The translations under genes were made by a program, and so were the position numbers. Under the pieces are notes generated by a model, which ran no database searches, was not told where the DNA came from, and saw nothing but the letters and a program-made list of their open reading frames with translations. 62,372 nucleotides of DNA, taken from NCBI GenBank assembly GCA_001803205.1, contig MHBE01000054.1, positions 1-62,372 of the forward strand. The letters run 5' to 3'. Source of the DNA: Lentisphaerae bacterium GWF2_38_69. Lineage in GTDB: Bacteria > Verrucomicrobiota > Lentisphaeria > Victivallales > GWF2-38-69. Positions 1 to 62,372 of the stretch are shown here, piece after piece; the stretch's first letter is position 1, and each line of letters starts with the position of its first letter.

Positions 1-167
1 TGAATTAAAGCTCGGGTTCAAACTGTCTGCCAAGATTACTCTTTGCTGACTGTGATAACCGTCTAAGCCCCAATATGGGTTATGCTTGACGCTTACGATC
101 AATTAGCGATTTCTTATCTCATAACAAGTCTTCTCAACCTGATGATATTATTATTGAAGATTTTGGA

Positions 168-422
168 TTGGAGCCATTACCTTTTGATGATAACTTTAAG
201 GGTTTCAGGAAATCAGTCAATAAATTTCCTGCCCATCTAACATGGACAAGAGTAAATAGAAATTTAGCCAAACTACCTAGAAAAAAACTTACTATTTCTT
301 ATGGCAACACCATCTTGGAATTAGCATGGTATTTCATTCAAATTGAACTTGGCAAAGGTCTTGATTTGGATAAATATGGCAAAAAATATTATACTGAACT
401 TAAAGAGATTTTAGCAATCTAG
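168..422 (+). CDS. Hypothetical small protein, N-terminus uncertain
   Basis: I do not recognise this protein. It is about 84 residues, hydrophilic, with a C-terminal segment rich in aromatic and Lys residues (around WYFIQIELGKGLDL). The listed start is a TTG. The same frame stays open back to about position 90 with no ATG, while an ATG at 82 lies in a neighbouring frame and would read MLDAYDQLA before running off. The true N-terminus is therefore either upstream with a rare start or lost to a small frameshift. Its stop overlaps the end of the convergent GIY-YIG gene by 4 bases. It may be a remnant, because the neighbouring genes on this side also show decay. Confidence 0.4.
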   Translation: MEPLPFDDNFKGFRKSVNKFPAHLTWTRVNRNLAKLPRKKLTISYGNTILELAWYFIQIELGKGLDLDKYGKKYYTELKEILAI

Positions 423-1102
423 CTTTCAGTAATACATCCTGATACTTTATTATAGAACGGGAGCTGTCCTTTATTGTTTTCTTTGAATTTTTCAATCCAA
501 TATGCCTCCCATTTGACTTGTTGATCATCGTCCTTTATTATCGAATATTCAACAGTGTCAAAATCCCATGTACTTCTTTCTGGACATCTCAGTCTTGCTG
601 CTATAGCACCCCTACCAATATAAACTATCTCTCCGTTTTCCCTCAAATACCGATAGATTCCTTTTATCTCCGATGGAATATTACTTGATTCCCTAGCCTT
701 TTTTTCATCAAAGGATGGACAAAGTTGAAAAGCCCATATCTTTCCTTCTTTTTTAGGATTGAAAAATCTTCTATCTTTAGCTGGAAATTTAGTAATTGCT
801 TTTATCCAAGGATATCTGTTAGTTGTTTGAGCGGAAGAACATTGAAGACTTTGTCGTTTCTCTCCTTTGTTCGCTGAACTTTGCGGACTTAAAGCAAAAG
901 AGTCTTTTCTTTCATCTTGATGAAATTCAAGACCTAATCTTAAGTTTTCAGAATCTACAAAGAAAGTAACTCTGTATCTGGTATCTATATCTGCTAATCT
1001 CGTAAAAAGTGAATTTAGAGCTATGTGATCTGCTGATATAGATATAAACGCCTGATTACTACCTTCAAAATTATCTTCTCTTTTTACAACTTCCCAAGGC
1101 AT
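419..1102 (-). CDS. GIY-YIG domain protein
   Basis: The C-terminal third (about residues 150-225 of the longest reading) is a GIY-YIG nuclease-like domain. The GIY triplet is followed after about ten residues by YIG, then a conserved Arg, a Glu in KWEAYWIEKF and a final Asn in LPFYN, which are the usual active-site positions of the family. The N-terminal 110 residues match nothing I recognise and contain a Ser/Gln-rich linker. The start is placed at the second in-frame ATG (MPWEVV) because GGAG lies 6-7 bases before it. The first ATG, at 1114, has no ribosome binding site. GIY-YIG domains occur in restriction, homing and repair enzymes. The position beside toxin-antitoxin remnants suggests an accessory nuclease, but the substrate is unknown. 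Confidence 0.75.
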   Translation of the reverse strand: MPWEVVKREDNFEGSNQAFISISADHIALNSLFTRLADIDTRYRVTFFVDSENLRLGLEFHQDERKDSFALSPQSSANKGEKRQSLQCSSAQTTNRYPWIKAITKFPAKDRRFFNPKKEGKIWAFQLCPSFDEKKARESSNIPSEIKGIYRYLRENGEIVYIGRGAIAARLRCPERSTWDFDTVEYSIIKDDDQQVKWEAYWIEKFKENNKGQLPFYNKVSGCITES

Positions 1103-1162
1103 ATTAATCTCCATTCAATTTTGCAATAAATTTTACTGATATTAGTTTTAATTCTAACTCAA

Positions 1163-1429
1163 TTACAATAGCCATCTATGGTAACCTAGTAAGATTTGAT
1201 CTTTTTTATTTTTTTTATTTCTAGATAATTGAATTATAATAGGATAGTTAGGAGAAAATCCCTCCAATTTTATCTTCTCTAATAATTCATCATAGTATTT
1301 AGCCCTTTCCTCATAAGATATATTTTTATATTCAGGATGAGATCTATAAGCATTTTCTCTGTTGCGCTTTACTCTTTCAAGACCAAGGCCTCTTAAATAA
1401 TTTGGAGAAATCAGATTATTTCCGATGAA
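1163..1429 (-). pseudogene. ParB/sulfiredoxin-like fragment lacking a start
   Basis: Directly after the toxin stop codon, and in the same frame, an 88-codon open stretch reads as plausible protein (LRGLGLERVKRNRENAY, then GFSPNYPIIIQL, then QILLGYHRWLL) and ends at a TAA. The order of a Pro-Ile strand followed by a GxHR motif resembles the core of ParB/Srx-type domains (GHHR). The family's remaining helices after HR are absent and no ATG, GTG or TTG begins the frame. I therefore call it a truncated, probably dead gene. The family assignment is weak. The 12-base string ATGGAGATTAAT occurs both at its head (1440-1429) and at the head of the GIY-YIG gene (1114-1103), which could mark a duplication or deletion joint. 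Confidence 0.45.
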
Positions 1430-1696
1430 TTAATCTCCATAATGTGACCACATGCTTAAAGCCATAATAGTCCTTTGAGTCTCAATAATTTGATACACAA
1501 GGCGATGTTTTCTATTAATTCTTCGAGAAATAAATCCATGAAGAGATCCTACTAACTTTTCAAATGGAGGAGGAATTTTATATGGATCTTCTCTAAGATA
1601 GTGAAGCAATTCTTTAACCTTAGCCTCATACTTTGATGTTTTTACTTTTTCAAAGTCTTTCTGAGCATCCTTTGTAAAAACGATTTTCCACGACAT
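1430..1696 (-). CDS. yoeB: Txe/YoeB family toxin
   Basis: At 88 residues it is the usual size for YoeB, the ribosome-dependent mRNA interferase of the RelE fold. It keeps the family signature: SLHGFISRRI, then HRLVYQ, then a C-terminal HY pair in WSHYGD. These align with E. coli YoeB, where Arg, His and Tyr at these places act in cleavage. YoeB toxins are normally held inactive by a YefM antitoxin encoded just upstream. Here the upstream ORF overlaps it by 55 bases in another frame and only its C-terminal part looks like YefM. The toxin reading frame itself looks intact. Whether it is still controlled is an open question. Confidence 0.85.
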   Translation of the reverse strand: MSWKIVFTKDAQKDFEKVKTSKYEAKVKELLHYLREDPYKIPPPFEKLVGSLHGFISRRINRKHRLVYQIIETQRTIMALSMWSHYGD

Positions 1697-2181
1697 GTAA
1701 TATCATCCTCAATATATTCTATACATTCAGAAATGTTTGTTTTTGAACCTCTTAATAACTTCTCTTCCATACCTGGAATTGACAACAGATAATTTGTCTC
1801 ATCACTAGTTGTTTTATTTATTGTCTTAGATAAGTTTTCTTGTTTGTACGATATTCCTAAGCAAGAGACTTGATCTACAGTTGCTGTACAAAAAGTTTCC
1901 AAAGAAGACTTATCTTCTTTACTTTGAGTTTTTTTGGGTTTTATCATCTGATTTGCTTCAATGGGATTAAGACATGTAACATTAGTCAGGTAAGCGTTTT
2001 TCTGGTTCTCTAGCAATAATCCGACTTGATCAAAATCAATAGGCATGAATCCATTTTCTTTAATTTTTTCACAAAACTCTAACCATTCTTTATGCTCCCA
2101 TGAACCATTATTTTTTTTGATGAAATCAGTAACAATTTTAGTTCTTTGTAATTTTTTGAGGTTTTCAGATTTTTTATTCAT
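1642..2181 (-). CDS. Chimeric YefM-like antitoxin (YefM C-terminus, foreign N-terminus)
   Basis: The C-terminal part contains SDETNYLLSIPGMEEKL and a following Glu/Cys segment, which matches the toxin-binding tail of Phd/YefM antitoxins. Normal YefM is about 80-90 residues with an N-terminal DNA-binding fold. This one is about 180 residues and starts instead with a small helical segment (around WEHKEWLEFCEKIKENGF and DQVGLLLE), then a low-complexity linker. No YefM-type N-terminal domain is visible. The C-terminus also runs 55 bases into the toxin gene, adding a basic tail (MLRKTLKK). The start is set at ATG 2181 rather than the in-frame TTG at 2190. Either a recombined functional antitoxin or a scrambled relic would explain this. 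The YefM-like tail is clear and the rest is not. Confidence 0.6.
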   Translation of the reverse strand: MNKKSENLKKLQRTKIVTDFIKKNNGSWEHKEWLEFCEKIKENGFMPIDFDQVGLLLENQKNAYLTNVTCLNPIEANQMIKPKKTQSKEDKSSLETFCTATVDQVSCLGISYKQENLSKTINKTTSDETNYLLSIPGMEEKLLRGSKTNISECIEYIEDDITCRGKSFLQRMLRKTLKK

Positions 2182-2574
2182 TATTCGCAACCAAAATTAT
2201 TAATTATGAAAGTGTAAGTATATTTTAACTTGCACAGTTGTTCAATGTTTTTTTTGTTTCTTAAGCCCTTAACTAGATTTAAATCTTACTAAACTGAACT
2301 TTCTGGGACTCCCTGCTAGAACTTAATCAATATCGGATTTTCTTCTTCATTGCACTAAAATTTAGCCTAGCTTATAAATTGTTAAACAGCGATCCAGAAA
2401 CAGAATAAATGGCTTAAAGCTCTTATACTGAATTATAGCAACAAAGAATAGAAAAACCCTAAATTTAAAGAAATGAAATTCCCAAGTTATCTGACGCGCC
2501 GGAAAAAGCATCAGAAATCCTGAGTCCATCCTTTATCAGATTCATGCACATTCGTGTCATTGGCTGTTAAGTTT
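2182..2574. other. Intergenic region without a recognisable gene
   Basis: No coding frame with a convincing start or motif is visible. The left part is A/T-rich and should hold the promoter of the chimeric antitoxin and toxin pair. Near 2536-2570 the text GATTCATGCACATTCGTGTC resembles dispersed intergenic repeat debris rather than coding sequence. That resemblance is an impression from reading and has not been searched. Confidence 0.35.
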
Positions 2575-2967
2575 CTACCAGATAACTTTCAGTCCTGGGT
2601 AGCGGGAAAACATTTTATCGGCAGTGATAACCGGGCACTTATATTCCATTGCAGCGGCAATTATCATCCTGTCACACGGGTCTTTGTGAATTGCAGGAAG
2701 AGCAGCAGAACGACAGAATATTTTGGAATTCACGGTGATTTCCTTGAGATTGTAATCAAGAAGGGACATTAGGAAGGTTTCTTCAGGTGATAAATTATCT
2801 GCAAGTTCAAGTTTTCCAGATGCTGATTTAATTGCTATTTCCCAAGCTGTAACTGATACAACAAAAAGTTTAGAAGAGTTATTCTGTATTACCGAGGATG
2901 CTGTTAAAGAAAGCCTGCTCTGATCGCTTATAAGCCATAAGAAAGCGCAAGTGTCAAGAATAATCAT
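2575..2967 (-). CDS. PIN-domain toxin, VapC-like
   Basis: This is a 130-residue PIN-domain protein, the size of type II toxin ribonucleases. The four acidic positions of the metal site are visible: Asp5 in ILDTCAFLW, Glu43 in TAWEIAIK, Asp96/Asp99 in HKDPCDRMI and Asp117 in ITADKMF. PIN toxins cleave RNA, often tRNA, using Mg or Mn. Its start overlaps the stop of the upstream antitoxin gene by 4 bases, which indicates translational coupling. The sequence looks complete and undamaged. The exact RNA target cannot be told from sequence. Confidence 0.88.
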   Translation of the reverse strand: MIILDTCAFLWLISDQSRLSLTASSVIQNNSSKLFVVSVTAWEIAIKSASGKLELADNLSPEETFLMSLLDYNLKEITVNSKIFCRSAALPAIHKDPCDRMIIAAAMEYKCPVITADKMFSRYPGLKVIW

Positions 2968-3206
2968 CTGAACTCCTCAGGGCATTCCTCCTCAGTAAGA
3001 GGTTCGGTTGGGTCATAGTTAATTTTTATTTTCCCGAGAACAGGGTGCGGTTTGAGTGGAAATCTTAGGCCTTTCTTCTTATATGGCACAATTTCAGCAA
3101 CGGGTTTGCCGTTTCTACACAATACTATTGTCTCATTGTTCTTTTCCACATCAGCCACAAGAGAAGAGAGCTTTGTTTTAGCCTCGTGCATATTTACCGT
3201 AACCAT
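2964..3206 (-). CDS. Phd/YefM family antitoxin paired with PIN toxin
   Basis: At 80 residues it begins MVTVNMHEAKTKLSSLV, the N-terminal DNA-binding fold of Phd/YefM antitoxins, followed by the strand NGKPVAEIVPY seen in the family. The acidic C-terminus (PLTEEECPEEFR) is suited to binding and masking the PIN toxin encoded 4 bases in overlap downstream. GGAG stands 5-6 bases before the ATG. Such antitoxins usually repress their own operon by binding a palindrome in the promoter, and one is present just upstream at 3231-3242. Confidence 0.88.
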   Translation of the reverse strand: MVTVNMHEAKTKLSSLVADVEKNNETIVLCRNGKPVAEIVPYKKKGLRFPLKPHPVLGKIKINYDPTEPLTEEECPEEFR

Positions 3207-3230
3207 ATAAACTCCAGACTTGATTAGTTC

Positions 3231-3242
3231 AGTTAGCTAACT
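3231..3242 (-). promoter_or_regulatory. Palindromic operator candidate of the PIN toxin-antitoxin operon
   Basis: AGTTAGCTAACT is a perfect 12-base palindrome 25 bases upstream of the antitoxin ATG. On the coding strand it follows TATACTGTATTATC, which holds possible -10 hexamers. Phd-type antitoxins bind such palindromes to repress their own transcription. The match is in sequence only and binding is inferred. Confidence 0.45.
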
Positions 3243-3375
3243 AGATAATACAGTATAGCACGAAGATATTCAATATCTGAAATCGATTAGGTTATTTCAG
3301 CGGTCAACTGTGAACTGTCAACGGTAAACCAAACAAATTTGGTTGCGGCTACGCTGCTCTAAGATACTTTCAGGT

Positions 3376-3412
3376 AAAATAAAAAGTGAATGCGGTGGAA
3401 TGCCGCATTCAC
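3376..3412 (-). terminator. Rho-independent terminator of the GATase-like gene
   Basis: GTGAATGCGG and CCGCATTCAC form a perfect 10-base-pair stem around a 7-base loop (3386-3412). On the minus strand the stem is followed at once by TTTTTATTTTA. It lies 14 bases past the stop of the secreted GATase-like gene and should end its transcript. Confidence 0.85.
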
Positions 3413-3425
3413 AGCTTATGCTGTT

Positions 3426-5069
3426 CTAGCGAACTAGCCATTTATTGAATATCGCATGCATATAAGTCCAAGGATTGTCAGGACATATGACAGGTGTATT
3501 AGTTGCAGGACCCCACCATGTGTTGGTTGCGGGAGCCCAATTGTCCCAGTACAGCCAGTCTTCAAGACTTCCAGGGCGAGCCTCAGGGTGTGTTCCCGTA
3601 AGAAAGACTCGGCCGTTTCCGTATGAAAAGCGTATGCCGTCTGCCGCACCTGAGTGTTCCTTTGTAGTGTAAGTAGCTGCCACATAGACGCCCTTAACTG
3701 AGCTTTTCCAGCCACCTCCATAATACATCTGCTGCTGAGTGCCCATGTCCCCCAATACCGAATCGTTGATTCGCACGGGGGTCATAGCCCAATTAGGCCA
3801 TTCTGCGATCTCTGTCAATGGGCCGTTGTCTGTGCCACGGAACAGACCAAGCAAAGGTCCATCGTAGTATGGAGCTCCATCCCAAAACATCATCTGCGAT
3901 GCATAGAACGATCCTCCGCAAACTCCATAATAACTTCCTCCATTATACACGAAATCGAGGATAGCTTTCTCGTGCCCCCAGAGTCCGTAAGAGTATCCTG
4001 CAACGGTTCCACCAGGGAATGTTACCACCTTGAAGTCCTTGGTGAGTCGCCCGTCACAAATATCCTTAAAGCGAATAGCTAGAGGGATGTGCCCAGCAAA
4101 TTCGATACCGCGGGCAAGAGCGGGCTGAAGACTAGCTGCCGCTCCTCCATCGGCGTTATGAGAAGAAACAAAGGCTACGCGAGCGCCAGTAGGATTCGTT
4201 GCCTTTATAACCGGAGCAGAACTATCGCCGAAAGCGGACCAACGAACCATGCGGCCTAAGAGAGTCCAGCATCCTTCTGAATCGGGGTGAATTCCGTTAA
4301 GATCATAATTGTCCCATATTGTCCAATCCAGTTCAGAGTCGCCTCGTAACTCCGGATCGAAAGAGCAAAGAACAACACGCCCTTTGTTTAGGTTGTAGCG
4401 AATTAATGCAGGCCTGTTAAGCGTGTCTGAAGCTATGGTAGTTGCCTTGGATGTCTTAAAGTAACCCCCGCCCACAGAAACGTACGCTGCCTGAAAACCA
4501 TTACCGAAAGCGCCATCTATGATTTTAAAATTCTGCAATCCAGCCGTCGGTTTGGACGAAACAAACCCTGGCGCACTAATGCCATAACTGGAGAGAAAAG
4601 AAGCTCCGGCTTCTATCCCTACTATCCCTCCGCCTGAATAAACGAATTTCCGAATTTGAGGCCAAACTTTGTAATAGTTCCCTAGATAATCATAACCCCA
4701 GTAAGCAGATGTCGAAGCATCCTCCCCTGCTGGAAGCACGAATACATCGAAGTTGGATTTGTTCAAACGCCCAGCAATAATGTCATTCGTCTCGATACCG
4801 AGAGGTTGACAACCAGCCGCATTCAATGCTCGGAATAGAGCTAGAACCTTGTCTCCGCACGCTCCATGATCCACATAGACGGCGACTCTGACAGGAATTT
4901 GGCTTGCCGCCAAACCAATTACTGGAGCCGTTAAAGAAATTAATACGAGAAAAAACACGAGAGTCTGATGGATGACACTGATCATACCATGGTTCAGCTC
5001 TCCCCTCACATGCCTACAATTTGTGTTTGCAGTCATTTTTTTATCCTCTTGTTTACTTTTTTCAAGCAT
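3426..5069 (-). CDS. Secreted tandem BPL_N / DJ-1-PfpI-like glutamine amidotransferase-fold protein
   Basis: The 547-residue protein has a signal peptide (hydrophobic LVFFLVLISLTAPV around residues 37-50) and two copies of a class I amidotransferase-like fold of the biotin-protein-ligase N-terminal (BPL_N) type, about 58-280 and 295-530. The second copy keeps the nucleophile elbow GVCGGS with Cys384 and a His in TGTHPE near 494. In the first copy the elbow reads GIEAGAS, with Glu153 for Cys, and the His is replaced by Asp in CSFDPE, so it should be inactive or serve binding. A shorter start at ATG 5036 has a better ribosome binding site (GAGGA). G+C is near 50%, well above the neighbours, which suggests transfer. 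The substrate is unknown. Confidence 0.72.
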   Translation of the reverse strand: MLEKSKQEDKKMTANTNCRHVRGELNHGMISVIHQTLVFFLVLISLTAPVIGLAASQIPVRVAVYVDHGACGDKVLALFRALNAAGCQPLGIETNDIIAGRLNKSNFDVFVLPAGEDASTSAYWGYDYLGNYYKVWPQIRKFVYSGGGIVGIEAGASFLSSYGISAPGFVSSKPTAGLQNFKIIDGAFGNGFQAAYVSVGGGYFKTSKATTIASDTLNRPALIRYNLNKGRVVLCSFDPELRGDSELDWTIWDNYDLNGIHPDSEGCWTLLGRMVRWSAFGDSSAPVIKATNPTGARVAFVSSHNADGGAAASLQPALARGIEFAGHIPLAIRFKDICDGRLTKDFKVVTFPGGTVAGYSYGLWGHEKAILDFVYNGGSYYGVCGGSFYASQMMFWDGAPYYDGPLLGLFRGTDNGPLTEIAEWPNWAMTPVRINDSVLGDMGTQQQMYYGGGWKSSVKGVYVAATYTTKEHSGAADGIRFSYGNGRVFLTGTHPEARPGSLEDWLYWDNWAPATNTWWGPATNTPVICPDNPWTYMHAIFNKWLVR

Positions 5070-5236
5070 TCCTTACCTTTTGATTTGCTGTCTTAATTTT
5101 CTTAAGTGATGCTGGAGCCCTACTCTAAATCTTTGAACCGAAGCGCTTCTTTCTAACCTTTGTATATATCTGATTAACAGCATTCACAAGACAAAAAAAT
5201 CCATATTCTTTTTATTGGATATATTTATTTGAAATA

Positions 5237-5256
5237 AGTATCAAAATTTAGATACT
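5237..5256. promoter_or_regulatory. Inverted repeat upstream of XRE-PAS regulator
   Basis: AGTATC and GATACT are separated by 8 A/T bases in the otherwise featureless, A/T-rich gap before the regulator gene. A short inverted repeat about 90 bases before an HTH regulator could be its own operator. The arms are only 6 bases, so chance is not excluded. Confidence 0.25.
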
Positions 5257-5348
5257 ATTTAAAATTGATTTATTGCACTAAAATATTATTTGAGCAAAAG
5301 TTTTAAGAACTTTAAACATCAGTAAAGACTAAAAAGGAATTATATAAT

Positions 5349-6407
5349 ATGCAGTTCTATTGGGAAAAGCTTAAGAATTTACGGAAAACCTCTAAGGTGT
5401 CTATTAATTTTATAATAAAGAAACTGGAAATATGCAGGAGAACATATTGGCTATGGGAAAATGGAAAAAGAGTACCTTCAGAACTTAATGCAAGAACCTT
5501 GGCTGGCATATTGAATTTAGATGTTTCTCAGATCTCGGATTTAAAACCCGAACAGCCGCTTTCAAAAGACTCTATAAAAAAAGCATTCTTAGAACGCTTC
5601 AATGTTCCACATAATAATTTCAGAGATATCATCCAATCTCTTTGCACGATGGATGAACAAATGAGGCAATATGAGACAATTGCAAAGGCTTTATTCTGTT
5701 CTATAAAAGCAGCTATTTATATAAAAGATATCAATTTAAGGTATATTAAAGTAAATGATTATTTTAAAGAAATTTATAACCTTCCTTCAGATTTTAGTTA
5801 CATAGGGAAAAATGATACAAATTTTTTCTCGCGATTAGAAGCGGAAGAAAATAATACAGAGGACAAGACGGTTTTGCAAACAGGACTAATAGTTCAGAGC
5901 AAAGAAGCCTATATGCCTGGAACGAGAAAGAAAAAATGGGCTTTGATATCAAAATACCCCATGATAGATCACGAATCAAAAATTTCAGGAATTGTAGGAA
6001 GTTTTGTTGATATAACGGAGGGCAAAGAAAATCAAATTACTAACTTAATTCTAAAAAGAGCCATAGATCAAATAAAAGAATGCATATGGATAGGCACTAT
6101 GAGAAATAATAAACCAGAACTTATATATATAAATGATGCCGTCGAAAGTCTTACTGGTTTTACAAAAAAAGAAGCCATGAAGATTTCAAATATCCATCTA
6201 AACACCATATTGCCAGATGATATGGAGAAATTTAAGACTTTCTTTAATAGCAGAACATATCCAAAAAGTTTAATTTTCAGAATTAGAAGAAAAACAGATA
6301 ATAAACAGCTTACATTGAAAGAGACCATTTATTCAAATGGAGATTTGAGAGTTGGTGTCCTCTCCGATGTCACTGACCTTAAAGAAGAAGGCAAAGATAA
6401 CGCATAA
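5349..6407 (+). CDS. XRE-type HTH regulator with two PAS domains
   Basis: Residues about 5-62 form a Cro/C1-type helix-turn-helix (WEKLKNLRKTSKVS, then RTYWLWENGKRVPS, then LAGILNL). Two PAS sensor domains follow, about 105-225 (ending IVGSFVDITEGKEN) and 233-345 (WIGTMRNNKPELIYINDAV, ending GVLSDVTDLKEE), both with the usual D-I/V-T exit. It is thus a one-component regulator that would sense a small ligand or redox state and bind DNA. There is no kinase or output enzyme. AAGGA lies 8 bases before the ATG. It sits alone between the island and an unrelated small gene, so its targets are not evident, although a short inverted repeat upstream may be autoregulatory. Confidence 0.85.
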   Translation: MQFYWEKLKNLRKTSKVSINFIIKKLEICRRTYWLWENGKRVPSELNARTLAGILNLDVSQISDLKPEQPLSKDSIKKAFLERFNVPHNNFRDIIQSLCTMDEQMRQYETIAKALFCSIKAAIYIKDINLRYIKVNDYFKEIYNLPSDFSYIGKNDTNFFSRLEAEENNTEDKTVLQTGLIVQSKEAYMPGTRKKKWALISKYPMIDHESKISGIVGSFVDITEGKENQITNLILKRAIDQIKECIWIGTMRNNKPELIYINDAVESLTGFTKKEAMKISNIHLNTILPDDMEKFKTFFNSRTYPKSLIFRIRRKTDNKQLTLKETIYSNGDLRVGVLSDVTDLKEEGKDNA

Positions 6408-6424
6408 CGCCCAAATTACATTAA

Positions 6425-6685
6425 TTACTTTTTCCCGTAAGGGTTTAAAAATTTCATAGCATAAGGAGCTGCCATCTCCATTTGATTCATAGGTCTGTAT
6501 TGCTTAGTGCTACAATCATAGTAATTAAGCTTGTCCTCTTCTACATCATAATTAACAGTTATCCTTAGCTTCTGTTCCTTATGCATCCAGGCAATTACTT
6601 CTGTAAAGTCTAATTCGTTAATAGTTTCATCTTTCATAACATTCATGTCATTGAATACTGCTATCAGGTTCTTACCTCCATACAA
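6425..6685 (-). CDS. Hypothetical protein, start codon unclear
   Basis: Unrecognised and up to 86 residues, with no membrane segment or signal peptide. The body (FTEVIAWMHKEQKLRITVNY, then an acidic stretch and a Met/Ala/Tyr-rich tail ending NPYGKK) reads as a plausible small soluble domain. The listed first codon is TTG. The strongest ribosome binding site, GGAGG, lies 7 bases before an in-frame CTG at 6667, and plain ATG codons follow at 6646 and 6637. The gene converges on the XRE-PAS regulator with 17 bases between the stops. The 239 bases upstream are A/T-rich and hold no other gene. Confidence 0.5.
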   Translation of the reverse strand: MYGGKNLIAVFNDMNVMKDETINELDFTEVIAWMHKEQKLRITVNYDVEEDKLNYYDCSTKQYRPMNQMEMAAPYAMKFLNPYGKK

Positions 6686-6924
6686 AAATTATTTATATGT
6701 CTCTATATATAGACAAGCGCCACAAGCAATACTCATTTTATTCTATTATCAGCAACTATTTACACCATTTTAGACAAACAGCAAAAATAAACCAATAGGG
6801 CAAAAGTGTTTCAGGATAAAAAAAATCAAAAAACATTTGATCATAGGTATAAATAAAACAATTTTTAAGTTAGAATTTTTGAATGTATCAACAAGTCTTC
6901 CAAGAGTTTTAAGAAAATATTTCT

Positions 6925-7923
6925 ATGAGATTTTTAATTCGGTTCGTAAAATACTTTATCCTTTCGCTTCTGTACCTATGGTCAATTGGGGCAGTTTATT
7001 ATTTGAAGTTCCTTCCGGACGGCTTAAGGACTCCTGCTATGTGGCTTTTTATATTACTTATTCCTTTATTGCTGATATTTTTCAGGAAAAAGAGTATGAG
7101 CTATTTCCTTGCCCTTCTCATTTGCCTGTCATTGGCAGCTTATTATAAATTTGAACCTGCATCGGACAAGGGTGATGTCTGGCAGACAAGCTGGGCGGTA
7201 ATGCCTTCTGTTACATTCAAAGGTGATGAAGTGGAAATCAAAAATATAAGAGATTTTCACTATAGATCGGAAACTGACTTTATGCCTCATTATTACGACA
7301 GGACATATAATCTGAATGATTTGGAATCCCTCTATATTGTTTTTTCCTATTGGGATGGCAATAAAGCTGTCGCGCATACTATTCTTTCTTTCGGGTTCAA
7401 AGGTGGAAAATATTTATGCGTATCAGTAGAAACCAGGCTCAAAAAAGGACAGGTTCAAAGCGGCATAGAAGGATTGTATAACCAATACGGGCTTATTTAC
7501 ATTCTTGCCGATGAAAATGATGTTCTGAAACTAAGAACAAACTATCGCAAGGAAGATGTCTATATGTACCGAGTCAAAATGGACAAAAGCTTTTTGAAAA
7601 CTATTTTCATTGCAATAATGAATAAAGCAAATGATCTTAATTTGCATCCTCAATTTTATAACTCTGTTAAGCATAACTGTTTTACGAGTCTTTTATATAC
7701 CATGGAAACAGGAACCGGAGAAAAAATACCTTTCGATTATAGATATATATGCAATGGTTACGCAGACGAAATGTTCTATAATAATGGAATATTTGTCACA
7801 GAGGGTGAAGATTCCTTCTCTGAATTCAAGAAAAGGCATTATATTAACCAGTACGTGACCCCAAATGCCGACAAAGAAGCTTATTCAAAGGAAATAAGAA
7901 AATTTGAAAAAAGATTAAAGTAA
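6925..7923 (+). CDS. DUF4105 / Lnb N-terminal periplasmic domain membrane protein
   Basis: The N-terminal 95 residues hold two or three membrane segments (FILSLLYLWSIGAVYYL, then LFILLIPLLLIFF, then FLALLICLSLAAYY). The rest is a DUF4105-type domain: VEIKNIRDFHYRSE, then an AHTILSFGF strand, SVETRLKKGQ, and the late motif NSVKHNCFTSLLY with the conserved Asn-Cys pair, which with the His in AHTILSFGF is thought to form a Cys-His catalytic pair. In Lnb, a domain of this type is linked to lipoprotein N-acyl transfer between lysolipid and lipoprotein. By that analogy this protein may act on lipids or lipoproteins facing the periplasm. Its stop is 3 bases from the next gene, a lipoprotein with a lipase-like fold, so the two probably work together. 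Confidence 0.78.
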   Translation: MRFLIRFVKYFILSLLYLWSIGAVYYLKFLPDGLRTPAMWLFILLIPLLLIFFRKKSMSYFLALLICLSLAAYYKFEPASDKGDVWQTSWAVMPSVTFKGDEVEIKNIRDFHYRSETDFMPHYYDRTYNLNDLESLYIVFSYWDGNKAVAHTILSFGFKGGKYLCVSVETRLKKGQVQSGIEGLYNQYGLIYILADENDVLKLRTNYRKEDVYMYRVKMDKSFLKTIFIAIMNKANDLNLHPQFYNSVKHNCFTSLLYTMETGTGEKIPFDYRYICNGYADEMFYNNGIFVTEGEDSFSEFKKRHYINQYVTPNADKEAYSKEIRKFEKRLK

Positions 7924-7926
7924 CCT

Positions 7927-9885
7927 ATGAATTTATATACACTTATAAAAAACAGTAAGTTTCTTTTGTTGCTAACTGCCCTTCTCGTGAGTTGCGGGCC
8001 TTCTCACATGAAATATATTGGCAATGACAACTGGACTGAAACCATGTCCAAATCGGCTCTTACAACCGGCAACCTATCATATAAGACTAAATACTTCCTC
8101 GTAAAAAACGCCTTGATGGACGATTACGAAAACGACCCCAAAAAAGTAATAAAGACTTTAGGGAAATTCATAGAGCATCCAAATGATAAAATCATCCCGG
8201 GAGAGGACAGCGTCGATGAAGCAATGATAGCCTTGATTGAACTTTGTACCTATCAGGCTCAGCACTCACCAGACAAAGATGTCATTACCTACTGGCTTTC
8301 AGCTGCATTCTACTCTTATAGATATGTCTTTGCCAACAACTCTCAGGATGTATCTAATGCCTATAATGCTTTGGATCTGGCAGTCAATATCCGTTATTAT
8401 AATTATGCTTTGTCAAAAGTTTACACCTATTTTGCAAAGAACAAGATATCCATGGAACAGCCTCAGGGTTTCCCTCTGATAGTAGGCATTGTAAAGCTTA
8501 ACCCTGTCAAGTCTGATCTCTTATGGTCTTATACAAAATTTGACAGTTTTATAAATGGTTACGACTACATTCCTAAAAACTTCCAGTCACATAGTTATGT
8601 AGCAGGGCTGGGAGTCCCGATATTGGGATTGCAGGAATATAATTCTGCGACAAAACTCAATAAAGACCTCTCACTGGTGAGTTTGGTTTACCCATTTACC
8701 TTTCTAATAAAATTTGATAACTTTGATCCGGAAAACCAGGCGATAATGGGTCAGCCCGAGTTTTATGACAGTTTCAACGATGAATACACGACGATTAAAG
8801 GCCAGAAAGTCAGGTTATCAAAAGACTTTTCACTTGCACTTGGTGAGAGCCTTGACGCATATGATAAAATCAATGGCATTAAATACATGTTCAACCCTGA
8901 AGAAATGGGAACATTTCAGGGGCTTTATTTAATGGCTCCTTACAACCCTGACAAAATCCCAGTAGTTCTTGTTCACGGGCTAATGGCAGGCCCCAGTGTA
9001 TGGTCTGAAATGCTCAACACTCTGATGAGCGACCAGAAAATAAGAGATAATTATCAGTTCTGGCTTTATACATACCCTACCGGACAGCCTATCTATTATT
9101 CGGTATATCAATTCCGGCAGTCGCTGATGAATATTCAGGAAAGATACGATCCGGAAAAGAATAACTTCTATTTCAATCACATGGTTCTTATCGGACACAG
9201 CATGGGCGGGCTTCTGACTAGAATTGCCGTGCAGGACAGCGAAGGTTTCAAACTCATAAACGCCGTGACAAATACAAGCGATATGGAAAATATAGAACTC
9301 ACAGAAAGAGAAAAAAACTTCCTCTACGATATAGGGATCTTCAAGCCCATTCCGTTTGTAGAAAATGTAATACTTATGGCTACTCCAAACAGAGGCGCTG
9401 AAATGGCAAATTATTACTGGGCCAGAATAGGTTCTTTCCTGATTTCCAATCCAAGCTTTATCAAACAAAACACCTATAACATAATGAAAAGGATTTCAGT
9501 CCAGACAGGTTTGCGCCCTGACGATCAGGATATCCCCAATGGGATAGACAGCCTGACGCCAAAAAGCAAATACCTAGATTTGACATTGGAGCTGCCGTTT
9601 AACAAGAACGCTGAAATTCACACAATTATCGGCAATGAAAAGAAAGCCGGCGAGAAATCCGGTTCTGACGGAGTGGTGCTTTACTCAAGCGCTCACCTTG
9701 ACAATGCGCAAAGTGAAACTGTAGTGAAGTCCGATCACAGTATAGAATTTAATCCTGCAGCCATCAAGGAAGTAGCAAGAATATTGCTTGAGTACCTGAG
9801 TAAAGTTGAAAAGGAAAAAAATCCGGATACTTCCAGAGATCTTGGCGTAATACCTACCTCAACTGCGTCCGACTCAATTAAGTAA
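7927..9885 (+). CDS. Alpha/beta hydrolase lipoprotein, lipase-like
   Basis: The 652-residue protein begins with a lipoprotein signal (LLLLTALLVSC, lipidated Cys23). Residues about 25-330 are helical and unassigned, with helical-repeat character. The C-terminal half is an alpha/beta hydrolase: oxyanion region VVLVHGLMAGPSVW (346-359), nucleophile elbow GHSMGG with Ser425, a probable Asp in KSGSDGVV (581) and His604 in KSDHS. It resembles PGAP1/triacylglycerol-lipase-like hydrolases, so an ester or amide-bond hydrolase at the outer or inner membrane is likely. Its substrate is not known. It follows the DUF4105 gene after 3 bases, which makes a two-gene lipid or lipoprotein-processing unit the simplest reading. 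A 162-residue antisense frame inside it is a shadow. Confidence 0.82.
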   Translation: MNLYTLIKNSKFLLLLTALLVSCGPSHMKYIGNDNWTETMSKSALTTGNLSYKTKYFLVKNALMDDYENDPKKVIKTLGKFIEHPNDKIIPGEDSVDEAMIALIELCTYQAQHSPDKDVITYWLSAAFYSYRYVFANNSQDVSNAYNALDLAVNIRYYNYALSKVYTYFAKNKISMEQPQGFPLIVGIVKLNPVKSDLLWSYTKFDSFINGYDYIPKNFQSHSYVAGLGVPILGLQEYNSATKLNKDLSLVSLVYPFTFLIKFDNFDPENQAIMGQPEFYDSFNDEYTTIKGQKVRLSKDFSLALGESLDAYDKINGIKYMFNPEEMGTFQGLYLMAPYNPDKIPVVLVHGLMAGPSVWSEMLNTLMSDQKIRDNYQFWLYTYPTGQPIYYSVYQFRQSLMNIQERYDPEKNNFYFNHMVLIGHSMGGLLTRIAVQDSEGFKLINAVTNTSDMENIELTEREKNFLYDIGIFKPIPFVENVILMATPNRGAEMANYYWARIGSFLISNPSFIKQNTYNIMKRISVQTGLRPDDQDIPNGIDSLTPKSKYLDLTLELPFNKNAEIHTIIGNEKKAGEKSGSDGVVLYSSAHLDNAQSETVVKSDHSIEFNPAAIKEVARILLEYLSKVEKEKNPDTSRDLGVIPTSTASDSIK

Positions 9886-10011
9886 CCTGAGTCAGACAAC
9901 CAAACTTCAGGAATCTTGATCCGATGTAAACAAGGATGACACAAAACCAATGGAGGAAAGGCTTCTTTGGACGCATCGTTATGTTGGTTTTTTGTGGGCA
10001 GGTACGCGCTC

Positions 10012-10161
10012 AAGGTAGGGACGCATCTCCGAGGCGTCCGCCGCTGATTTAGGCGCTTTCGGAGCCTTGCTTAAAAAAAGCGCATTAGCAAAACTTATGC
10101 GAGCGACTGCCGAAGAAGATTATATGTATTTCGGACGGCTGCGGAGAGCCGTCCCTACCTT
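10012..10161. repeat. MITE-like inverted-repeat element (150 bp)
   Basis: AAGGTAGGGACG at the left end is matched exactly, inverted, by CGTCCCTACCTT at the right end. The arms continue imperfectly inward (CATCTCCGAGGCGTCCG against GCTCTCCGCAGCCGTCCG, read outward), giving about 30-base arms rich in G+C around a non-coding centre. It occupies the gap between the lipase-like gene and a response regulator and no ORF is carried. The form fits a small non-autonomous mobile or REP-like element. No target-site duplication is obvious. The rest of the 9886-10206 gap holds nothing I can name. Confidence 0.65.
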
Positions 10162-10206
10162 AATTCAACAGCATTGATTAACTTATTTGATCCCTGATAT
10201 ATTTGA

Positions 10207-10578
10207 TTATTCGTTATTTTTCATGAGCTTGTTTAATGATGTAAATAGCTTCTCGAAATCGATAGGCTTAAGGATTACCTCCAGAGCTCCGGCTTTTAAA
10301 GCTTCGCTGGATCTATCTCCTGAAGCAAATCCTGTCATCATTATAACCCGCATATCGGGTTTTATTTTTTTCAATTCTATTAAGGTGCAAACTCCGTCTA
10401 ATTCAGGCATCTTTATATCCATTATGACGACATCATAAGGTTTTTTTGCTATTTCGCTCAAAGCATCTTTTCCGCTATTGACGGCTTTTGCCTTATATCC
10501 TTTAATCTCAAGAATATCATGCATGCATTCAGCTAAGGTTACATTGTCATCAACCAATAGTATCTTTTTTTCCATCAT
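10207..10578 (-). CDS. Receiver-only response regulator (CheY-like)
   Basis: At 123 residues it is a single receiver domain with no output domain. The acidic pocket is Asp10/Asp11 (LLVDDN), the phospho-acceptor is Asp54 in VVIMDIKMPELDG, the switch Thr is 82 (MMTGFA) and the conserved Lys is 104 in ILKPID. It accepts phosphate and must pass its signal by protein contact or relay. Its first 29 bases overlap the end of the histidine kinase gene in the same operon, so that kinase is its probable partner. Confidence 0.9.
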   Translation of the reverse strand: MMEKKILLVDDNVTLAECMHDILEIKGYKAKAVNSGKDALSEIAKKPYDVVIMDIKMPELDGVCTLIELKKIKPDMRVIMMTGFASGDRSSEALKAGALEVILKPIDFEKLFTSLNKLMKNNE

Positions 10579-13483
10579 AGCTTAAATCTCTTTTGTTGTT
10601 TATTGGAAGCGTTATAATAAATTCTGTTCCCTTATTTATTTCTGATTTAACCTCTATTCTGCCGTGATGAGCATTAACTATTGCATCACATACGGCCAGC
10701 CCTATTCCGATCCCGTTGGATTTAGTGGAAAAACCCAGGTCAAAAACTTTCGGAAGCAAATCCTCTTTTATGCCTGAACCTGTATCTTTTATTCTTATTT
10801 CCAAGTCCAGATTATTAATTAGTGCTGATATCGAGAGTATTCCACCTTCAGGCATGGCTTCCATTGAATTAGATATAAGATTTCCAAAAAGATGTTCCAT
10901 AAGCACGGGATCAGCTACAAATTCTATAAGTTCGGGATTAAAGGCACACTCAAGTGTAATATTACTATAGATCTTCGATATATTAATAATCCCATCAATA
11001 AGTTCTTTTAAATTTACATTTCTCAGTTTTGCTTCAGTCGTTTTTCCATAAGTAAGTATGTTGGAAATAATATGGTTTGACGCGGCAATTTCATCATCTA
11101 TTATGCGAATGTATTTTATGGTTTTCTTTTCTTTTGTTTTTTCGTTGATTTCCATTTTCAGAGAATAAGCCGCACTATTAATGGATGCCATAGTGTTCCT
11201 CAATTCGTGTGCTACCATTCCGGCCATTTTACCCAATGCTGCAAACTTCTCTGCGGTTTTTAGTTGATTCTGAGAATTCATGAATCGTACTTCAGCTTCT
11301 TTATGGTCAGTAATATCTATATGTACACCGGTCAGAATATAAGGACGGCCTGAATCATTTTGTATTGTCTGAAAACGGCCTAAAATCCAGCGTAAAGTTC
11401 CGTCAGGAAGGCTTATTCTCCATTCTCCCTCAACAGGATTTTCACTATTTATAGCTTGCTTTATTAAATTCATTGCTTTAGATCGGTCTTCAGAAAATAT
11501 ACATCCCTCCAATGAATCAAGAGTGATATTTGAATCAGAGAGTTGAATGCCATAGATTTTCTTCAGCTCGTCGGAACAGAATGTTTCTCTTGTTTCAAGA
11601 TTTACTTCGAATGTTCCGACATGTGAGACCTGTTCCGCCAGAAGAAGTCTCTCCTGACTTATTTTCAGCTGTTCTGTTCTTTGTGATATCGTCTCTTCAA
11701 GACGGGCATTATACTCCTCCAATTTTTCTTCAGACTTGAATTTTGAAATAGCGATGGAAAGATATTGGGATAAGTGTTCCCAGAAAGTGATTTTTTCTAG
11801 AGAAAACATGTCTTTTCTGTGATCATTGATCTGAATTAATCCATATCTTTCGCTTGAGCTGAATAAGGGGATCAATGCCACTGATTCATACCCTTCACCG
11901 TTGCAACGGTTACGCGTCTTTGACTGCCTGTCGGCTTCTGTAGTAGTAGAAAGAAGCCTGGTAGTGGAATTGGCCCAGAAACTTCCGAATTCAGTGAAGA
12001 AGGGTTTGGAAGGGTCAAAACGCCCTGATATAATGTTGCCGCACATGCATTCAAGTACTGGATTTCCTGAAGCGTCTCTCAGGATTTCTCCTTCAGCATT
12101 ACAGCTGCAGAGAGAATTTTCAAGATGAATAAATTCATCAGAAAAACCGCGGTACTCAAAATACGGGAAGTCTTCATTTTTCTTTAACCTAACTCCAATG
12201 GCTTCGCAGGTAGTTTCTTTCTGGATATAGGTAACTGTGGCCTTTATCATTTCAGTAATATTTTCGCTTTCATTGACCAATTTAAGAAATTCTAATGACG
12301 ACTCTCTTTCTTCAAGCAGCTTTTTGGGTTCGGTTATATCTTGCGCATGAGCTTCAATTATTCTTTCATTTGTATTTTGTTCAGTTACAAGTAACGCATT
12401 AAGCAGTATCCAGCGCGTTACTCCTTTCAAAGTTTTAAATTGGTATTCATAATCATGTAGTTCGCCTTTCTCTAATAATTGTTTTCGCAGCGTACCGATT
12501 TCATTAATGTAAATCATTGCGTCTTTTATTTCTTTACCTATTAAATCTTCAGGTTCGCAATTCAAATCTAGTATTCTGAGCATGCCTTTATTCAGGCTCA
12601 ATATTTTACCATTTAAGTCGTATTTATAAATCCCATCGCCTGAATAGTCCAACATTCGTTTATACTGTTTGCCTTCTGTTTCACGGTTTTTAAGCTCTTT
12701 CATATCTTCTTTGATTTTTCTGCTCATTGCGTTTATGACGGAAGAAAGATTTTCCAGTTCGGTTGCCCCTTTTAAAACTATTTTCTCATCGTAACGCCCT
12801 TCTGAAATATAGCTGCCCATTGCATTAAGCTTGACTATCGGTTTAGAGATAATCCTTGATATAAAAATACTGTAAACAAGCCCGAAGAGAATAAAGATGA
12901 GGCATGAAAAAAGAGTAATCATGAATATCTTTTTCTGAGCTGAAATAATCTCATTGATATCAACGCTCGCTCCGAAAATAAATATTCTTCCTTGCGAATC
13001 TTGCTCAGGAACAAGAACCATTCTCCCATAACCCCATTCATTTTTAAAAGTGCTGAAAACAGGTTTCATCTCTCTGATGGCTTCCCTATAGGCATCAGGG
13101 TCGCTGTGAACATCAAAAAATCTGGCATAATCCTGTTTGCTCATGTCTTTTGACGGTGAAGTTGAAGTAGTAAATACTATTTTCTGAGGATTAATTACTA
13201 GGACGCTCCAAAGGTATTGCAGCCCCATTTCTCGGCAGCGCAGGCTGTTCTTGGATACAATTTCATAGTAGTCTTCACTGGAAACAGAATTTTTATCTGT
13301 GATTTTATCATGATAATCTGCTGGGAGAGTGATTCTGGCGTAATTTGCCCATTTCAGGAGTTTTGCGTCGATATCGGACAGGAGATGTGCTTTTGAATAA
13401 AGGTAAACAACTGTCGTCGCAATAACAGTCAGTATAATTAAACTGAACATCATTGTCGTAATGATTCTTGTCTGAATTTTCAT
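10550..13483 (-). CDS. Membrane sensor histidine kinase with PAS, Cys-rich GAF and PAS domains
   Basis: The 977 residues read as: membrane segment about 8-29, periplasmic sensor 30-185, second membrane segment 186-208, HAMP 205-260, PAS 276-390, GAF-like 400-585, PAS 610-728, HisKA with His759 in MVAHELRN, and an ATPase with N-box Asn872 (SNSMEAM) and G-boxes KDTGSGI and GIGIGLAV. It should autophosphorylate at the inner membrane and pass phosphate to the overlapping receiver protein. The GAF part carries Cys459-x-Cys461, Cys479-x-Cys481 and Cys527, which suggests a metal or redox centre. That is an inference from spacing alone. The operon ends in the adjacent response regulator. A second receiver gene lies 334 bases upstream on the same strand. 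Confidence 0.9.
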   Translation of the reverse strand: MKIQTRIITTMMFSLIILTVIATTVVYLYSKAHLLSDIDAKLLKWANYARITLPADYHDKITDKNSVSSEDYYEIVSKNSLRCREMGLQYLWSVLVINPQKIVFTTSTSPSKDMSKQDYARFFDVHSDPDAYREAIREMKPVFSTFKNEWGYGRMVLVPEQDSQGRIFIFGASVDINEIISAQKKIFMITLFSCLIFILFGLVYSIFISRIISKPIVKLNAMGSYISEGRYDEKIVLKGATELENLSSVINAMSRKIKEDMKELKNRETEGKQYKRMLDYSGDGIYKYDLNGKILSLNKGMLRILDLNCEPEDLIGKEIKDAMIYINEIGTLRKQLLEKGELHDYEYQFKTLKGVTRWILLNALLVTEQNTNERIIEAHAQDITEPKKLLEERESSLEFLKLVNESENITEMIKATVTYIQKETTCEAIGVRLKKNEDFPYFEYRGFSDEFIHLENSLCSCNAEGEILRDASGNPVLECMCGNIISGRFDPSKPFFTEFGSFWANSTTRLLSTTTEADRQSKTRNRCNGEGYESVALIPLFSSSERYGLIQINDHRKDMFSLEKITFWEHLSQYLSIAISKFKSEEKLEEYNARLEETISQRTEQLKISQERLLLAEQVSHVGTFEVNLETRETFCSDELKKIYGIQLSDSNITLDSLEGCIFSEDRSKAMNLIKQAINSENPVEGEWRISLPDGTLRWILGRFQTIQNDSGRPYILTGVHIDITDHKEAEVRFMNSQNQLKTAEKFAALGKMAGMVAHELRNTMASINSAAYSLKMEINEKTKEKKTIKYIRIIDDEIAASNHIISNILTYGKTTEAKLRNVNLKELIDGIINISKIYSNITLECAFNPELIEFVADPVLMEHLFGNLISNSMEAMPEGGILSISALINNLDLEIRIKDTGSGIKEDLLPKVFDLGFSTKSNGIGIGLAVCDAIVNAHHGRIEVKSEINKGTEFIITLPINNKRDLSYDGKKDTIG

Positions 13484-13628
13484 CGCTTATCTTTTCGCCT
13501 TATAAATCAAGACTCTTTTTTATGATATATTCAGAATTTTAATTTAAAAGATTCTACTGAAACATGCTATGGTTAATCATTATAGTATAAAATCCCAAAG
13601 TGCCAAGGTCTGTTCAGGATATAGCCAT

Positions 13629-13773
13629 ATATTAGCCCAGTCATTGGCAGAGCCTGAGTTTCACAATGAAATTTTTATGAACTTGTACCATGGGCGTCCC
13701 GCCCATGGCTGAGCTCGGCCAGGGACGCCCGCGATTGTGTCAAAAAACATTCTAGGTTCAGGGGGGCTAATAT
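13629..13773. repeat. Second MITE-like inverted-repeat element (about 145 bp)
   Basis: ATATTAGCCC at the left end is exactly inverted as GGGCTAATAT at the right end, and inside both arms a TTTCACAAT / ATTGTGTCAAA pair recurs. The centre holds a short palindrome, CCATGGGCGTCCCGCCCATGG-like (13688-13708), and GGGACGCCC. No ORF is present. It lies in the 13484-13816 gap between the histidine kinase and the second receiver gene. It shares the GGGACG core theme with the element at 10012-10161 but is not the same sequence. Confidence 0.5.
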
Positions 13774-13816
13774 GCAGCGTGTGTAAATCGTATTAACTTT
13801 GCTGAAGTTTATAATT

Positions 13817-14188
13817 CTATTTTGTTAAAATCTTTTCTACTTTTCTTAATAATTCATTAATATCATTGCCTTTTTTGTATTCATCAATAGCCCCGCAGTC
13901 TTTTGCTAAATTCAGAAGGTGCTCCATTCGACCATCAGAACAAGCTCCTGTCATGGCTATTATTTTAGGGGAATCAAACTCTTCCATTATCTTGTATATA
14001 GTATGAACTCCGTCCATTTTCGGCATAAAAAGATCAGTGATAATCAAATCAAAGTGATTATCGCTGCAGATTTTAAAACCTATCTCTCCATCTTCAGCCT
14101 CAATGACTTCATGGTCTGCATTCTCAAGGTATTTTTTAATCACAGACCTATAATCATTATCATCATCAATTAATAAAATTTTAGCCAT
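13817..14188 (-). CDS. Receiver-only response regulator
   Basis: This is a 123-residue single receiver domain: acidic residues 8-10 (LIDDDND), phospho-acceptor Asp52 in LIITDLFMPKMDG, switch Thr80 in IAMTGA. The usual KP after the last strand is replaced by KKG (DEYKKGND), so the Lys is present but the cis-Pro is lost. It lies upstream of the large histidine kinase on the same strand but is separated from it by a 334-base gap with a repeat element, so a shared transcript is uncertain. It could be a second phosphate acceptor of that kinase. Confidence 0.87.
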   Translation of the reverse strand: MAKILLIDDDNDYRSVIKKYLENADHEVIEAEDGEIGFKICSDNHFDLIITDLFMPKMDGVHTIYKIMEEFDSPKIIAMTGACSDGRMEHLLNLAKDCGAIDEYKKGNDINELLRKVEKILTK

Positions 14189-14283
14189 ATAATTTCATAT
14201 CGAAATATTCTTTTAGATCATTCAAAAACATAATTTTTAACGAGTTTAGCTTAAAAATATTCTAACTCAAGTAATTGTTCTAC

Positions 14284-16161
14284 TCATGAACCTTTTTTCT
14301 CCTTTTTATTCAAAATCTCTTCTATCAGAGTTGACTTGATACTTGTTTCTGGGACTTTGAAATCAAACCAGGCTCTCATTGGGTAATTTATACAGCTCTT
14401 ATGCATATAGTTGTAGACAGCTTTCCTTAATCCGAAACTGAACCTTCCGTGATCGCAGGGTGATTTATCCATGAAGGATATTTCGTTATTGGCAAAAGTT
14501 CCGGATTTGTCATGGCATATTTCAATTCCAAACTTTTCAGGATTCTTTGCTATTGGGCTGTGAACGGTTAGCGCAAAGCGGTGCCAGAATGCGCTTTTTA
14601 TCAATTTATTTTTAAAAAACTGCCTGACTATCTCCAGAGAATCAATAGTTTCCTGGACTGTTTGAGTTGGAAAACCGTACATCAAATATGAGTGAACCAT
14701 TATCCCTGCTTTGCTTAAATTGCTGGAAGCTTCAGCTGCCTGCTCAATCGTTACTCCCTTATTCATTTTTTTAAGAAGTCTGTCAGATAAGACCTCCATT
14801 CCTCCTGAAACTGCTATGCAGCCTGATTCAGCCAGGAGATTGCAAAGTTCTCTGGTAAAGTTTGATTCAAATCTGATATTGGTCCACCATCTGATTTTGA
14901 TCTTTCTTCTGATAAGCTCTTGAGCAAACTCTTTTAAAAGCTTTGGAGGTGCTGCTTCATCCACAAAATGGAAATCATTCGACTTTGTCTGCATAATAAC
15001 AGACTCAATTCGATCGCACAAAATATCTGTCGAAACAGGATGGTATTTGCAGATATAGTCAAGGCTCGTATCGCAAAAAGCACATTTATGCCAATAGCAT
15101 CCATGAGCAAACATAAGTTTATTCCATCTGCCGTCACTCCATAAATTATGCATTGGATTAACTGTTTCGGAAAAAGATATATATTTATCAAGAGGAAGGC
15201 CTGAATAGTCAGGTATGGAAAAATTTTGAGATTCGCTTTTTTCTTTACATTGGTTATTTGCAAAAACAACTTTTCCGTTCTTTCTGAAAAAAGTTTTAAC
15301 TAGTTCTATTTCTTTTTTATCTCTTACTATCATTTTCAATAAAGCGCCTAGAGAATGTTCACCCGAATCAAGACAAACGAAATCAGCAAAGTCGAAGAGG
15401 TTTGGTTCTGCAAGCTGCCTAAGTTCAGTATTGACCCATCCGCCGCCAATTATCACAGGAATTTCCGGATAATTTTTCTTTACATACGATGACATTTTCA
15501 AGGCAGCAAGGAGATTGCCAGGAAAAGGTATGGTAAAGCCGATACTTCTCGGGTTACTTTTATTTATCTGTTTATCAAGCAACTTCAAAAATAAATCAGT
15601 CACCAAGGTGTTTTTCTTGATTTCAGGTTCTATCGCGGCAAAGGAATGCGGGCTTATTCCTATTTTTTCAGCATAACGGCTAAAACCGAAATTTTTATCA
15701 ATATGAGTTGTAATCAAGTGGCCTATTTCTTCGATAAAATTAGTAGCCAGGAATTTAGCTTTAGCTTTAGTATCAGTTTTTTTAAAAAACCCCAACAATC
15801 CTTCAGTTGCTTTGAATCTCTCACCTTTTGGCAGAATCCCCTGGCAGATCTGCTGGGAAAACGAGTCGTTTTTCCCCTGCATGAATAAAATAGTTTTTCC
15901 GATGAGTGAATAATAAACATCTTGTTTTGCCAGCATATTTTTATGTTCTCGTGAAAGCTTTTTAGCTTTTTCACCTATCAAGGGAAAAATTTCTCTCATC
16001 CTTCTTTCAGAAAACAAATCAAGAGTAGTTTCCAAACTCAAGTCCGCATGATCAACATTAAACCCCTCTTTTTTGAGAAACCCTTTAAGGAATACTGTAG
16101 CAGGATATGGAGTATTTGGTTGAGAAAAAGGAGGAGTAATAAGCAGTAAGTCGGTTCGCAT
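14284..16161 (-). CDS. B12-binding radical SAM protein
   Basis: The first ~290 residues form a cobalamin-binding-like Rossmann fold (LLLITPPFSQPN start; IIGGGWVNTEL and DSGEHSL further on). The radical SAM core begins at a cysteine cluster GCYWHKCAFC (Cys365, 370, 373 counted from a 5' extended start), spaced CX4CX2C as in several B12-dependent subfamilies rather than CX3CX2C. SAM-binding strands follow (HFVDEAAPP, SGGMEVLSDRLLKKMNKG). The product is unknown; relatives are found in natural-product and lipid pathways and often act as methylases or in ring formation. I start it at MMRTDLLLI because the ten codons before are unlikely protein. There is no clear ribosome binding site. It stands alone, divergent from the TolC-like gene. 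Confidence 0.82.
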   Translation of the reverse strand: MRTDLLLITPPFSQPNTPYPATVFLKGFLKKEGFNVDHADLSLETTLDLFSERRMREIFPLIGEKAKKLSREHKNMLAKQDVYYSLIGKTILFMQGKNDSFSQQICQGILPKGERFKATEGLLGFFKKTDTKAKAKFLATNFIEEIGHLITTHIDKNFGFSRYAEKIGISPHSFAAIEPEIKKNTLVTDLFLKLLDKQINKSNPRSIGFTIPFPGNLLAALKMSSYVKKNYPEIPVIIGGGWVNTELRQLAEPNLFDFADFVCLDSGEHSLGALLKMIVRDKKEIELVKTFFRKNGKVVFANNQCKEKSESQNFSIPDYSGLPLDKYISFSETVNPMHNLWSDGRWNKLMFAHGCYWHKCAFCDTSLDYICKYHPVSTDILCDRIESVIMQTKSNDFHFVDEAAPPKLLKEFAQELIRRKIKIRWWTNIRFESNFTRELCNLLAESGCIAVSGGMEVLSDRLLKKMNKGVTIEQAAEASSNLSKAGIMVHSYLMYGFPTQTVQETIDSLEIVRQFFKNKLIKSAFWHRFALTVHSPIAKNPEKFGIEICHDKSGTFANNEISFMDKSPCDHGRFSFGLRKAVYNYMHKSCINYPMRAWFDFKVPETSIKSTLIEEILNKKEKKGS

Positions 16162-16281
16162 CATAAAGCAAATAATAATTTTTGTATACAATTATATTTT
16201 AGAGTCATAGACAAAACAATTCACTCTTTTAAACTTAAACACAAGAACTTTAGCCAAAGCTATCAAAACGGAGTCTATTTT

Positions 16282-17628
16282 ATGAAGCCTACTTATATTG
16301 TTTCAGGTATAATTCTTATCGGAACATCGCTATTTTTTTCTTCCTGCTCTTCCAAAAAGTCTGCTTATTCGGATGACATAATGTATTCTGATAATTATTC
16401 AGCAACCAAACTAAGCTCAGTTAATGCCGTACCTGAGAGTGGAAAAATTCTCACCAGAGACGAAGCGATCAGAATAGCACTGGCTAATAATCCACAAATC
16501 CAGATTGCCAAATTGCAGGCTATCGCAGCCAATGCCCAGTACTATGGAAGTTTCGCTGCTCTTACTCCCGGTGTAAACGCAGGAGCTGGAATAGTAAAAA
16601 GCACTGGAAGCCCTGTTGCTTCTGCTGCAGGAATATCAGGAAGCATGAATGTCTGGAACGGACTCACAAGTCAGATGAATGTGCTTGCTGCTAAATCAAA
16701 TGCTATGTCTGCCGAAGAGATGAACAGGAATGCCAGAAGACTTTTAGCCGAGCAGACCGCATTCATCTATGACTCTATAATTGCAGATAAAGTAAATATT
16801 AAAATTCAGATGGATAATAAGGCTTTCTGGGAAAATGAACTTAAGAAGATTCAGAGAGTGAAGAACCCTGGCAAGAAAGCAATCGCTGATGCTCTTCAGA
16901 TGAAAGTCTATGCTGATATGGCGCACAGCGCAGTTATCAAGAATATTGAAAATTTCAATAACGATAAATTTGCTCTTGCAACAATGATGGGCATGTCTAA
17001 TGCAAAACTCCCTTCAAATACATTGTTTCCCGATGCTCCACACCCTTCTGATGAGCCCAAAGATATGCCTAATGTGAACTCTTATCTCGACCAGGCTGTA
17101 AACCAGAGACCTGACCTTTACTCAGCAAAAGATAATGTAAATGCTGCCAATTATAATCTTTATGCCGCTTATGGAGAACTTTCTCCATCAGTAGATGCAG
17201 GCGTTGCAGCCGCAGCTGCCAATATTAACTCTCAGAATGTAAATTTTACAGCAGCAGGAGCCGCAGCGAATGCGAATTTAAATCCAGTTGCTCCAATAAC
17301 AAATATCGTCAATGCTCAAGCTCAAAAGGATATCGCTAAAGAACAGCTGGTTCAGACTTATACCCAGTCAATGGCAGATGTAAGAACTTCATATAATAAT
17401 CTCGCTTCTGACTATGCGCAGAACAAGATTCTGAGAGCTCAGGAAAGCGATGCATTACAAAGCAGAAATCTTGTTACAGAACGCTACAATGACGGAAAAA
17501 CAAGTATTGCAGACCTTACACAGGCTCAGAACTTTCTGGTCAATACTCAATTGGAGTACTATAAGACTGCTATTGAAATTGAAAAATCGAAAGCTGCTCT
17601 TGACGCCGCAATCGGCATTAGCCAGTAA
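16282..17628 (+). CDS. TolC-like outer membrane efflux lipoprotein
   Basis: The 448-residue protein has a lipoprotein signal (LIGTSLFFSSC, lipidated Cys22) and two similar halves with the outer membrane efflux protein pattern: LTRDEAIRIALANNPQIQIAK at 57-77, and repeated coiled-coil helices with Ala/Asn-rich stretches (AVNQRPDLYSAKDNVNAANY, then the terminal YNDGKTSIADLTQAQNFL). It would form the trimeric outer membrane channel of a tripartite efflux or type I export system. No adaptor or pump sits beside it. An HlyD-type adaptor at 27589 and the three adaptor-like genes at 43139 are the nearest candidates. It converges with the next gene at a distance of 14 bases. Confidence 0.86.
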   Translation: MKPTYIVSGIILIGTSLFFSSCSSKKSAYSDDIMYSDNYSATKLSSVNAVPESGKILTRDEAIRIALANNPQIQIAKLQAIAANAQYYGSFAALTPGVNAGAGIVKSTGSPVASAAGISGSMNVWNGLTSQMNVLAAKSNAMSAEEMNRNARRLLAEQTAFIYDSIIADKVNIKIQMDNKAFWENELKKIQRVKNPGKKAIADALQMKVYADMAHSAVIKNIENFNNDKFALATMMGMSNAKLPSNTLFPDAPHPSDEPKDMPNVNSYLDQAVNQRPDLYSAKDNVNAANYNLYAAYGELSPSVDAGVAAAAANINSQNVNFTAAGAAANANLNPVAPITNIVNAQAQKDIAKEQLVQTYTQSMADVRTSYNNLASDYAQNKILRAQESDALQSRNLVTERYNDGKTSIADLTQAQNFLVNTQLEYYKTAIEIEKSKAALDAAIGISQ

Positions 17629-17642
17629 AGTCAAAAAAATAA

Positions 17643-18683
17643 CTAATTGCTGCTGCCTAGCGTCTGATTCCGGGAAGAAAGATTCATCACCCCTTTCATA
17701 TCATCCTTTGTAAGATAAAAGGTAAGGATGCAGTCATTGGCTTCTACTTGACTCTTAATAGTATTCAGAAATGGGATTTCAGTATTGTCTTTGGTCATCA
17801 TGAATATCTGAAGTTTAAGCAGCGGCATATATTGAATAATAAGGCTGTTAAGGATTTTAGCCGAGTTCTGGTTCATAAAAAGGGCTACTGATTTAACATT
17901 AATCGTATCAGATGCTTTCACAGTAAGTGTCATACCGATAAGATTTTTTATAATAATTCTTGCCAGATGGACTATATCCTGCGACTGATCATTTTCGAGC
18001 ACCTTGCCTTCTTCTACTTCCAGTAAAGAGCGAACGGCAGGAGGAACTGCTCCCACCACCCAGACAGCTGAATCCGAATCAACAATTTTTTTCTGTTCGA
18101 GCAATCTTTCCGGAAGAGGTATTGGCGCTTTACCTTTATATCTTGAATTAAGTCTTACCATGGCATTAAGGTCATCAGAGGCAAAAATCGTTTTTGTGTC
18201 AGGCATATAGACATACATTGAACCTCTTTCCGAGGTAATCTCAATTACTCTCATTAAGGAAACAGTCAACTGTTTAGTAGTAAATTCAGAAACACCTGAA
18301 GGACTGGCAGTAAGGATTTTAGCCAGGGTTTGTTTAGATAAATCTTTCTTTAATTTGATAGCCAAAACATAGGAAATATTTTCTTTCATCAAAGGTTTAT
18401 CCTGAATTATATCTATAGTAAGAATTGCTTCAGACAAATCTTTTTCCGTAATGCCTTTTCTTGCTGCCTCGGGATAATAGGTAGCAACTATGTCATTATT
18501 GATCAGCCTTACCGGCAAATTAGATTTGATCGATGAATAAATGTCGGATTCACGAATACTGTCAGTATTAAAGAAAGCAACCAGATAAGTATTTTCAGTA
18601 TATAAATAGTCAGAGAGCTGAGCAGCTGCGGACAAATTAAATAGCCAGATAAAAAGTAAACCTGAAGCAATAATCTTTCTCAT
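17643..18683 (-). CDS. Hypothetical secreted protein
   Basis: At 346 residues, it has a clear signal peptide (IIASGLLFIWLFNLSAAAQ). The mature part has no family I recognise. It has a mixed alpha/beta composition, with a segment on threshold-like residues (MYVYMPDTKTIFASDDLNAM and VWVVGAVPPAVRSLLEVEEG) of the kind seen in bacterial DUF3352-like proteins. That likeness is faint. It faces the TolC-like gene and lies 37 bases downstream of prfB on the same strand, so it may be cotranscribed with the release factor, but no functional tie is evident. Confidence 0.65.
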   Translation of the reverse strand: MRKIIASGLLFIWLFNLSAAAQLSDYLYTENTYLVAFFNTDSIRESDIYSSIKSNLPVRLINNDIVATYYPEAARKGITEKDLSEAILTIDIIQDKPLMKENISYVLAIKLKKDLSKQTLAKILTASPSGVSEFTTKQLTVSLMRVIEITSERGSMYVYMPDTKTIFASDDLNAMVRLNSRYKGKAPIPLPERLLEQKKIVDSDSAVWVVGAVPPAVRSLLEVEEGKVLENDQSQDIVHLARIIIKNLIGMTLTVKASDTINVKSVALFMNQNSAKILNSLIIQYMPLLKLQIFMMTKDNTEIPFLNTIKSQVEANDCILTFYLTKDDMKGVMNLSSRNQTLGSSN

Positions 18684-18720
18684 TATTCATCCCGATTTTT
18701 TAAATGTTTAGCCTTTAATC

Positions 18721-19827
18721 TCATAGAAGGTGTTTATTTTTTACCCATGCCTCCACAAACTGATCTATATCTCCGTCAAGAACAGCTCCAGTATTGCCAG
18801 TCTCTACAGCTGTCCTCAGGTCTTTAACCATCTGATATGGGTGAAGGACATAAGAACGAATCTGATAGCCCCATCCCATTTCTGTTTTTTCGCTGCTTAT
18901 CGAACTGGCTTCCTTTGCTTTTTCATCTTCTTTGAGAGCAAATAGTTTAGCTCTTAACATTTTCATGGCCGTCGATCTGTTCTTATGCTGCGAGCGCTCT
19001 GTCTGGCAGGCTACGACAATACCTGTCGGCAAGTGAGTAAGCCTTATGGCACTGTCGGTCTTATTTACATGCTGGCCTCCTGCTCCGCTGCTTCTGTAGG
19101 TATCAACCCTTAGGTCTTTTTCATCAATTTCTATTTCATCATTGTCTTCTTCAAATTCCGGCATTGCCTCAACGGAAGCAAATGATGTATGGCGCCTTGC
19201 ATTGCTGTCAAAAGGAGAAATCCTAACAAGTCTGTGTATTCCCCTTTCGGCTTTAGAGTACCCATAGGCAAAAGTTCCCTTTACAAGTATCGTTACGCTT
19301 TTTATTCCGGCCTCTTCACCAGGCTGAAAATCAATTATTTCATCGCTCCAGCCGCGTCTTTCAAACCATCTTCTGTACATCCTAAGGAGCATCGAAGCCC
19401 AATCGCAAGACTCGGTACCTCCGGCTCCGGCATGAATAGTTATGTAAGCATTGTTCTTATCATATTTCCCTGATAAAAAGCTAATAAGTTCTACCTTGTC
19501 TATTTTTTGTGAATATTCATTCCACAGTGTTTCAGCTTCTTCAAGCATGTCTTCGGTAGGACTCTCAATAACCAGTTCTGCCATGGCTGTGAAATCTTCA
19601 AGATCTTTAGAGAGTTTATTGTAACTGTCAATAATGGTCTTTGCTGAACTAAGCTCATTCATGCAGGATTGTGCTTTTTCCCTGCTGTCCCAGAAATTTG
19701 CCTCAAGCATCTTATTTTCTATTTCTTTTTTTATTTCAATCTTTTCTTCGACCTTAAGAAATTTTCTGAGGTTGACAGTACGCTCTTTTGCGTCATTAAC
19801 AGTATTCTTCAATTCGTCCAATGTCAT
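18721..19827 (-). CDS. prfB: Peptide chain release factor 2
   Basis: At 368 residues it is a full-length class I release factor. Residues 250-252 are the GGQ that triggers peptidyl-tRNA hydrolysis (SSGAGGQHVNKTDSA), and the stop-codon recognition loop carries SPF at 204-206 (SPFDSNARRHTSF), which is the RF2 type reading UGA and UAA. The long N-terminal helical domain is complete. In E. coli this gene has an in-frame UGA near codon 26 with a programmed +1 shift. Here the equivalent segment (LRKFLKVEEK) is uninterrupted, so the protein is made without frameshifting. The neighbouring gene follows after 37 bases on the same strand. Confidence 0.96.
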   Translation of the reverse strand: MTLDELKNTVNDAKERTVNLRKFLKVEEKIEIKKEIENKMLEANFWDSREKAQSCMNELSSAKTIIDSYNKLSKDLEDFTAMAELVIESPTEDMLEEAETLWNEYSQKIDKVELISFLSGKYDKNNAYITIHAGAGGTESCDWASMLLRMYRRWFERRGWSDEIIDFQPGEEAGIKSVTILVKGTFAYGYSKAERGIHRLVRISPFDSNARRHTSFASVEAMPEFEEDNDEIEIDEKDLRVDTYRSSGAGGQHVNKTDSAIRLTHLPTGIVVACQTERSQHKNRSTAMKMLRAKLFALKEDEKAKEASSISSEKTEMGWGYQIRSYVLHPYQMVKDLRTAVETGNTGAVLDGDIDQFVEAWVKNKHLL

Positions 19828-19951
19828 ACAAATGCAAATACTCCAAAATTAGAATTAGATAATCTTAATACATTATGATATTATATGAGCTGATCTATTA
19901 AAAGTATTGCGACAAATAAACTGTTTTAAATTTATCTATTAAGGATATTTT

Positions 19952-21022
19952 ATGTTGAAGAAGCAAAGCAAGGATTTTCTTAAGAAGTTGCTAAATGCAT
20001 CTTCCCCTTCAGGTTTTGAATATTCGGCTGGAAAAATCTTCCGCGAATACCTGAAAATTTTCTGTGACAGGACATACGCCGATGTAATGGGCAACAGTTT
20101 CGGTGTAATAAATGAAAATGCCCCTTTCAAAGTAATGCTTGCCGGACACTATGACGAAATAGGCTTTCAGGTAGTGCACATCTGCGATAACGGTTTTATA
20201 TATTTCCGCTCTGTAGGAGGGATAGATAAAATCACAATACCTGGCACTGAAGTTGAAATCCTTACTGAAAAAGGCAAAATTCCTGGCGTAATCGGCAAAA
20301 AACCCATACATTTGGTCGAAGCAAAAGACAGAGAAAAATCTATGGATCTTAAGGATCTATGGATCGACATAGGAACTGAAACTAAAAAAGAATCAGAGAA
20401 AATGATTTCAATCGGAGATCCTATAGCTTTTAAACCTAACTATTGTGAACTCAAAAATAACAGGATTACCTCAAAAGGGCTTGATGATAAAATCGGCGCG
20501 TTCATAGCAGCTGAAACTATCAGAACCCTGGCTGAAGCTAAGTTCAAGAATATAGCCGTTTACTGCGTAGGAACTGTTCAGGAAGAAGTAGGCTGCAGAG
20601 GCGCGTTCCCTGCCTCTTTCAGCATTCATCCGAATGTAGGATTTGCCATAGATGTGGGGTTTGCTACCGATACTCCTGACATAAATGTAAAACAGTTCGG
20701 CGTAGCCAAACTAGGAAAAGGTCCTATTTTAAACAGGAATGCAGACAACAATTCAATCCTTGGAAAACTCCTCAGGGAAACATCTAAGAAGACCAAAACT
20801 CCTTATCAGGAAGATGCAGGCTTCAGAGCTTCAGGAGGCACAGATACTGCTGCTATTCAGCTGATAAAAAGCGGCGTTGCCACGGCTCTTATTAGCATCC
20901 CCAACAGATATATGCATACACAAGTGGAAATGGTTGACTTGAAAGATGTCGAAAATGCTATACAACTTCTTAGCCATACAATCATGGCAATAAACACTAA
21001 AGAAAGCTTCATTCCTGTCTGA
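19952..21022 (+). CDS. M42 family metallo-aminopeptidase
   Basis: At 356 residues it has the usual M42 length and metal site: His66 in MLAGHYDEIGF, Asp178 in SKGLDDKIGA, Glu211-Glu212 in TVQEEVGCRGA, Asp234 in AIDVGFATDTP and His322 in NRYMHTQVE. These enzymes are dodecameric, cytoplasmic dinuclear aminopeptidases that trim peptides. Members have also been named as endoglucanase-like by old annotation, but that activity is not supported here. AAGGA precedes the ATG by 7 bases. It is followed after 6 bases by holA, so the two share a transcript. Confidence 0.93.
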   Translation: MLKKQSKDFLKKLLNASSPSGFEYSAGKIFREYLKIFCDRTYADVMGNSFGVINENAPFKVMLAGHYDEIGFQVVHICDNGFIYFRSVGGIDKITIPGTEVEILTEKGKIPGVIGKKPIHLVEAKDREKSMDLKDLWIDIGTETKKESEKMISIGDPIAFKPNYCELKNNRITSKGLDDKIGAFIAAETIRTLAEAKFKNIAVYCVGTVQEEVGCRGAFPASFSIHPNVGFAIDVGFATDTPDINVKQFGVAKLGKGPILNRNADNNSILGKLLRETSKKTKTPYQEDAGFRASGGTDTAAIQLIKSGVATALISIPNRYMHTQVEMVDLKDVENAIQLLSHTIMAINTKESFIPV

Positions 21023-21028
21023 TTTTTG

Positions 21029-22144
21029 ATGAAAAACCTGATTTTAATTACTGGCAATGACGAGCTTTCAATAAAAAGGGAAGCTCTTGCTGTTTCCTCC
21101 TCTCTAAAAGAGTCTCTCGTTGATTCATCTTCTTTTGAGACAATTGACGCCTCTTCAGAAGGGAAGAAAATTTCAGAAGCAGTAGGAGCATTTCTGGACA
21201 GTGTGAACACTCCTTCTTTCTTCTCTGATTCTAGAGTAATTTTCTTCAAGAATGTTCCATTTGAAATGCTCCTGGAATCAGAAAAAAAACCAAAAGACAA
21301 TTCAACTTTAAAAGATATTTTACTCGAGACTTTTAAAAGAGAGCTTACCAATGAGAACTTGCGTATTCTTGTCAGCGGACCGGGATTGCAAAAGAAATCT
21401 GCCCTCTACAAATTCTTCAAGGACAACTGCCAGCTAATTGAACTCAATGAAATATCATCTACGGATGTAGACTTTCAGGCGAATCAAACATTAAAAATAA
21501 GGGAATTCTTTAGGAAAGAGAACAAGAGAATTGATAGAGATGCCGTCGAATACATCATAAATGCTTCAGGTTCAAACAGCGGAAGGCTCTCAGCTGAACT
21601 GGAAAAAGTTTCCGCATATACAGAGGGTAAGCAGACAGTAGAGGTAGAGGACTGCAAAGCCATCTGCTCAAAAACCTACGAAATGGCTGTCTGGGCTTAT
21701 TCAGAAGCCATAGCTTCCAAAAATCTCAGAGAGGCGCTGTATTCACTTAATATTCTCATTGAAAACCCTCAGCCCAAGGATAAATCCTCTCCTGAACTTC
21801 CGCTTTTATATACTGCTGTCAGGAAATTCAAAGAGATATTGAATATGAAAGCAACCGCTCAGAAACTTGGCATCAGGGGCATTCAGAACTACAATACTTT
21901 CAAAGCAAAAATCGAATCTGTCGATAAGAGCCTTCTTCCTGGTTCTATAGCTTCGATTCATCCTTACAAAGCCTTTAAATCATATGAACAGTCCATCAAA
22001 TTCAAGGAGAAGGAGCTTGCAGAAATTTTCTCAGCTCTTCTTGACGCAAATATTGAACTTGTTTCCGGAAACCAGACTCTCAGGCTTGTCCTGGAAAACC
22101 TGACTTCTCTAATTTGTTCAAAACAAACCAATACTTATATCTGA
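21029..22144 (+). CDS. holA: DNA polymerase III delta subunit
   Basis: The 371-residue protein matches the delta subunit of the clamp loader: an N-terminal ATPase-like domain that lacks Walker motifs (MKNLILITGNDELSIKREAL), then a helical linker region (RIDRDAVEYIINASGSNSGRLSAELEKVSAYTEG, split here into its parts DAVEYIINASG and LSAELEKVSAY) and a C-terminal collar domain with the ELPLLYTAVRKFKEIL pattern. It opens the sliding clamp during replication. The start is at ATG 21029. A TTG three bases upstream is also in frame. It follows the M42 peptidase after only 6 bases and is followed after 21 bases by the pcnB-like gene, so all three are one transcription unit. Confidence 0.85.
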   Translation: MKNLILITGNDELSIKREALAVSSSLKESLVDSSSFETIDASSEGKKISEAVGAFLDSVNTPSFFSDSRVIFFKNVPFEMLLESEKKPKDNSTLKDILLETFKRELTNENLRILVSGPGLQKKSALYKFFKDNCQLIELNEISSTDVDFQANQTLKIREFFRKENKRIDRDAVEYIINASGSNSGRLSAELEKVSAYTEGKQTVEVEDCKAICSKTYEMAVWAYSEAIASKNLREALYSLNILIENPQPKDKSSPELPLLYTAVRKFKEILNMKATAQKLGIRGIQNYNTFKAKIESVDKSLLPGSIASIHPYKAFKSYEQSIKFKEKELAEIFSALLDANIELVSGNQTLRLVLENLTSLICSKQTNTYI

Positions 22145-22165
22145 AAAACGCACACAAACCAAATC

Positions 22166-23491
22166 ATGAATTTAACTAAAAATTATGTAACTAGAGATGC
22201 CGACCTGAATTCAAACATCGGCAACCATGCAGTACTGGATATCATTGGCAACCTCAAAAGACATGGATATGAAACATATCTTGTAGGGGGAGCCGTACGG
22301 GATATGTTAATAGACAGAATACCAAAAGACTATGATGTTTCAACCTCTGCAACTCCGGAGGAAATCAGAGAGGTTTTTTCCAGAAAAAGAGCAAGAATTA
22401 TAGGAAGAAGATTCAGGATAGTCCATGTCAGAGCCGGCAGCCAGATCATTGAGGTAAGCACATTCAGAAAAAGCCCTTCCAAAAAAGAGATTGAAGAGGC
22501 AGACAATGAACTCGAATCCCTGAGACAGGAAGATGACATTAACCACGAAGGTCATGACGAAGAAAACAATGATGAGAACAGCCATCACCATCACAAGCAT
22601 CATCAGCATAAACACTCCCAACATGTAGATCACAGTACCCTCATAATCCGGAATGACAATGAATATGGAACAGCTTATGAAGATGCATGGAGAAGAGATT
22701 TTACAGTTAATGCGATTTTCTACGATCCTGTCAAAAAACAGATTATAGATTATACAGCCCAGGGTCTATCAGATCTGGAAAACAAAATAGTCAGAGTAAT
22801 AGGTGATCCTCAGACAAGGTATTCGGAAGATCCGGTGAGAATGCTCAGAGCATTAAAACTGGTCGGGCAGTATGGATTCACGCTCGAAGAAAAAACACAG
22901 TCTGCCCTCCTTGAAATGCAGCAGAGCATCCAGTTTGCTTCCAATTCCAGGCTGTCGCTTGAACTGGAAAAAATACTTAAAAAACCATATGCTTGTGACA
23001 TCATTAAAACTTTTTATCAATACGGTTTTCTGGCAAACTTTCTGCCAAACCTTCATTCAGTCTTTCAGTCCAAAGAAACTCAACTGGCCATACAACTGCT
23101 TGAAACCAGATGTGATTTTATAAATCAAAACCTTATTCCAGATTATCTGACCAATGCAATGTCGGTGATTGCCCTTCCATTTATAGCTTCGGAATTCTCC
23201 GGCAATCATGAAAATGCTATCTTCCATTATGAACATGACCAGAAAAAACCGATGAGGCGCGTTCTCAGATCAGTGTTTTATCCGCTTAATTTCCCCAGAT
23301 GGATGGTCTACGAGGCTATAGATGCCATATTCATGCAAAACAGATTATTTTCAGGAGAAAGATCCCACAAGATCAAAAAACATCGTTCTTTCTATTCGGC
23401 ATTCGATCTTGCCAGAGTAGTAAACCATTGCATAGTCAAAGATGAAAAATTTGAAGTATTCTGGGAAAAACTCTTGCATCATAAAAAATAA
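22166..23491 (+). CDS. pcnB: Poly(A) polymerase / tRNA nucleotidyltransferase family protein with His-rich insert
   Basis: The head domain shows the nucleotidyltransferase signature VGGAVRDMLI and Asp55/Asp57 in KDYDVST, the two catalytic metal ligands. The strand EDAWRRDFTVNAIFY with the preceding NEYGT is the PcnB-type rather than CCA-enzyme form. The C-terminal half includes RYSEDPVRMLRALKL. Between the second strand (VSTFRKSP) and the RRDFTVNA strand is an insert of about 55 residues that carries 12 His between positions 127 and 156 (SHHHHKHHQHKHSQHVDH and nearby) plus many acidic residues, which the family normally lacks. It probably binds metal (Ni, Zn or Cu) or RNA. It would add poly(A) to RNA 3' ends or repair tRNA. 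Confidence 0.87.
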   Translation: MNLTKNYVTRDADLNSNIGNHAVLDIIGNLKRHGYETYLVGGAVRDMLIDRIPKDYDVSTSATPEEIREVFSRKRARIIGRRFRIVHVRAGSQIIEVSTFRKSPSKKEIEEADNELESLRQEDDINHEGHDEENNDENSHHHHKHHQHKHSQHVDHSTLIIRNDNEYGTAYEDAWRRDFTVNAIFYDPVKKQIIDYTAQGLSDLENKIVRVIGDPQTRYSEDPVRMLRALKLVGQYGFTLEEKTQSALLEMQQSIQFASNSRLSLELEKILKKPYACDIIKTFYQYGFLANFLPNLHSVFQSKETQLAIQLLETRCDFINQNLIPDYLTNAMSVIALPFIASEFSGNHENAIFHYEHDQKKPMRRVLRSVFYPLNFPRWMVYEAIDAIFMQNRLFSGERSHKIKKHRSFYSAFDLARVVNHCIVKDEKFEVFWEKLLHHKK

Positions 23492-23509
23492 TTTTAATTG
23501 GTGCATAAT

Positions 23510-24205
23510 ATGACCAACACGGAAAAAATACAAAAAATAATTTTCTGCTGGAGCAGCGGGAAAGACAGCGCTTTAGCATTGTATGAAATCCTTAAGGAGA
23601 CGAACAAATACTCAGTCGTTTCACTTCTTACTACTGTTACTGAAGATTATGACAGGGTAAGCATGCATGGCGTTAGAAACAAACTTCTTGAAAAGCAGTC
23701 TGAATCATTAGGAATTCCTCTGCGCAAAGTAGTTATTCATAAAAACTCAACAAATGAGGACTATGAAAAAGAAATGGGGATTGTGCTGCAAGATTTCAAA
23801 GAGCAAGTTGCTTCAACTGTAGTTTTTGGAGATATCTTTCTTGAAGACCTGCGCAAGTACCGAGAAGATAATATGGCAAAACTTGGCATGTCTGCGATTT
23901 TTCCATTATGGAAAAAAGATACAGCAACATTGGCACAATCCTTTGTTGAATCAGGATTTAAAGCCATAATCTCTTGTGTCGATACAAAAGTACTTGATTC
24001 GAGTTTTGCAGGAAGAGAATACGACAAGAAATTTCTATCTGACCTCCCTTCTTCAGTCGATCCTTGCGGAGAAAACGGCGAATTCCATACTTTTGCTTAT
24101 GCCGGTCCAATATTCAAAAAACAAATTAATCTTAAAAAAGGTGAAATAGTCCTGAGAGATGAGAGATTCTGTTTTTGCGACCTGATCCCTCTTGAAGAGA
24201 GATAA
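23510..24205 (+). CDS. Dph6-related ATP pyrophosphatase
   Basis: The 232-residue protein is a PP-loop, adenine nucleotide alpha-hydrolase fold protein. The ATP loop is FCWSSGKDSALAL near the N-terminus and the late motif ENGEFHTFAYAGP is that of the diphthine-ammonia ligase (Dph6) group. In bacteria, which have no diphthamide, the group's substrate is unclear. It is complete. The ATG at 23510 is chosen over the in-frame GTG at 23501 and TTG at 23498. It starts 18 bases after the pcnB-like gene and ends 1 base before a truncated paralogue, so it belongs to the same operon. Confidence 0.85.
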   Translation: MTNTEKIQKIIFCWSSGKDSALALYEILKETNKYSVVSLLTTVTEDYDRVSMHGVRNKLLEKQSESLGIPLRKVVIHKNSTNEDYEKEMGIVLQDFKEQVASTVVFGDIFLEDLRKYREDNMAKLGMSAIFPLWKKDTATLAQSFVESGFKAIISCVDTKVLDSSFAGREYDKKFLSDLPSSVDPCGENGEFHTFAYAGPIFKKQINLKKGEIVLRDERFCFCDLIPLEER

Positions 24206-24206
24206 A

Positions 24207-24491
24207 ATGAAAAAGGCAATTGTATCCTGGAGCGGAGGCAAGGATTCCTGTTTGGCTTTGAATAAAGCCAAAGCTTTAGGGTTTCAAATCATAGCGCTGA
24301 TTACTGCAATTAGCAAATCTTCAAGAGCTTCCAAATCGAATAGCGTTCCTGTAGAAATACTCTTCAAACAGGCAGAAACAATGAAAGTTGAGTTAATTTC
24401 CTTTGAGACAACCTGGACTGATTATGAAGAAAAACTAATTCAAAAAGAACAAAGCGGAAACTATTCTTTCTGCCGATTCAAACTTATATGA
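24207..24491 (+). pseudogene. Truncated Dph6-like ATP pyrophosphatase paralogue
   Basis: The first ~80 residues (AIVSWSGGKDSCLALNKA, then KAETMKVELISFETTWTDYEE-like text) are the N-terminal half of a Dph6-type PP-loop domain, with the P-loop SGGKDS intact. The protein then ends at about 94 residues against about 220 for the family, and the ENGEFHTF half is missing. The final residues (NYSFCRFKLI) overlap the start of uvsE in another frame by 4 bases (ATGA). A deletion between an ancestral full-length gene and uvsE explains this best. Translation of this short ORF may still couple to uvsE. Confidence 0.75.
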
Positions 24492-25375
24492 AAATAGGCT
24501 ATCCCTGCATAAATAGAAGCATCGGTTGTACGGCAAACACTACTTTCAGGCTTGCAAGTTATTCTGAAGCAATCATGATAGAAAAAATCACAAACAATCT
24601 AAACTGTCTTAAAAAAATTCTAGAGTACAATGTCAGGCACAACCTTCTGTTTTTCAGAATAAGTTCAGACCTGATACCTTTCGCAAGCCATCCTGTATGC
24701 TCATTTGCATGGCAGGACTATTTCAGGGAGAAATTTACTGAAATTGGAAATTTTATAAAAGCTCATGAGATTAGAATTTCAATGCATCCCGATCAGTTTG
24801 TCCTTATCAATTCACCAAATGAAGAAATTGTTCGAAAAAGCATCCTCGAACTAAAGTATCATTGCCATATACTTAATTTAATGAATCTGGACAACTCTGC
24901 AAAAGTTCAAATACATGTAGGCGGGGTTTATGGCGACAAGGAATCAGCCATCAATAGATTTATAAACAATTATAATATTCTTCCCAAGCTGATAAAAAGT
25001 CGTCTTGTCATCGAAAATGACGAAAGATTATACTCCCTTAAAGATTGCCTTGATATTTCAGAAAAAACTTCCGTTCCTATTCTATTTGATTCTTTTCATC
25101 ACTCCTGCCTCAATAATGGCGAAAATGCAAGAGAAGCTATAACCATTGTTCAGAAGACATGGGAAACTGATGATGGAATCCTGATGGTCGATTATAGCTC
25201 ACAGGAGCCTGGAGAAAAAAAAGGCAAGCATGCCGAGCATATAGACATAGAAAACTTTAAAAAGCTTATCGATGATACGAACAATCTTGACTTTGATATA
25301 ATGCTTGAAATAAAAAACAAAGAAAAAAGCGCTCTTGAAGCATTAAAACTTATCAATAAATGCAGCAGATTGTAG
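24488..25375 (+). CDS. uvsE: UV damage endonuclease
   Basis: The 295-residue protein is a TIM-barrel nuclease of the UVDE family: it begins MKIGYPCINRSIGC, then has RISSDLIPFASHP, the EIRISMHPDQFVLINSP strand with its metal-binding His, HVGGVYGDKESA, and the VIENDERLYSLKDCLD segment with the conserved Glu. The later DSFHHSCLN and LMVDYSSQ strands complete the site. UvsE cuts 5' to UV photoproducts and abasic sites for an alternative excision repair. It is read from an ATG that overlaps the stop of the truncated Dph6-like gene by 4 bases, which implies coupled translation. Confidence 0.92.
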   Translation: MKIGYPCINRSIGCTANTTFRLASYSEAIMIEKITNNLNCLKKILEYNVRHNLLFFRISSDLIPFASHPVCSFAWQDYFREKFTEIGNFIKAHEIRISMHPDQFVLINSPNEEIVRKSILELKYHCHILNLMNLDNSAKVQIHVGGVYGDKESAINRFINNYNILPKLIKSRLVIENDERLYSLKDCLDISEKTSVPILFDSFHHSCLNNGENAREAITIVQKTWETDDGILMVDYSSQEPGEKKGKHAEHIDIENFKKLIDDTNNLDFDIMLEIKNKEKSALEALKLINKCSRL

Positions 25376-25476
25376 GGGTGAGTATGCTTTTGCAGAAACT
25401 ATTTACTCTAGAGATTGAAAGCTTAGACGAAATACATATAATTATTGAGACAAATTCAAAAAGGAGTTTTTTCATA

Positions 25477-25890
25477 ATGAAAATGAATTATTTAAGACCG
25501 GCTTTGGGATTTTTGTTTATAATTTCTTCACTATTTATTACTTCCTGCAGAAACAACCCTGATACAGTATCAAATGACACCACCATGACTCAAGCAAATG
25601 TTGTTTTAAACCTGAAAAAAGGTGAAACAACTCAAGCAGATGTGCTTAATGCCTTTGGTGCTCCGAATATAATCACTACTGATGCTGCGGACAATGAAGT
25701 ATGGAGTTATCAAAGAAACGGAATGACTACCCAGACAAGCGGGGACGGTTTCTATGCCACAGTAATTTTGGCCGGTTATAATTCAAGCGGCGGCGGATTC
25801 AGCCAATCAACCAGGACAGCTACATTGATAATCAAATTTGGAACTGATAAAAAAGTCGTTGATTTCAAATTTATGTCAACTTCATTCTGA
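25477..25890 (+). CDS. BamE/OmlA-like lipoprotein
   Basis: The start is put at ATG 25477 (MKMNYLRPALGF) because AAGGAG lies about 12 bases upstream. The track-like extension of 39 residues before it is not protein-like. The signal (LFIISSLFITSC) ends in a lipobox Cys. The mature part has the short SmpA/OmlA (BamE) fold: NLKKGETTQADVLNAFGAPN and EVWSYQR are the two signature strands. In beta-barrel assembly the BamE protein accompanies BamA; outside that complex the same fold is widespread in small lipoproteins. It is followed by a second lipoprotein gene after 57 bases. Confidence 0.75.
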   Translation: MKMNYLRPALGFLFIISSLFITSCRNNPDTVSNDTTMTQANVVLNLKKGETTQADVLNAFGAPNIITTDAADNEVWSYQRNGMTTQTSGDGFYATVILAGYNSSGGGFSQSTRTATLIIKFGTDKKVVDFKFMSTSF

Positions 25891-25947
25891 TTTTAAATCT
25901 AAAATTTATACCTTAAATCGAAATAACTTCAAAATAGAATTAAAAAT

Positions 25948-26481
25948 ATGCCCGCAAAATTCCTTATCTTAATATCGATTCCTGCTATGATTTTCATTGC
26001 AGGATGCGAAATCTTCAACCCTCCTCCACAGATGACAAGTCTGCAGATCCAAGCAATACAGACGAGAGAATTTGAAACCTCCAAAGCAATAGCTTTCTCA
26101 TCTACTATGGCTGTCCTTCAGGATTTGGGATATATAATCTCAATGGCAAGTATAGATACCGGATTCATAACTGCCGAAAGTCCTTCTTCCTCAAATTTTT
26201 TTATGGGGGTGGAAAACACCAAAGTAACAGCATACATTCAGAGTATGCCAAATGGCAATACCAAAATTAGGCTCAACTTCGTGACGCACGCGCAACTTTC
26301 ACAGCCAAATGGAGGTGGAGTAATCAATACCGATACAGCTATTTATAATCCTCAACCCTACCAGGAAGCTTTTAATAAGATTCAGCAGCAGATTTTCATC
26401 CAGACTCCATTCAAAAATGGCAGTACTACTCCAGATACAATGATGTCTCCAGGAATGCCTTCCGGTACTCCTTCACAGTAA
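25948..26481 (+). CDS. Hypothetical lipoprotein
   Basis: The 177-residue protein starts with a lipoprotein signal (ILISIPAMIFIAGC). A beta-rich domain follows with AVLQDLGYIISMASIDTGFI and GNTKIRLNFVTHA. This resembles a repeating pattern seen in small bacterial lipoproteins in which two strands are separated by the phrase DLGYxI, but I cannot name the family. It ends in a Pro/Ser/Thr/Gly-rich tail. It lies between the BamE-like lipoprotein and a membrane zinc protease on the same strand and could belong to one envelope unit. Confidence 0.6.
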   Translation: MPAKFLILISIPAMIFIAGCEIFNPPPQMTSLQIQAIQTREFETSKAIAFSSTMAVLQDLGYIISMASIDTGFITAESPSSSNFFMGVENTKVTAYIQSMPNGNTKIRLNFVTHAQLSQPNGGGVINTDTAIYNPQPYQEAFNKIQQQIFIQTPFKNGSTTPDTMMSPGMPSGTPSQ

Positions 26482-26508
26482 AAAATGGGTTATTTTAGGT
26501 GTTAATAA

Positions 26509-27489
26509 TTGCCGAATTCTAAATCAAATACAGTTCCGACTGCTGCAAGGATAGAACCTGTTGATAAATTAACTTCCTCAATAGAATCTCTTTCAGAAGA
26601 AAACCTTTCCCTTCTCTGCGAGTTAGACAGGAAAGGATTTCTTATTGGAAAAGACGAAATTCTTGATTCTTATAAAAAGAGATTAAACAATATATTAAAT
26701 GATGCGGCTGAACTTAAAAATAATTTAGCACTCAATGCAGATTTTAATATTTTAGGCAGAATAAATATAAGTGAAAGCGACAGGATTTCTGAGAAACTTA
26801 GCATTAAGGCCAAAAGCATAGTCAATGCAACATATGCATTTGAACCGTTCATGGCAGACGCATTCTATGCTAAAAAAGGACTTGGGTTCTTCATTGGTGG
26901 TTGCGCGATAACTTTTGACTCAGGTTTATCTGTTATTCTTCTGAGAAATTCTTTCAGGAATAAGGCCAGATGGCTTTTTTACAGCGCCAAAGAACTTGTC
27001 GCTCATGAACTATGCCACAGTGTCAGGGCTCCTTTGAATGACAATCCTATTGAAGAATTTTTCGCATATAGTGTTTCCCCTAGTCCGCTTAGGCGATATC
27101 TAGGCAACTGTTTCAGAACAGGATATGATGCGCTGCTTCTTTTAGCCCCGATTTTCTTGCTTATGGTAATTACTTTTCTAAAAGTTTTTTTAGTAAGTTC
27201 CTTAGATACGCTTTTTTTCTGGATACTTATATTTATTTATCCATCGTTCCTGCTTATAAGAAACCATTTCACTTTTTCAACATTCCGAAAAGCCAAAAAA
27301 ATACTTGAGAAATTCATTCCGTACAAGCGTTCGGCCTGCCCTATCCTCTTCAGATGCTCATACGATGAAATTTCTGCCATTTCAAAACTTAGGAACATAA
27401 AGGAATTCAATTCTTTTATAAAAGATAAATCTGAAACTCTGCTGAGATGGAGAGTTATTAAAGCAAGATTCCTGCAGAAACTTATCTGA
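26509..27489 (+). CDS. Membrane-bound HExxH metallopeptidase-like protein
   Basis: The 326-residue protein begins at a TTG preceded by AGGTG 8 bases upstream. The catalytic motif is AKELVAHELCHSVRA (HELCH near residue 169) and a possible third ligand lies in NPIEEFFAY (Glu), so the gluzincin-type pattern HExxH...E is present. Two membrane segments follow (LLLLAPIFLLMVITFLKVFL and FFWILIFIYPSFLLI), and before the site there is a further weakly hydrophobic stretch. No signal peptide is seen and the protease domain would face the cytoplasm unless the topology is inverted. Substrate is unknown. It follows two lipoproteins on the same strand. Confidence 0.65.
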   Translation: MPNSKSNTVPTAARIEPVDKLTSSIESLSEENLSLLCELDRKGFLIGKDEILDSYKKRLNNILNDAAELKNNLALNADFNILGRINISESDRISEKLSIKAKSIVNATYAFEPFMADAFYAKKGLGFFIGGCAITFDSGLSVILLRNSFRNKARWLFYSAKELVAHELCHSVRAPLNDNPIEEFFAYSVSPSPLRRYLGNCFRTGYDALLLLAPIFLLMVITFLKVFLVSSLDTLFFWILIFIYPSFLLIRNHFTFSTFRKAKKILEKFIPYKRSACPILFRCSYDEISAISKLRNIKEFNSFIKDKSETLLRWRVIKARFLQKLI

Positions 27490-27588
27490 TATTAATTGAT
27501 GTAAATCTATACTTCCGGATAATATTCTTTAACTTAAGCTGCTGAGGACTAATCACTGTCTTTTCACTCTGTCTAAAATATTTTCCCA

Positions 27589-28932
27589 TTAGGTGTCAAT
27601 TGAGATTCTGTCTGCGTCTCTTATCGTGGAAGGAGGCGCTATTATTACTTTTTCCCCGGGAACTATTCCGGATATAATCTGGGCTTCATAGTCGTTGAGC
27701 AACCCTATTTTGACCGTACGCAAATCAGCTGTTCTGCCGTCAGCTACAAATATCTGCCAGGTATTTCCGCTCCCCCTGAAAAGAGCTGTATGAGGAATAA
27801 TTACCGCATTTTCAGCTTTATCTGTGTATATTCTGACTTCTACTCTGTATCCTACACCCATTGTGCGATGAAATTCTTTTTCAAGTTTATCAAGTTCTCC
27901 AGAAGCAAACTCGATATCTATGGGAATGCGCTCTTCCCTGACACCAAGAGATGATATCTGAGTAAAACCTTTTGGATGAATCCTCAAAACTTTTCCCTTA
28001 ATTGGTATTGAACCTATTGCAGATCCAAATATGTCTACTTCATCTCCTAAATTAATTTCACTTGCGTATACGGAAAGAATGTCTGATCTTACCTGCAAGG
28101 TTTTCATATCTCCAATTTCCAACAGTTTCGTTCCGGCGCTCAAATATCTTTCATTTTCAACATATCTTTTCAATACAACTCCATCCACTGGACTTCTTAT
28201 AGTACCGTTTTCCAAATCTCTTTTTACTTTTTCCAACACTGCTTCGGCCTCATTTAAGTTTGCCTGAAGAACAGCTCCTTCCAATGATTTTTTGGTCAGA
28301 TACATCTTTATGTAGAGTGGGAGAAAAGTACTGATGGCATGGATAGTTTTCATGGCACTATAGGAAAACTGATCCGATTCGTACTGCACTTTCGATTCTG
28401 CAGCTTCCATCTGTGCCCGATAAATCTGCCTCTTGCTTATGCTCTTTTCCATTTGTTCAGTGCTTTGCAGATTCCATTGGGCATACTTATTTCTAGCATC
28501 GCTAGCCTGAACCTTTCGAAGCGCAGATTCAACTGTATCTGCCATTACTTTTATCCACTTTTCCGCTTCTTCCAAAGCTTTCTTTTCTATCTCATTATAT
28601 TTGTTCAAAACAATCTGTCTTTTTATTGCGTCAACTTTCGCCTGAGCTTCTTCTACCGAGGTGTTCAAATCACCCTGATTCATTATCGCTACGACTTCAC
28701 CTTTTTTTACCGACATGCTAGCTTTAAGTTCAATAGGCATAATTTTGCCTGTTGTTGGCATGGATATGAGATATTGGCGCGGCAGAGTTGTTTTTCCCCG
28801 TTCCTCAATATAGGAAGAGATTGTACCCTTTCTGGCATCGCCTATAGTTACAGGCACTCCTTCATTAACCCACCAGAAAATTACAGAAAGAAGGATTATG
28901 CATATAAAGACTATAAGAAGTGTTTTTCTCAT
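27589..28932 (-). CDS. HlyD/RND-type periplasmic adaptor
   Basis: The 447-residue protein has an N-terminal membrane anchor (LLIVFICIILLSVIFWWV), then the barrel-sandwich half (VKKGEVVAIMNQGDLNTSVEE), a long coiled-coil hairpin of about 130 residues, the second half-barrel (IRSPVDGVVLKRYVENERYLSAG) and beta-barrel strands ending VPGEKVIIAP. It would bridge an inner membrane pump and an outer membrane channel. No pump gene follows, since the next gene on the strand side is a convergent protease. It is the last gene of the minus-strand operon that starts with the ATP-grasp gene, 10 bases after meaB. The link to the Anbu genes is by position only. Confidence 0.85.
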   Translation of the reverse strand: MRKTLLIVFICIILLSVIFWWVNEGVPVTIGDARKGTISSYIEERGKTTLPRQYLISMPTTGKIMPIELKASMSVKKGEVVAIMNQGDLNTSVEEAQAKVDAIKRQIVLNKYNEIEKKALEEAEKWIKVMADTVESALRKVQASDARNKYAQWNLQSTEQMEKSISKRQIYRAQMEAAESKVQYESDQFSYSAMKTIHAISTFLPLYIKMYLTKKSLEGAVLQANLNEAEAVLEKVKRDLENGTIRSPVDGVVLKRYVENERYLSAGTKLLEIGDMKTLQVRSDILSVYASEINLGDEVDIFGSAIGSIPIKGKVLRIHPKGFTQISSLGVREERIPIDIEFASGELDKLEKEFHRTMGVGYRVEVRIYTDKAENAVIIPHTALFRGSGNTWQIFVADGRTADLRTVKIGLLNDYEAQIISGIVPGEKVIIAPPSTIRDADRISIDT

Positions 28933-28942
28933 AATTGTTTTA

Positions 28943-29959
28943 TCATATTACATTAAAGTCAGCAATCATTTTTTTGAGGCTGTCAATATAGGCAGTAAAA
29001 ATATGCTCAGAGGCTTCTTCGGCAGAAATCTTATTTTCTTCAATAGTTTTAGTCATGAAAAGAACTGCATCTTTAACTTCAGGAATAGTAAATATATGGT
29101 TTGTAAATTTGTCGTCCAGCAGGTTCCACATCCATGCTATTGACTGTTTCTGCCTCTTCTGCTGAAGCTCTCCCGATTCTTTCATTTTAATATTGTGCTG
29201 AAGAACTATTTCCCAGACCTCTTCAAAACCTCTTTTCTCTATTGAACTAGTAGTAAGAACAGGCGGACTCCAAGTCTGCGATAAAGGATTTAAAATATGA
29301 AGAGCATTCTCATAAACGCTCTTGGCAAGCATGGCATTTTGCATATTGTTTTTATCTGCTTTATTAATAATTATAGCATCAGCCAGCTCTAAGATTCCCT
29401 TTTTAATGCCTTGCAGTTCGTCACCCGCATTCGGGAGCATAACAACCAGGAAGAAATCCACCATGGAAGCTGCGGTAATCTCAGACTGCCCTACTCCGAC
29501 TGTCTCTACTAATATCACATCGTATCCGGCAGCTTCACAGAGGAACATTGTTTCCCTTGTTTTTTGAGCAACTCCCCCAAGATGAGTCGAAGAAGGCGAC
29601 GGACGAATAAATGCGTTCGGATGAGAAGACAGATCTTCCATTCTTGTTTTATCAGCGAGAATTGAACCACCAGTAACAGAGCTGCTCGGATCTATGGCTA
29701 GCACAGCTACTTTGTGTTTTTCCCTAACAAGGTAGAGTCCGAGAGCCTCAATGAAGGTGCTTTTGCCGGCACCAGGAACACCGGTAATGCCGATTCTTAC
29801 TGCATTTCCCGTATGAGGAAGTATAACTGATAAAAGTTCGGATGCAGTTTTCTGATGAGAGGATAGAGTACTTTCTATAAGGGTAATAGCTTTTGAAAGA
29901 GCGACTTTATTACCTTTTAATATTTCATCTTTATATTCTTGTGAATTTTTAAATTTCAT
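28943..29959 (-). CDS. meaB: MeaB/ArgK-type GTPase
   Basis: The 338-residue P-loop GTPase has the Walker A motif GVPGAGKST at 60-68, a Walker B/G3 region (ILVETVGVGQSE), the base-recognition NKAD near 206 and the family N-terminus with ALSKAITLIES and the C-terminal dimerisation helix. MeaB loads and protects adenosylcobalamin in methylmalonyl-CoA mutase. The mutase gene is not in this window. It sits inside the Anbu operon between a transglutaminase and an HlyD-type adaptor, 32 bases from the former and 10 from the latter, which is an unusual place for it. Confidence 0.92.
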   Translation of the reverse strand: MKFKNSQEYKDEILKGNKVALSKAITLIESTLSSHQKTASELLSVILPHTGNAVRIGITGVPGAGKSTFIEALGLYLVREKHKVAVLAIDPSSSVTGGSILADKTRMEDLSSHPNAFIRPSPSSTHLGGVAQKTRETMFLCEAAGYDVILVETVGVGQSEITAASMVDFFLVVMLPNAGDELQGIKKGILELADAIIINKADKNNMQNAMLAKSVYENALHILNPLSQTWSPPVLTTSSIEKRGFEEVWEIVLQHNIKMKESGELQQKRQKQSIAWMWNLLDDKFTNHIFTIPEVKDAVLFMTKTIEENKISAEEASEHIFTAYIDSLKKMIADFNVI

Positions 29960-29991
29960 ATTGATAAAAGTTACTTCTTTCCGTGCTCGGA

Positions 29992-30852
29992 TTATTTAGG
30001 AAATTCAAGAAATTTATAAGTAAGAAGGTGATCGAGTTTTGACCTGGCATTGCCATAATATCCGCCGGTTATCGGCATAGTCAGCTTAGGGTCAGCTGAA
30101 GAGGTCAAAGCCACCTGTGTACCGGCCGGAATCAATCCCAGAGTAGGATCAAAGGCTACCCATCCTCCGCCCCTTATGTAAAGATCAATCCACGAGTGCA
30201 AATCGGGATTTTCTCCTTCCGGAGGAACTTTAATAGTATAACCGCTGACAAACCTTGCAGGAATCCCGGCAAAACGGCATATCTGCAAAAATGCTACTGC
30301 CATATCCCTGCACGACCCTTTTCTTGTATGGAAAGTTCTATTTATAAGCTGATATTGAGAAGATGTATTTCTTTGATAGGCTATTATTTCACGGATTTTT
30401 GAGCACATCTTTGTCGTAAAGCCAAGCGTATCGTCGTGAACTTCATTGGAAATCTGATAAATGAAATCCTTAACCTCATCACTGAGGGGTTCTAGTTCTC
30501 TTAGGAACGGCATCAGATCAGGATCTGTCTCTACTGTCATTTTAAATGGAATCTTGAGAAATTCGGGAGGGGTAACAATAAAATTCCATGGATTATACTC
30601 TTCCAATGTAATATCTGAAACATGCTCTATTTCAAGGTAATCTGATTTGTCGTCGAAGAAGGCATTGTAGGCATGAGATCCATCTGTCTCTTCATATCTA
30701 TATAGCATATAAGGTTTTGGATTAATTTTCAACCTGTAGGAATTAAGAGTGACATGTTTGTGATGCTTCGGAGTCAATCTTATGATATGATTCGCAAAAA
30801 GAACTTTCTCCGAGTAGGAATACTTTGTTGAATGAGTTACAACGCAACGCAT
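29992..30852 (-). CDS. Transglutaminase-like cysteine protease of the Anbu cluster
   Basis: The protein has the Bact_transglu_N strand first (MRCVVTHSTKYSYSE) and then a papain-like core with catalytic Cys184 in RKGSCRDMAVAF, His222 in PDLHSWIDLY and Asp238 in FDPTLG (numbers from the in-frame GTG at 30861). I start it at ATG 30852 because AGGTG, which also overlaps the Anbu stop codon, precedes it at 6 bases and relatives begin there. It is cytoplasmic. In related clusters this protease is next to the Anbu peptidase, an alpha-E protein and an ATP-grasp ligase, a set proposed to make and trim peptide conjugates. The three genes are contiguous here. Confidence 0.9.
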   Translation of the reverse strand: MRCVVTHSTKYSYSEKVLFANHIIRLTPKHHKHVTLNSYRLKINPKPYMLYRYEETDGSHAYNAFFDDKSDYLEIEHVSDITLEEYNPWNFIVTPPEFLKIPFKMTVETDPDLMPFLRELEPLSDEVKDFIYQISNEVHDDTLGFTTKMCSKIREIIAYQRNTSSQYQLINRTFHTRKGSCRDMAVAFLQICRFAGIPARFVSGYTIKVPPEGENPDLHSWIDLYIRGGGWVAFDPTLGLIPAGTQVALTSSADPKLTMPITGGYYGNARSKLDHLLTYKFLEFPK

Positions 30853-30861
30853 TAAATTCAC

Positions 30862-31593
30862 CTATATTTCAAGTTTGGAAAATACTGTATTGATCCATTC
30901 ATCAGGCATATCAACGATTGCTTTAGCAATGAGTTCTTTCCATTTATCAGAGTATGTATAAAGATCATTGTAAGTATACCTATGAGTTACAACTTTTGAA
31001 CTGCCTTTTCTGTAAAGTACAATGTCAACAGGATAATTTACATCATTAGAGCTGAGTCTTGTGGCATCGAATGCCAGAAATGCCACTTTCAATGCAAGTG
31101 TCATGGGAGTAGAATACTGCAAAGTCCTATCCAGAATGGGTTTTCCATAGCCAGTATTTCCTATTGAATAATAAGGCGAATTAGGTCCTACTTCCACCCA
31201 GTTTCCTTCAGGATAAAGAAGGTATAATGTATGCTCCTTATCATCTTCGAGCTGACCGGCAATCAGAGTATGAATATCAAAATCCAGTCCTCCTTCTTTG
31301 AGATAATCCTTGTCTTCCTTCGCCACTTTCCTAATCTGCTCTCCCAAAGCGTTTACGACCTTGTAAAGTTTGTTGAACCCTGCGCCTTCTGAATCTATTA
31401 TTTCCTGAAAATAAGTAACGGCCTTATCCCTGACAGAACGCAAACCGGAACTCATTATAAAAAATTTTTGATTTCCGTTGACAGTAGGTATAAGCAGTTT
31501 AGACCCTGTCAGATACTCCCTTCCGCTGGTAATCATCATATCAGATAAACCTACAAGCCCTTCCTGAACTTTCGTTATAAGACAATAAGTCAT
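30862..31593 (-). CDS. Anbu-type proteasome-like peptidase
   Basis: The 243-residue protein begins MTYCLITKVQEGLVGLSD, the N-terminus of Anbu (ancestral beta-subunit) peptidases, and the catalytic Thr2 is exposed after removal of Met. The Lys in GSKLLIP (residue about 32) and the Asp of LSD (18) are the expected partners. The usual SDTRT is replaced by SDMMITS, a change near the active site. Anbu forms a spiral rather than a closed ring in solved members and its substrate is not established. It is preceded by the alpha-E gene after 14 bases and its stop touches the transglutaminase start. Confidence 0.9.
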   Translation of the reverse strand: MTYCLITKVQEGLVGLSDMMITSGREYLTGSKLLIPTVNGNQKFFIMSSGLRSVRDKAVTYFQEIIDSEGAGFNKLYKVVNALGEQIRKVAKEDKDYLKEGGLDFDIHTLIAGQLEDDKEHTLYLLYPEGNWVEVGPNSPYYSIGNTGYGKPILDRTLQYSTPMTLALKVAFLAFDATRLSSNDVNYPVDIVLYRKGSSKVVTHRYTYNDLYTYSDKWKELIAKAIVDMPDEWINTVFSKLEI

Positions 31594-31607
31594 AGACTAA
31601 CCTTAAT

Positions 31608-32549
31608 TTAAAAAAAGAATTTCTCTGTGATTGCCAAACCTATATCATTGAGACTGGACTCCAGGCCTATTAGATATTCATGGAGACCTGTCTTGAGAAT
31701 TTCTTCAGGCTCGACAAATGATAGTTCAGCGCTGAGCCTTCCAATCTCCTTTTCAGGTTTGCATGAATACTGGCCATGAACTGAACCTGTAATACTATTC
31801 ATTGATTCTTCTGCTCTGGACAGACAATACTTAACAGATCTGGGGAAATTTCTATTTAGAAGCAGAAATTCAAGTATTCTGTCAGCAGATAGTCTGGGAT
31901 AGTTTTTTCTGAACATTTCATAAGCACTTGCGGCTTTGAGTATAGATGTCCACTGCAAAAGGTCAAGAGGAGTCCCGACAAGCTCTATTTTGGGAAGGAG
32001 ATAGTAGTATTTCATATCAACCATTCTGACTATTTTGTCAGCTCTTTCAAGCATTCTTCCCAACATCGAAAAATTCCATGCTTCTTCATGCGAAAAAGTT
32101 GTATGGATTATTCCTGTATAGAGATGGCTTCCATTGATAATTTCCTTCAGGAATTCATTAAGCACATGATCCGTCCATACATTTTTCTTCTGTTTATTCT
32201 GAACAGAGAGATAAAGTTCATTAATCTGATACCATACTTCAATTGTTATTGTGTCTCTTATAGTTCTTGCATTTTCTCTGGCATTCGATATGCAGGAGAA
32301 AACTGAGTTTGGATTGTCGCCATCTACCGTCAGGAACTTCAGCACATTAGTTTTGGTATAACTTTTGTATTTGGCTTCATATAAAGCTGAGTCCCCTGTC
32401 ATTGCCACTAGAGGCTGCCATTGTTCTTTGAGCGTCGGGGGAAGTTCCAAGGCCAAAGTTTTTATAACATCTATAAAACGGGCATAATTTTCAGCTCTTT
32501 CTATATATCTTCCCATCCAATACATTGAATTTGCAACTCTGCTAAGCAT
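31608..32549 (-). CDS. Alpha-E domain protein
   Basis: The start is at MLSRVANSMYWMGRYIERAEN, with a perfect AGGAGGT 6 bases upstream. The extra 25 residues of the longer reading are not conserved in such proteins. The whole 313 residues are helical (alpha-E domain), with the motifs MYWMGRYIERAE, AYEMFRKNYPRLSADRILEFLL and FPRSVKYCLSRAEESM. Alpha-E proteins accompany circularly permuted ATP-grasp enzymes, sometimes fused to them, and are thought to be partners in peptide or amide-bond formation. Its start overlaps the end of the ATP-grasp gene by 8 bases, so the two are translationally coupled. Confidence 0.92.
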   Translation of the reverse strand: MLSRVANSMYWMGRYIERAENYARFIDVIKTLALELPPTLKEQWQPLVAMTGDSALYEAKYKSYTKTNVLKFLTVDGDNPNSVFSCISNARENARTIRDTITIEVWYQINELYLSVQNKQKKNVWTDHVLNEFLKEIINGSHLYTGIIHTTFSHEEAWNFSMLGRMLERADKIVRMVDMKYYYLLPKIELVGTPLDLLQWTSILKAASAYEMFRKNYPRLSADRILEFLLLNRNFPRSVKYCLSRAEESMNSITGSVHGQYSCKPEKEIGRLSAELSFVEPEEILKTGLHEYLIGLESSLNDIGLAITEKFFF

Positions 32550-33996
32550 AGAGACCTCCTTCCTGAGAACCTGAATCCACAACCCATGTATCTTTACTGC
32601 CGCCACCTTGCGAGGAATTAACAACCAGAGACCCCTTCTTCAATGCCACTCTGGTCAATCCTCCGCTTATAACATATGTACTTTCTCCACAAATAATATA
32701 AGGCCTCAGATCAACATGTCTGCCTTCCAGATGGTCATCCACTAAAGTAGGCACAGTTGATAGAGCCATAACAGGCTGGGCTATGTAGTTTCTTGGATTT
32801 GCTATGATATTGTCTTTGAAATCAGATATCTCTTTTTTTGATGCTGAAGGCCCGACCAGCATTCCATAGCCGCCAGATTGATTTGCGGCTTTGACTACCA
32901 TATTCGACAAATTAGCCAATACATGGTCTCTCTCCTTTTTGATAGAACAGAGAAAAGTCGGCACATTGGGGATAATAGCATCTTCTCCTAAATAATACTT
33001 AATAAGCTTAGGAACATAAGAACAAATCACCTTGTCATCAGCAACGCCCGTACCGGGAGCATTAGCCAAAGCAATTTTATTTTTTTTATAAGCTTTAAAT
33101 ATGCCAGGCACGCCAAGCAGTGAGTCGGGATTGAAAGCCGTAGGATCAAGGAATCTGTCATCGATTCTTCTATAAATCACATGTACTCTCTTCGGGCCTC
33201 TGGTTGTTTTCATATAGACAATATCATTTTCTACAAATAAGTCATTGCCTTCGACAAGTTCAATACCCATTTGTTTGGCAAGGAATGTATGCTCAAAATA
33301 TGCTGAATTATATATTCCCGGTGTAAGAAGAGCAGCCTGGGCATCCTGCCTCCCGCTTATAAACAGGAGCATTTCGAGCAGTTTTGACGGATAATTAAGT
33401 ACGGTTCTTATGCTTAGGTCTTCCATGAGCTCGGGAAATGTTCTCTTGGTAATATCCCTGTTTTCAAGTACATAAGATACTCCGGAAGGTACTCTAAGAT
33501 TGTCTTCAAGAATATAATATTTTCCGTCGGAGTGTCTAATTAAGTCTATTCCCGATATATGGCACCATATCTTGTGAGGAGGGCTAAAACCTTGTACCTC
33601 TTTAAGATAATCTTTGCTGGAAAGAACAATAGAACGGGGGATAATTTTGTCTTTAATGGCTTTTTGACCGTTGTAGACATCATCAATAAACATATTCAGG
33701 GCGGCAATGCGTTGTTTCAACCCTCTGTCCAACTCCTCCCATTCATTGCCTGGAATAATTCTGGGAATAATATCGAACGGAAAGATCTTTTCTATTCCTG
33801 CATTTTCAGAATAGACATTAAAAGTTACGCCCTTGTTGAGCAGACTCCTTTCCGCCACATACTGATGCTGCTGAATTTCCTGAATAGGCAGATTTTTTAA
33901 TTTCTCCCATAATTTTTGATACGGTTCACGGATCTGGCTTTTTTCATCCAGCATTTCATCGAAGAAATTACCGGTATGGTAGTTTTGAAGTTCCAT
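32542..33996 (-). CDS. Circularly permuted ATP-grasp type 2 ligase
   Basis: The start is at ATG 33996 (MELQNYHTGNFFDEM), with GGGAGG 8 bases upstream. The track reading 81 residues longer lies in non-coding sequence. The 484 residues contain the permuted ATP-grasp features: GIDLIRHSDGKYYILEDN, NLRVPSGVSYVLENR, IYRRIDDRFLDP, NAPGTGVADDK and VVKAANQSGGYGMLVGP. It should activate a carboxylate as acyl phosphate to form an amide. With alpha-E, Anbu and transglutaminase it makes the cluster proposed from genome context (ATP-grasp peptide ligase work) to make and remove peptide modifications. It is the first gene of the minus-strand operon down to the HlyD-like adaptor. Confidence 0.93.
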   Translation of the reverse strand: MELQNYHTGNFFDEMLDEKSQIREPYQKLWEKLKNLPIQEIQQHQYVAERSLLNKGVTFNVYSENAGIEKIFPFDIIPRIIPGNEWEELDRGLKQRIAALNMFIDDVYNGQKAIKDKIIPRSIVLSSKDYLKEVQGFSPPHKIWCHISGIDLIRHSDGKYYILEDNLRVPSGVSYVLENRDITKRTFPELMEDLSIRTVLNYPSKLLEMLLFISGRQDAQAALLTPGIYNSAYFEHTFLAKQMGIELVEGNDLFVENDIVYMKTTRGPKRVHVIYRRIDDRFLDPTAFNPDSLLGVPGIFKAYKKNKIALANAPGTGVADDKVICSYVPKLIKYYLGEDAIIPNVPTFLCSIKKERDHVLANLSNMVVKAANQSGGYGMLVGPSASKKEISDFKDNIIANPRNYIAQPVMALSTVPTLVDDHLEGRHVDLRPYIICGESTYVISGGLTRVALKKGSLVVNSSQGGGSKDTWVVDSGSQEGGLYA

Positions 33997-34369
33997 GATA
34001 GAGCCTCCCTTTATATCTAAATCAATAAGCTTGAAATTTATTAATATTTCGCAAAATTTTATCCTGACAAGTATAATGTTTTTAACAAATTTAACCAGCC
34101 CATTTGCAAAGCTTGAGAAAATAAAGCCGTTTCCGGTTTTAGCAAAGGGATGGGGGAGAGGGAAGAGAATAAATTCCGGAAACGGCTCTAAAAACATTGT
34201 CAAGGAACATCTCCACAACGTTAGCAAATGTCGTGCCATTGCCGTAATATAGAGAAAATGAGTCAGCCGCTTTGATTACTTACGAAAACAAAATACTTTT
34301 TCGTAACTAAACATCTATTAATAGTTACAATTTTGTAAATTAAACAGTTCAAATATTACTCTTATCTGA
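33997..34369. other. Divergent intergenic region with operon start signals
   Basis: This 373-base gap lies between divergent transcription units: the ATP-grasp operon (minus) and murJ (plus). It holds the ribosome binding site of the ATP-grasp gene at its left edge, A/T-rich sequence where promoters must lie, and one strong stem-loop (34125-34187, listed separately). No further gene is supported. Confidence 0.5.
34125..34187 (-). repeat. 12-bp perfect inverted repeat in the leader of the ATP-grasp operon
   Basis: AGCCGTTTCCGG and CCGGAAACGGCT are exact inverse copies about 40 bases apart. Read on the minus strand, the loop is C-rich (CCCTCTCCCCCATCCC) and the second arm runs into TTTATTTTC. 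This could be a terminator-like attenuator ahead of the operon, or a REP-type repeat copy. The position, 129 bases before the ATG, allows either. Confidence 0.5.
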
Positions 34370-35935
34370 ATGTCAAAGAAACTAATACAGAAGGGTTCTT
34401 CAGGAACTTCCGGGATAATCCTGAGCAGAATAACTGGACTTGCAAGGGATATGCTGATTGCAAGATTCCTGGGAGGCGGTTCAGTAATGAGTGCATGGGT
34501 ACTGGCTTTCAGGATACCTAATACTTTCCGCGGACTTCTTGGTGAAGGAGCTGCCACACAGGCTCTCATTCCGATTCTTGGCAATACGATTCATAAGGAA
34601 GGCAAAGAAAAATTCAAGCGCGATCTTGGAACAATGTTAGCTACCTTAGCAATAATTCTTGTTGTCTTATGTGTGGCTGTTTCTACAATCTGTTTTGCAA
34701 TAAAACCTTTCTTTCCAGTTTATCGTGTAAATGCGGCTCTTTCTCTGATGCCGATTTTGATGCCCTATACATTTTTTGTTTGCCTGACAAGTATTTGCGC
34801 TGGAATACTAAATATATTTGACAAATATTTCCTCCCTGCCCTGACTGCAATGCTGCTTAACATCTTTATAATTGCCGCCCTGCTTATCTTTTATAAAACT
34901 TCTCCAGAGATTCAGCTCATAAATATAAGCTTTGCCTCGCTGTTTTCCGGAATCTTTCAGCTGGGATGGCTGCTTTACCTTTTGAAAAAAGAAGGTGTTT
35001 TCCCTTATCCTCTTAAGCCTGGCTCATGGAAAACCCCCATAGTAAGAGAATTCTTTACATTGGCTATTCCCCGTTTCATTGGAGCCACGGCTGTTCAGAT
35101 CAGTTCACTGATGGACAGCTTCATGGCAATATATATAAGCTCTTTCGCAGCTCCTGCCCTTTATTTCAGTGAAAGACTTGTTTACTTTCCGATTGGGATT
35201 TTTGCCGTTTCCCTGGGAAATGTCTGTCTGGTATCAATGACAAAGCATATATCTGAAAATAATTTTCAGATGGTCATAAAAGATATGAGATACGGGCTCA
35301 AGCAGATTATCTATGTCACAGTTCCCATGGCTCTCTTTTTTATTTTCTATAGACATGAACTGCTCAGTATGCTTTTTGGAGGAAATGAATTCGGTTCAAA
35401 AGCCGTGGATGAGGCAGCCTGGGCAACACTTTTTTATAGTTTCGGAATACCTGCATTCTGCGCTATGAAGATTATCTCTTCAGCCTTCTATTCACAAAAG
35501 GATACAAAAACCCCGGTAAAAGTCGCCCTCTGGTGCATACTTCTGAATTTCTGCATCAATCTGGTCCTTATGTTTCCACTTAAACAAGGCGGGATAGCCC
35601 TCGGTACGGTTATTTCCTCTATTGTCAACTGTTTGACACTTACTTATATTTTCAGAAAAAGACACTCTGTTTCCGAAGGCAGCAATGAAGTTTTATTTAG
35701 CCTAGTCAAAGTTATAATAGCCTCATTAATTGCATCCGCGCTTTCTTTACTTGCAGTCCGACTTCTGTCAGAGCTGGATATGTTCAACTACCTGAACTGG
35801 AGAGGTATTATGTCCGTGATTAGCGGCGGTTTTGTTTTTGGAATTGCCTACTTTGTAATAAACTTGATAACAAAATCCCCCGAGCAGCACGACTGGATTT
35901 CCCTCATTACCTCGAAACTGACAAAGACTGAATGA
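34370..35935 (+). CDS. murJ: Lipid II flippase
   Basis: The 521-residue membrane protein of the MOP superfamily has about 13-14 hydrophobic segments, as expected for MurJ. The N-terminus shows SSGTSGIILSRITGLARDM and the VLAFRIPNTFRGLLGEGAATQAL motif typical of the family, with several Arg in the central groove. It would flip lipid II across the inner membrane for cell-wall synthesis. It stands at the head of a plus-strand segment, converging with a radical SAM gene after 15 bases. No ribosome binding site of note is seen. Confidence 0.93.
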   Translation: MSKKLIQKGSSGTSGIILSRITGLARDMLIARFLGGGSVMSAWVLAFRIPNTFRGLLGEGAATQALIPILGNTIHKEGKEKFKRDLGTMLATLAIILVVLCVAVSTICFAIKPFFPVYRVNAALSLMPILMPYTFFVCLTSICAGILNIFDKYFLPALTAMLLNIFIIAALLIFYKTSPEIQLINISFASLFSGIFQLGWLLYLLKKEGVFPYPLKPGSWKTPIVREFFTLAIPRFIGATAVQISSLMDSFMAIYISSFAAPALYFSERLVYFPIGIFAVSLGNVCLVSMTKHISENNFQMVIKDMRYGLKQIIYVTVPMALFFIFYRHELLSMLFGGNEFGSKAVDEAAWATLFYSFGIPAFCAMKIISSAFYSQKDTKTPVKVALWCILLNFCINLVLMFPLKQGGIALGTVISSIVNCLTLTYIFRKRHSVSEGSNEVLFSLVKVIIASLIASALSLLAVRLLSELDMFNYLNWRGIMSVISGGFVFGIAYFVINLITKSPEQHDWISLITSKLTKTE

Positions 35936-35950
35936 TAATTATCTATTTAT

Positions 35951-37342
35951 CTATTTTGCAGTCCCGAAAAAATACTTCATGTACGATGAGTAAAGCGAAG
36001 CATATTTTCTGATAATTATCTGAGCCCCTGCCCTAAGCAGCAGATTGCTTAAAGAATAGGTTTTTGTGCGTTGGAAATTCCAGACTAATGCATCGAGAAA
36101 TATATTATAAAATATACGAAGAGTATCCATAAGCGTTCTTGTGATTGAATAAAATCTCGTATAAGCTTTATATGTCTCAATAGTCAGCTCTGAGGGACTC
36201 ATATTCTTCGGCTGGAATACAGCAAACATGGCATTGTAATAATCCCAATTCTTGTGAATCAGTCTTTTTTCATTTTCCATTGCTGTATAAACCTGGGTAC
36301 CAGGAAACGGAGTCAGAATCATAAACTGGACAGTGTCTATAGAATTATCTATGGCAAAGTCTACAGTATCATACATGCTCTGAATTACATCAGTGTCAGC
36401 TCCAAACATAAACATACCGTGAATATTCACGCCATAAAAATGCAATACTTCAATTGCCTTTTCGATATCTGCTTTTGTTTGGGATTTGTGATAAGCTTTC
36501 AATGTAGCATCCGAAATAGATTCAAACCCTATGTAAACCCATCTCAAACCTGCTTTAACCATTTTTTCAATAAGCTCAGGATCTTTTGCGATATCTGAAC
36601 GCACCTGCGCAAAAAAGCTTATATCTATTTTCTTTTCGAGCAGAAGATCACAGAATTCATTAACGCGTTTTTTATTGGCTGAGAAATTATCATCATAAAA
36701 GAAGAAGTCCCTGCACTTGACATAAGTAAGTGCATTTTCTATTTCAGCAATAATCCTTTCAGGCGACTGCATGCGAAAGATTTTTCCGAAAATTTTTGTG
36801 ACTGTACAAAAATTGCAGTCAAAAGGACAACCTCTTGAAGTCATTAAAGGAAGAATGTCCATTTTTTCATAACCTTCAAGAAGGGAATAATTTATCATTG
36901 GAAGACTATTTACATCAGATACTTTTGAGCCATTGATTAATTTTTCGGTGTATTTTCCCTCTATTACATCAAGGATAACATCTTCTGCTTCTCCTATAAC
37001 GATATGGTCAGCCACTTCCACGAACTCATCTGTTAAAAGAGTAGCATGGATACCACCCACGATAACTTTTGATTCCGGATATAATTTTTTTAATTGCTCG
37101 GCTAAGTATTTTGCCCTGTTTGCGGTCGGAGTAAGCGCTGTTATACAAAATATGTCAGCTTTCAATTCCAAAGGATCAATTTTCTTTTTGAGCAGATTTT
37201 CATTTAGAATGCTCACATCATAGCCATTATTCTTTAAAATTGTCGCAAGATATAGACTTCCCAGAAGAGGAAGACGCATGTAGTTGTCAAACAAGTTAGT
37301 ACTTCCGGAAGGCTCAATAAAAAGGATTCTGCTTTTGCTCAT
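35951..37342 (-). CDS. B12-binding radical SAM protein
   Basis: The 463-residue protein has an N-terminal cobalamin-binding-like domain (LFIEPSGSTNLFDNY, LGSLYLATILKNNGYDV, VIVGGIHATLLTDE) and then an Elp3-type radical SAM core with RGCPFDCNFC (CX3CX2C), FFFYDDNFSAN, WVYIGFESISD and MFMFGADTD. A C-terminal helical region follows. Such enzymes do methyl transfers on unactivated carbons or form rings; hopanoid, chlorin and lipid enzymes have this design. The substrate is not clear. Its stop and start neighbours matter: it begins 4 bases within the end of the upstream membrane-protein gene on the same strand, so the two are one operon. Confidence 0.88.
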   Translation of the reverse strand: MSKSRILFIEPSGSTNLFDNYMRLPLLGSLYLATILKNNGYDVSILNENLLKKKIDPLELKADIFCITALTPTANRAKYLAEQLKKLYPESKVIVGGIHATLLTDEFVEVADHIVIGEAEDVILDVIEGKYTEKLINGSKVSDVNSLPMINYSLLEGYEKMDILPLMTSRGCPFDCNFCTVTKIFGKIFRMQSPERIIAEIENALTYVKCRDFFFYDDNFSANKKRVNEFCDLLLEKKIDISFFAQVRSDIAKDPELIEKMVKAGLRWVYIGFESISDATLKAYHKSQTKADIEKAIEVLHFYGVNIHGMFMFGADTDVIQSMYDTVDFAIDNSIDTVQFMILTPFPGTQVYTAMENEKRLIHKNWDYYNAMFAVFQPKNMSPSELTIETYKAYTRFYSITRTLMDTLRIFYNIFLDALVWNFQRTKTYSLSNLLLRAGAQIIIRKYASLYSSYMKYFFGTAK

Positions 37343-37827
37343 TTTTTAAACCTCGAAAGAAGGATACTCAATCCGACAAGAATAAAAATTGTCCACCATT
37401 GATCGCTTCCCAGGGAAAAGATAAAAAGAAAATACAGTGAAAGAAAAATAAGGATAACCCCTATAAAAAGGGTAGCCCTGCTGGTCTTTCTATAAAAATA
37501 TATGGCAAGAAAAACAACGCCCAGGAATGTTATAAATATCGGCCAGTATATCGAAAGAAGATCCCATGAAGTGAAATTACAGAATAAAGCCAATATCGTA
37601 AATAAAATCAGATAAATGCCGATTACGAGATATGAGAAACCTCTCTTCCTCTGTTTGTTGAAAATCCCTATAAACCCTATTCCAAGCATCAGCGCAAGCA
37701 GAGGCCATAATTTAATGAAGAGGGATATTTTAAAGAATGAATCGACTGCAAGAAGCAAGCCGATAAGGATTAGCAGGAAAGCAAACCTGATGTGAGTAGT
37801 GTTTTCTAATTCATTCATTGTAGCCAT
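37339..37827 (-). CDS. Small four-to-five-helix membrane protein
   Basis: At 162 residues it has at least four hydrophobic segments (FAFLLILIGLLLAV, LWPLLALMLGIGFIGI, YLVIGIYLILFTILALF, YWPIFITFLGVVFLAI and a last one, WWTIFILVGLSILL). The WPLL and YWP pairs resemble the toast-rack-less membrane part of LiaF/DUF5668-like proteins. No function can be given. It overlaps the downstream radical SAM gene by 4 bases and probably shares its transcript. The 288 bases before it, towards plsC, hold no gene. Confidence 0.6.
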   Translation of the reverse strand: MATMNELENTTHIRFAFLLILIGLLLAVDSFFKISLFIKLWPLLALMLGIGFIGIFNKQRKRGFSYLVIGIYLILFTILALFCNFTSWDLLSIYWPIFITFLGVVFLAIYFYRKTSRATLFIGVILIFLSLYFLFIFSLGSDQWWTIFILVGLSILLSRFKK

Positions 37828-38115
37828 AGATTAAAACCTTTTATGGATTTTTAATTTTAAAACTCTGTTTAATGCCTGAGATCCAATGTACTTCTAAAGT
37901 TCATTTTTACGAGGATATATAGAAATAACATCCAATTTAAGTAGTAAAATGAGTTATAGTTCATTTATCTTTCTAAAATGGATATAATTTGCCGGTAAAA
38001 GAGAGATATTAAACTTATGCAAGGCCTTTTGCTTTGTTCGAACTCATTTATTACCGTGAGTAATTTCACATTAATAAAGTGAATTCGCTTTAAAAAAATA
38101 TTTACTAGGTGGAAC

Positions 38116-38910
38116 ATGAAACTAGACCAATTGTATTCACTTGACTCCTATGATACGCCGTCTTCTGCAAAATTTATGCTTGGATATATCCTGTTCTTTA
38201 AAACAAGGCTTTTCTTTTTCTATAGGGTTCTGAAGCTTATAATGATGTTCAGCAAAGCTATAAGAAAAGGCAAATTTTCCAATCAGACATGGTGCGATGC
38301 AAGCTTCTATATTTTTAAAACCATAGAAGGATGCGAAGGAAAAGTACATATAAAAGGACTTAATAACATTCTGCTTGTTGACGGCCCTGCAGTATTTATC
38401 GGAAATCATATGAGCTCTCTGGAAACTTTTGTTCTGCCTGGACTTATATGTCCTAAAAAACCTGCGACTTTTGTGGTTAAAGCCAGCCTGATGTCCATGC
38501 CCAGGTTTGGTGAAATAATGAAAGCCAGCAAAGCAATAGCTGTTGGCAGAAAAAGCCCGATAGATGATTTTAAAGCAGTCATGAAAGAAGGAAAAGAGCT
38601 CTTATCTTCTGGCACATCTATTATTATATTTCCCCAAAGCACAAGGGGCGTAGAATTTATTCCCGAACAATTTAATTCAATCGGAGTAAAACTGGCAAAA
38701 AATGCAGGCGTTCCGATAATACCAGTTGCATTAAAAACCGATTTCTGGGGCAATGGCAAATGGATAAAGGACTTTGGCCCTATTCATAAGGAAAAACATA
38801 TCTATTTTGAGTTCGGAACTCCTATTATTCCTGACTCAAATGGAAAATTAGCTCATCAGAAAATTATATCATTCGTACAGGAAAAACTGAAAGTCTGGAG
38901 CACCTGCTGA
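38116..38910 (+). CDS. plsC: 1-acyl-sn-glycerol-3-phosphate acyltransferase-like protein
   Basis: The 264-residue protein has an N-terminal hydrophobic segment (KTRLFFFYRVLKLIMMF) and the acyltransferase motifs: GNHMSSLETF, where His98 is followed four residues later by Glu103 instead of the usual Asp (HX4E, so a variant), then FPQSTRGVEF for the EGTRS block (also a variant) and VPIIPVALKT near the end. PlsC-type enzymes acylate lysophosphatidic acid in phospholipid synthesis. Given the altered motifs it may act on another acceptor. It stands alone, 206 bases upstream of nothing else on its strand, converging with yaiI. Confidence 0.85.
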   Translation: MKLDQLYSLDSYDTPSSAKFMLGYILFFKTRLFFFYRVLKLIMMFSKAIRKGKFSNQTWCDASFYIFKTIEGCEGKVHIKGLNNILLVDGPAVFIGNHMSSLETFVLPGLICPKKPATFVVKASLMSMPRFGEIMKASKAIAVGRKSPIDDFKAVMKEGKELLSSGTSIIIFPQSTRGVEFIPEQFNSIGVKLAKNAGVPIIPVALKTDFWGNGKWIKDFGPIHKEKHIYFEFGTPIIPDSNGKLAHQKIISFVQEKLKVWSTC

Positions 38911-38957
38911 ACCTTTTTTATGAAACAGTTCCAAATAGTGGTGTTTAAGGGCACTTT

Positions 38958-39416
38958 TCAGACAGCTTTGGAATAGTATCTATCAAGAAACTTATTTAAC
39001 TGATTGGCAAAAGCCTCTCTATCTTTTTGGCTGAAAACCGGAGGCCCTCCTGTTATAAGCCCGGTGTTCCTGAGTTCTTCCATAAGATTCCTTAAAGCTA
39101 ACTTTTGATTTATATTGCGTTCTTCAAAAAGTTCGCCCCGCGGACTGATGGCAAAACCTCCCCTTTTGACAACTCTATGAGCAAGCGGGATATCAAAGGT
39201 TATTACAATTTCTCCTTTAGATATATGCTCTGCTATATAATCATCAGCTGCATCAGGGCCACCGCTCACAAAAACATTTTTCATATTATCATACTCAGGA
39301 AATCTGATGTGCCTGTTGGCCACTACTACTAAAAGGATATTCCTTCTTTGAGAAGTTCTTATGATAATTTCACGAAGAGCGGCAGGAAAAGCATCTGCAT
39401 CGATAAAAATCCGCAC
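38958..39416 (-). CDS. yaiI: YaiI/YqxD family (DUF188) protein
   Basis: The 152-residue protein is of the UPF0178 family: MRIFIDADAFPAALREII, VVVANRHIRFP, DAADDYIAEHI and FDIPLAHRVVKRGG with the conserved Asp and His. It resembles PIN-like nucleases in fold, and the acidic DAD pair near the N-terminus fits metal binding, but no activity is established. The start codon is GTG, with AAAGG 9 bases before it. It lies just downstream of the perfect terminator of the RRM gene, so either that terminator leaks or a promoter overlaps it. Confidence 0.88.
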   Translation of the reverse strand: MRIFIDADAFPAALREIIIRTSQRRNILLVVVANRHIRFPEYDNMKNVFVSGGPDAADDYIAEHISKGEIVITFDIPLAHRVVKRGGFAISPRGELFEERNINQKLALRNLMEELRNTGLITGGPPVFSQKDREAFANQLNKFLDRYYSKAV

Positions 39417-39431
39417 TTTTTTTAACCTTTA

Positions 39432-39471
39432 TAAAAAAATAGAACAGTGTGAAATTTCACACTGTTCTATT
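39432..39471 (-). terminator. Terminator formed by a perfect 34-bp palindrome
   Basis: AATAGAACAGTGTGAAA is followed directly by its exact inverse complement, so 39438-39471 is a gap-free 34-base palindrome. On the minus strand it is followed by a run of T (TTTTTTTATAAAGG). It comes 31 bases past the stop of the RRM protein gene and 22 bases before the start of yaiI. It should be a strong hairpin, and the lack of a loop is unusual for a terminator, so it may also act as a protein-binding or DNA-extrusion site. Confidence 0.8.
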
Positions 39472-39501
39472 GACTTTCTGAAAGTAATATTTCAGTAAAA
39501 T

Positions 39502-39840
39502 TTACCTGCGGAAACTTCTGTCTCTTCCGCCGCTTCTGCCGCCGTCTCTAGAACCAAAGCGTCCTGCACCTGCTGGTCTGCGAGGTTTATCTTCTTTAGG
39601 TTTAGCAGCATTAACTACTATTTTTCTTCCTTCAAAATCTTTTCCGTCAAGTTCCTTAATAGCATTTTCTGCTTCTTCAGAAGTGGACATTTCTACAAAG
39701 CCGAACCCCTTTGACCTGCCAGACATTGAATCTGAAATAGTTTTAGCTGACACAACTGTTCCGAAAGCTCCAAACATCTTGTTTAAAGCATCCCCGTCTA
39801 TTGCGTAAGGAAGGTTCCCTACATAAAGTGTACTCGGCAT
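39502..39840 (-). CDS. RRM RNA-binding protein with RGG tail
   Basis: The protein starts at MPSTLYVGNLPYAIDGD, with AGGAGGAAAT before the ATG. The 112 residues contain one RNA recognition motif: RNP2 is LYVGNLPY and RNP1 is KGFGFVEM, both complete. The tail is rich in Arg-Gly (GGRSGGRDRSFRR). Cyanobacterial relatives are cold-inducible and bind RNA. Here the gene has a leader with a 10-bp inverted repeat, which could be a temperature or autoregulatory element. It ends in an extremely strong terminator, and is a single-gene unit. Confidence 0.93.
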   Translation of the reverse strand: MPSTLYVGNLPYAIDGDALNKMFGAFGTVVSAKTISDSMSGRSKGFGFVEMSTSEEAENAIKELDGKDFEGRKIVVNAAKPKEDKPRRPAGAGRFGSRDGGRSGGRDRSFRR

Positions 39841-39865
39841 ATTTCCTCCTGAGTATTTCACACTA

Positions 39866-39911
39866 CTTCAATATTGTATCTTCAAACTAAAAACACTTTC
39901 AAATATTGAAG
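39866..39911 (-). promoter_or_regulatory. Inverted repeat in the RRM gene leader
   Basis: CTTCAATATT and AATATTGAAG are exact inverse copies with a 26-base loop between them. On the minus strand they lie 26 bases before the start codon, so the hairpin would stand next to the AGGAGG ribosome binding site. It could be an RNA thermometer or the target of the protein itself. No known riboswitch family is recognised. Confidence 0.45.
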
Positions 39912-40015
39912 CGAAGCTCTAAAAGTACTTGACAAAACAGCCAATACAAGTTAAGAGATGAAAAATTTGATAAGATATTATAAATTGATTAAGTAATATT
40001 ATTTACGGTTTCATC

Positions 40016-40606
40016 TCAAATTTTTTCATTCCCCAGAAATTTAGACTTCATTAAAAGCCTTTTGCCAACGAAAAATAAAATGAGAACTACAACAACAATG
40101 GTCACGAAAAATGTATATTTATCCAGATATTTGGCAAAGAGCTCATAGGATTCTCCGAAATAATAACCGAGTAAAACAAGCAGAAACGATTTAACTATGG
40201 TTATCAAAGTTGTAACAATAAAAAATTTCTTGAAATTGATTTTGGAAATCCCCGAAAAAACAATGGCAGGCATGGGGGCAATTTGCCCGCCTTTTGAAAA
40301 AAGCATAGTCTTTACAAAATGCTTCCTTAAGAGTCTGCCCATAACATCCATTTTCTTCTGGGTTACTCCAATATATTTACCAGCTTTGAGAACAAATTTA
40401 GTTCCATATATCCTTGCAAGCCAATAATAAAAACAGTCGCCTATGGTATCGCCAAGAACTATGATAAGGTAAACTATGTAAAAATTCAGGATATTATGAG
40501 CGCATAAAAAACCGCCTATAACTGATATTATTGGTCCCTCAATAATCGCTATCGGGAGCAATATCCAGTACTTGTAGGTGAGTATGAGTGTATAAATATA
40601 TTCCAT
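40016..40606 (-). CDS. DedA family membrane protein
   Basis: The 196-residue protein has about five hydrophobic segments and DedA signature patches: WILLPIAIIEGPIISVIGGFL split by the first two segments, then LGDTIGDCFYYWLARIYGTKFV, GKYIGV and SKGGQIAPMPAIVFSG, in which Gly, Pro and Arg/Lys match the family's re-entrant loop region (Arg is replaced by Gly-Gln here). DedA proteins are lipid scramblase-like and affect envelope stability. It is on the same strand as, and 55 bases from, the antiporter gene. Confidence 0.82.
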   Translation of the reverse strand: MEYIYTLILTYKYWILLPIAIIEGPIISVIGGFLCAHNILNFYIVYLIIVLGDTIGDCFYYWLARIYGTKFVLKAGKYIGVTQKKMDVMGRLLRKHFVKTMLFSKGGQIAPMPAIVFSGISKINFKKFFIVTTLITIVKSFLLVLLGYYFGESYELFAKYLDKYTFFVTIVVVVLILFFVGKRLLMKSKFLGNEKI

Positions 40607-40661
40607 AAATTTTATTCTAACTTAATAACGGTTAAGAAAAATACCTGTAAAAAATATTCTG

Positions 40662-42383
40662 TTAAGTTTTCATTTGAATTGTCGTAGAAAATATCTTTTT
40701 AAGAGAATCGTAAAGCTGGCTGTCGTCTTTAGAATTGTCCATTTCCAGTTTATTCTGAACCTTCATCATCGCTTTGGCTATTGTAGAAAGTATCTGTACA
40801 TGAATATCATGGGCTCCTTCCGGAGAAAGCACAAAAAAGATGTACTTAACTAACTGCCCGTCAGGAGCATTCCAATCGATTCCGTTCCTTGAGCAACCTA
40901 CCATCAGGATAGGATGCCTCAACCCTGCCAGATGTATATGCGGAACAGCTATTCCCTCTCCAAGAGCAGTGCCAAAATCATTCTCTCTGCTAATAGCGGC
41001 AGCAGCAATACATTTGTTTCTCAATGAACCAGGAAGCCGTCCCGATACAGTAGCACAAAGCTCTTTAATGGCCTCTTCCCTGTTAGCTGCTTTTAAGTCG
41101 TTTAGGACGCTATCAGACGAAATATATTTGGTTAACCTTATTATTCTTCGCCGCGCCATAATATTCTTCATTACAGGAGCAATAATAATAGTAGAAAAAA
41201 CACCGCTAAAAACGATTGCCTCGAATAATTCCTCGGAAATAAGACCGCTGTTCAAAGCAACAAGCCCTATTACAATCTCCATCATGCCTCCAGGAACATG
41301 GGCAAGAGAAATAAGATTCCTGTTTAGAAAAGGTATTTCCGAAAGGCTTACTCCTATCATAGCACCGATATATCTGCCTGCAGCGCCGATGATGAGAACA
41401 AAGAGAATAAGAAATAAGTTAAAATTTGCAATAAAATCCATTTTTATACCTATATTCGCAAAAAATATCGGCACAAATATGGAATAAACCATCTGCGAAA
41501 TAATCTGTCTTGTTTCTTCAGACATATTTTTCGCTTCGCCTATAACTATACCGGCAATAAAAAAGCCAAAGAGAGCATGTATGCCAATCTTCTGGGTAAT
41601 TGAACCGAAAAGAAGCCCCATAAGAACCGCAAAAGTAAGAGATGTGGCAGGTTCGCCCATCTTAAATTTTTTTAGTTTATCAAGGCACATTGTTGAAACC
41701 TTTTTGCCTAGCGTAAGGGCAAAAAAAGCAAACCCGACACTTACAATAAGGATTGTAAATATTGAAGGCAGATTGACAGTAGATTTCATAAAAGAACCAA
41801 TGACAATACTGAAAATCACCCATCCTATAATATCATTTACAGCTAAAGCAGAGATAATAAGAAAGCCCATCTCTGTCTTGAGAAGGTTAAGGTCATGAAG
41901 AATTCTTGCTGCCACAGGCATAGCGCTGATTGTCATAACTGTTGCAAGAAAGAGAGCAAAAAGGATTCTCCTGTCGGGCTGCATCAAATATTTATCAGGC
42001 AGAAAATAGGAAGGAACAAACGAAATTATCAGAGGTATAATTATTCCTGCAAAAGCTATGGTCAGAGCTTTGCCTCTGTGCCTCCATGCTACTGAAAAAT
42101 CTATTTCAAAACCTGTTTGAAGGAGCATAAATAATACCCCAAGCCAGGCTATTGTCTCGAGCATGTTTCTCTGAATGACATCCGGGGGAAAAACAATTCC
42201 AAAGAGTCCAGGAAAAAATCTTCCGAATATTGTTGGTCCGAGCAATACCCCTGCAAGCAATTCACCTATCAAAGCAGGCTGATCGAGTTTCCTGAAAAGC
42301 TCTCCTAATCCTCTTGCAAACAATAAGAGAATAAAAACCTGCAAAAGAAATATCAGAATATGCGTTTCTTCCAAATAATACAT
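40662..42383 (-). CDS. CPA2-type cation/proton antiporter with C-terminal PTS EIIA domain
   Basis: Residues about 8-410 form a 12-segment Na/H antiporter (KefB/NhaS3 type), with the AVNDIIGWVI pair that carries the conserved Asn-Asp (182-184) and GIHALFGFFIAGIVIGEAK. Residues 430-570 are a PTS EIIA (type 2) domain with His482 in GIAVPHIHLAG as the phosphorylation site and GIDWNAPDG after it. The fusion suggests that phosphate flow through PTS, probably nitrogen-related EI/HPr, regulates ion exchange. No other PTS gene is in the window. The divergent cupin gene starts 145 bases away. Confidence 0.9.
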   Translation of the reverse strand: MYYLEETHILIFLLQVFILLLFARGLGELFRKLDQPALIGELLAGVLLGPTIFGRFFPGLFGIVFPPDVIQRNMLETIAWLGVLFMLLQTGFEIDFSVAWRHRGKALTIAFAGIIIPLIISFVPSYFLPDKYLMQPDRRILFALFLATVMTISAMPVAARILHDLNLLKTEMGFLIISALAVNDIIGWVIFSIVIGSFMKSTVNLPSIFTILIVSVGFAFFALTLGKKVSTMCLDKLKKFKMGEPATSLTFAVLMGLLFGSITQKIGIHALFGFFIAGIVIGEAKNMSEETRQIISQMVYSIFVPIFFANIGIKMDFIANFNLFLILFVLIIGAAGRYIGAMIGVSLSEIPFLNRNLISLAHVPGGMMEIVIGLVALNSGLISEELFEAIVFSGVFSTIIIAPVMKNIMARRRIIRLTKYISSDSVLNDLKAANREEAIKELCATVSGRLPGSLRNKCIAAAAISRENDFGTALGEGIAVPHIHLAGLRHPILMVGCSRNGIDWNAPDGQLVKYIFFVLSPEGAHDIHVQILSTIAKAMMKVQNKLEMDNSKDDSQLYDSLKKIFSTTIQMKT

Positions 42384-42527
42384 GATTAAATTCTTTCCTC
42401 AAAGGTTAAGTTACTTAATTATAATTACCATAATTGCACTTTCCTTATCTTTTTCGATGAAAAAAACATAGTTTTACTTTAAGTTTAGTTTATAAAATCG
42501 CTAAAGTGTAAAAAAGGAGACCTGATT

Positions 42528-42884
42528 ATGTCCAGAAAAATCGAGAAACCTTCAATTATCAAAGCCTGCGGGGGTATACCGAAAATCATAGAAGAATATA
42601 TCGGAGGAGTAAATACTAACAGCAAGGATATAAGCATAGCAAAAATGATAAGCCCAAAAGGCTGGAACGAACCAGGACAAACACCGAAATTTGACGAGTA
42701 CACTGTAGTTCTGAAAGGATATTTAGAGATAGAAACAAAAAATACTACCTATAAAATCTGCGCAGGACAGGCATTCATTTCTTCGGCAAATGAATGGGTC
42801 AAATACTCAAGCCCCGAAGGTTCTGAATACATTGCTATCTGTATCCCTGCGTTCACTCCCGACACTGTCAGAAGAGACGAATAA
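42528..42884 (+). CDS. Cupin domain protein
   Basis: The 118-residue protein has one cupin barrel: the first strand motif is PGQTPKFDEYTVVLKGYLEIE, given here as PKFDEYTVVLKG, and the second is CAGQAFISSANEWVKYSS. The usual His metal ligands are mostly replaced (one may remain elsewhere), so metal binding is uncertain. It resembles the ethanolamine-utilisation/sugar-binding cupins with the C-terminus AICIPAFTPDTVRRDE. GGAG sits 9 bases before the ATG. It is a stand-alone gene divergent from the antiporter. Confidence 0.82.
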   Translation: MSRKIEKPSIIKACGGIPKIIEEYIGGVNTNSKDISIAKMISPKGWNEPGQTPKFDEYTVVLKGYLEIETKNTTYKICAGQAFISSANEWVKYSSPEGSEYIAICIPAFTPDTVRRDE

Positions 42885-43138
42885 AGAAATTCTGATTCCC
42901 GTAATCAGGATGAAATTGTAAAAATGCCGCGCTGCTTTACGGTTTGCTATATTCAAACTCAAAGAATTTCTTGATTATACAAAGCCTGGACTGGTATATT
43001 TAATAATTCCAATATTGAAATTAACCCGATTTAAATTTCACACTTTCAATTTTTTAAGAAAAATTCATTGTCTTTAATACAAAAACATGAATAATCATTT
43101 TTATTTCCCAAATAAATAAACCCCAAGGAGAGAGTTAA

Positions 43139-44314
43139 ATGAGGAGAATATTATCTTGTTACTCAGTGGTGCTTTATACCGGTTTGCTCTGTGCGGTTTC
43201 TGCCATGGCAGCAAAAGAGTATGTAGGTACAGTCGTCCCTACAGCTACTTCCACTTATTCTATGTTTACATGCGCGCCTATTATCTATGGCAATATAGGA
43301 TACATCGCCAGACCTGGAGAAATAGCTACTCCTGAGGTCAAAAACTCAAAAGGAGAGATTATCAAGCAAGGCGATTTACTCCTCCAGTTTGATATGCGTT
43401 ACTGGGTGGCTCAATTAGATATTCTAAAAGCTATAATGGATCAGAATAAGGCTGTTGCCGATCTGGATAATATCGACAGCGCCAGATACAAATCTCTGGC
43501 TTCTTCAAATGCTGAAAGCGTTATGGATTATCAGAATATGCAGATAAACTATTTTAATGCTCTTAATGCCTATGGGCAGGCAGTAAGTAATTATGATGCG
43601 ATGCAGGCTCAGGTCGCTGCCTATACAGATATTGCTCCATGCGAGGCTATCGTCACTTCAGTAGCAACTTCTCTTGGACCGATTCCTGGACCAGCTACTG
43701 ATATGACAATTGCTCAGCTCAACCCTATTGGGATTCAAATCAAAATGAGCAGAGATGAAGCAAAATCAATATCCAACAATACTCCAGTTCAAATCATACC
43801 TCTTAATTCAGACACACCTCAGGGGATTATCTACGGAAATACAGTACTTACTGATGACGGAATAGAATTCGTTACGGAAAACTACCCTGTCATCGAAGGC
43901 ACTACACTAATTACTGATCCATCTACTCCTATTTTAAGAAAATGGGGGTTTGTCAAGAAATTCTATATCGACAAAAAACCAGAAGTCCTGGGAATAGCCT
44001 CTTCTTCACTAAATCAAGACGGAGATAAGTACTATGTATGGAGAGCTAAAGGCCAAAAAACAATGCAAACAGATAGAGCAGTCGATCGTTCTTTTCAAAT
44101 TGAAAAAGTCTATGTTGTTCCTTATGACCTCTACCGCCAGACTGAAAACTTTGAGAGATTAGTGGCATTGAAGGAAACGGGTGGATTAGAGTTTTATGAT
44201 CTTGTTCTTTGTACAGCTCCTTCAGTGCTTACAGAAGGCCAGAAAGTAATATACCCTGAAGATGCGTATCTTATGATGCCTGGAGATCAGGTAAAAGTAA
44301 TAGTTGGCAAGTAA
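43139..44314 (+). CDS. Secreted adaptor-like protein 1 of three tandem paralogues
   Basis: The 391-residue protein has a signal peptide (SVVLYTGLLCAVSAMA) and no other membrane segment. It has the outline of an HlyD-type adaptor: a half-lipoyl strand with the GDLLLQFD pattern, an alpha hairpin (RYKSLASSNAESVMDYQNMQ, given in part as AESVMDYQNM), the second half (APCEAIVTSVATSLGP) and a beta domain with LNPIGIQIKMSRDEA. The C-terminus YLMMPGDQVKVIVG is shared with the next two genes. AAGGAG precedes the ATG. It is secreted and would act in the periplasm. The pump it serves is not obvious; the nearby MFS gene is a candidate. Confidence 0.72.
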   Translation: MRRILSCYSVVLYTGLLCAVSAMAAKEYVGTVVPTATSTYSMFTCAPIIYGNIGYIARPGEIATPEVKNSKGEIIKQGDLLLQFDMRYWVAQLDILKAIMDQNKAVADLDNIDSARYKSLASSNAESVMDYQNMQINYFNALNAYGQAVSNYDAMQAQVAAYTDIAPCEAIVTSVATSLGPIPGPATDMTIAQLNPIGIQIKMSRDEAKSISNNTPVQIIPLNSDTPQGIIYGNTVLTDDGIEFVTENYPVIEGTTLITDPSTPILRKWGFVKKFYIDKKPEVLGIASSSLNQDGDKYYVWRAKGQKTMQTDRAVDRSFQIEKVYVVPYDLYRQTENFERLVALKETGGLEFYDLVLCTAPSVLTEGQKVIYPEDAYLMMPGDQVKVIVGK

Positions 44315-44326
44315 AGGAGGTTAATC

Positions 44327-45553
44327 ATGCGTTTGTTTACTCATTTTGGTTTTATTCTGGTACTGATGACGATTTGCTCTTCTGTACTCTTTTCCGCTCA
44401 GGAATATAAAGGAACTGTAGTTTCTATCGGTGATGAACAATATACAACTACGACAGGAGGACAGGATAGAGGATTTATTATCACTCTTGCCAGACTTGGA
44501 TTAATTTGCGTACCAACTGTTTATGCTTCCCTTGATGGAAGCGACATACAAGGGAAAGACATCCTTTATCCAGGAACCCCTCTGATAAATGGTTATAACC
44601 TGACATGGGTAGGTGAATATCTCGGGCAAGAGATTTCAGTAAGTGCAGATAAACAACTTGTAAGTTTGGATTATGATAACTATGTAAGATACAAAAAGCT
44701 CTACAATGACAACGCTGTAAGTCAGGAAGCCTTTGAAGATATGGAAAATGATTTGGCTGAAGGAACAGGAGGCTATAGAACAGCTGTTGATATCCTCAAA
44801 GAAGATTATCAGCAAAATATCATGATGGTAACAAGAGCTCGCGCAGAAGGGATAGTAAGCAAAGTAACTCAGTCCGCAGGAAGTGACTTGGGAGGAGCTA
44901 CGGCAATCGAATTCGTTTGGCTAAATCCCATTGGAATACAGGTAAAAATGCCAGAAGAGATATATAGGAATTTTTCTCCGGAAACTCCTATAAAGATATA
45001 TATAAAAGGAATAGACAAACCTTTCGGGATATACAACGGTTATGCTATAACCAGGAAGGATTCAATGATATTCCTTACTAAAAACTTTCCTGTAATTGAC
45101 AAGAATACAATTCTTGAAGACAATGGAGTTCCTGTGCTTAGAGAATGGCAGGGTGTTTGCAACTTTAATATTTATCCATCAGCTGAAACAATCCTCGCTG
45201 TACCGGATGGAGCTATTCAAAAAGATGAAAAAGGAAGCTTTGTATGGAGAGCAAAAGGGCAGAAGTTAATGCAGATGGATAAAGGGATTGATACTCAATT
45301 CCAGATTGAAAAAGTCTATGTCACTTCTGCTGATATGATTCGTTATCAAACAGGGTATACGAAGATAGTCGCGCTGAAGGACTCTGGAAAACTCGAACTA
45401 AATGACCTTGTGCTCAATAATCCTCCTGATACAAAATTCGTCACTCTGAAAGATAGAGATATGGTCTATTATCCTCCGCAAGCTTATCTGATGATGCCTG
45501 GAGATGAAGTAAAAGTAGTAATAGGCGACGGATCTATTGAGAACACTAAGTGA
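44327..45553 (+). CDS. Secreted adaptor-like protein 2 of three tandem paralogues
   Basis: The 408-residue protein has a signal peptide (FILVLMTICSSVLFSAQ) and matches the first paralogue along its length: RYKKLYNDNAVSQEAFEDM for the hairpin start, RAEGIVSKVTQSAG for the returning lipoyl half, WLNPIGIQVKMPEE for the beta domain, and the tail YLMMPGDEVKVVIG. The middle hairpin is shorter than in the first paralogue. GGAGG lies about 8 bases before the ATG, 12 bases after the first gene. The three genes arose by tandem duplication and have diverged strongly, which speaks for different partners. Confidence 0.72.
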   Translation: MRLFTHFGFILVLMTICSSVLFSAQEYKGTVVSIGDEQYTTTTGGQDRGFIITLARLGLICVPTVYASLDGSDIQGKDILYPGTPLINGYNLTWVGEYLGQEISVSADKQLVSLDYDNYVRYKKLYNDNAVSQEAFEDMENDLAEGTGGYRTAVDILKEDYQQNIMMVTRARAEGIVSKVTQSAGSDLGGATAIEFVWLNPIGIQVKMPEEIYRNFSPETPIKIYIKGIDKPFGIYNGYAITRKDSMIFLTKNFPVIDKNTILEDNGVPVLREWQGVCNFNIYPSAETILAVPDGAIQKDEKGSFVWRAKGQKLMQMDKGIDTQFQIEKVYVTSADMIRYQTGYTKIVALKDSGKLELNDLVLNNPPDTKFVTLKDRDMVYYPPQAYLMMPGDEVKVVIGDGSIENTK

Positions 45554-45583
45554 AGTTAACATTTTAAATCAACAGGAGAGTAT

Positions 45584-46750
45584 ATGTTTAAAAATATTTC
45601 TAAGTTATTCCTTACTGGCATCCTTTCGTCTTGTATATCTCTTTCATTATTTGCCGAAACTGAACTAACGGGAACTGTGACTCCTTTAAATGTAAGTACC
45701 CGCGCGGCAGGAACAGACACGGCCTATCCAGGTGTTCTTAATAAAGTTCAAAGAGAGGGGACTATCTGTTATCCTTACATAACAAGGATAAATAGTGATA
45801 TTGTCGTAGAACCGGGGCAATTCTTGTATCAGTATGATATGCCATGGTGGAATGCTTATATGCAGCAGGCAAAGGATACTTATGTTCAGAATGTTGTGCA
45901 GTTAATGATCGCTAAAGACAATGTAGTACGATATAAAAAACTAGTTTCGACCAATGCTGAAAGCGAAGAAACATTTGAACAATATCTTTCAACTTATGCA
46001 AATGCTCTGGGAAACTATGAAAATGCCAAGGCTACCATTCCATTTTATTACGAGGCGCTTCGTGAAGCTACATGCAGACCCACCTTTGAAGGAATAGTTA
46101 CTAAGACTTATCAGTCAGGAGGCACTCAGGTAGGGCAGCCTATCCTTGACTTTACTCAGCTCAATCCAATAGGCATAAATGTAAAAATGCCCAGGAGCGA
46201 TGCAAGGAAACTTTCCGGCAAAGCTGTGAAGATATACCCTTTGGATACTAAAAAGCCTCAGGGCATTATTTACGGAAGGACTATGCTGACTGATGACGGT
46301 GTCCAGTTTTCTACTGAAAATTACCCTCATTTTACTATTGATGATCCTGAATGCAAAATAAAAATAGTAAGACAATGCTTGCCTGTTATTAACTTTAACA
46401 TTAGAGAGATTGGTAAAGTAAATCTCAGTGTTCCGGCAGATGCAATTGAAAAAGATAATAAAGGTTATTATGTATGGTTGGCCAATGACCAGCAGGTGCT
46501 GAATCCTGATAAAGGTTTGGCTAAATCCTTTATCATTGAAAAAACTTATATTAAGCCCGGAAAACTTTTCAGAAGATCAAGCGGATGCTCTGATTATCAG
46601 TCCCTTGATGACGCTGGAAAGCTCAAACTTAATGATATTGTAGTTTTTGATCACCCTCAGGATTTGAATGATGGAGAAAAAGTCTTCTTCCCTACGAACA
46701 GATATATCTTAATGCCAGGAGATGAGGTAAAGGTAGTTATCCTCGATTAA
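45584..46750 (+). CDS. Secreted adaptor-like protein 3 of three tandem paralogues
   Basis: The 388-residue protein has a signal peptide (LFLTGILSSCISLSLFAE) and the same layout: hairpin RYKKLVSTNAESEETFEQY, returning half RPTFEGIVTKTYQSGG, beta domain QLNPIGINVKMPRSDA and the closing YILMPGDEVKVVIL. AAC AGGAG lies before the ATG, and the gene follows paralogue 2 after 30 bases. A terminator 28 bases past the stop ends the three-gene unit. A lipobox-like SC in the signal could be read as lipidation, but the cleavage after FAE is more likely. Confidence 0.72.
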   Translation: MFKNISKLFLTGILSSCISLSLFAETELTGTVTPLNVSTRAAGTDTAYPGVLNKVQREGTICYPYITRINSDIVVEPGQFLYQYDMPWWNAYMQQAKDTYVQNVVQLMIAKDNVVRYKKLVSTNAESEETFEQYLSTYANALGNYENAKATIPFYYEALREATCRPTFEGIVTKTYQSGGTQVGQPILDFTQLNPIGINVKMPRSDARKLSGKAVKIYPLDTKKPQGIIYGRTMLTDDGVQFSTENYPHFTIDDPECKIKIVRQCLPVINFNIREIGKVNLSVPADAIEKDNKGYYVWLANDQQVLNPDKGLAKSFIIEKTYIKPGKLFRRSSGCSDYQSLDDAGKLKLNDIVVFDHPQDLNDGEKVFFPTNRYILMPGDEVKVVILD

Positions 46751-46777
46751 TTCTCTAAAAACTGGCGTCTTAAAATC

Positions 46778-46806
46778 AACTCCCTATAATTGGAGTTAGT
46801 TTTTTA
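46778..46806 (+). terminator. Terminator of the triple adaptor operon
   Basis: AACTCC and GGAGTT form a 6-bp stem around an 8-base loop (46778-46797), followed by AGTTTTTTATAT. It is 28 bases past the third adaptor stop. The start of the next small gene lies immediately after the T-run, so that gene must use read-through or its own promoter. Confidence 0.7.
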
Positions 46807-46821
46807 TATATGAGGCAAGAA

Positions 46822-47244
46822 ATGTTTAATGGTTCTCTAGAAACTATTGATTTATCACATAAGAATCTAAAGGCTCTTAATGGCTGCCCTGAAAGCGTAG
46901 AAGGCGACTTTCTTTGCAACAGCAACAGCCTGATAAACCTCAAAGGGAATCCCAGAAATATTAAAGGAAATTTCTATTGCCATAGAAATAGGCTCACCTC
47001 ACTCGAAGGAGCGCCAGAAAAAGTGGGAAGGGTTTTTCATTGCGACCATAACCAACTTACTTCACTAGAAGGATCTCCAAGAATCATTGGAGGTGATTTT
47101 TACTGCTCTAAAAATGAGCTTATTTCGTTAAATGGCTCTCCAAAGGAAGTTGGCGGCAATTTTATTTGCTGGGGCAATTACAGGAATTTCTCTGAAAATG
47201 AAATTAGAGCCATTTGCAAGGTTAAAGGTAAAATCATTACTTAA
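46822..47244 (+). CDS. Small repeat protein (degenerate leucine-rich-like repeats)
   Basis: The protein is about 140 residues of five tandem ~20-residue repeats with the pattern GxFxCxxNxLtsLeGxP (for example FYCHRNRLTSLEGAP and FHCDHNQLTSLEGSP). This is a parallel-beta, LRR-like design seen in many bacterial and phage proteins. There is no signal peptide. The Cys at each repeat is conserved. I start at ATG 46822 because GAGG lies 6 bases before it; the first ATG at 46810 has none. It probably binds protein and no partner is known. It lies between the adaptor operon and the MFS transporter. Confidence 0.75.
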   Translation: MFNGSLETIDLSHKNLKALNGCPESVEGDFLCNSNSLINLKGNPRNIKGNFYCHRNRLTSLEGAPEKVGRVFHCDHNQLTSLEGSPRIIGGDFYCSKNELISLNGSPKEVGGNFICWGNYRNFSENEIRAICKVKGKIIT

Positions 47245-47314
47245 AGAAAATTAAATTAACTTTTGGACTGCATGCAATTTTGAATTTTTTATAATCAAGC
47301 AACAAGGAGAGAAA

Positions 47315-48493
47315 ATGAATTTCAAAGAAAAAAATAACTTGATAAAACTGACAATTATGTCATATGGAATGACATGTATAACCGGAATAGCAGTAATCTT
47401 ACCTTTCATTATTCAACAGCCGGCACAAGAATATTTTAAATCCAGCGCCGCATATACTGGTTTTGTCTTCTCGTTTTTTATGGGTGGAATGTTGATTTTT
47501 CAGATACTGAACGGCTTTATCATCAAGTTCCTGAAAATCAGAGCTCAGATTTACCTGACAGCTGTAGTTTACATTATCTGCTCTCTTCTGATGTTTATGA
47601 TTCATAGTATAGTCTTTCTTATACCTATTCTTATTGTTTTAGGGCTCTGTTTTGGTCTTATAATAACAATTCCTAATTTCATTTTGGTTCACGCTTTTGA
47701 AGGGAAAGAGAGATCAACGAAATTAAATCGCGGAGACTTTATGTTCAGCGTAGGATCTCTAGTCTATCCAATGGTAGCGTCCGTAATGATTTCTCGCCAC
47801 TATTCTTGGCAGGCGGTATATCTATCTGTATTCGTACTGATACTAATTGTTGTTATTCTCTGCTACAAATCGGTAATTCCTGATGTAGATGCCACAGAAA
47901 CTGAAGGTGTTGCCAAATTTTCGAAATGGAATATTAATGTGTATATGGTAGGATTTGCCATTTTCTTCTATTTCATGTCATATGTCGGTTATACTTACTG
48001 GGTAGCACAATACCTGACAGATAATCTAAAGATGAGTCCCACAGCAGCTGATTTTGGTGTCAGTCTCTTTTGGATTATGTATGCAATAGGCTGCTTTATA
48101 TCCAGCTATGCAGTAAAAGTCATTGCAGTAAATAAGTACATAATTCTTTCGGCTATAGTTTCATTTATAGCATATTTCGTAATTTACTATTCTACTGGAG
48201 TAATGATGATGTATATCTCTATATCCATCTTGGGACTTGGATGCGCTACGGTTTATTCATCATCAATTTCATATGGCACCTTACTTGTTGAGCATCCATC
48301 TCCAAGAATCATCTCATTTTTCATTGCGTCATCTGGAATCGGAACTTATTTAGCAGAAGTTTATTCCAGCTGGGTTCAGGCTAAATATGGCCTTTCGGCT
48401 GTTACAATTATCAGCGCAATGATGATTCTCCTGACTATAATTCTTATGATAATAGTTGCTTTCACTGACAAGCAGGCAAGAAAATCTATTTAA
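47315..48493 (+). CDS. Major facilitator transporter, TsgA-like
   Basis: The 392-residue protein has 12 hydrophobic segments. LNRGDFMFSVGSLVYP (about 147-162) between segments 4 and 5 and SYVGYTYWVAQYL around segment 7 resemble TsgA-type MFS proteins. AAGGAG is 5 bases before the ATG. The substrate is not known from sequence; the gene lies between a small repeat protein and a thiamine-diphosphate decarboxylase, so an organic acid or a product of that enzyme is possible. A single stem-like inverted repeat and the decarboxylase ribosome site follow its stop. Confidence 0.82.
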   Translation: MNFKEKNNLIKLTIMSYGMTCITGIAVILPFIIQQPAQEYFKSSAAYTGFVFSFFMGGMLIFQILNGFIIKFLKIRAQIYLTAVVYIICSLLMFMIHSIVFLIPILIVLGLCFGLIITIPNFILVHAFEGKERSTKLNRGDFMFSVGSLVYPMVASVMISRHYSWQAVYLSVFVLILIVVILCYKSVIPDVDATETEGVAKFSKWNINVYMVGFAIFFYFMSYVGYTYWVAQYLTDNLKMSPTAADFGVSLFWIMYAIGCFISSYAVKVIAVNKYIILSAIVSFIAYFVIYYSTGVMMMYISISILGLGCATVYSSSISYGTLLVEHPSPRIISFFIASSGIGTYLAEVYSSWVQAKYGLSAVTIISAMMILLTIILMIIVAFTDKQARKSI

Positions 48494-48508
48494 AAACTTC
48501 AGCCGGCA

Positions 48509-48565
48509 TTATTAATTTTCTTATTGATTAGCTAAATATGACAGAACCAATCAGAAAATTAATAA
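48509..48565 (+). promoter_or_regulatory. Inverted repeat leader before the decarboxylase gene
   Basis: TTATTAATTTTCT (48509-48521) and AGAAAATTAATAA (48553-48565) are exact inverse copies. GATT and AATC extend the stem across a 4-base bulge, leaving a loop of about 19 bases. It lies directly before the AGAGGG ribosome binding site of the decarboxylase gene and after the MFS stop. There is no T-run, so it is more likely a leader or operator element than a terminator. It is not a THI-box by inspection. Confidence 0.5.
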
Positions 48566-48579
48566 TCTAAGAGGGCTCT

Positions 48580-50223
48580 ATGAAAAATGTTGCTGAATAT
48601 ATAATCGACCGACTGGCTGACCTGGGGATAACAGAATGCTTCGGAGTTCCAGGCGATTTCGCCTTTCCTCTCAACAGGGCTGTAGCTAATCATAAGAAAA
48701 TGAGATGGGTAGGCTGCTCTAATGAACTCAACGCCGCCTATGCTGCTGATGGATATGCTAGAGAAAAAGGAGCGTCTTTACTTTGTACTACCTATGCTGT
48801 AGGGGAACTAAGCGCTTTAAACGGAGTAATGGGAGCTAAAGCAGAATATGTACCGGTATTCCATTTGGTTGGAATGCCCTCTTCCGGGCATCAGATACGA
48901 CATAATGTCGTACATCATACTCTAGGAGACGGATCATATCTTAACTTCGCCGCTCTTTCAGGTTCAGCAGCATGTGTTACAGCAGTGCTAAATCCAAGCA
49001 ATGTAGTCTATGAAATGGAAAGAGTCATTGCTAATGTGAAAGCCAGGAGTCAGCCGGCATATCTGCTTGTTCCTATGGATATGGCATCAGCACCGGTAAC
49101 GCAACAGCCTATAGACCCTTATTCAGATCCTAAATCAGATTCATCTGAATTACAAAAAGCCGTTAAGAAAATATCAGAAGTATTTAAGAAAAACCAGAAT
49201 GTAGTAATAATGCCTTCGTTCAAGATTGCAAGATTCAAACTTCAGAATGAATTCAAGACCTTTTTAGAGAAGACTGGATGTTCGTATGTCACTATGCTTA
49301 TGGATAAAGCAGTTATTTCTGAGGATCATCCTCAGTTTGCGGGGATGTATTTTGGCGATCACTCCAATCCAAAGGTCAAAGAGCTCTTGGATAGCGCTGA
49401 CTGGATACTGAATATCGGCGCATCTTTCTTTAGTGACATTAATACTTTCGGGCACGATTTTACATGGGATGAAAATAAAATAATAACCATTGACATTAAC
49501 CATGTTAAAATTGAAAATGAAATTTTTTGTCCGGTAAGAATAAAAGATGTAATCACTGAGCTGATAAATACCATTCCTGCAAATATAAACTCCTACAAAT
49601 CGCCGAAGAGAGAAAAGATCATATTAAAAGGTGAACCAGATGCTCAAATTAATATGGAAAGTCTCTATTGCAGATATGCTAACTTTATACGACAAGACGA
49701 TATAGTCGTAGTAGAGGTAGGCAGTCAGGGAGGAATAGCTCTATTTCCTTTCCCGAAAAATGCGACTTATTATAATCAGACTCTTTGGGGGTCTATAGGG
49801 TTTGCTACGCCCTGCTCTTTTGGCACAGCTCTTGCCTCTCCTAATAGGAGAACTCTTCTTTTTACTGGAGAAGGTTCTCATCAGATGACCGCAAATGAAC
49901 TAGGAAACTTTTCACGATACGAAGCTAAAGTCATTATCTTCGTGCTCAATAACGATGGATACATGATAGAAAGAGCCCTGGAAGAATCGCCAGATGGAAT
50001 ATATAACGATCTGGCTCCATGGAATTACACTCAGCTTCCTGCTGCACTTGGATGCAAAGATTGGTATGTAGCAAAAGTTACCACGAATGCTCAGCTAGAT
50101 ATAGCCATGAAAAATGCAGAAAATCATAATGATTCATCATATATTGAAATCATTACGGACAAACTGGACTTTCCAAAAGGATTAAAACTGCTGAATTCGA
50201 GATTGAAAGAATTATACAGATAG
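48580..50223 (+). CDS. Thiamine-diphosphate 2-oxo acid decarboxylase
   Basis: The 547-residue protein belongs to the pyruvate/indolepyruvate decarboxylase family. Glu49 (SNELNAAYAADGYAR) activates the cofactor, and the HH pair 112-113 in NVVHHTLGDG is characteristic of decarboxylases as opposed to acetolactate synthases. The cofactor motif reads GEGSHQ (430-435) and NN (457-458). The usual GDG Asp ligand for Mg is Glu431 here. It should convert a 2-oxo acid to an aldehyde and CO2; which one is not evident (pyruvate, indolepyruvate or branched-chain acids are possible). It is preceded by an inverted repeat and by an MFS gene on the same strand. Confidence 0.9.
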   Translation: MKNVAEYIIDRLADLGITECFGVPGDFAFPLNRAVANHKKMRWVGCSNELNAAYAADGYAREKGASLLCTTYAVGELSALNGVMGAKAEYVPVFHLVGMPSSGHQIRHNVVHHTLGDGSYLNFAALSGSAACVTAVLNPSNVVYEMERVIANVKARSQPAYLLVPMDMASAPVTQQPIDPYSDPKSDSSELQKAVKKISEVFKKNQNVVIMPSFKIARFKLQNEFKTFLEKTGCSYVTMLMDKAVISEDHPQFAGMYFGDHSNPKVKELLDSADWILNIGASFFSDINTFGHDFTWDENKIITIDINHVKIENEIFCPVRIKDVITELINTIPANINSYKSPKREKIILKGEPDAQINMESLYCRYANFIRQDDIVVVEVGSQGGIALFPFPKNATYYNQTLWGSIGFATPCSFGTALASPNRRTLLFTGEGSHQMTANELGNFSRYEAKVIIFVLNNDGYMIERALEESPDGIYNDLAPWNYTQLPAALGCKDWYVAKVTTNAQLDIAMKNAENHNDSSYIEIITDKLDFPKGLKLLNSRLKELYR

Positions 50224-50319
50224 GTATCTCTAGATTGTTATCTCATTATAATTCTCGTTGCATATCATCCCAACCACTGACGGAGTAAGAAATTTCATTG
50301 TAAAACTTTTTTAACATTT

Positions 50320-50407
50320 AATATCCAACAAGGAATATCCAAATAACGAAGTATATGCATTTCTCATTGTATTTTCGTTGAGAGTTGGGCGTCCCTTGTT
50401 GAGTGTT
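50320..50407. repeat. Imperfect inverted-repeat element downstream of the decarboxylase
   Basis: AATATCCAACAAGGAATATCCAA on the left and the inverted right arm (ending TTGAGTGTT) share 16 of 23 bases. All seven differences are transitions, which is the expected decay pattern of a folded element with G-T pairs. CAACAAGG is the conserved core. No ORF is carried. It lies in the 245-base gap between the decarboxylase and a small hypothetical gene, and its form resembles a decayed dispersed repeat. Confidence 0.4.
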
Positions 50408-50468
50408 GGTTATTCAGTTTCATACTAGTAGTAAAGCTTTGCTGAGTACAGCTAGACTGGAATTCGGC

Positions 50469-50708
50469 TTACCCCTCTTTGAGAAAGTCGATAATGCTGG
50501 CAATAGCTTTTTCGTAAAGGTCTAGCCACTCTTTATCTTCAGTCCTGTCATACTGCTCTATTATCATACTAGCAGCACCCAAAAGGTTTCTTGCTCTGTG
50601 AATATTCGCGCCGGTAGTTTTCTTGATAACTCTAGCTCTGAGCATTTTTAGCTCAATTTGCATCTCCTCAACACTTTTTCCTTTTTTACTGGACATAGCG
50701 AAGCACAA
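50469..50708 (-). CDS. Hypothetical protein, possibly the second half of a frameshifted gene
   Basis: The 79 residues (SVEEMQIELKMLRARVIKKT, then NIHRARNLLGAASMIIEQ and a helical end IIDFLKEG) are an all-helical, charged protein of no family I know. A start at ATG 50696 is likely, yet no ribosome binding site precedes it. An overlapping frame upstream on the same strand (50648-50836) encodes a membrane segment (MLSQMFVFFLTGLILM) and runs into this one near 50700. Joining them by one frameshift would give a single protein with a membrane anchor and a helical cytoplasmic part. The other 317 bases towards the phosphodiesterase hold no further gene. Confidence 0.4.
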   Translation of the reverse strand: MCFAMSSKKGKSVEEMQIELKMLRARVIKKTTGANIHRARNLLGAASMIIEQYDRTEDKEWLDLYEKAIASIIDFLKEG

Positions 50709-51025
50709 AACATTAAAACTTCATAGTCAGATATTTTTGAAACATTCATTAATATTAAGCCTGTAAGAAAGAAAACAAACATCTGCGAGAGCATAATGTT
50801 CACTTTTAAAAAATACTCCTTGAATTCTTTCTGCAAAAACTTTTTTCATAGAGCTGATAACAAAGCTGCTTTTCCTGCATCCTATACAAGACTGTAAAAT
50901 CTGCTACTTTCAGGATGAAAAACCTTTGAGCAGGCGCTCCAAGAAGAGGAAGTAATTTAAACAGTTACGGACTTCTTGCAAAAGTGTGAGTGTTTGATAG
51001 TATTATTAACAAAACAGGAGAATAT

Positions 51026-51727
51026 ATGAAGAAAGATTTTATCTGTATAGGGCATAGGGGCGCCATGGGGCACGCTCCTGAAAACACTTTGCTTTCCATA
51101 GAAAAGGCTCTGGAGTTCGGAGTAAAATGGATTGAAATAGATGTTTACTGCGTTGAGGGAAAACTTATTGTAATCCATGATGACAGGCTGGAAAGAACTA
51201 CTAATGGCAAAGGATATGTCCAGAATCAGAATATCAAATACATCAGGAGCCTCGATGCAGGAAAAGGACAACGAATACCTTTTCTCGAAGAAGTAATAAA
51301 ACTCATTGAAGGAAGAGCTTCCCTTAACATTGAACTCAAAGGTATCAACACTGCTGAGGAAGTGCTTAAATCTATCCATGCCAATATAAAAACCAGGAAA
51401 TGGAAAAAGGAAAATTTCCTGATATCATCTTTTAATCATCATGAATTAAATAAAGTAAAACTGTACGATCCAAAGATAAGAACAGGCGCTCTGATATGCG
51501 CACTTCCTCTTGATTATGCTTCTTTTGGCTCAATTCTTGGCGCTTACTCAATTAATCCTTCCATAGAGTTTGTTAATTCTGAATTTATTAAAGATGCCCA
51601 TAAAAGAGGAATGAAAGTTCTGGTCTATACTGTTAATCATCCTGAAGACATGAGAAAAATGTATGATTTGGGAGCAGATGGGATTTTTACAAACTACCCT
51701 GATGTTTTTTTTGATTTGTTCGGATAA
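51026..51727 (+). CDS. ugpQ: Glycerophosphodiester phosphodiesterase
   Basis: The start is ATG 51026, with GGAG 5-6 bases before it. The 233-residue TIM-barrel protein has GHRGAMGHAPENT with the catalytic His and Arg, WIEIDVYCVEGKLIVIHDD with the metal-binding Glu, Asp and His, then NIELKG and YTVNHPEDM. It hydrolyses deacylated phospholipid to an alcohol and glycerol 3-phosphate. No signal peptide is present, so it is cytoplasmic. An MHS-family transporter gene follows after 58 bases on the same strand and may bring in its substrate or another osmolyte. Confidence 0.92.
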   Translation: MKKDFICIGHRGAMGHAPENTLLSIEKALEFGVKWIEIDVYCVEGKLIVIHDDRLERTTNGKGYVQNQNIKYIRSLDAGKGQRIPFLEEVIKLIEGRASLNIELKGINTAEEVLKSIHANIKTRKWKKENFLISSFNHHELNKVKLYDPKIRTGALICALPLDYASFGSILGAYSINPSIEFVNSEFIKDAHKRGMKVLVYTVNHPEDMRKMYDLGADGIFTNYPDVFFDLFG

Positions 51728-51785
51728 TAGATATTGTTGGCACTAGTTTATATTCAAATCGGAATATGTCATTATGGGAGAAAAT

Positions 51786-53060
51786 ATGTTTGCCAAGATT
51801 TCAAAAAAGACCATATTCTGTGCTGCCATCGGAACAACGCTTGAGTGGTATGACTTTACTGTATTTATCTATATAGCTCCACTGCTGTCTAAACTATTTT
51901 TTCCCTCAGAAGATAAACTTGTATCTATAATATCCACATTCGGGGTTTTCACCGCAGGCTATCTTATGCGTCCTTTAGGCGGAATTATTTTAGGTAATCT
52001 TGGAGATAAAATAGGACGAAAAAAGGTTCTTATCCTTTCTGTATGGCTCATGGCTGTTCCTATGGTTATTATTACATTCTTACCGACATACGATACTATT
52101 GGCATTTATGCTGTTTTGATTTTAACTCTGGCACGGATGCTCCAGGGCTTTTCAGTCGGAGGAGAGTATACCGGCGTTCTAGTTATGCTTTTAGAGCAGG
52201 CTCAACCGGAAAACAGAGGATTTATAGCTTCATGGGGGACATGCGTCTCCGGTTCTGGTGTTCTCTTAAGCTCGCTTGTCGTAGCATTGACAACCGGCTT
52301 TCTGGGAGACCAGACTATGCTTCAATTGGGATGGAGAATACCTTTTGCAATAGGAATACTAATAGCTGCCTTTTCTCTGGTCATGCAGTTTCAGATGAAA
52401 GAATCTCCTCATTTCGAAAAAATCAAAAAAGAAGGAAAAATATCAAAAAGACCTGCTTGGGACGCATTAAAGAAATATCCGGGAAAGATCTTTATTGTTT
52501 TCTGCCTTACAGGCTACTTGGGAATAGCTTACTACATGGTTGCGGCATTTCTTCCCACTTATCTGACTCTTGTTTTACACTATCCGCATGAAGAATCGCT
52601 AATTTTAACTACAGTTATTGCAGCCTTATATGCCTTTTCTGCTCCTTTGTGGGGAAAACTTTCCGATAAGGTTGGAAGAAAACCTCTCATGCTCGGTGGA
52701 ACACTGTTCTTTATATTCTTTGGATACCCAGTGTTTAAGATGTTCGCATCAGGCAATATTGTTTACGCGTATATAGCAGCCTTGCTTCTTATGACTGCCG
52801 TAACAGCATTTACAGCGGCATTTGTATCTTCAGTAAATGAACTTTTCCCGACAAATGAAAGGTTCAGCGGAATGTCTATAGGATATAACATTGGAAACGC
52901 CGCTCTCGGAGGCACTGCCCCACTGGTTTCAACACTACTCATCAGCTTAACAGGCAATGCAGTAGCTCCATGCTACTATCTGATAATCGGCGGGATTCTT
53001 ATTTTGTTTGTTATTGGTTCAATGAAGGAAACAGCAGGAAAACCTCTTGCAGAATATTAA
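51786..53060 (+). CDS. MHS-family MFS transporter
   Basis: The 424-residue protein has 12 hydrophobic segments. The N-terminus GTTLEWYDFTVFIYIAPLL and the loop GDKIGRKKVL are those of the metabolite:H+ symporter family that includes ProP, KgtP and ShiA, and the second half repeats the loop as LSDKVGRKPLM. I start at ATG 51786 because GGGAG precedes it properly; the upstream ATG 51774 lies within that site. The substrate is open: betaine/proline, a dicarboxylate or a related acid. It follows the phosphodiesterase after 58 bases. Confidence 0.88.
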   Translation: MFAKISKKTIFCAAIGTTLEWYDFTVFIYIAPLLSKLFFPSEDKLVSIISTFGVFTAGYLMRPLGGIILGNLGDKIGRKKVLILSVWLMAVPMVIITFLPTYDTIGIYAVLILTLARMLQGFSVGGEYTGVLVMLLEQAQPENRGFIASWGTCVSGSGVLLSSLVVALTTGFLGDQTMLQLGWRIPFAIGILIAAFSLVMQFQMKESPHFEKIKKEGKISKRPAWDALKKYPGKIFIVFCLTGYLGIAYYMVAAFLPTYLTLVLHYPHEESLILTTVIAALYAFSAPLWGKLSDKVGRKPLMLGGTLFFIFFGYPVFKMFASGNIVYAYIAALLLMTAVTAFTAAFVSSVNELFPTNERFSGMSIGYNIGNAALGGTAPLVSTLLISLTGNAVAPCYYLIIGGILILFVIGSMKETAGKPLAEY

Positions 53061-53182
53061 TAGAAAGAAAACAACTTTGTTTTAAAAAATGGATATTCGT
53101 AAACAGATGTTTCATGAGAAGGTTGATAAAAGCATTCGTAAAAGCGCATAATGAGGCGAAGATAAAATAAAGTCCAAACTAT

Positions 53183-53192
53183 CCCCCCCCCC
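53183..53192. repeat. Homopolymer run of ten C
   Basis: A run of ten C on the plus strand lies between the MHS transporter stop and the convergent yhcH-like gene, 6 bases past the latter's stop codon. It is outside any coding frame. In a genome this A/T-rich it stands out, and such runs vary in length by slippage. Confidence 0.8.
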
Positions 53193-53198
53193 AAATGG

Positions 53199-53645
53199 CT
53201 ATATTTTCACCTTAATGACAGCCTTATGTATAATGCCGCTTCCTATAATCGGAGCATGCGCATCCTCCGGGAAAAAGATTATAAACTGCCCGGGTCTTAC
53301 AGGTATGTAAAAGTCAACATCATCCGAATAAAATACAATATCAGTTTCTTCCTTATAAGGAGTCTTAACTCTGCAGCAGTCGGAAACGCTTTTCCATCCC
53401 ATTATCTCAATGGCATTAAAAGGAAGCTGGATATCAATGTAATTTTTATGAGCTTCAAGAGAAGCCCCATCTTTTGGCCTTGCCATAACTCTGTCCAGAC
53501 CTATGAAACCAAGATCATCCGGCATCTGATGTTTGCCTTCAGCTAAAGATTTTAAATCAACAGATTGAATAAAGTCGAATACATCTATGAGTTTGCTGAA
53601 ACATTTCTGGTATTTTCTAATGTATTCGAGTTTGTCAATTATCAT
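53199..53645 (-). CDS. YhcH/YjgK/YiaL family sugar protein
   Basis: The 148-residue protein belongs to the DUF386 family (YhcH, NanQ). It has the cupin-like strand order with HKNYIDIQLP, EIMGW, DIVFYSDDVDFYIPVRPGQF, FFPEDAHAPII and the final HKAVIKV, which contain the conserved His and Glu ligands. NanQ is a sialic acid anomerase, and YhcH genes usually stand beside amino-sugar genes. Here the neighbour is an MHS transporter and GreA, so the function may lie in carbohydrate handling more widely. AAGGAG stands 10 bases before the ATG. Confidence 0.88.
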   Translation of the reverse strand: MIIDKLEYIRKYQKCFSKLIDVFDFIQSVDLKSLAEGKHQMPDDLGFIGLDRVMARPKDGASLEAHKNYIDIQLPFNAIEIMGWKSVSDCCRVKTPYKEETDIVFYSDDVDFYIPVRPGQFIIFFPEDAHAPIIGSGIIHKAVIKVKI

Positions 53646-53738
53646 TGCCTGATACTCCTTTTTGCAAAAAATTATATAAAATTCTTATTGCAATGACAAC
53701 AAGGATTAAAGATATACAACATAGAAACTATTCAGAAG

Positions 53739-53767
53739 TTGAATTTGTGACAAAACACTTTTATAAA
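53739..53767 (+). promoter_or_regulatory. Sigma-70-type promoter for the long greA gene
   Basis: TTGAAT (53739-53744) and TATAAA (53762-53767) are separated by 17 bases. Both hexamers are one base off the consensus. It lies 37 bases before the GTG start, with a CGGAGT ribosome site between. It is the best promoter match I found besides the one before potA. Confidence 0.65.
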
Positions 53768-53803
53768 TAAACATGTTCTTTAACTATAAACGGAGTAACT
53801 ACT

Positions 53804-55906
53804 GTGCCTGAAACTATTACTGACCATCTGCTCAATGCTATCGATTCTAACGATAAAGCTCTCTTTGATCTTATTCTTAATTATTTGCAGGATAATGCAC
53901 TAAGTAAAGAAACATTAGAAGGGTTGACCATGATTATTGAAGCATTTCTTGAAAATCCTTCAGCCGCGCAAAACAGAACGGCTTTCATAGTGGATTTATC
54001 AAAGTATATGATTAATGATTTCGAACTATTAAGAACCGCTCTGCCTATAGCTATAAAGAGTTTTCTTTCATCTGAGATAAATAAAACTACTGCCGTAAAA
54101 GTACTGGGCGCAAAAAATAAATCTGTTCCATTGCCAATAGTTCACGCCAGATTCAATGCTCTTATGAAACTCAAAAAAGGTCAATGCTTCCATAACAGCA
54201 TATCCAGAAACTGGGCAATTGCAGGAGACATTGACTGGATGATAGGAACAATCTCCGTTTATGATTTTAGAAATACTTATATTCAGGATATCGAACTTGA
54301 TTCTTTCCTTGAGAAATCTCATATGTTCGAAAGAACTGAAAAATTAGAAAAGATTATACTCATTAAAGGAAAACCAGACAAAACCTCATTTATCGATATC
54401 ATTCATTCAAGCGCAGTTCTGCCTGTCTCTGAAGCTTCCATCAAATCCATTGCTCTGGAAACTTTCGTTCCTAAAAATTTTACTCTTCCCGAATTCAATA
54501 TCTGGTGGGAATCCTCTCTTGAAAAAAAATCTGATTCATCCGCTCCTGTTCAGCCTAAATTAGATATTAATAGCGCAAGGAGCATCCATGAACTGCATAC
54601 GATTTTAAGAACTATCGAATCATCTCTAAAACTTATCACTGATGAAAAAGTTATAACTCACATATCTGAAGTTTTAAATCAGATTAAACCTTATTCTAAA
54701 GCCAAAGATTATCTAAATTGGGTAGAATCTATATCTATGCTTATGCCGATTATCCCTGAGGGTGCAGTAAACTCACTGGCTCCAAAAGATCTAAAAGTTT
54801 ATGATGTTATCTGGCCTAAAGATGAAATGAACGATATCTGCCTCAATACATGGACCCAGCTAAAAGCACTGGATCTTACAAACTGGATTGTCTTCACTGA
54901 AAAAGTATTAGGCCAGGAGTATCTTAAGAAAGCCCTTCCTCTGCTTCCATGGAAAGTATGGCCCGCTATCTGCAGCAAACTCAGTGTGACATTTGTAGAA
55001 TCAATTATTGAGGAAGCCAGTAAAATCACAAGCGCAGAAATGCTTATCTGGATCTGGAAAAACAAAGAAAAATTAGGCAGCGATACCCTTTCCAAACTTT
55101 CTTATTCTGTTGTAATTCCGGCAATATACAGATCAAAAACAGGAGCTCTCTGGCAAGCAGGCCCTAAAGAATTAAGAAAACTCCTTCTCGATAGCCCTGA
55201 ATTTCTGTTACAAATAATAGGCAAAGATGCTGAAGAAAATGTAATTAACTTTATAGAATATTTAAATAACTCAAGCGCTCTTACATCAGTAGATAAACAA
55301 AGCCTTATCGTAAAACTTTCCAGACTTTCCCAGAAAACTAAAGAAATAGTTAACTCTGACAGAGTAAAAAAAATGATTGCAAGCAAACAAACCAGAGCTC
55401 CCCAATCCCCAAACTCTGAAACATATATTACATCATACAAGTCATTTAACAGCAAAATCAAAGAACTGCAAGAGCTCATCAACAAACATATTCCTGAAAA
55501 TACAGAAGCAATAGCCGTAGCAAGAGCTCATGGCGACCTTAGGGAAAATGCTGAGTATTCTGCAGCCAAAGAAAGGCAGAAATTTCTAAACGAACAAAGA
55601 ATTATCCTTGAATCAAGAATCTCATCAACTCAGCCTACAGACTTTTCCGATATCCAGGTTAATGATACGGTCGTGATTGGTTCAACTATAGAAATAGCAT
55701 ATGATGACGGCAAAAAAGAAGTTTTCCATATACTCGGAGCCTGGGACAGTGATCCGGCAAAAAAATATGTCTCTTATGAAACAGAATTAGGTCGTGCAGT
55801 AACAGGAAAAAAAGTAAATGAAAAAGTTGCGCTCCCTGATAGTAAATCAGGCACAATAGCATCCATTGCAAAAATATCTCAATCAATAATAGAAGAGCTT
55901 AAATAA
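53804..55906 (+). CDS. greA: Long GreA: transcription elongation factor with ~540-residue N-terminal extension
   Basis: The 700-residue protein starts at GTG with CGGAGT before it. The last ~155 residues are a complete GreA: a coiled coil with the acidic tip AHGDLRENAEYSAAKERQ (Asp and Glu that bring Mg into the RNA polymerase active site) and then the FKBP-like domain (FSDIQVNDTVVIGS, then AVTGKKVNEKVALP). The first ~540 residues are helical and unlike other families. This layout matches the ~700-residue GreA of Chlamydia and relatives. GreA rescues backtracked RNA polymerase by stimulating RNA cleavage. A promoter is found 37 bases upstream. A lipoprotein gene follows after 5 bases. Confidence 0.93.
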   Translation: MPETITDHLLNAIDSNDKALFDLILNYLQDNALSKETLEGLTMIIEAFLENPSAAQNRTAFIVDLSKYMINDFELLRTALPIAIKSFLSSEINKTTAVKVLGAKNKSVPLPIVHARFNALMKLKKGQCFHNSISRNWAIAGDIDWMIGTISVYDFRNTYIQDIELDSFLEKSHMFERTEKLEKIILIKGKPDKTSFIDIIHSSAVLPVSEASIKSIALETFVPKNFTLPEFNIWWESSLEKKSDSSAPVQPKLDINSARSIHELHTILRTIESSLKLITDEKVITHISEVLNQIKPYSKAKDYLNWVESISMLMPIIPEGAVNSLAPKDLKVYDVIWPKDEMNDICLNTWTQLKALDLTNWIVFTEKVLGQEYLKKALPLLPWKVWPAICSKLSVTFVESIIEEASKITSAEMLIWIWKNKEKLGSDTLSKLSYSVVIPAIYRSKTGALWQAGPKELRKLLLDSPEFLLQIIGKDAEENVINFIEYLNNSSALTSVDKQSLIVKLSRLSQKTKEIVNSDRVKKMIASKQTRAPQSPNSETYITSYKSFNSKIKELQELINKHIPENTEAIAVARAHGDLRENAEYSAAKERQKFLNEQRIILESRISSTQPTDFSDIQVNDTVVIGSTIEIAYDDGKKEVFHILGAWDSDPAKKYVSYETELGRAVTGKKVNEKVALPDSKSGTIASIAKISQSIIEELK

Positions 55907-55911
55907 ACATT

Positions 55912-56454
55912 ATGTTAAAGAAATACTTTCATTTAAGTACTATTATATTAACACTTTCAATTACTTCGTGCCAGAGCAGCCTGCCTCCAGGCAATCCCCC
56001 TGATGGCCCAATAGTTACCATAGAAAACAACAATAACGCAATCCTTAATGAGAGTACTGCCGTTGAAAAAATGGTCACTGCATTAGCCACATCAGACCCA
56101 ATAATCAATGCATATCCCATCGCCCATATAATACAAGGCAGATCTAATGCCCAGATCGAATACTCGGCGCAAGCTTCTGCTCTTTCCTCAAAAGTACTTA
56201 GAGAGCTTATCGCAACCGGTGTTGCAAACTGCGGTACAGGCAATAGCTCAGATCCAGAACTCGAGTTGACATCTTCTTTCGTTAAACTTCAGACCATGGA
56301 GAATGGAAATATTGTTTTCAAATGGATTATAGATATTACCAGAAAAGGTATGTCAGATAAACTTTACAGTTACGGGTTAAAAATAGAAATAGTACCCATA
56401 AATACCAGTGTCAGCAATATAAAACCAGAAGAAATAACACCTGTTTACAAATAA
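55912..56454 (+). CDS. Hypothetical lipoprotein, LpoB-like layout
   Basis: The 180-residue protein has a lipoprotein signal (LSTIILTLSITSC), a short Pro/Gly-rich linker (SLPPGNPPDGP) and an alpha/beta domain with VEKMVTALATSDPI, SSKVLRELIATG and an amphipathic strand FKWIIDITRKG. The length and linker resemble LpoB-like peptidoglycan-synthase activators, but the match is of form only. It starts 5 bases after greA and shares its transcript. Nearly tail to tail with the next gene (6 bases). Confidence 0.55.
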   Translation: MLKKYFHLSTIILTLSITSCQSSLPPGNPPDGPIVTIENNNNAILNESTAVEKMVTALATSDPIINAYPIAHIIQGRSNAQIEYSAQASALSSKVLRELIATGVANCGTGNSSDPELELTSSFVKLQTMENGNIVFKWIIDITRKGMSDKLYSYGLKIEIVPINTSVSNIKPEEITPVYK

Positions 56455-56460
56455 CGATTT

Positions 56461-56775
56461 CTACGAATAGAAGATAGCCCAAACGGAGTCATCAATTTTA
56501 AAACTGAAACTAAACGAAAATCCGGCGGTATAACGAATATTTATCTCTCCGATCAATCCGTCTTCAGTCCAGTCTTCAACAGGGACTATAGTATATATTT
56601 TCTTGGATTTACTAGATGAAACTTCTTCAAGACAGAGCACTATCCTTTCGTCTGTCTCAAATCCGCCGGAAAGCTCCATTGAAATAGCTCTTTCACATGC
56701 TTTATTCAGAACAGCTGAAGCATTTTTTCTGTCAAAAATAATATCTTTTTTACTAATTTTTACGAACTTTATCAT
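56461..56775 (-). CDS. Hypothetical protein coupled to the UDP-sugar pyrophosphorylase
   Basis: Unrecognised, with 104 residues. The N-terminus (MIKFVKISKKDIIFD) is basic, the middle has IVLCLEEVSSSKSKK and the end is a beta-rich strand pair rich in Phe and Ser (GFSFSFSFKIDDSVWAIF). No membrane segment or signal is seen. Its start overlaps the stop of the UDP-sugar pyrophosphorylase gene by 4 bases, so translation is coupled and the two probably act together. It faces the greA-linked lipoprotein at 6 bases. Confidence 0.55.
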   Translation of the reverse strand: MIKFVKISKKDIIFDRKNASAVLNKACERAISMELSGGFETDERIVLCLEEVSSSKSKKIYTIVPVEDWTEDGLIGEINIRYTAGFSFSFSFKIDDSVWAIFYS

Positions 56776-58196
56776 TCGAAATACTCTGAACTTCCTCTGG
56801 TTATTTTTTGTAATATCATATTAGTTTTTCTCATAGCGACATCTTCTTCGTCAAGATATACAGCAGGTGAAAGCTCCAGTATGCAGTCTGGTTTTCCTTG
56901 CAAACTTTTAGGAATATGGACTCCTGCATACTTTTCAATCCATTCAGCATCTCTGTCAATAAGCATCTGACGGCAACTTTCAACTGAATCAATACCCGTC
57001 TTATTTTTAGTCGGAGCAAATTGCTTACACCTGTCTCCTTCAAGAATCAAAGTATTATTTGCTAAGGGAAGCGCATCAAAAATAAATGTCTCAAGTTTAA
57101 CAGCATTTTCCTTATCAGGTTCCACTCTTACACCACTGTCATTTGTGTAAGCTACTTTCTTGTCTGCCCTGTGCCAGGGTAAAGATATAAAACCGTTCGC
57201 GGTCAGCCTTTCTACAAAAGTTTTTGAAATAATGTGAATTGCCGGGCTTCCGGCAATGAAAGCTAGAGTTCCATCACTGTTTTTCTTTTCTGCGAGAGCA
57301 TTAGGTAAATCACTGTATTCGATAATCATTGTTTTCCCTTCAGATATACAGAAATTACCGAGTTTTTCAAATGGTCCGGTTTTAGGAATCATAATGGCGC
57401 TCATTTCAGATTTCATAAGTTCATGTAGACCAATAAACAAAGGGTCGGTTATTGGGACAAGAGGATTATCTACCTGAAAATAGGAAATATGCTCAATGCC
57501 TCTTTTATTCATGTCGTCAAGCGCTCCAGACTTTCTTAGCGCCAAAAGACTTCCACCGTGCCCATTGGGAGAAAGAGCCAAAGAGTATTTTGTATCCAAC
57601 AGCACCTTCCCGTCTCTTCCTATTGCCGGCATTGTTCCCTGCTTGAAAAACATCACATTTTTCTTATCCAATCCAAAGTATTTATTGGATTCAAAAGCTT
57701 TTTCCGTATCAGCATGATTCATATCGCTTGTCATAATATACCATGGAATTGATGCTGAATATTTTTCAGAGGCGCGCGCTATCTTCTCGGCAAAGTACTG
57801 AAAAAGAGTTTTTCCTTTAACTGGAGTTATAGGATAAGTTCCTTTGGGACCATTGAACCCAAGCCTAGTGCCCTGCCCGCCGGCAACAGTAAAAGCGGCT
57901 ATTTTAGATTCTGCTATTAACTCTTTTCCTCTTATTACTGCCTGCTCGTAAAGTTCCTGGTGTTCTTTGTTTTTGGGGATTAGAGGGTAAAATGGCGCGG
58001 GGGACAGATCCGATGGAATTTTTATATCAGGCTTCTTAAGGATATACTCTTTAATAAGCTTATCAAGATCCTTCCAGTCTATATCGTTAAGCTGAGAAAC
58101 TAATATTCCCTGCTCTTTAGAAGACAGCTCTTCCCAAAATTTCAGAAGATGTTCCTGTCCAAATCCTGCAAGTTTTTCGCTTATTTCATTAATCAT
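56772..58196 (-). CDS. UDP-sugar pyrophosphorylase (UDPGP type 1, UAP1-like)
   Basis: The start is ATG 58196 (MINEISEKLAGFGQEHL), with AAGGA about 9 bases before it; the 13 residues upstream in the longer frame are not needed. The 474-residue protein has the nucleotide-binding signature VAGGQGTRLGFNGPKG, then WYIMTSDMN, KQGTMPAI, SPNGHGGSL and FQVDNPLVP, which are the UDP-N-acetylglucosamine pyrophosphorylase (eukaryote-type UAP1) motifs rather than the usual bacterial GlmU. It makes UDP-GlcNAc or a related UDP-sugar. UAP1-type enzymes are found in PVC bacteria and eukaryotes. It is followed in operon by the small hypothetical protein with 4 bases overlap. Confidence 0.9.
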   Translation of the reverse strand: MINEISEKLAGFGQEHLLKFWEELSSKEQGILVSQLNDIDWKDLDKLIKEYILKKPDIKIPSDLSPAPFYPLIPKNKEHQELYEQAVIRGKELIAESKIAAFTVAGGQGTRLGFNGPKGTYPITPVKGKTLFQYFAEKIARASEKYSASIPWYIMTSDMNHADTEKAFESNKYFGLDKKNVMFFKQGTMPAIGRDGKVLLDTKYSLALSPNGHGGSLLALRKSGALDDMNKRGIEHISYFQVDNPLVPITDPLFIGLHELMKSEMSAIMIPKTGPFEKLGNFCISEGKTMIIEYSDLPNALAEKKNSDGTLAFIAGSPAIHIISKTFVERLTANGFISLPWHRADKKVAYTNDSGVRVEPDKENAVKLETFIFDALPLANNTLILEGDRCKQFAPTKNKTGIDSVESCRQMLIDRDAEWIEKYAGVHIPKSLQGKPDCILELSPAVYLDEEDVAMRKTNMILQKITRGSSEYFE

Positions 58197-58342
58197 AGCA
58201 TTAATCCTTTCTTTACAATTTATTCTCAAAAACAAATATCAAATACCTGTGATTATATCAAATGTTATTTATCAATAAAGATTCTGAATTGTTAAATTAC
58301 TACTAACTTTTTATCAGAGTTTAATTTTGTACAAATTTAATA

Positions 58343-58370
58343 TTGAATTGCCAATAGCATTCCTTATAAT
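58343..58370 (+). promoter_or_regulatory. Sigma-70-type promoter for potABCD
   Basis: TTGAAT (58343-58348) and TATAAT (58365-58370), a perfect -10, are separated by 16 bases. The potA start is 50 bases downstream. It is the only strong promoter in the 220-base divergent gap before the operon. Confidence 0.7.
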
Positions 58371-58419
58371 TCTTTAGAATTTTTGTTTTTTTTAACTCGA
58401 AAATCTTTTGGATCTTACA

Positions 58420-59556
58420 ATGATGAATGATTTTTTAATCTTTGAAAACATATCAAAGAAATTCGGAAAACAGCAAGTAATAAATAATGTTACTTTTCCT
58501 GTATCTAAAGGCGAAGTTTTTTCGCTTCTTGGCCCCAGCGGTTGCGGTAAAACCACTCTCCTGAGAATTTGCGCAGGCCTTGAAGAACCTGATAACGGCA
58601 GAGTAATACTTGACGGAAAAGATATTACGGATTTTTCTCCTAACAAAAGACAGGTTAACACTGTATTTCAGAATTATGCATTGTTCCCTCATATGACAGT
58701 CAGAGACAATATTGCTTTTGGACCCAGAACTGCAGGGTGGAATAATAAAAAAATTGCTTCAGAAGTCCATTTCTTTCTGGAGCTCATTCAAATGAGTGAA
58801 CACAAAAACAAATACCCTCATCAATTAAGCGGTGGACAAAGGCAGCGAATAGCTATCGCCAGAGCGCTGATAAACAGGCCACTAGTCCTGCTTCTCGACG
58901 AACCTCTGGCTGCACTAGATCTCAAACTCAGACAGAGAATGCTTATAGAACTCGATACTATTCACGATCAAATCGGAACTACCTTTCTTTTTGTTACACA
59001 TGACCAGAGTGAAGCAATGAGTATCAGTGATAAAATAGCAGTCATGAATAAAGGCGTTATTGAGCAAATCGGAACTCCTGCTCAGATTTATGAGGCTCCA
59101 ACAACAAGTTTTGTCGCCGCGTTTATTGGCGACACAAACTTTTTTGAAGGTACTGTAAGCGAGATGATTAATAGTGAAATAAGCAGAATAGCTCCTTCTG
59201 ACTTCCCAGAAATTACCGTTTACAATGATAAGCATCTCTCAATCGGAACAAAAGTTTACCTGAGTATCAGGCCTGAAAAACTTAATATCGCCAAGACACA
59301 GCCCAATACTGATAAACTTATTAACATTTTTAAGGGCACGGTAGAAGATATAATATATCTGGGTTCCATGACAAAATTCTGGGTAACAACTCAAAACTAC
59401 AAGTTAAGTATTATTAAACAGCATTCCAGCTTTCTTCTCGACGAAGAACCTATAAGATGGAAAGACGAAGTCTGGATATCCTGGAATCCTGAGCACGGTT
59501 ATCTGCTGGACCAATATGCTGAAACAGATGAGAATCTACTAACCATTCCAACTTAA
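58420..59556 (+). CDS. potA: Spermidine/putrescine ABC transporter ATPase
   Basis: The start is at ATG 58420 or 58423; the in-frame TTG at 58408 is less likely. The 378-residue protein is an ABC ATPase: Walker A GPSGCGKTTLL, Q-loop FQNYALFPHMTV, signature LSGGQRQRIAIARAL, Walker B LLLDEPLAALD, His in VTHDQSEAM. A C-terminal TOBE-type regulatory domain follows from about 245, with RPEKLNIA. It powers polyamine import with the PotB/PotC permeases and the PotD binding protein encoded directly behind it. A strong promoter is 50 bases upstream. Confidence 0.95.
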   Translation: MMNDFLIFENISKKFGKQQVINNVTFPVSKGEVFSLLGPSGCGKTTLLRICAGLEEPDNGRVILDGKDITDFSPNKRQVNTVFQNYALFPHMTVRDNIAFGPRTAGWNNKKIASEVHFFLELIQMSEHKNKYPHQLSGGQRQRIAIARALINRPLVLLLDEPLAALDLKLRQRMLIELDTIHDQIGTTFLFVTHDQSEAMSISDKIAVMNKGVIEQIGTPAQIYEAPTTSFVAAFIGDTNFFEGTVSEMINSEISRIAPSDFPEITVYNDKHLSIGTKVYLSIRPEKLNIAKTQPNTDKLINIFKGTVEDIIYLGSMTKFWVTTQNYKLSIIKQHSSFLLDEEPIRWKDEVWISWNPEHGYLLDQYAETDENLLTIPT

Positions 59557-59562
59557 TAAGAG

Positions 59563-60426
59563 ATGAAATCTGATTCAAGTAAAAATAAAATTACAGAGAT
59601 TCTAATAAGCGCTCCGACTCTTAGTTGGCTTACGGTATTTTTCCTCATCCCGACTATTATGGCAATAATTATGGCACTGAGGCCCTCGAACCCATATGGA
59701 GACCTTTTGCCCGGATGGACTTTGGAAAATTTTAAAACAATCTTTTCACCTATCTATATTTCCGTAGTATGGAGAACAATATGGGTAAGTATTTTATCTA
59801 CAATTATCTGTCTTCTTTTTTCTGTACCAGTTGGATACTATATGGCTAGATTGTCTGAAAAGTTCAGGAAAATAATTCTATTTCTAGTCATCGTGCCCTT
59901 TTGGACAAACTTCCTTATACGAATATTCGCATGGAAACTTATTCTAAACCCTGACGGGCTAATACATAAAACTTTTGTTTTTCTTGGAATAATTCCAAGT
60001 GGAGGTTCTCTTATTTACAACACAGGCACTGTAATACTCGTCATAATTTATACATATCTGCCTTTTGCCATTTTGCCTATTTTCGCAGCTGCCGAAAGAT
60101 TTGACTTCAAATTACTTGAAGCCGCCAGAGATTTGGGCGCTACCCGATGGTTAGCTTTTTTACATATCTTCATTCCTAATATATCAAAAGGTTTAATGGC
60201 AGCTGCCGCCATGGTCTTAATACCTTGCCTCGGTTCATATGTAATTCCCGATCTTGTCGGAGGAACCAATTCCCAGATGGTCGGCAATCTTATCGCAAAT
60301 CAGGCATTCGTGGCCAGAAACATCCCAATGGCTGCTGCCTGGTCCACATTACTAATGGCGATGATTCTGCTTCCACTTGGCTTAATCTTATGCGTTAAGA
60401 TCTTACTTGACAAGAATAAGGATTAA
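59563..60426 (+). CDS. potB: Spermidine/putrescine ABC transporter permease PotB
   Basis: The 287-residue protein has six membrane segments. The ATPase-contact (EAA) loop is EAARDLGATRWLAFLHI, followed by the GLMAAAAMVLIPCLGSYVIP segment. It is the first of the two permeases and the gene begins 6 bases after potA. The N-terminal extension is short, as in PotB/PotH proteins. Confidence 0.94.
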   Translation: MKSDSSKNKITEILISAPTLSWLTVFFLIPTIMAIIMALRPSNPYGDLLPGWTLENFKTIFSPIYISVVWRTIWVSILSTIICLLFSVPVGYYMARLSEKFRKIILFLVIVPFWTNFLIRIFAWKLILNPDGLIHKTFVFLGIIPSGGSLIYNTGTVILVIIYTYLPFAILPIFAAAERFDFKLLEAARDLGATRWLAFLHIFIPNISKGLMAAAAMVLIPCLGSYVIPDLVGGTNSQMVGNLIANQAFVARNIPMAAAWSTLLMAMILLPLGLILCVKILLDKNKD

Positions 60427-60430
60427 TAAC

Positions 60431-61207
60431 ATGAAATACAAAAGCAGGTTTTCAAAATATGTAACTTGGCTCGTTCTATTTTTCTTTTATCTGCCCATGG
60501 TAGTCATGACCATAAACTCTTTCAATAACTCTAAATATGGTATAACATGGAAAGGATTTACGCTGCAATGGTATATCGATATGTTCAATAACCCGAAAAT
60601 CCTATTTACATTAATGAACTCATTGATAATTGGAGTTACAGCAATGCTGGTCTCAATGATTCTTGGTTCGCTTGCAGCTTTCTGTATCCATTACTACAGA
60701 ACAAGGCTTCAGTTGTTTCATAATAATTTAATCTTAATTCAGTTAGGCGTACCAGACATTCTAATGGGAATGAGTCTTCTATTATTTTTTATATCAATTC
60801 ACCTTAAACTCGGTTTGCTTACAATATTCTTTGCCCACGTCACATTCTGTATAAGTTATGTAACCATGGTAGTCCTTGCAAGGCTTCAGAATTTTGACTT
60901 TTCCATACTTGAAGCAGCTAAGGATCTTGGAGCCAGTTGGCCGGTTATAATTAGAAAAATAATATTGCCTCTTCTCTCTCCGGGAATAATTGCTGGCGGA
61001 TTACTCGCTTTTACCTTATCTATCGATGATTTTGTAATAACCTTTTTCGTAACCGGACCTGGGTCTACTACTCTTCCTGTTTACATCTACAGCATGATGA
61101 AACACGGTAATCCTACAGTAGTAAATGCAATTTCGGTATTCATTTTTATAGCCACATTCATTCTTGTGTTCTTTACTCAAAAACTAACAGATACAAAGAA
61201 AAAATAA
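60431..61207 (+). CDS. potC: Spermidine/putrescine ABC transporter permease PotC
   Basis: The start is ATG 60431, with AAGGA about 9 bases before it; an earlier TTG-like start would overlap potB and is not needed. The 258-residue permease has six membrane segments and the EAA loop EAAKDLGASWPVIIRKI, then a LSPGIIAGGLLAFTLSIDDFVI segment, given in part as GLLAFTLSIDDFVI, which is typical of PotC. Its stop codon overlaps the potD start by one base (TAATG). Confidence 0.94.
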   Translation: MKYKSRFSKYVTWLVLFFFYLPMVVMTINSFNNSKYGITWKGFTLQWYIDMFNNPKILFTLMNSLIIGVTAMLVSMILGSLAAFCIHYYRTRLQLFHNNLILIQLGVPDILMGMSLLLFFISIHLKLGLLTIFFAHVTFCISYVTMVVLARLQNFDFSILEAAKDLGASWPVIIRKIILPLLSPGIIAGGLLAFTLSIDDFVITFFVTGPGSTTLPVYIYSMMKHGNPTVVNAISVFIFIATFILVFFTQKLTDTKKK

Positions 61208-62241
61208 TGAGAAAGCTTTTTTATTTGCTTCTTGCAGCTTCACTGATTCTAGTGTTGCTTTCATGCTCTCCTCAGAAGAGGAAACTGTATATATATAATT
61301 GGTCCGATTACATGAACCCTGACTTAATGTCTGAATTTGAAAAAAGATTCAACTGCACGATTATAACAGATTATTTCGACTCAAATGAGGCTATGTATGC
61401 AAAACTGCGAGTAGCAGACGGCTCTTACGATATTATAGTTCCTTCGAGTTATATGGCTGCAGTAATGAACCATGAAAAACTTCTCTCTAAACTCGACTTA
61501 AGTAAATTTTCAAATGCCCGTAATATGGATTTAAGCTATTCTGCAAAAACTGAGGATCCGCATATGGAATACAGTATTCCTTATGCAATCAGTTTTACGG
61601 GGTTAGGTTATAACAGAAAAAGACTCGGCGACCCAATCGAAAACTCCTGGAATGCTTTCGGCAATCCGGCGTATTTTCATAAGATAACAATGCTCAATGA
61701 TATGAGAGAAGCTATCGGGTCGGCTCTAAAGTATCTTGGATACAGTCTTAATTCTATAGATGACAAACAGCTTCAGGAAGCTAAAATCCAGATGCTTAAA
61801 TGGAAAAAGAATATTGCAGCTTATCAGACTGACGAGGCAAAATCCAGTCTGGCTTACAATATTCTTTATGCTATCGAGTGCTATAATGGTGATATTATAA
61901 TGATGCAGGAAGATAACCCAGATCTTGATTTTGTCATACCAAAAGAAGGCACATCAATTGGCGTTGATACGCTGGTAATACCTTCAAATGCTCCAAATCC
62001 CGACCTGGCTTATGAATTCGTAAATTTTATTTATGAACCAGAAAATTGCGCTAACAATATGGAGTATATAGGTTATTTGTGCCCTGACAAACCGGCTTTG
62101 TCTCTGCTTGATAAGGAATTTATTTCTAAAATTACCATAAGCGAAGAATTATTTTCCAAGAGCGAAGTAATTAGGGATTTGGGCTACGGAAACGAAAAAT
62201 ATGTAAGTATCTGGGAAGAAATCCTAGCCAGCTCTGACTAA
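61207..62241 (+). CDS. potD: Polyamine-binding lipoprotein PotD
   Basis: The 344-residue protein has a lipoprotein signal (AASLILVLLSC) and the mature form of a spermidine/putrescine binding protein: YIYNWSDYMNPDLM at the start, YFDSNEAMYAKL, DIIVPSSYM and the late VIPKEGTSIGVDTLVIP with the acidic and Trp residues that bind the polyamine. It completes the potABCD operon and would sit in the periplasm, tethered to the membrane. The gene ends 48 bases before the convergent 5S rRNA end. Confidence 0.94.
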   Translation: MRKLFYLLLAASLILVLLSCSPQKRKLYIYNWSDYMNPDLMSEFEKRFNCTIITDYFDSNEAMYAKLRVADGSYDIIVPSSYMAAVMNHEKLLSKLDLSKFSNARNMDLSYSAKTEDPHMEYSIPYAISFTGLGYNRKRLGDPIENSWNAFGNPAYFHKITMLNDMREAIGSALKYLGYSLNSIDDKQLQEAKIQMLKWKKNIAAYQTDEAKSSLAYNILYAIECYNGDIIMMQEDNPDLDFVIPKEGTSIGVDTLVIPSNAPNPDLAYEFVNFIYEPENCANNMEYIGYLCPDKPALSLLDKEFISKITISEELFSKSEVIRDLGYGNEKYVSIWEEILASSD

Positions 62242-62242
62242 T

Positions 62243-62267
62243 GTCAGACTTGTCTGAGTGGTCTGAC
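62243..62267 (+). terminator. Weak hairpin after potD
   Basis: GTCAGAC and GTCTGAC form a 7-bp stem around an 11-base loop, 1 base past the potD stop. There is no T-run directly after it. It may be a Rho-assisted or weak terminator that separates the operon from the convergent rRNA. Confidence 0.45.
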
Positions 62268-62289
62268 TAAAGTCCCTTAAAACAAAAAA

Positions 62290-62372
62290 CCCCTTGGCAT
62301 CGAGCTACTCTCCCATACTCTTTCGTACAGTACCATTGCCGCAGAAACGCTTAACTACCGTGTTCGGGATGG
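62290..62372 (-). rRNA. rrf: 5S ribosomal RNA, partial (3' part)
   Basis: Read on the minus strand, the sequence CCATCCCGAACACGGTAGTT leads into AAGCG, the conserved loop B/C region of bacterial 5S rRNA, and then GGTACTG, GGGAGAGTAG and the 3' strand GATGCCAAGGGG. About 83 of ~115 bases are in the window and the 5' end lies beyond the right edge. A TTTTTTG run follows the 3' end and should terminate transcription. By normal order the 23S and 16S genes lie to the right, outside the window. Confidence 0.93.

Follow-up and report, generated by a model that had tools for sequence, protein, structure and literature searches.

A tandem trio of adaptor-like paralogues without a linked pump belongs to an apparently lineage-specific family

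Introduction

Periplasmic adaptors normally act as the collar that joins an inner-membrane drug pump to an exit channel, and to our knowledge no role outside pump complexes has so far been understood for them. In the triclosan pump TriABC-OpmH of Pseudomonas aeruginosa, two different adaptors, TriA and TriB, share 36% identity and are both required, forming a 3:(3+3):3 complex (PMC13328181). MacA and EmrA carry a transmembrane-helix anchor and are linked to MacB or EmrB (PMC13328181), and the protein BACEGG_01895 (4L8J) has been termed an orphan adaptor (PMC8277102).

The three genes described here, A, B and C, lie in a window of 62,372 nucleotides, the whole stretch of DNA that was analysed. 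They resemble TriA and TriB, which act as a hetero-assembly, in being tandem, diverged adaptors. TriABC differs in having two adaptors rather than three and in encoding its RND pump, TriC, within the operon, whereas the presumed operon of the trio contains no pump. BACEGG_01895 likewise has the adaptor fold and a pump partner that is not established, but it is a single protein. The RND adaptors of the AcrA/MexA type (TIGR01730) share with A, B and C an RLS hairpin, a lipoyl domain, a barrel and a membrane-proximal-like domain; A, B and C differ from them in having no evident lipid anchor and no pump, in scoring under the family cut-off, and in seemingly placing the last barrel strand after the membrane-proximal-like domain. 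MacA and EmrA have their overall fold in common with A but, unlike the trio with its lack of an evident anchor or linked pump, are membrane-anchored and pump-linked, and in the EmrAB/MFS tripartite system the MFS pump is part of the operon, whereas the MFS gene near the trio lies outside. Among the papers searched, none dealt with three tandem adaptors or with pump-less orphan adaptors.

Results

Three tandem paralogues

The trio and the site that follows it are as follows.

43139..44314, + strand: adaptor A, 391 aa (ORF call and translation)
44327..45553, + strand: adaptor B, 408 aa (ORF call and translation)
45584..46750, + strand: adaptor C, 388 aa (ORF call and translation)
46778..46797, + strand: terminator-like stem-loop with T run, closing the presumed tricistronic unit

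An earlier note on this DNA had described three strongly diverged paralogues of 391, 408 and 388 residues with a common layout and tail, and the ORFs and alignments agree with this description. The proteins are alignable end to end at 34–36% pairwise identity, the three-way alignment contains many invariant columns and a common tail, Y-x-x-MPGD-x-VKV, and gene A as a query in its own genome retrieves B and C at about E 1e-60, a relatedness that, judged from these alignments, is far above chance. The genes are separated by 12 nt (A–B) and 30 nt (B–C), and a ribosome site of the GGAG or AGGAG type precedes each start.

Sec-like signal peptides are apparent by inspection at the N termini of A, B and C. 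The note had further claimed that none of the three has a membrane anchor; this stands for A and B, in which a motif search found no lipobox, but C has a lipobox-like LSSC at residues 14–17 in the same kind of search and is not certain to be anchorless. The single terminator claimed for the end of the trio corresponds to a terminator-like stem-loop with a T-tail, but terminator-like sites in the region are no more numerous than in shuffled sequence.

Adaptor fold and RLS hairpin tip

Pfam gave no meaningful match for A, B or C, whereas the RND-linked adaptors of the same genome do match Pfam. Against the NCBIfam model TIGR01730 (RND_mfp), A, B and C score 54.6, 28 and 65 bits, all under the curated cut-off of 94.9, and the family relatives L013, L036 and L038 exceed it (104.4, 109.2 and 96.4 bits). 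A family profile built from twelve paralogues of this genome and searched against the PDB matched the TriA-TriB fusion 6vej best (E 4e-22), with AcrA (E 1.5e-18), MexA and MacA also found, and hhalign comparison of the family with adaptors that are RND-linked, from this genome and relatives, gave 99.7%. The hairpin region of the profile is colinear with that of AcrA and nearly gap-free over its whole length, whereas EmrA is matched only in part.

The AlphaFold2 model of A (P0001; five-row alignment, mean pLDDT 78.7, pTM 0.59) folds first into a barrel strand and one lipoyl half, followed by an α-hairpin (residues 87–161, with helices 87–120 and 125–161), the other lipoyl half, the barrel, a membrane-proximal-like domain (about 260–373) and a final strand (384–389). 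Foldseek with this model places TMexC, AcrA, MexA and MacA on top (E 1e-11 to 1e-9), and its structural match to MacA and EmrA has Z of 9–12. The model of B (P0002) is of low confidence (pLDDT 63.0) and gives the same structural matches; its layout is that of A, with a divergent and poorly modelled first lipoyl half (residues 62–96). C has the layout of A as judged by alignment. The adaptor fold of A, B and C is thus well supported by predicted structures and profiles that agree, and a different fold, which the earlier note had named as grounds for giving up its reading, was not seen. Descent from RND-type membrane-fusion proteins is the best explanation.

An RLS motif at the tip of the adaptor hairpin is the signature of docking to TolC. 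The pattern R-x3-L-x6-S occurs in all three proteins and sits at the hairpin turn.

43484..43519, + strand: RLS motif of A, R116-L120-S127, at the hairpin tip
44687..44722, + strand: RLS motif of B, R121-L125-S132 (motif search and model)
45929..45964, + strand: RLS motif of C, R116-L120-S127 (motif search)

In shuffled sequences, the motif arises near that position by chance in about 0.2–0.3% per protein, the figure for A being about 0.3%. The B protein of a second triplet in this genome (on C38) no longer has the RLS pattern. Neither of the two OEP proteins of the genome showed a VGL-like motif in a simple pattern search, a result that is not interpretable.

A seemingly reversed domain order

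In AcrA, the barrel closes before the membrane-proximal domain begins; in A and B, the two seem to have changed places, so that the barrel-closing strand comes last. Full-length adaptors align with the models of A and B up to residue 372–383, and adaptors solved without the membrane-proximal domain align up to residue 391–403, ending at the last barrel strand. The membrane-proximal domain of TriA matches residues 260–373 of A and 265–385 of B. From these aligned ranges and the sequence, the membrane-proximal-like domain appears to precede the barrel-closing strand in both predicted structures; hhalign alone is also compatible with the ordinary domain order. In longer relatives (about 460–550 aa; e.g. 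L013, L038 and L039), an N-terminal stretch lies ahead of the first strand of the barrel and another membrane-proximal-like domain follows the last; proteins of the window type have neither of these extra parts. Because the N-terminal strand is absent and the membrane-proximal-like domain is seemingly inserted before the barrel-closing strand, docking to a pump in the classic manner is doubtful.

Neighbourhood of the trio, and pumps and channels of the genome

The small gene upstream of the trio matches cupins weakly, and downstream a small LRR-like ORF is followed by an MFS gene (47315–48493), the nearest transporter. The LRR-like ORF (46810–47244, 144 aa) begins directly past the terminator-like site and consists of repeated units of the pattern LTSLEGxPxxVxGxFxC. 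No pump lies within 500 bp of the trio, and no homologue of RND, ABC or OEP reference proteins was found within 6 kb, in agreement with the earlier statement that an adjacent pump or channel is absent.

The genome encodes 13 RND pump genes and one fragment, each with an adjacent adaptor-like gene (two tandem pumps share one), as well as a clear MacB-type pump with its own adjacent adaptor. With an adaptor-like gene beside each of these pumps, no vacant pump is visible. There are only two OEP (TolC-like) genes, one of which lies in the window.

16282..17628, + strand: TolC-like outer-membrane factor (PF02321, E 1.7e-29); possible common exit duct, unlinked to the trio

With two OEP genes for 13 RND pump genes, channel sharing in trans must already be the rule. 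The TolC-like gene, proposed earlier as a partner, is therefore a possible but not a specific one, being one of only two.

A family with strong matches in one order only

The genome (3.12 Mb, 66 contigs) contains about 13 genes of the family, some clustered and others solitary: besides the trio, C38 carries the second triplet, C40 carries a third and, at another site, a pair, and several genes stand alone. Family members are held by 25 of the 137 genomes of the order (E 1e-15). When the comparison was extended to 387 genomes of the phylum, all strong matches still fell within the order, the three matches outside it being weak (about 1e-13) and at the level of ordinary adaptors. A scan of a genome collection returned only two loci; the two named relatives are MAGs, and one is a Victivallales bacterium. 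By sequence comparison, the trio is no single oddity, since the lineage-specific family to which it belongs forms several clusters.

About 50 family members in some 40 neighbourhoods were viewed, and none stands beside a pump. For one member, an RND pump with another adaptor next to it is found at a distance of 2.8 kb. By contrast, nearly all RND-linked adaptors in the same genome stand within 50 bp of their pump. Since pump linkage is absent throughout the members viewed, a linked pump that was merely lost at this locus, the other ground on which the earlier reading was to be given up, is ruled against. The common partner that neighbourhood analysis was hoped to reveal did not emerge, as no neighbour is conserved between genera among the roughly 50 members. 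Solitary relatives are common.

Several loci show features of their own. In the third triplet (L010:9439-12557, on C40) the middle gene is broken: query residues 21–181 and 335–390 are present, with about 150 codons missing between the remnants and a change of frame. A long-type member at L012:8532-9937 (C8) is divided into two ORFs of 133 and 329 aa. L056:3039-4490 (C13:28039-29490) encodes a further odd adaptor-like protein, secreted and of 483 aa, with seemingly two tandem lipoyl-hairpin units in pump-free surroundings. At L057:1-6726 (C16), a large protein whose N terminus carries an LEPR-type motif (MYQLEERILFDG) is followed by a secreted adaptor-like ORF of 269 aa and then by a 499-aa ORF; this group may represent another kind of export or surface system. 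In one genus (L065, L066 and L067, from three genomes), a gene divergent from a long-type member and about 70 bp from it is RND-like; it reads by inspection as a SecD/SecF fusion, so that as a pump partner it is a false lead, and we take the arrangement as synteny.

Block duplication of A-B-C

Between the window and C38 triplets, the first, second and third genes share 51%, 45% and 46% identity, respectively, compared with at most 37% between different positions. In a tree, the genes of each position pair one to one (support 100/99), and all triplet genes fall in one clade (100/99), which also includes two paired genes of a related genus (G002). A, B and C had thus already diverged before the block was copied. 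Third codon positions diverge most between the two triplets, a pattern like that of genes under selection at the protein level, and all three genes have been retained in the same order in both copies. This colinear block duplication with all three genes kept is the best argument that A, B and C function together, as they probably do, and it makes the hetero-oligomer suggested in the earlier note plausible.

Discussion

The reading that we tentatively prefer, with a probability of roughly 0.4, is that A, B and C are a co-functioning set of soluble adaptors that docks on a TolC-like channel and uses a pump encoded elsewhere. The three proteins would assemble as one mixed ring or tube, the RLS hairpin tips would dock on one of the two TolC-like channels of the genome, and an inner-membrane pump in trans would carry the barrel and membrane-proximal-like domains, with the trio acting on it as a substitute or extra collar. 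As a speculation, if the ring were a hexamer in the order A-B-C-A-B-C, its symmetry would be twofold, a better match to a dimeric pump than to the trimer of an RND pump. The sharing of channels in trans in this genome favours a pump in trans. Weighing against the reading are the absence of a vacant pump, the lack of a conserved neighbour, the doubt over classic docking and the loss of the RLS pattern from B of the C38 triplet. Against co-assembly, tandem duplication by itself also leaves paralogues side by side, and the solitary relatives indicate that a hetero-oligomer is unnecessary for the function of the family.

A somewhat unlikely alternative dispenses with the energised pump: the proteins could dock on TolC-like channels as a periplasmic collar or spacer, or form an envelope bridge, and serve as a gate, plug or scaffold. 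The family members with no linked pump, set against true adaptors that nearly all adjoin one, are consistent with this notion, as are a genome in which every pump is already equipped, the lack of an evident anchor combined with a retained RLS tip, and the missing N-terminal strand and relocated membrane-proximal-like domain. The barrel and membrane-proximal-like parts are still conserved, however, and would be useless to a mere plug.

We regard it as unlikely that A, B and C are independent paralogues, forming separate homohexamers that each have a partner of their own in trans, with the tandem arrangement as a by-product of duplication. The frequency of solitary relatives and the scattering of family genes in clusters and singles, as amplification predicts, favour this explanation, but it is at odds with the tight gaps between the genes and with an A-B-C order and identity that survive block duplication with strong support.

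It seems quite improbable that the trio forms a hetero-oligomeric soluble tube on TolC-like channels that is dedicated to no pump, as an order-specific, pump-free gating or envelope-spanning device; if this were true, adaptors would have been turned into a stand-alone device specific to one bacterial order. That A, B and C are EmrAB-like adaptors of the MFS transporter, a partner also raised in the earlier note, is very improbable: the gene lies 565 bp downstream on the same strand, but the terminator-like site and the LRR-like ORF intervene, no MFS gene stands beside the C38 and C40 triplets or relatives save one 3 kb from the member at L030, and the hairpin follows AcrA rather than EmrA over its full length.

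What is apparently new is a family of pump-less, apparently soluble, lineage-specific adaptors with block-duplicated triplets. If soluble adaptors with a TolC-docking tip have multiplied without pumps and been copied in threes, as in the co-functioning set that we prefer, adaptors would be reusable or shareable components, and the trio would offer a natural three-part adaptor ring for testing adaptor stoichiometry and specificity.
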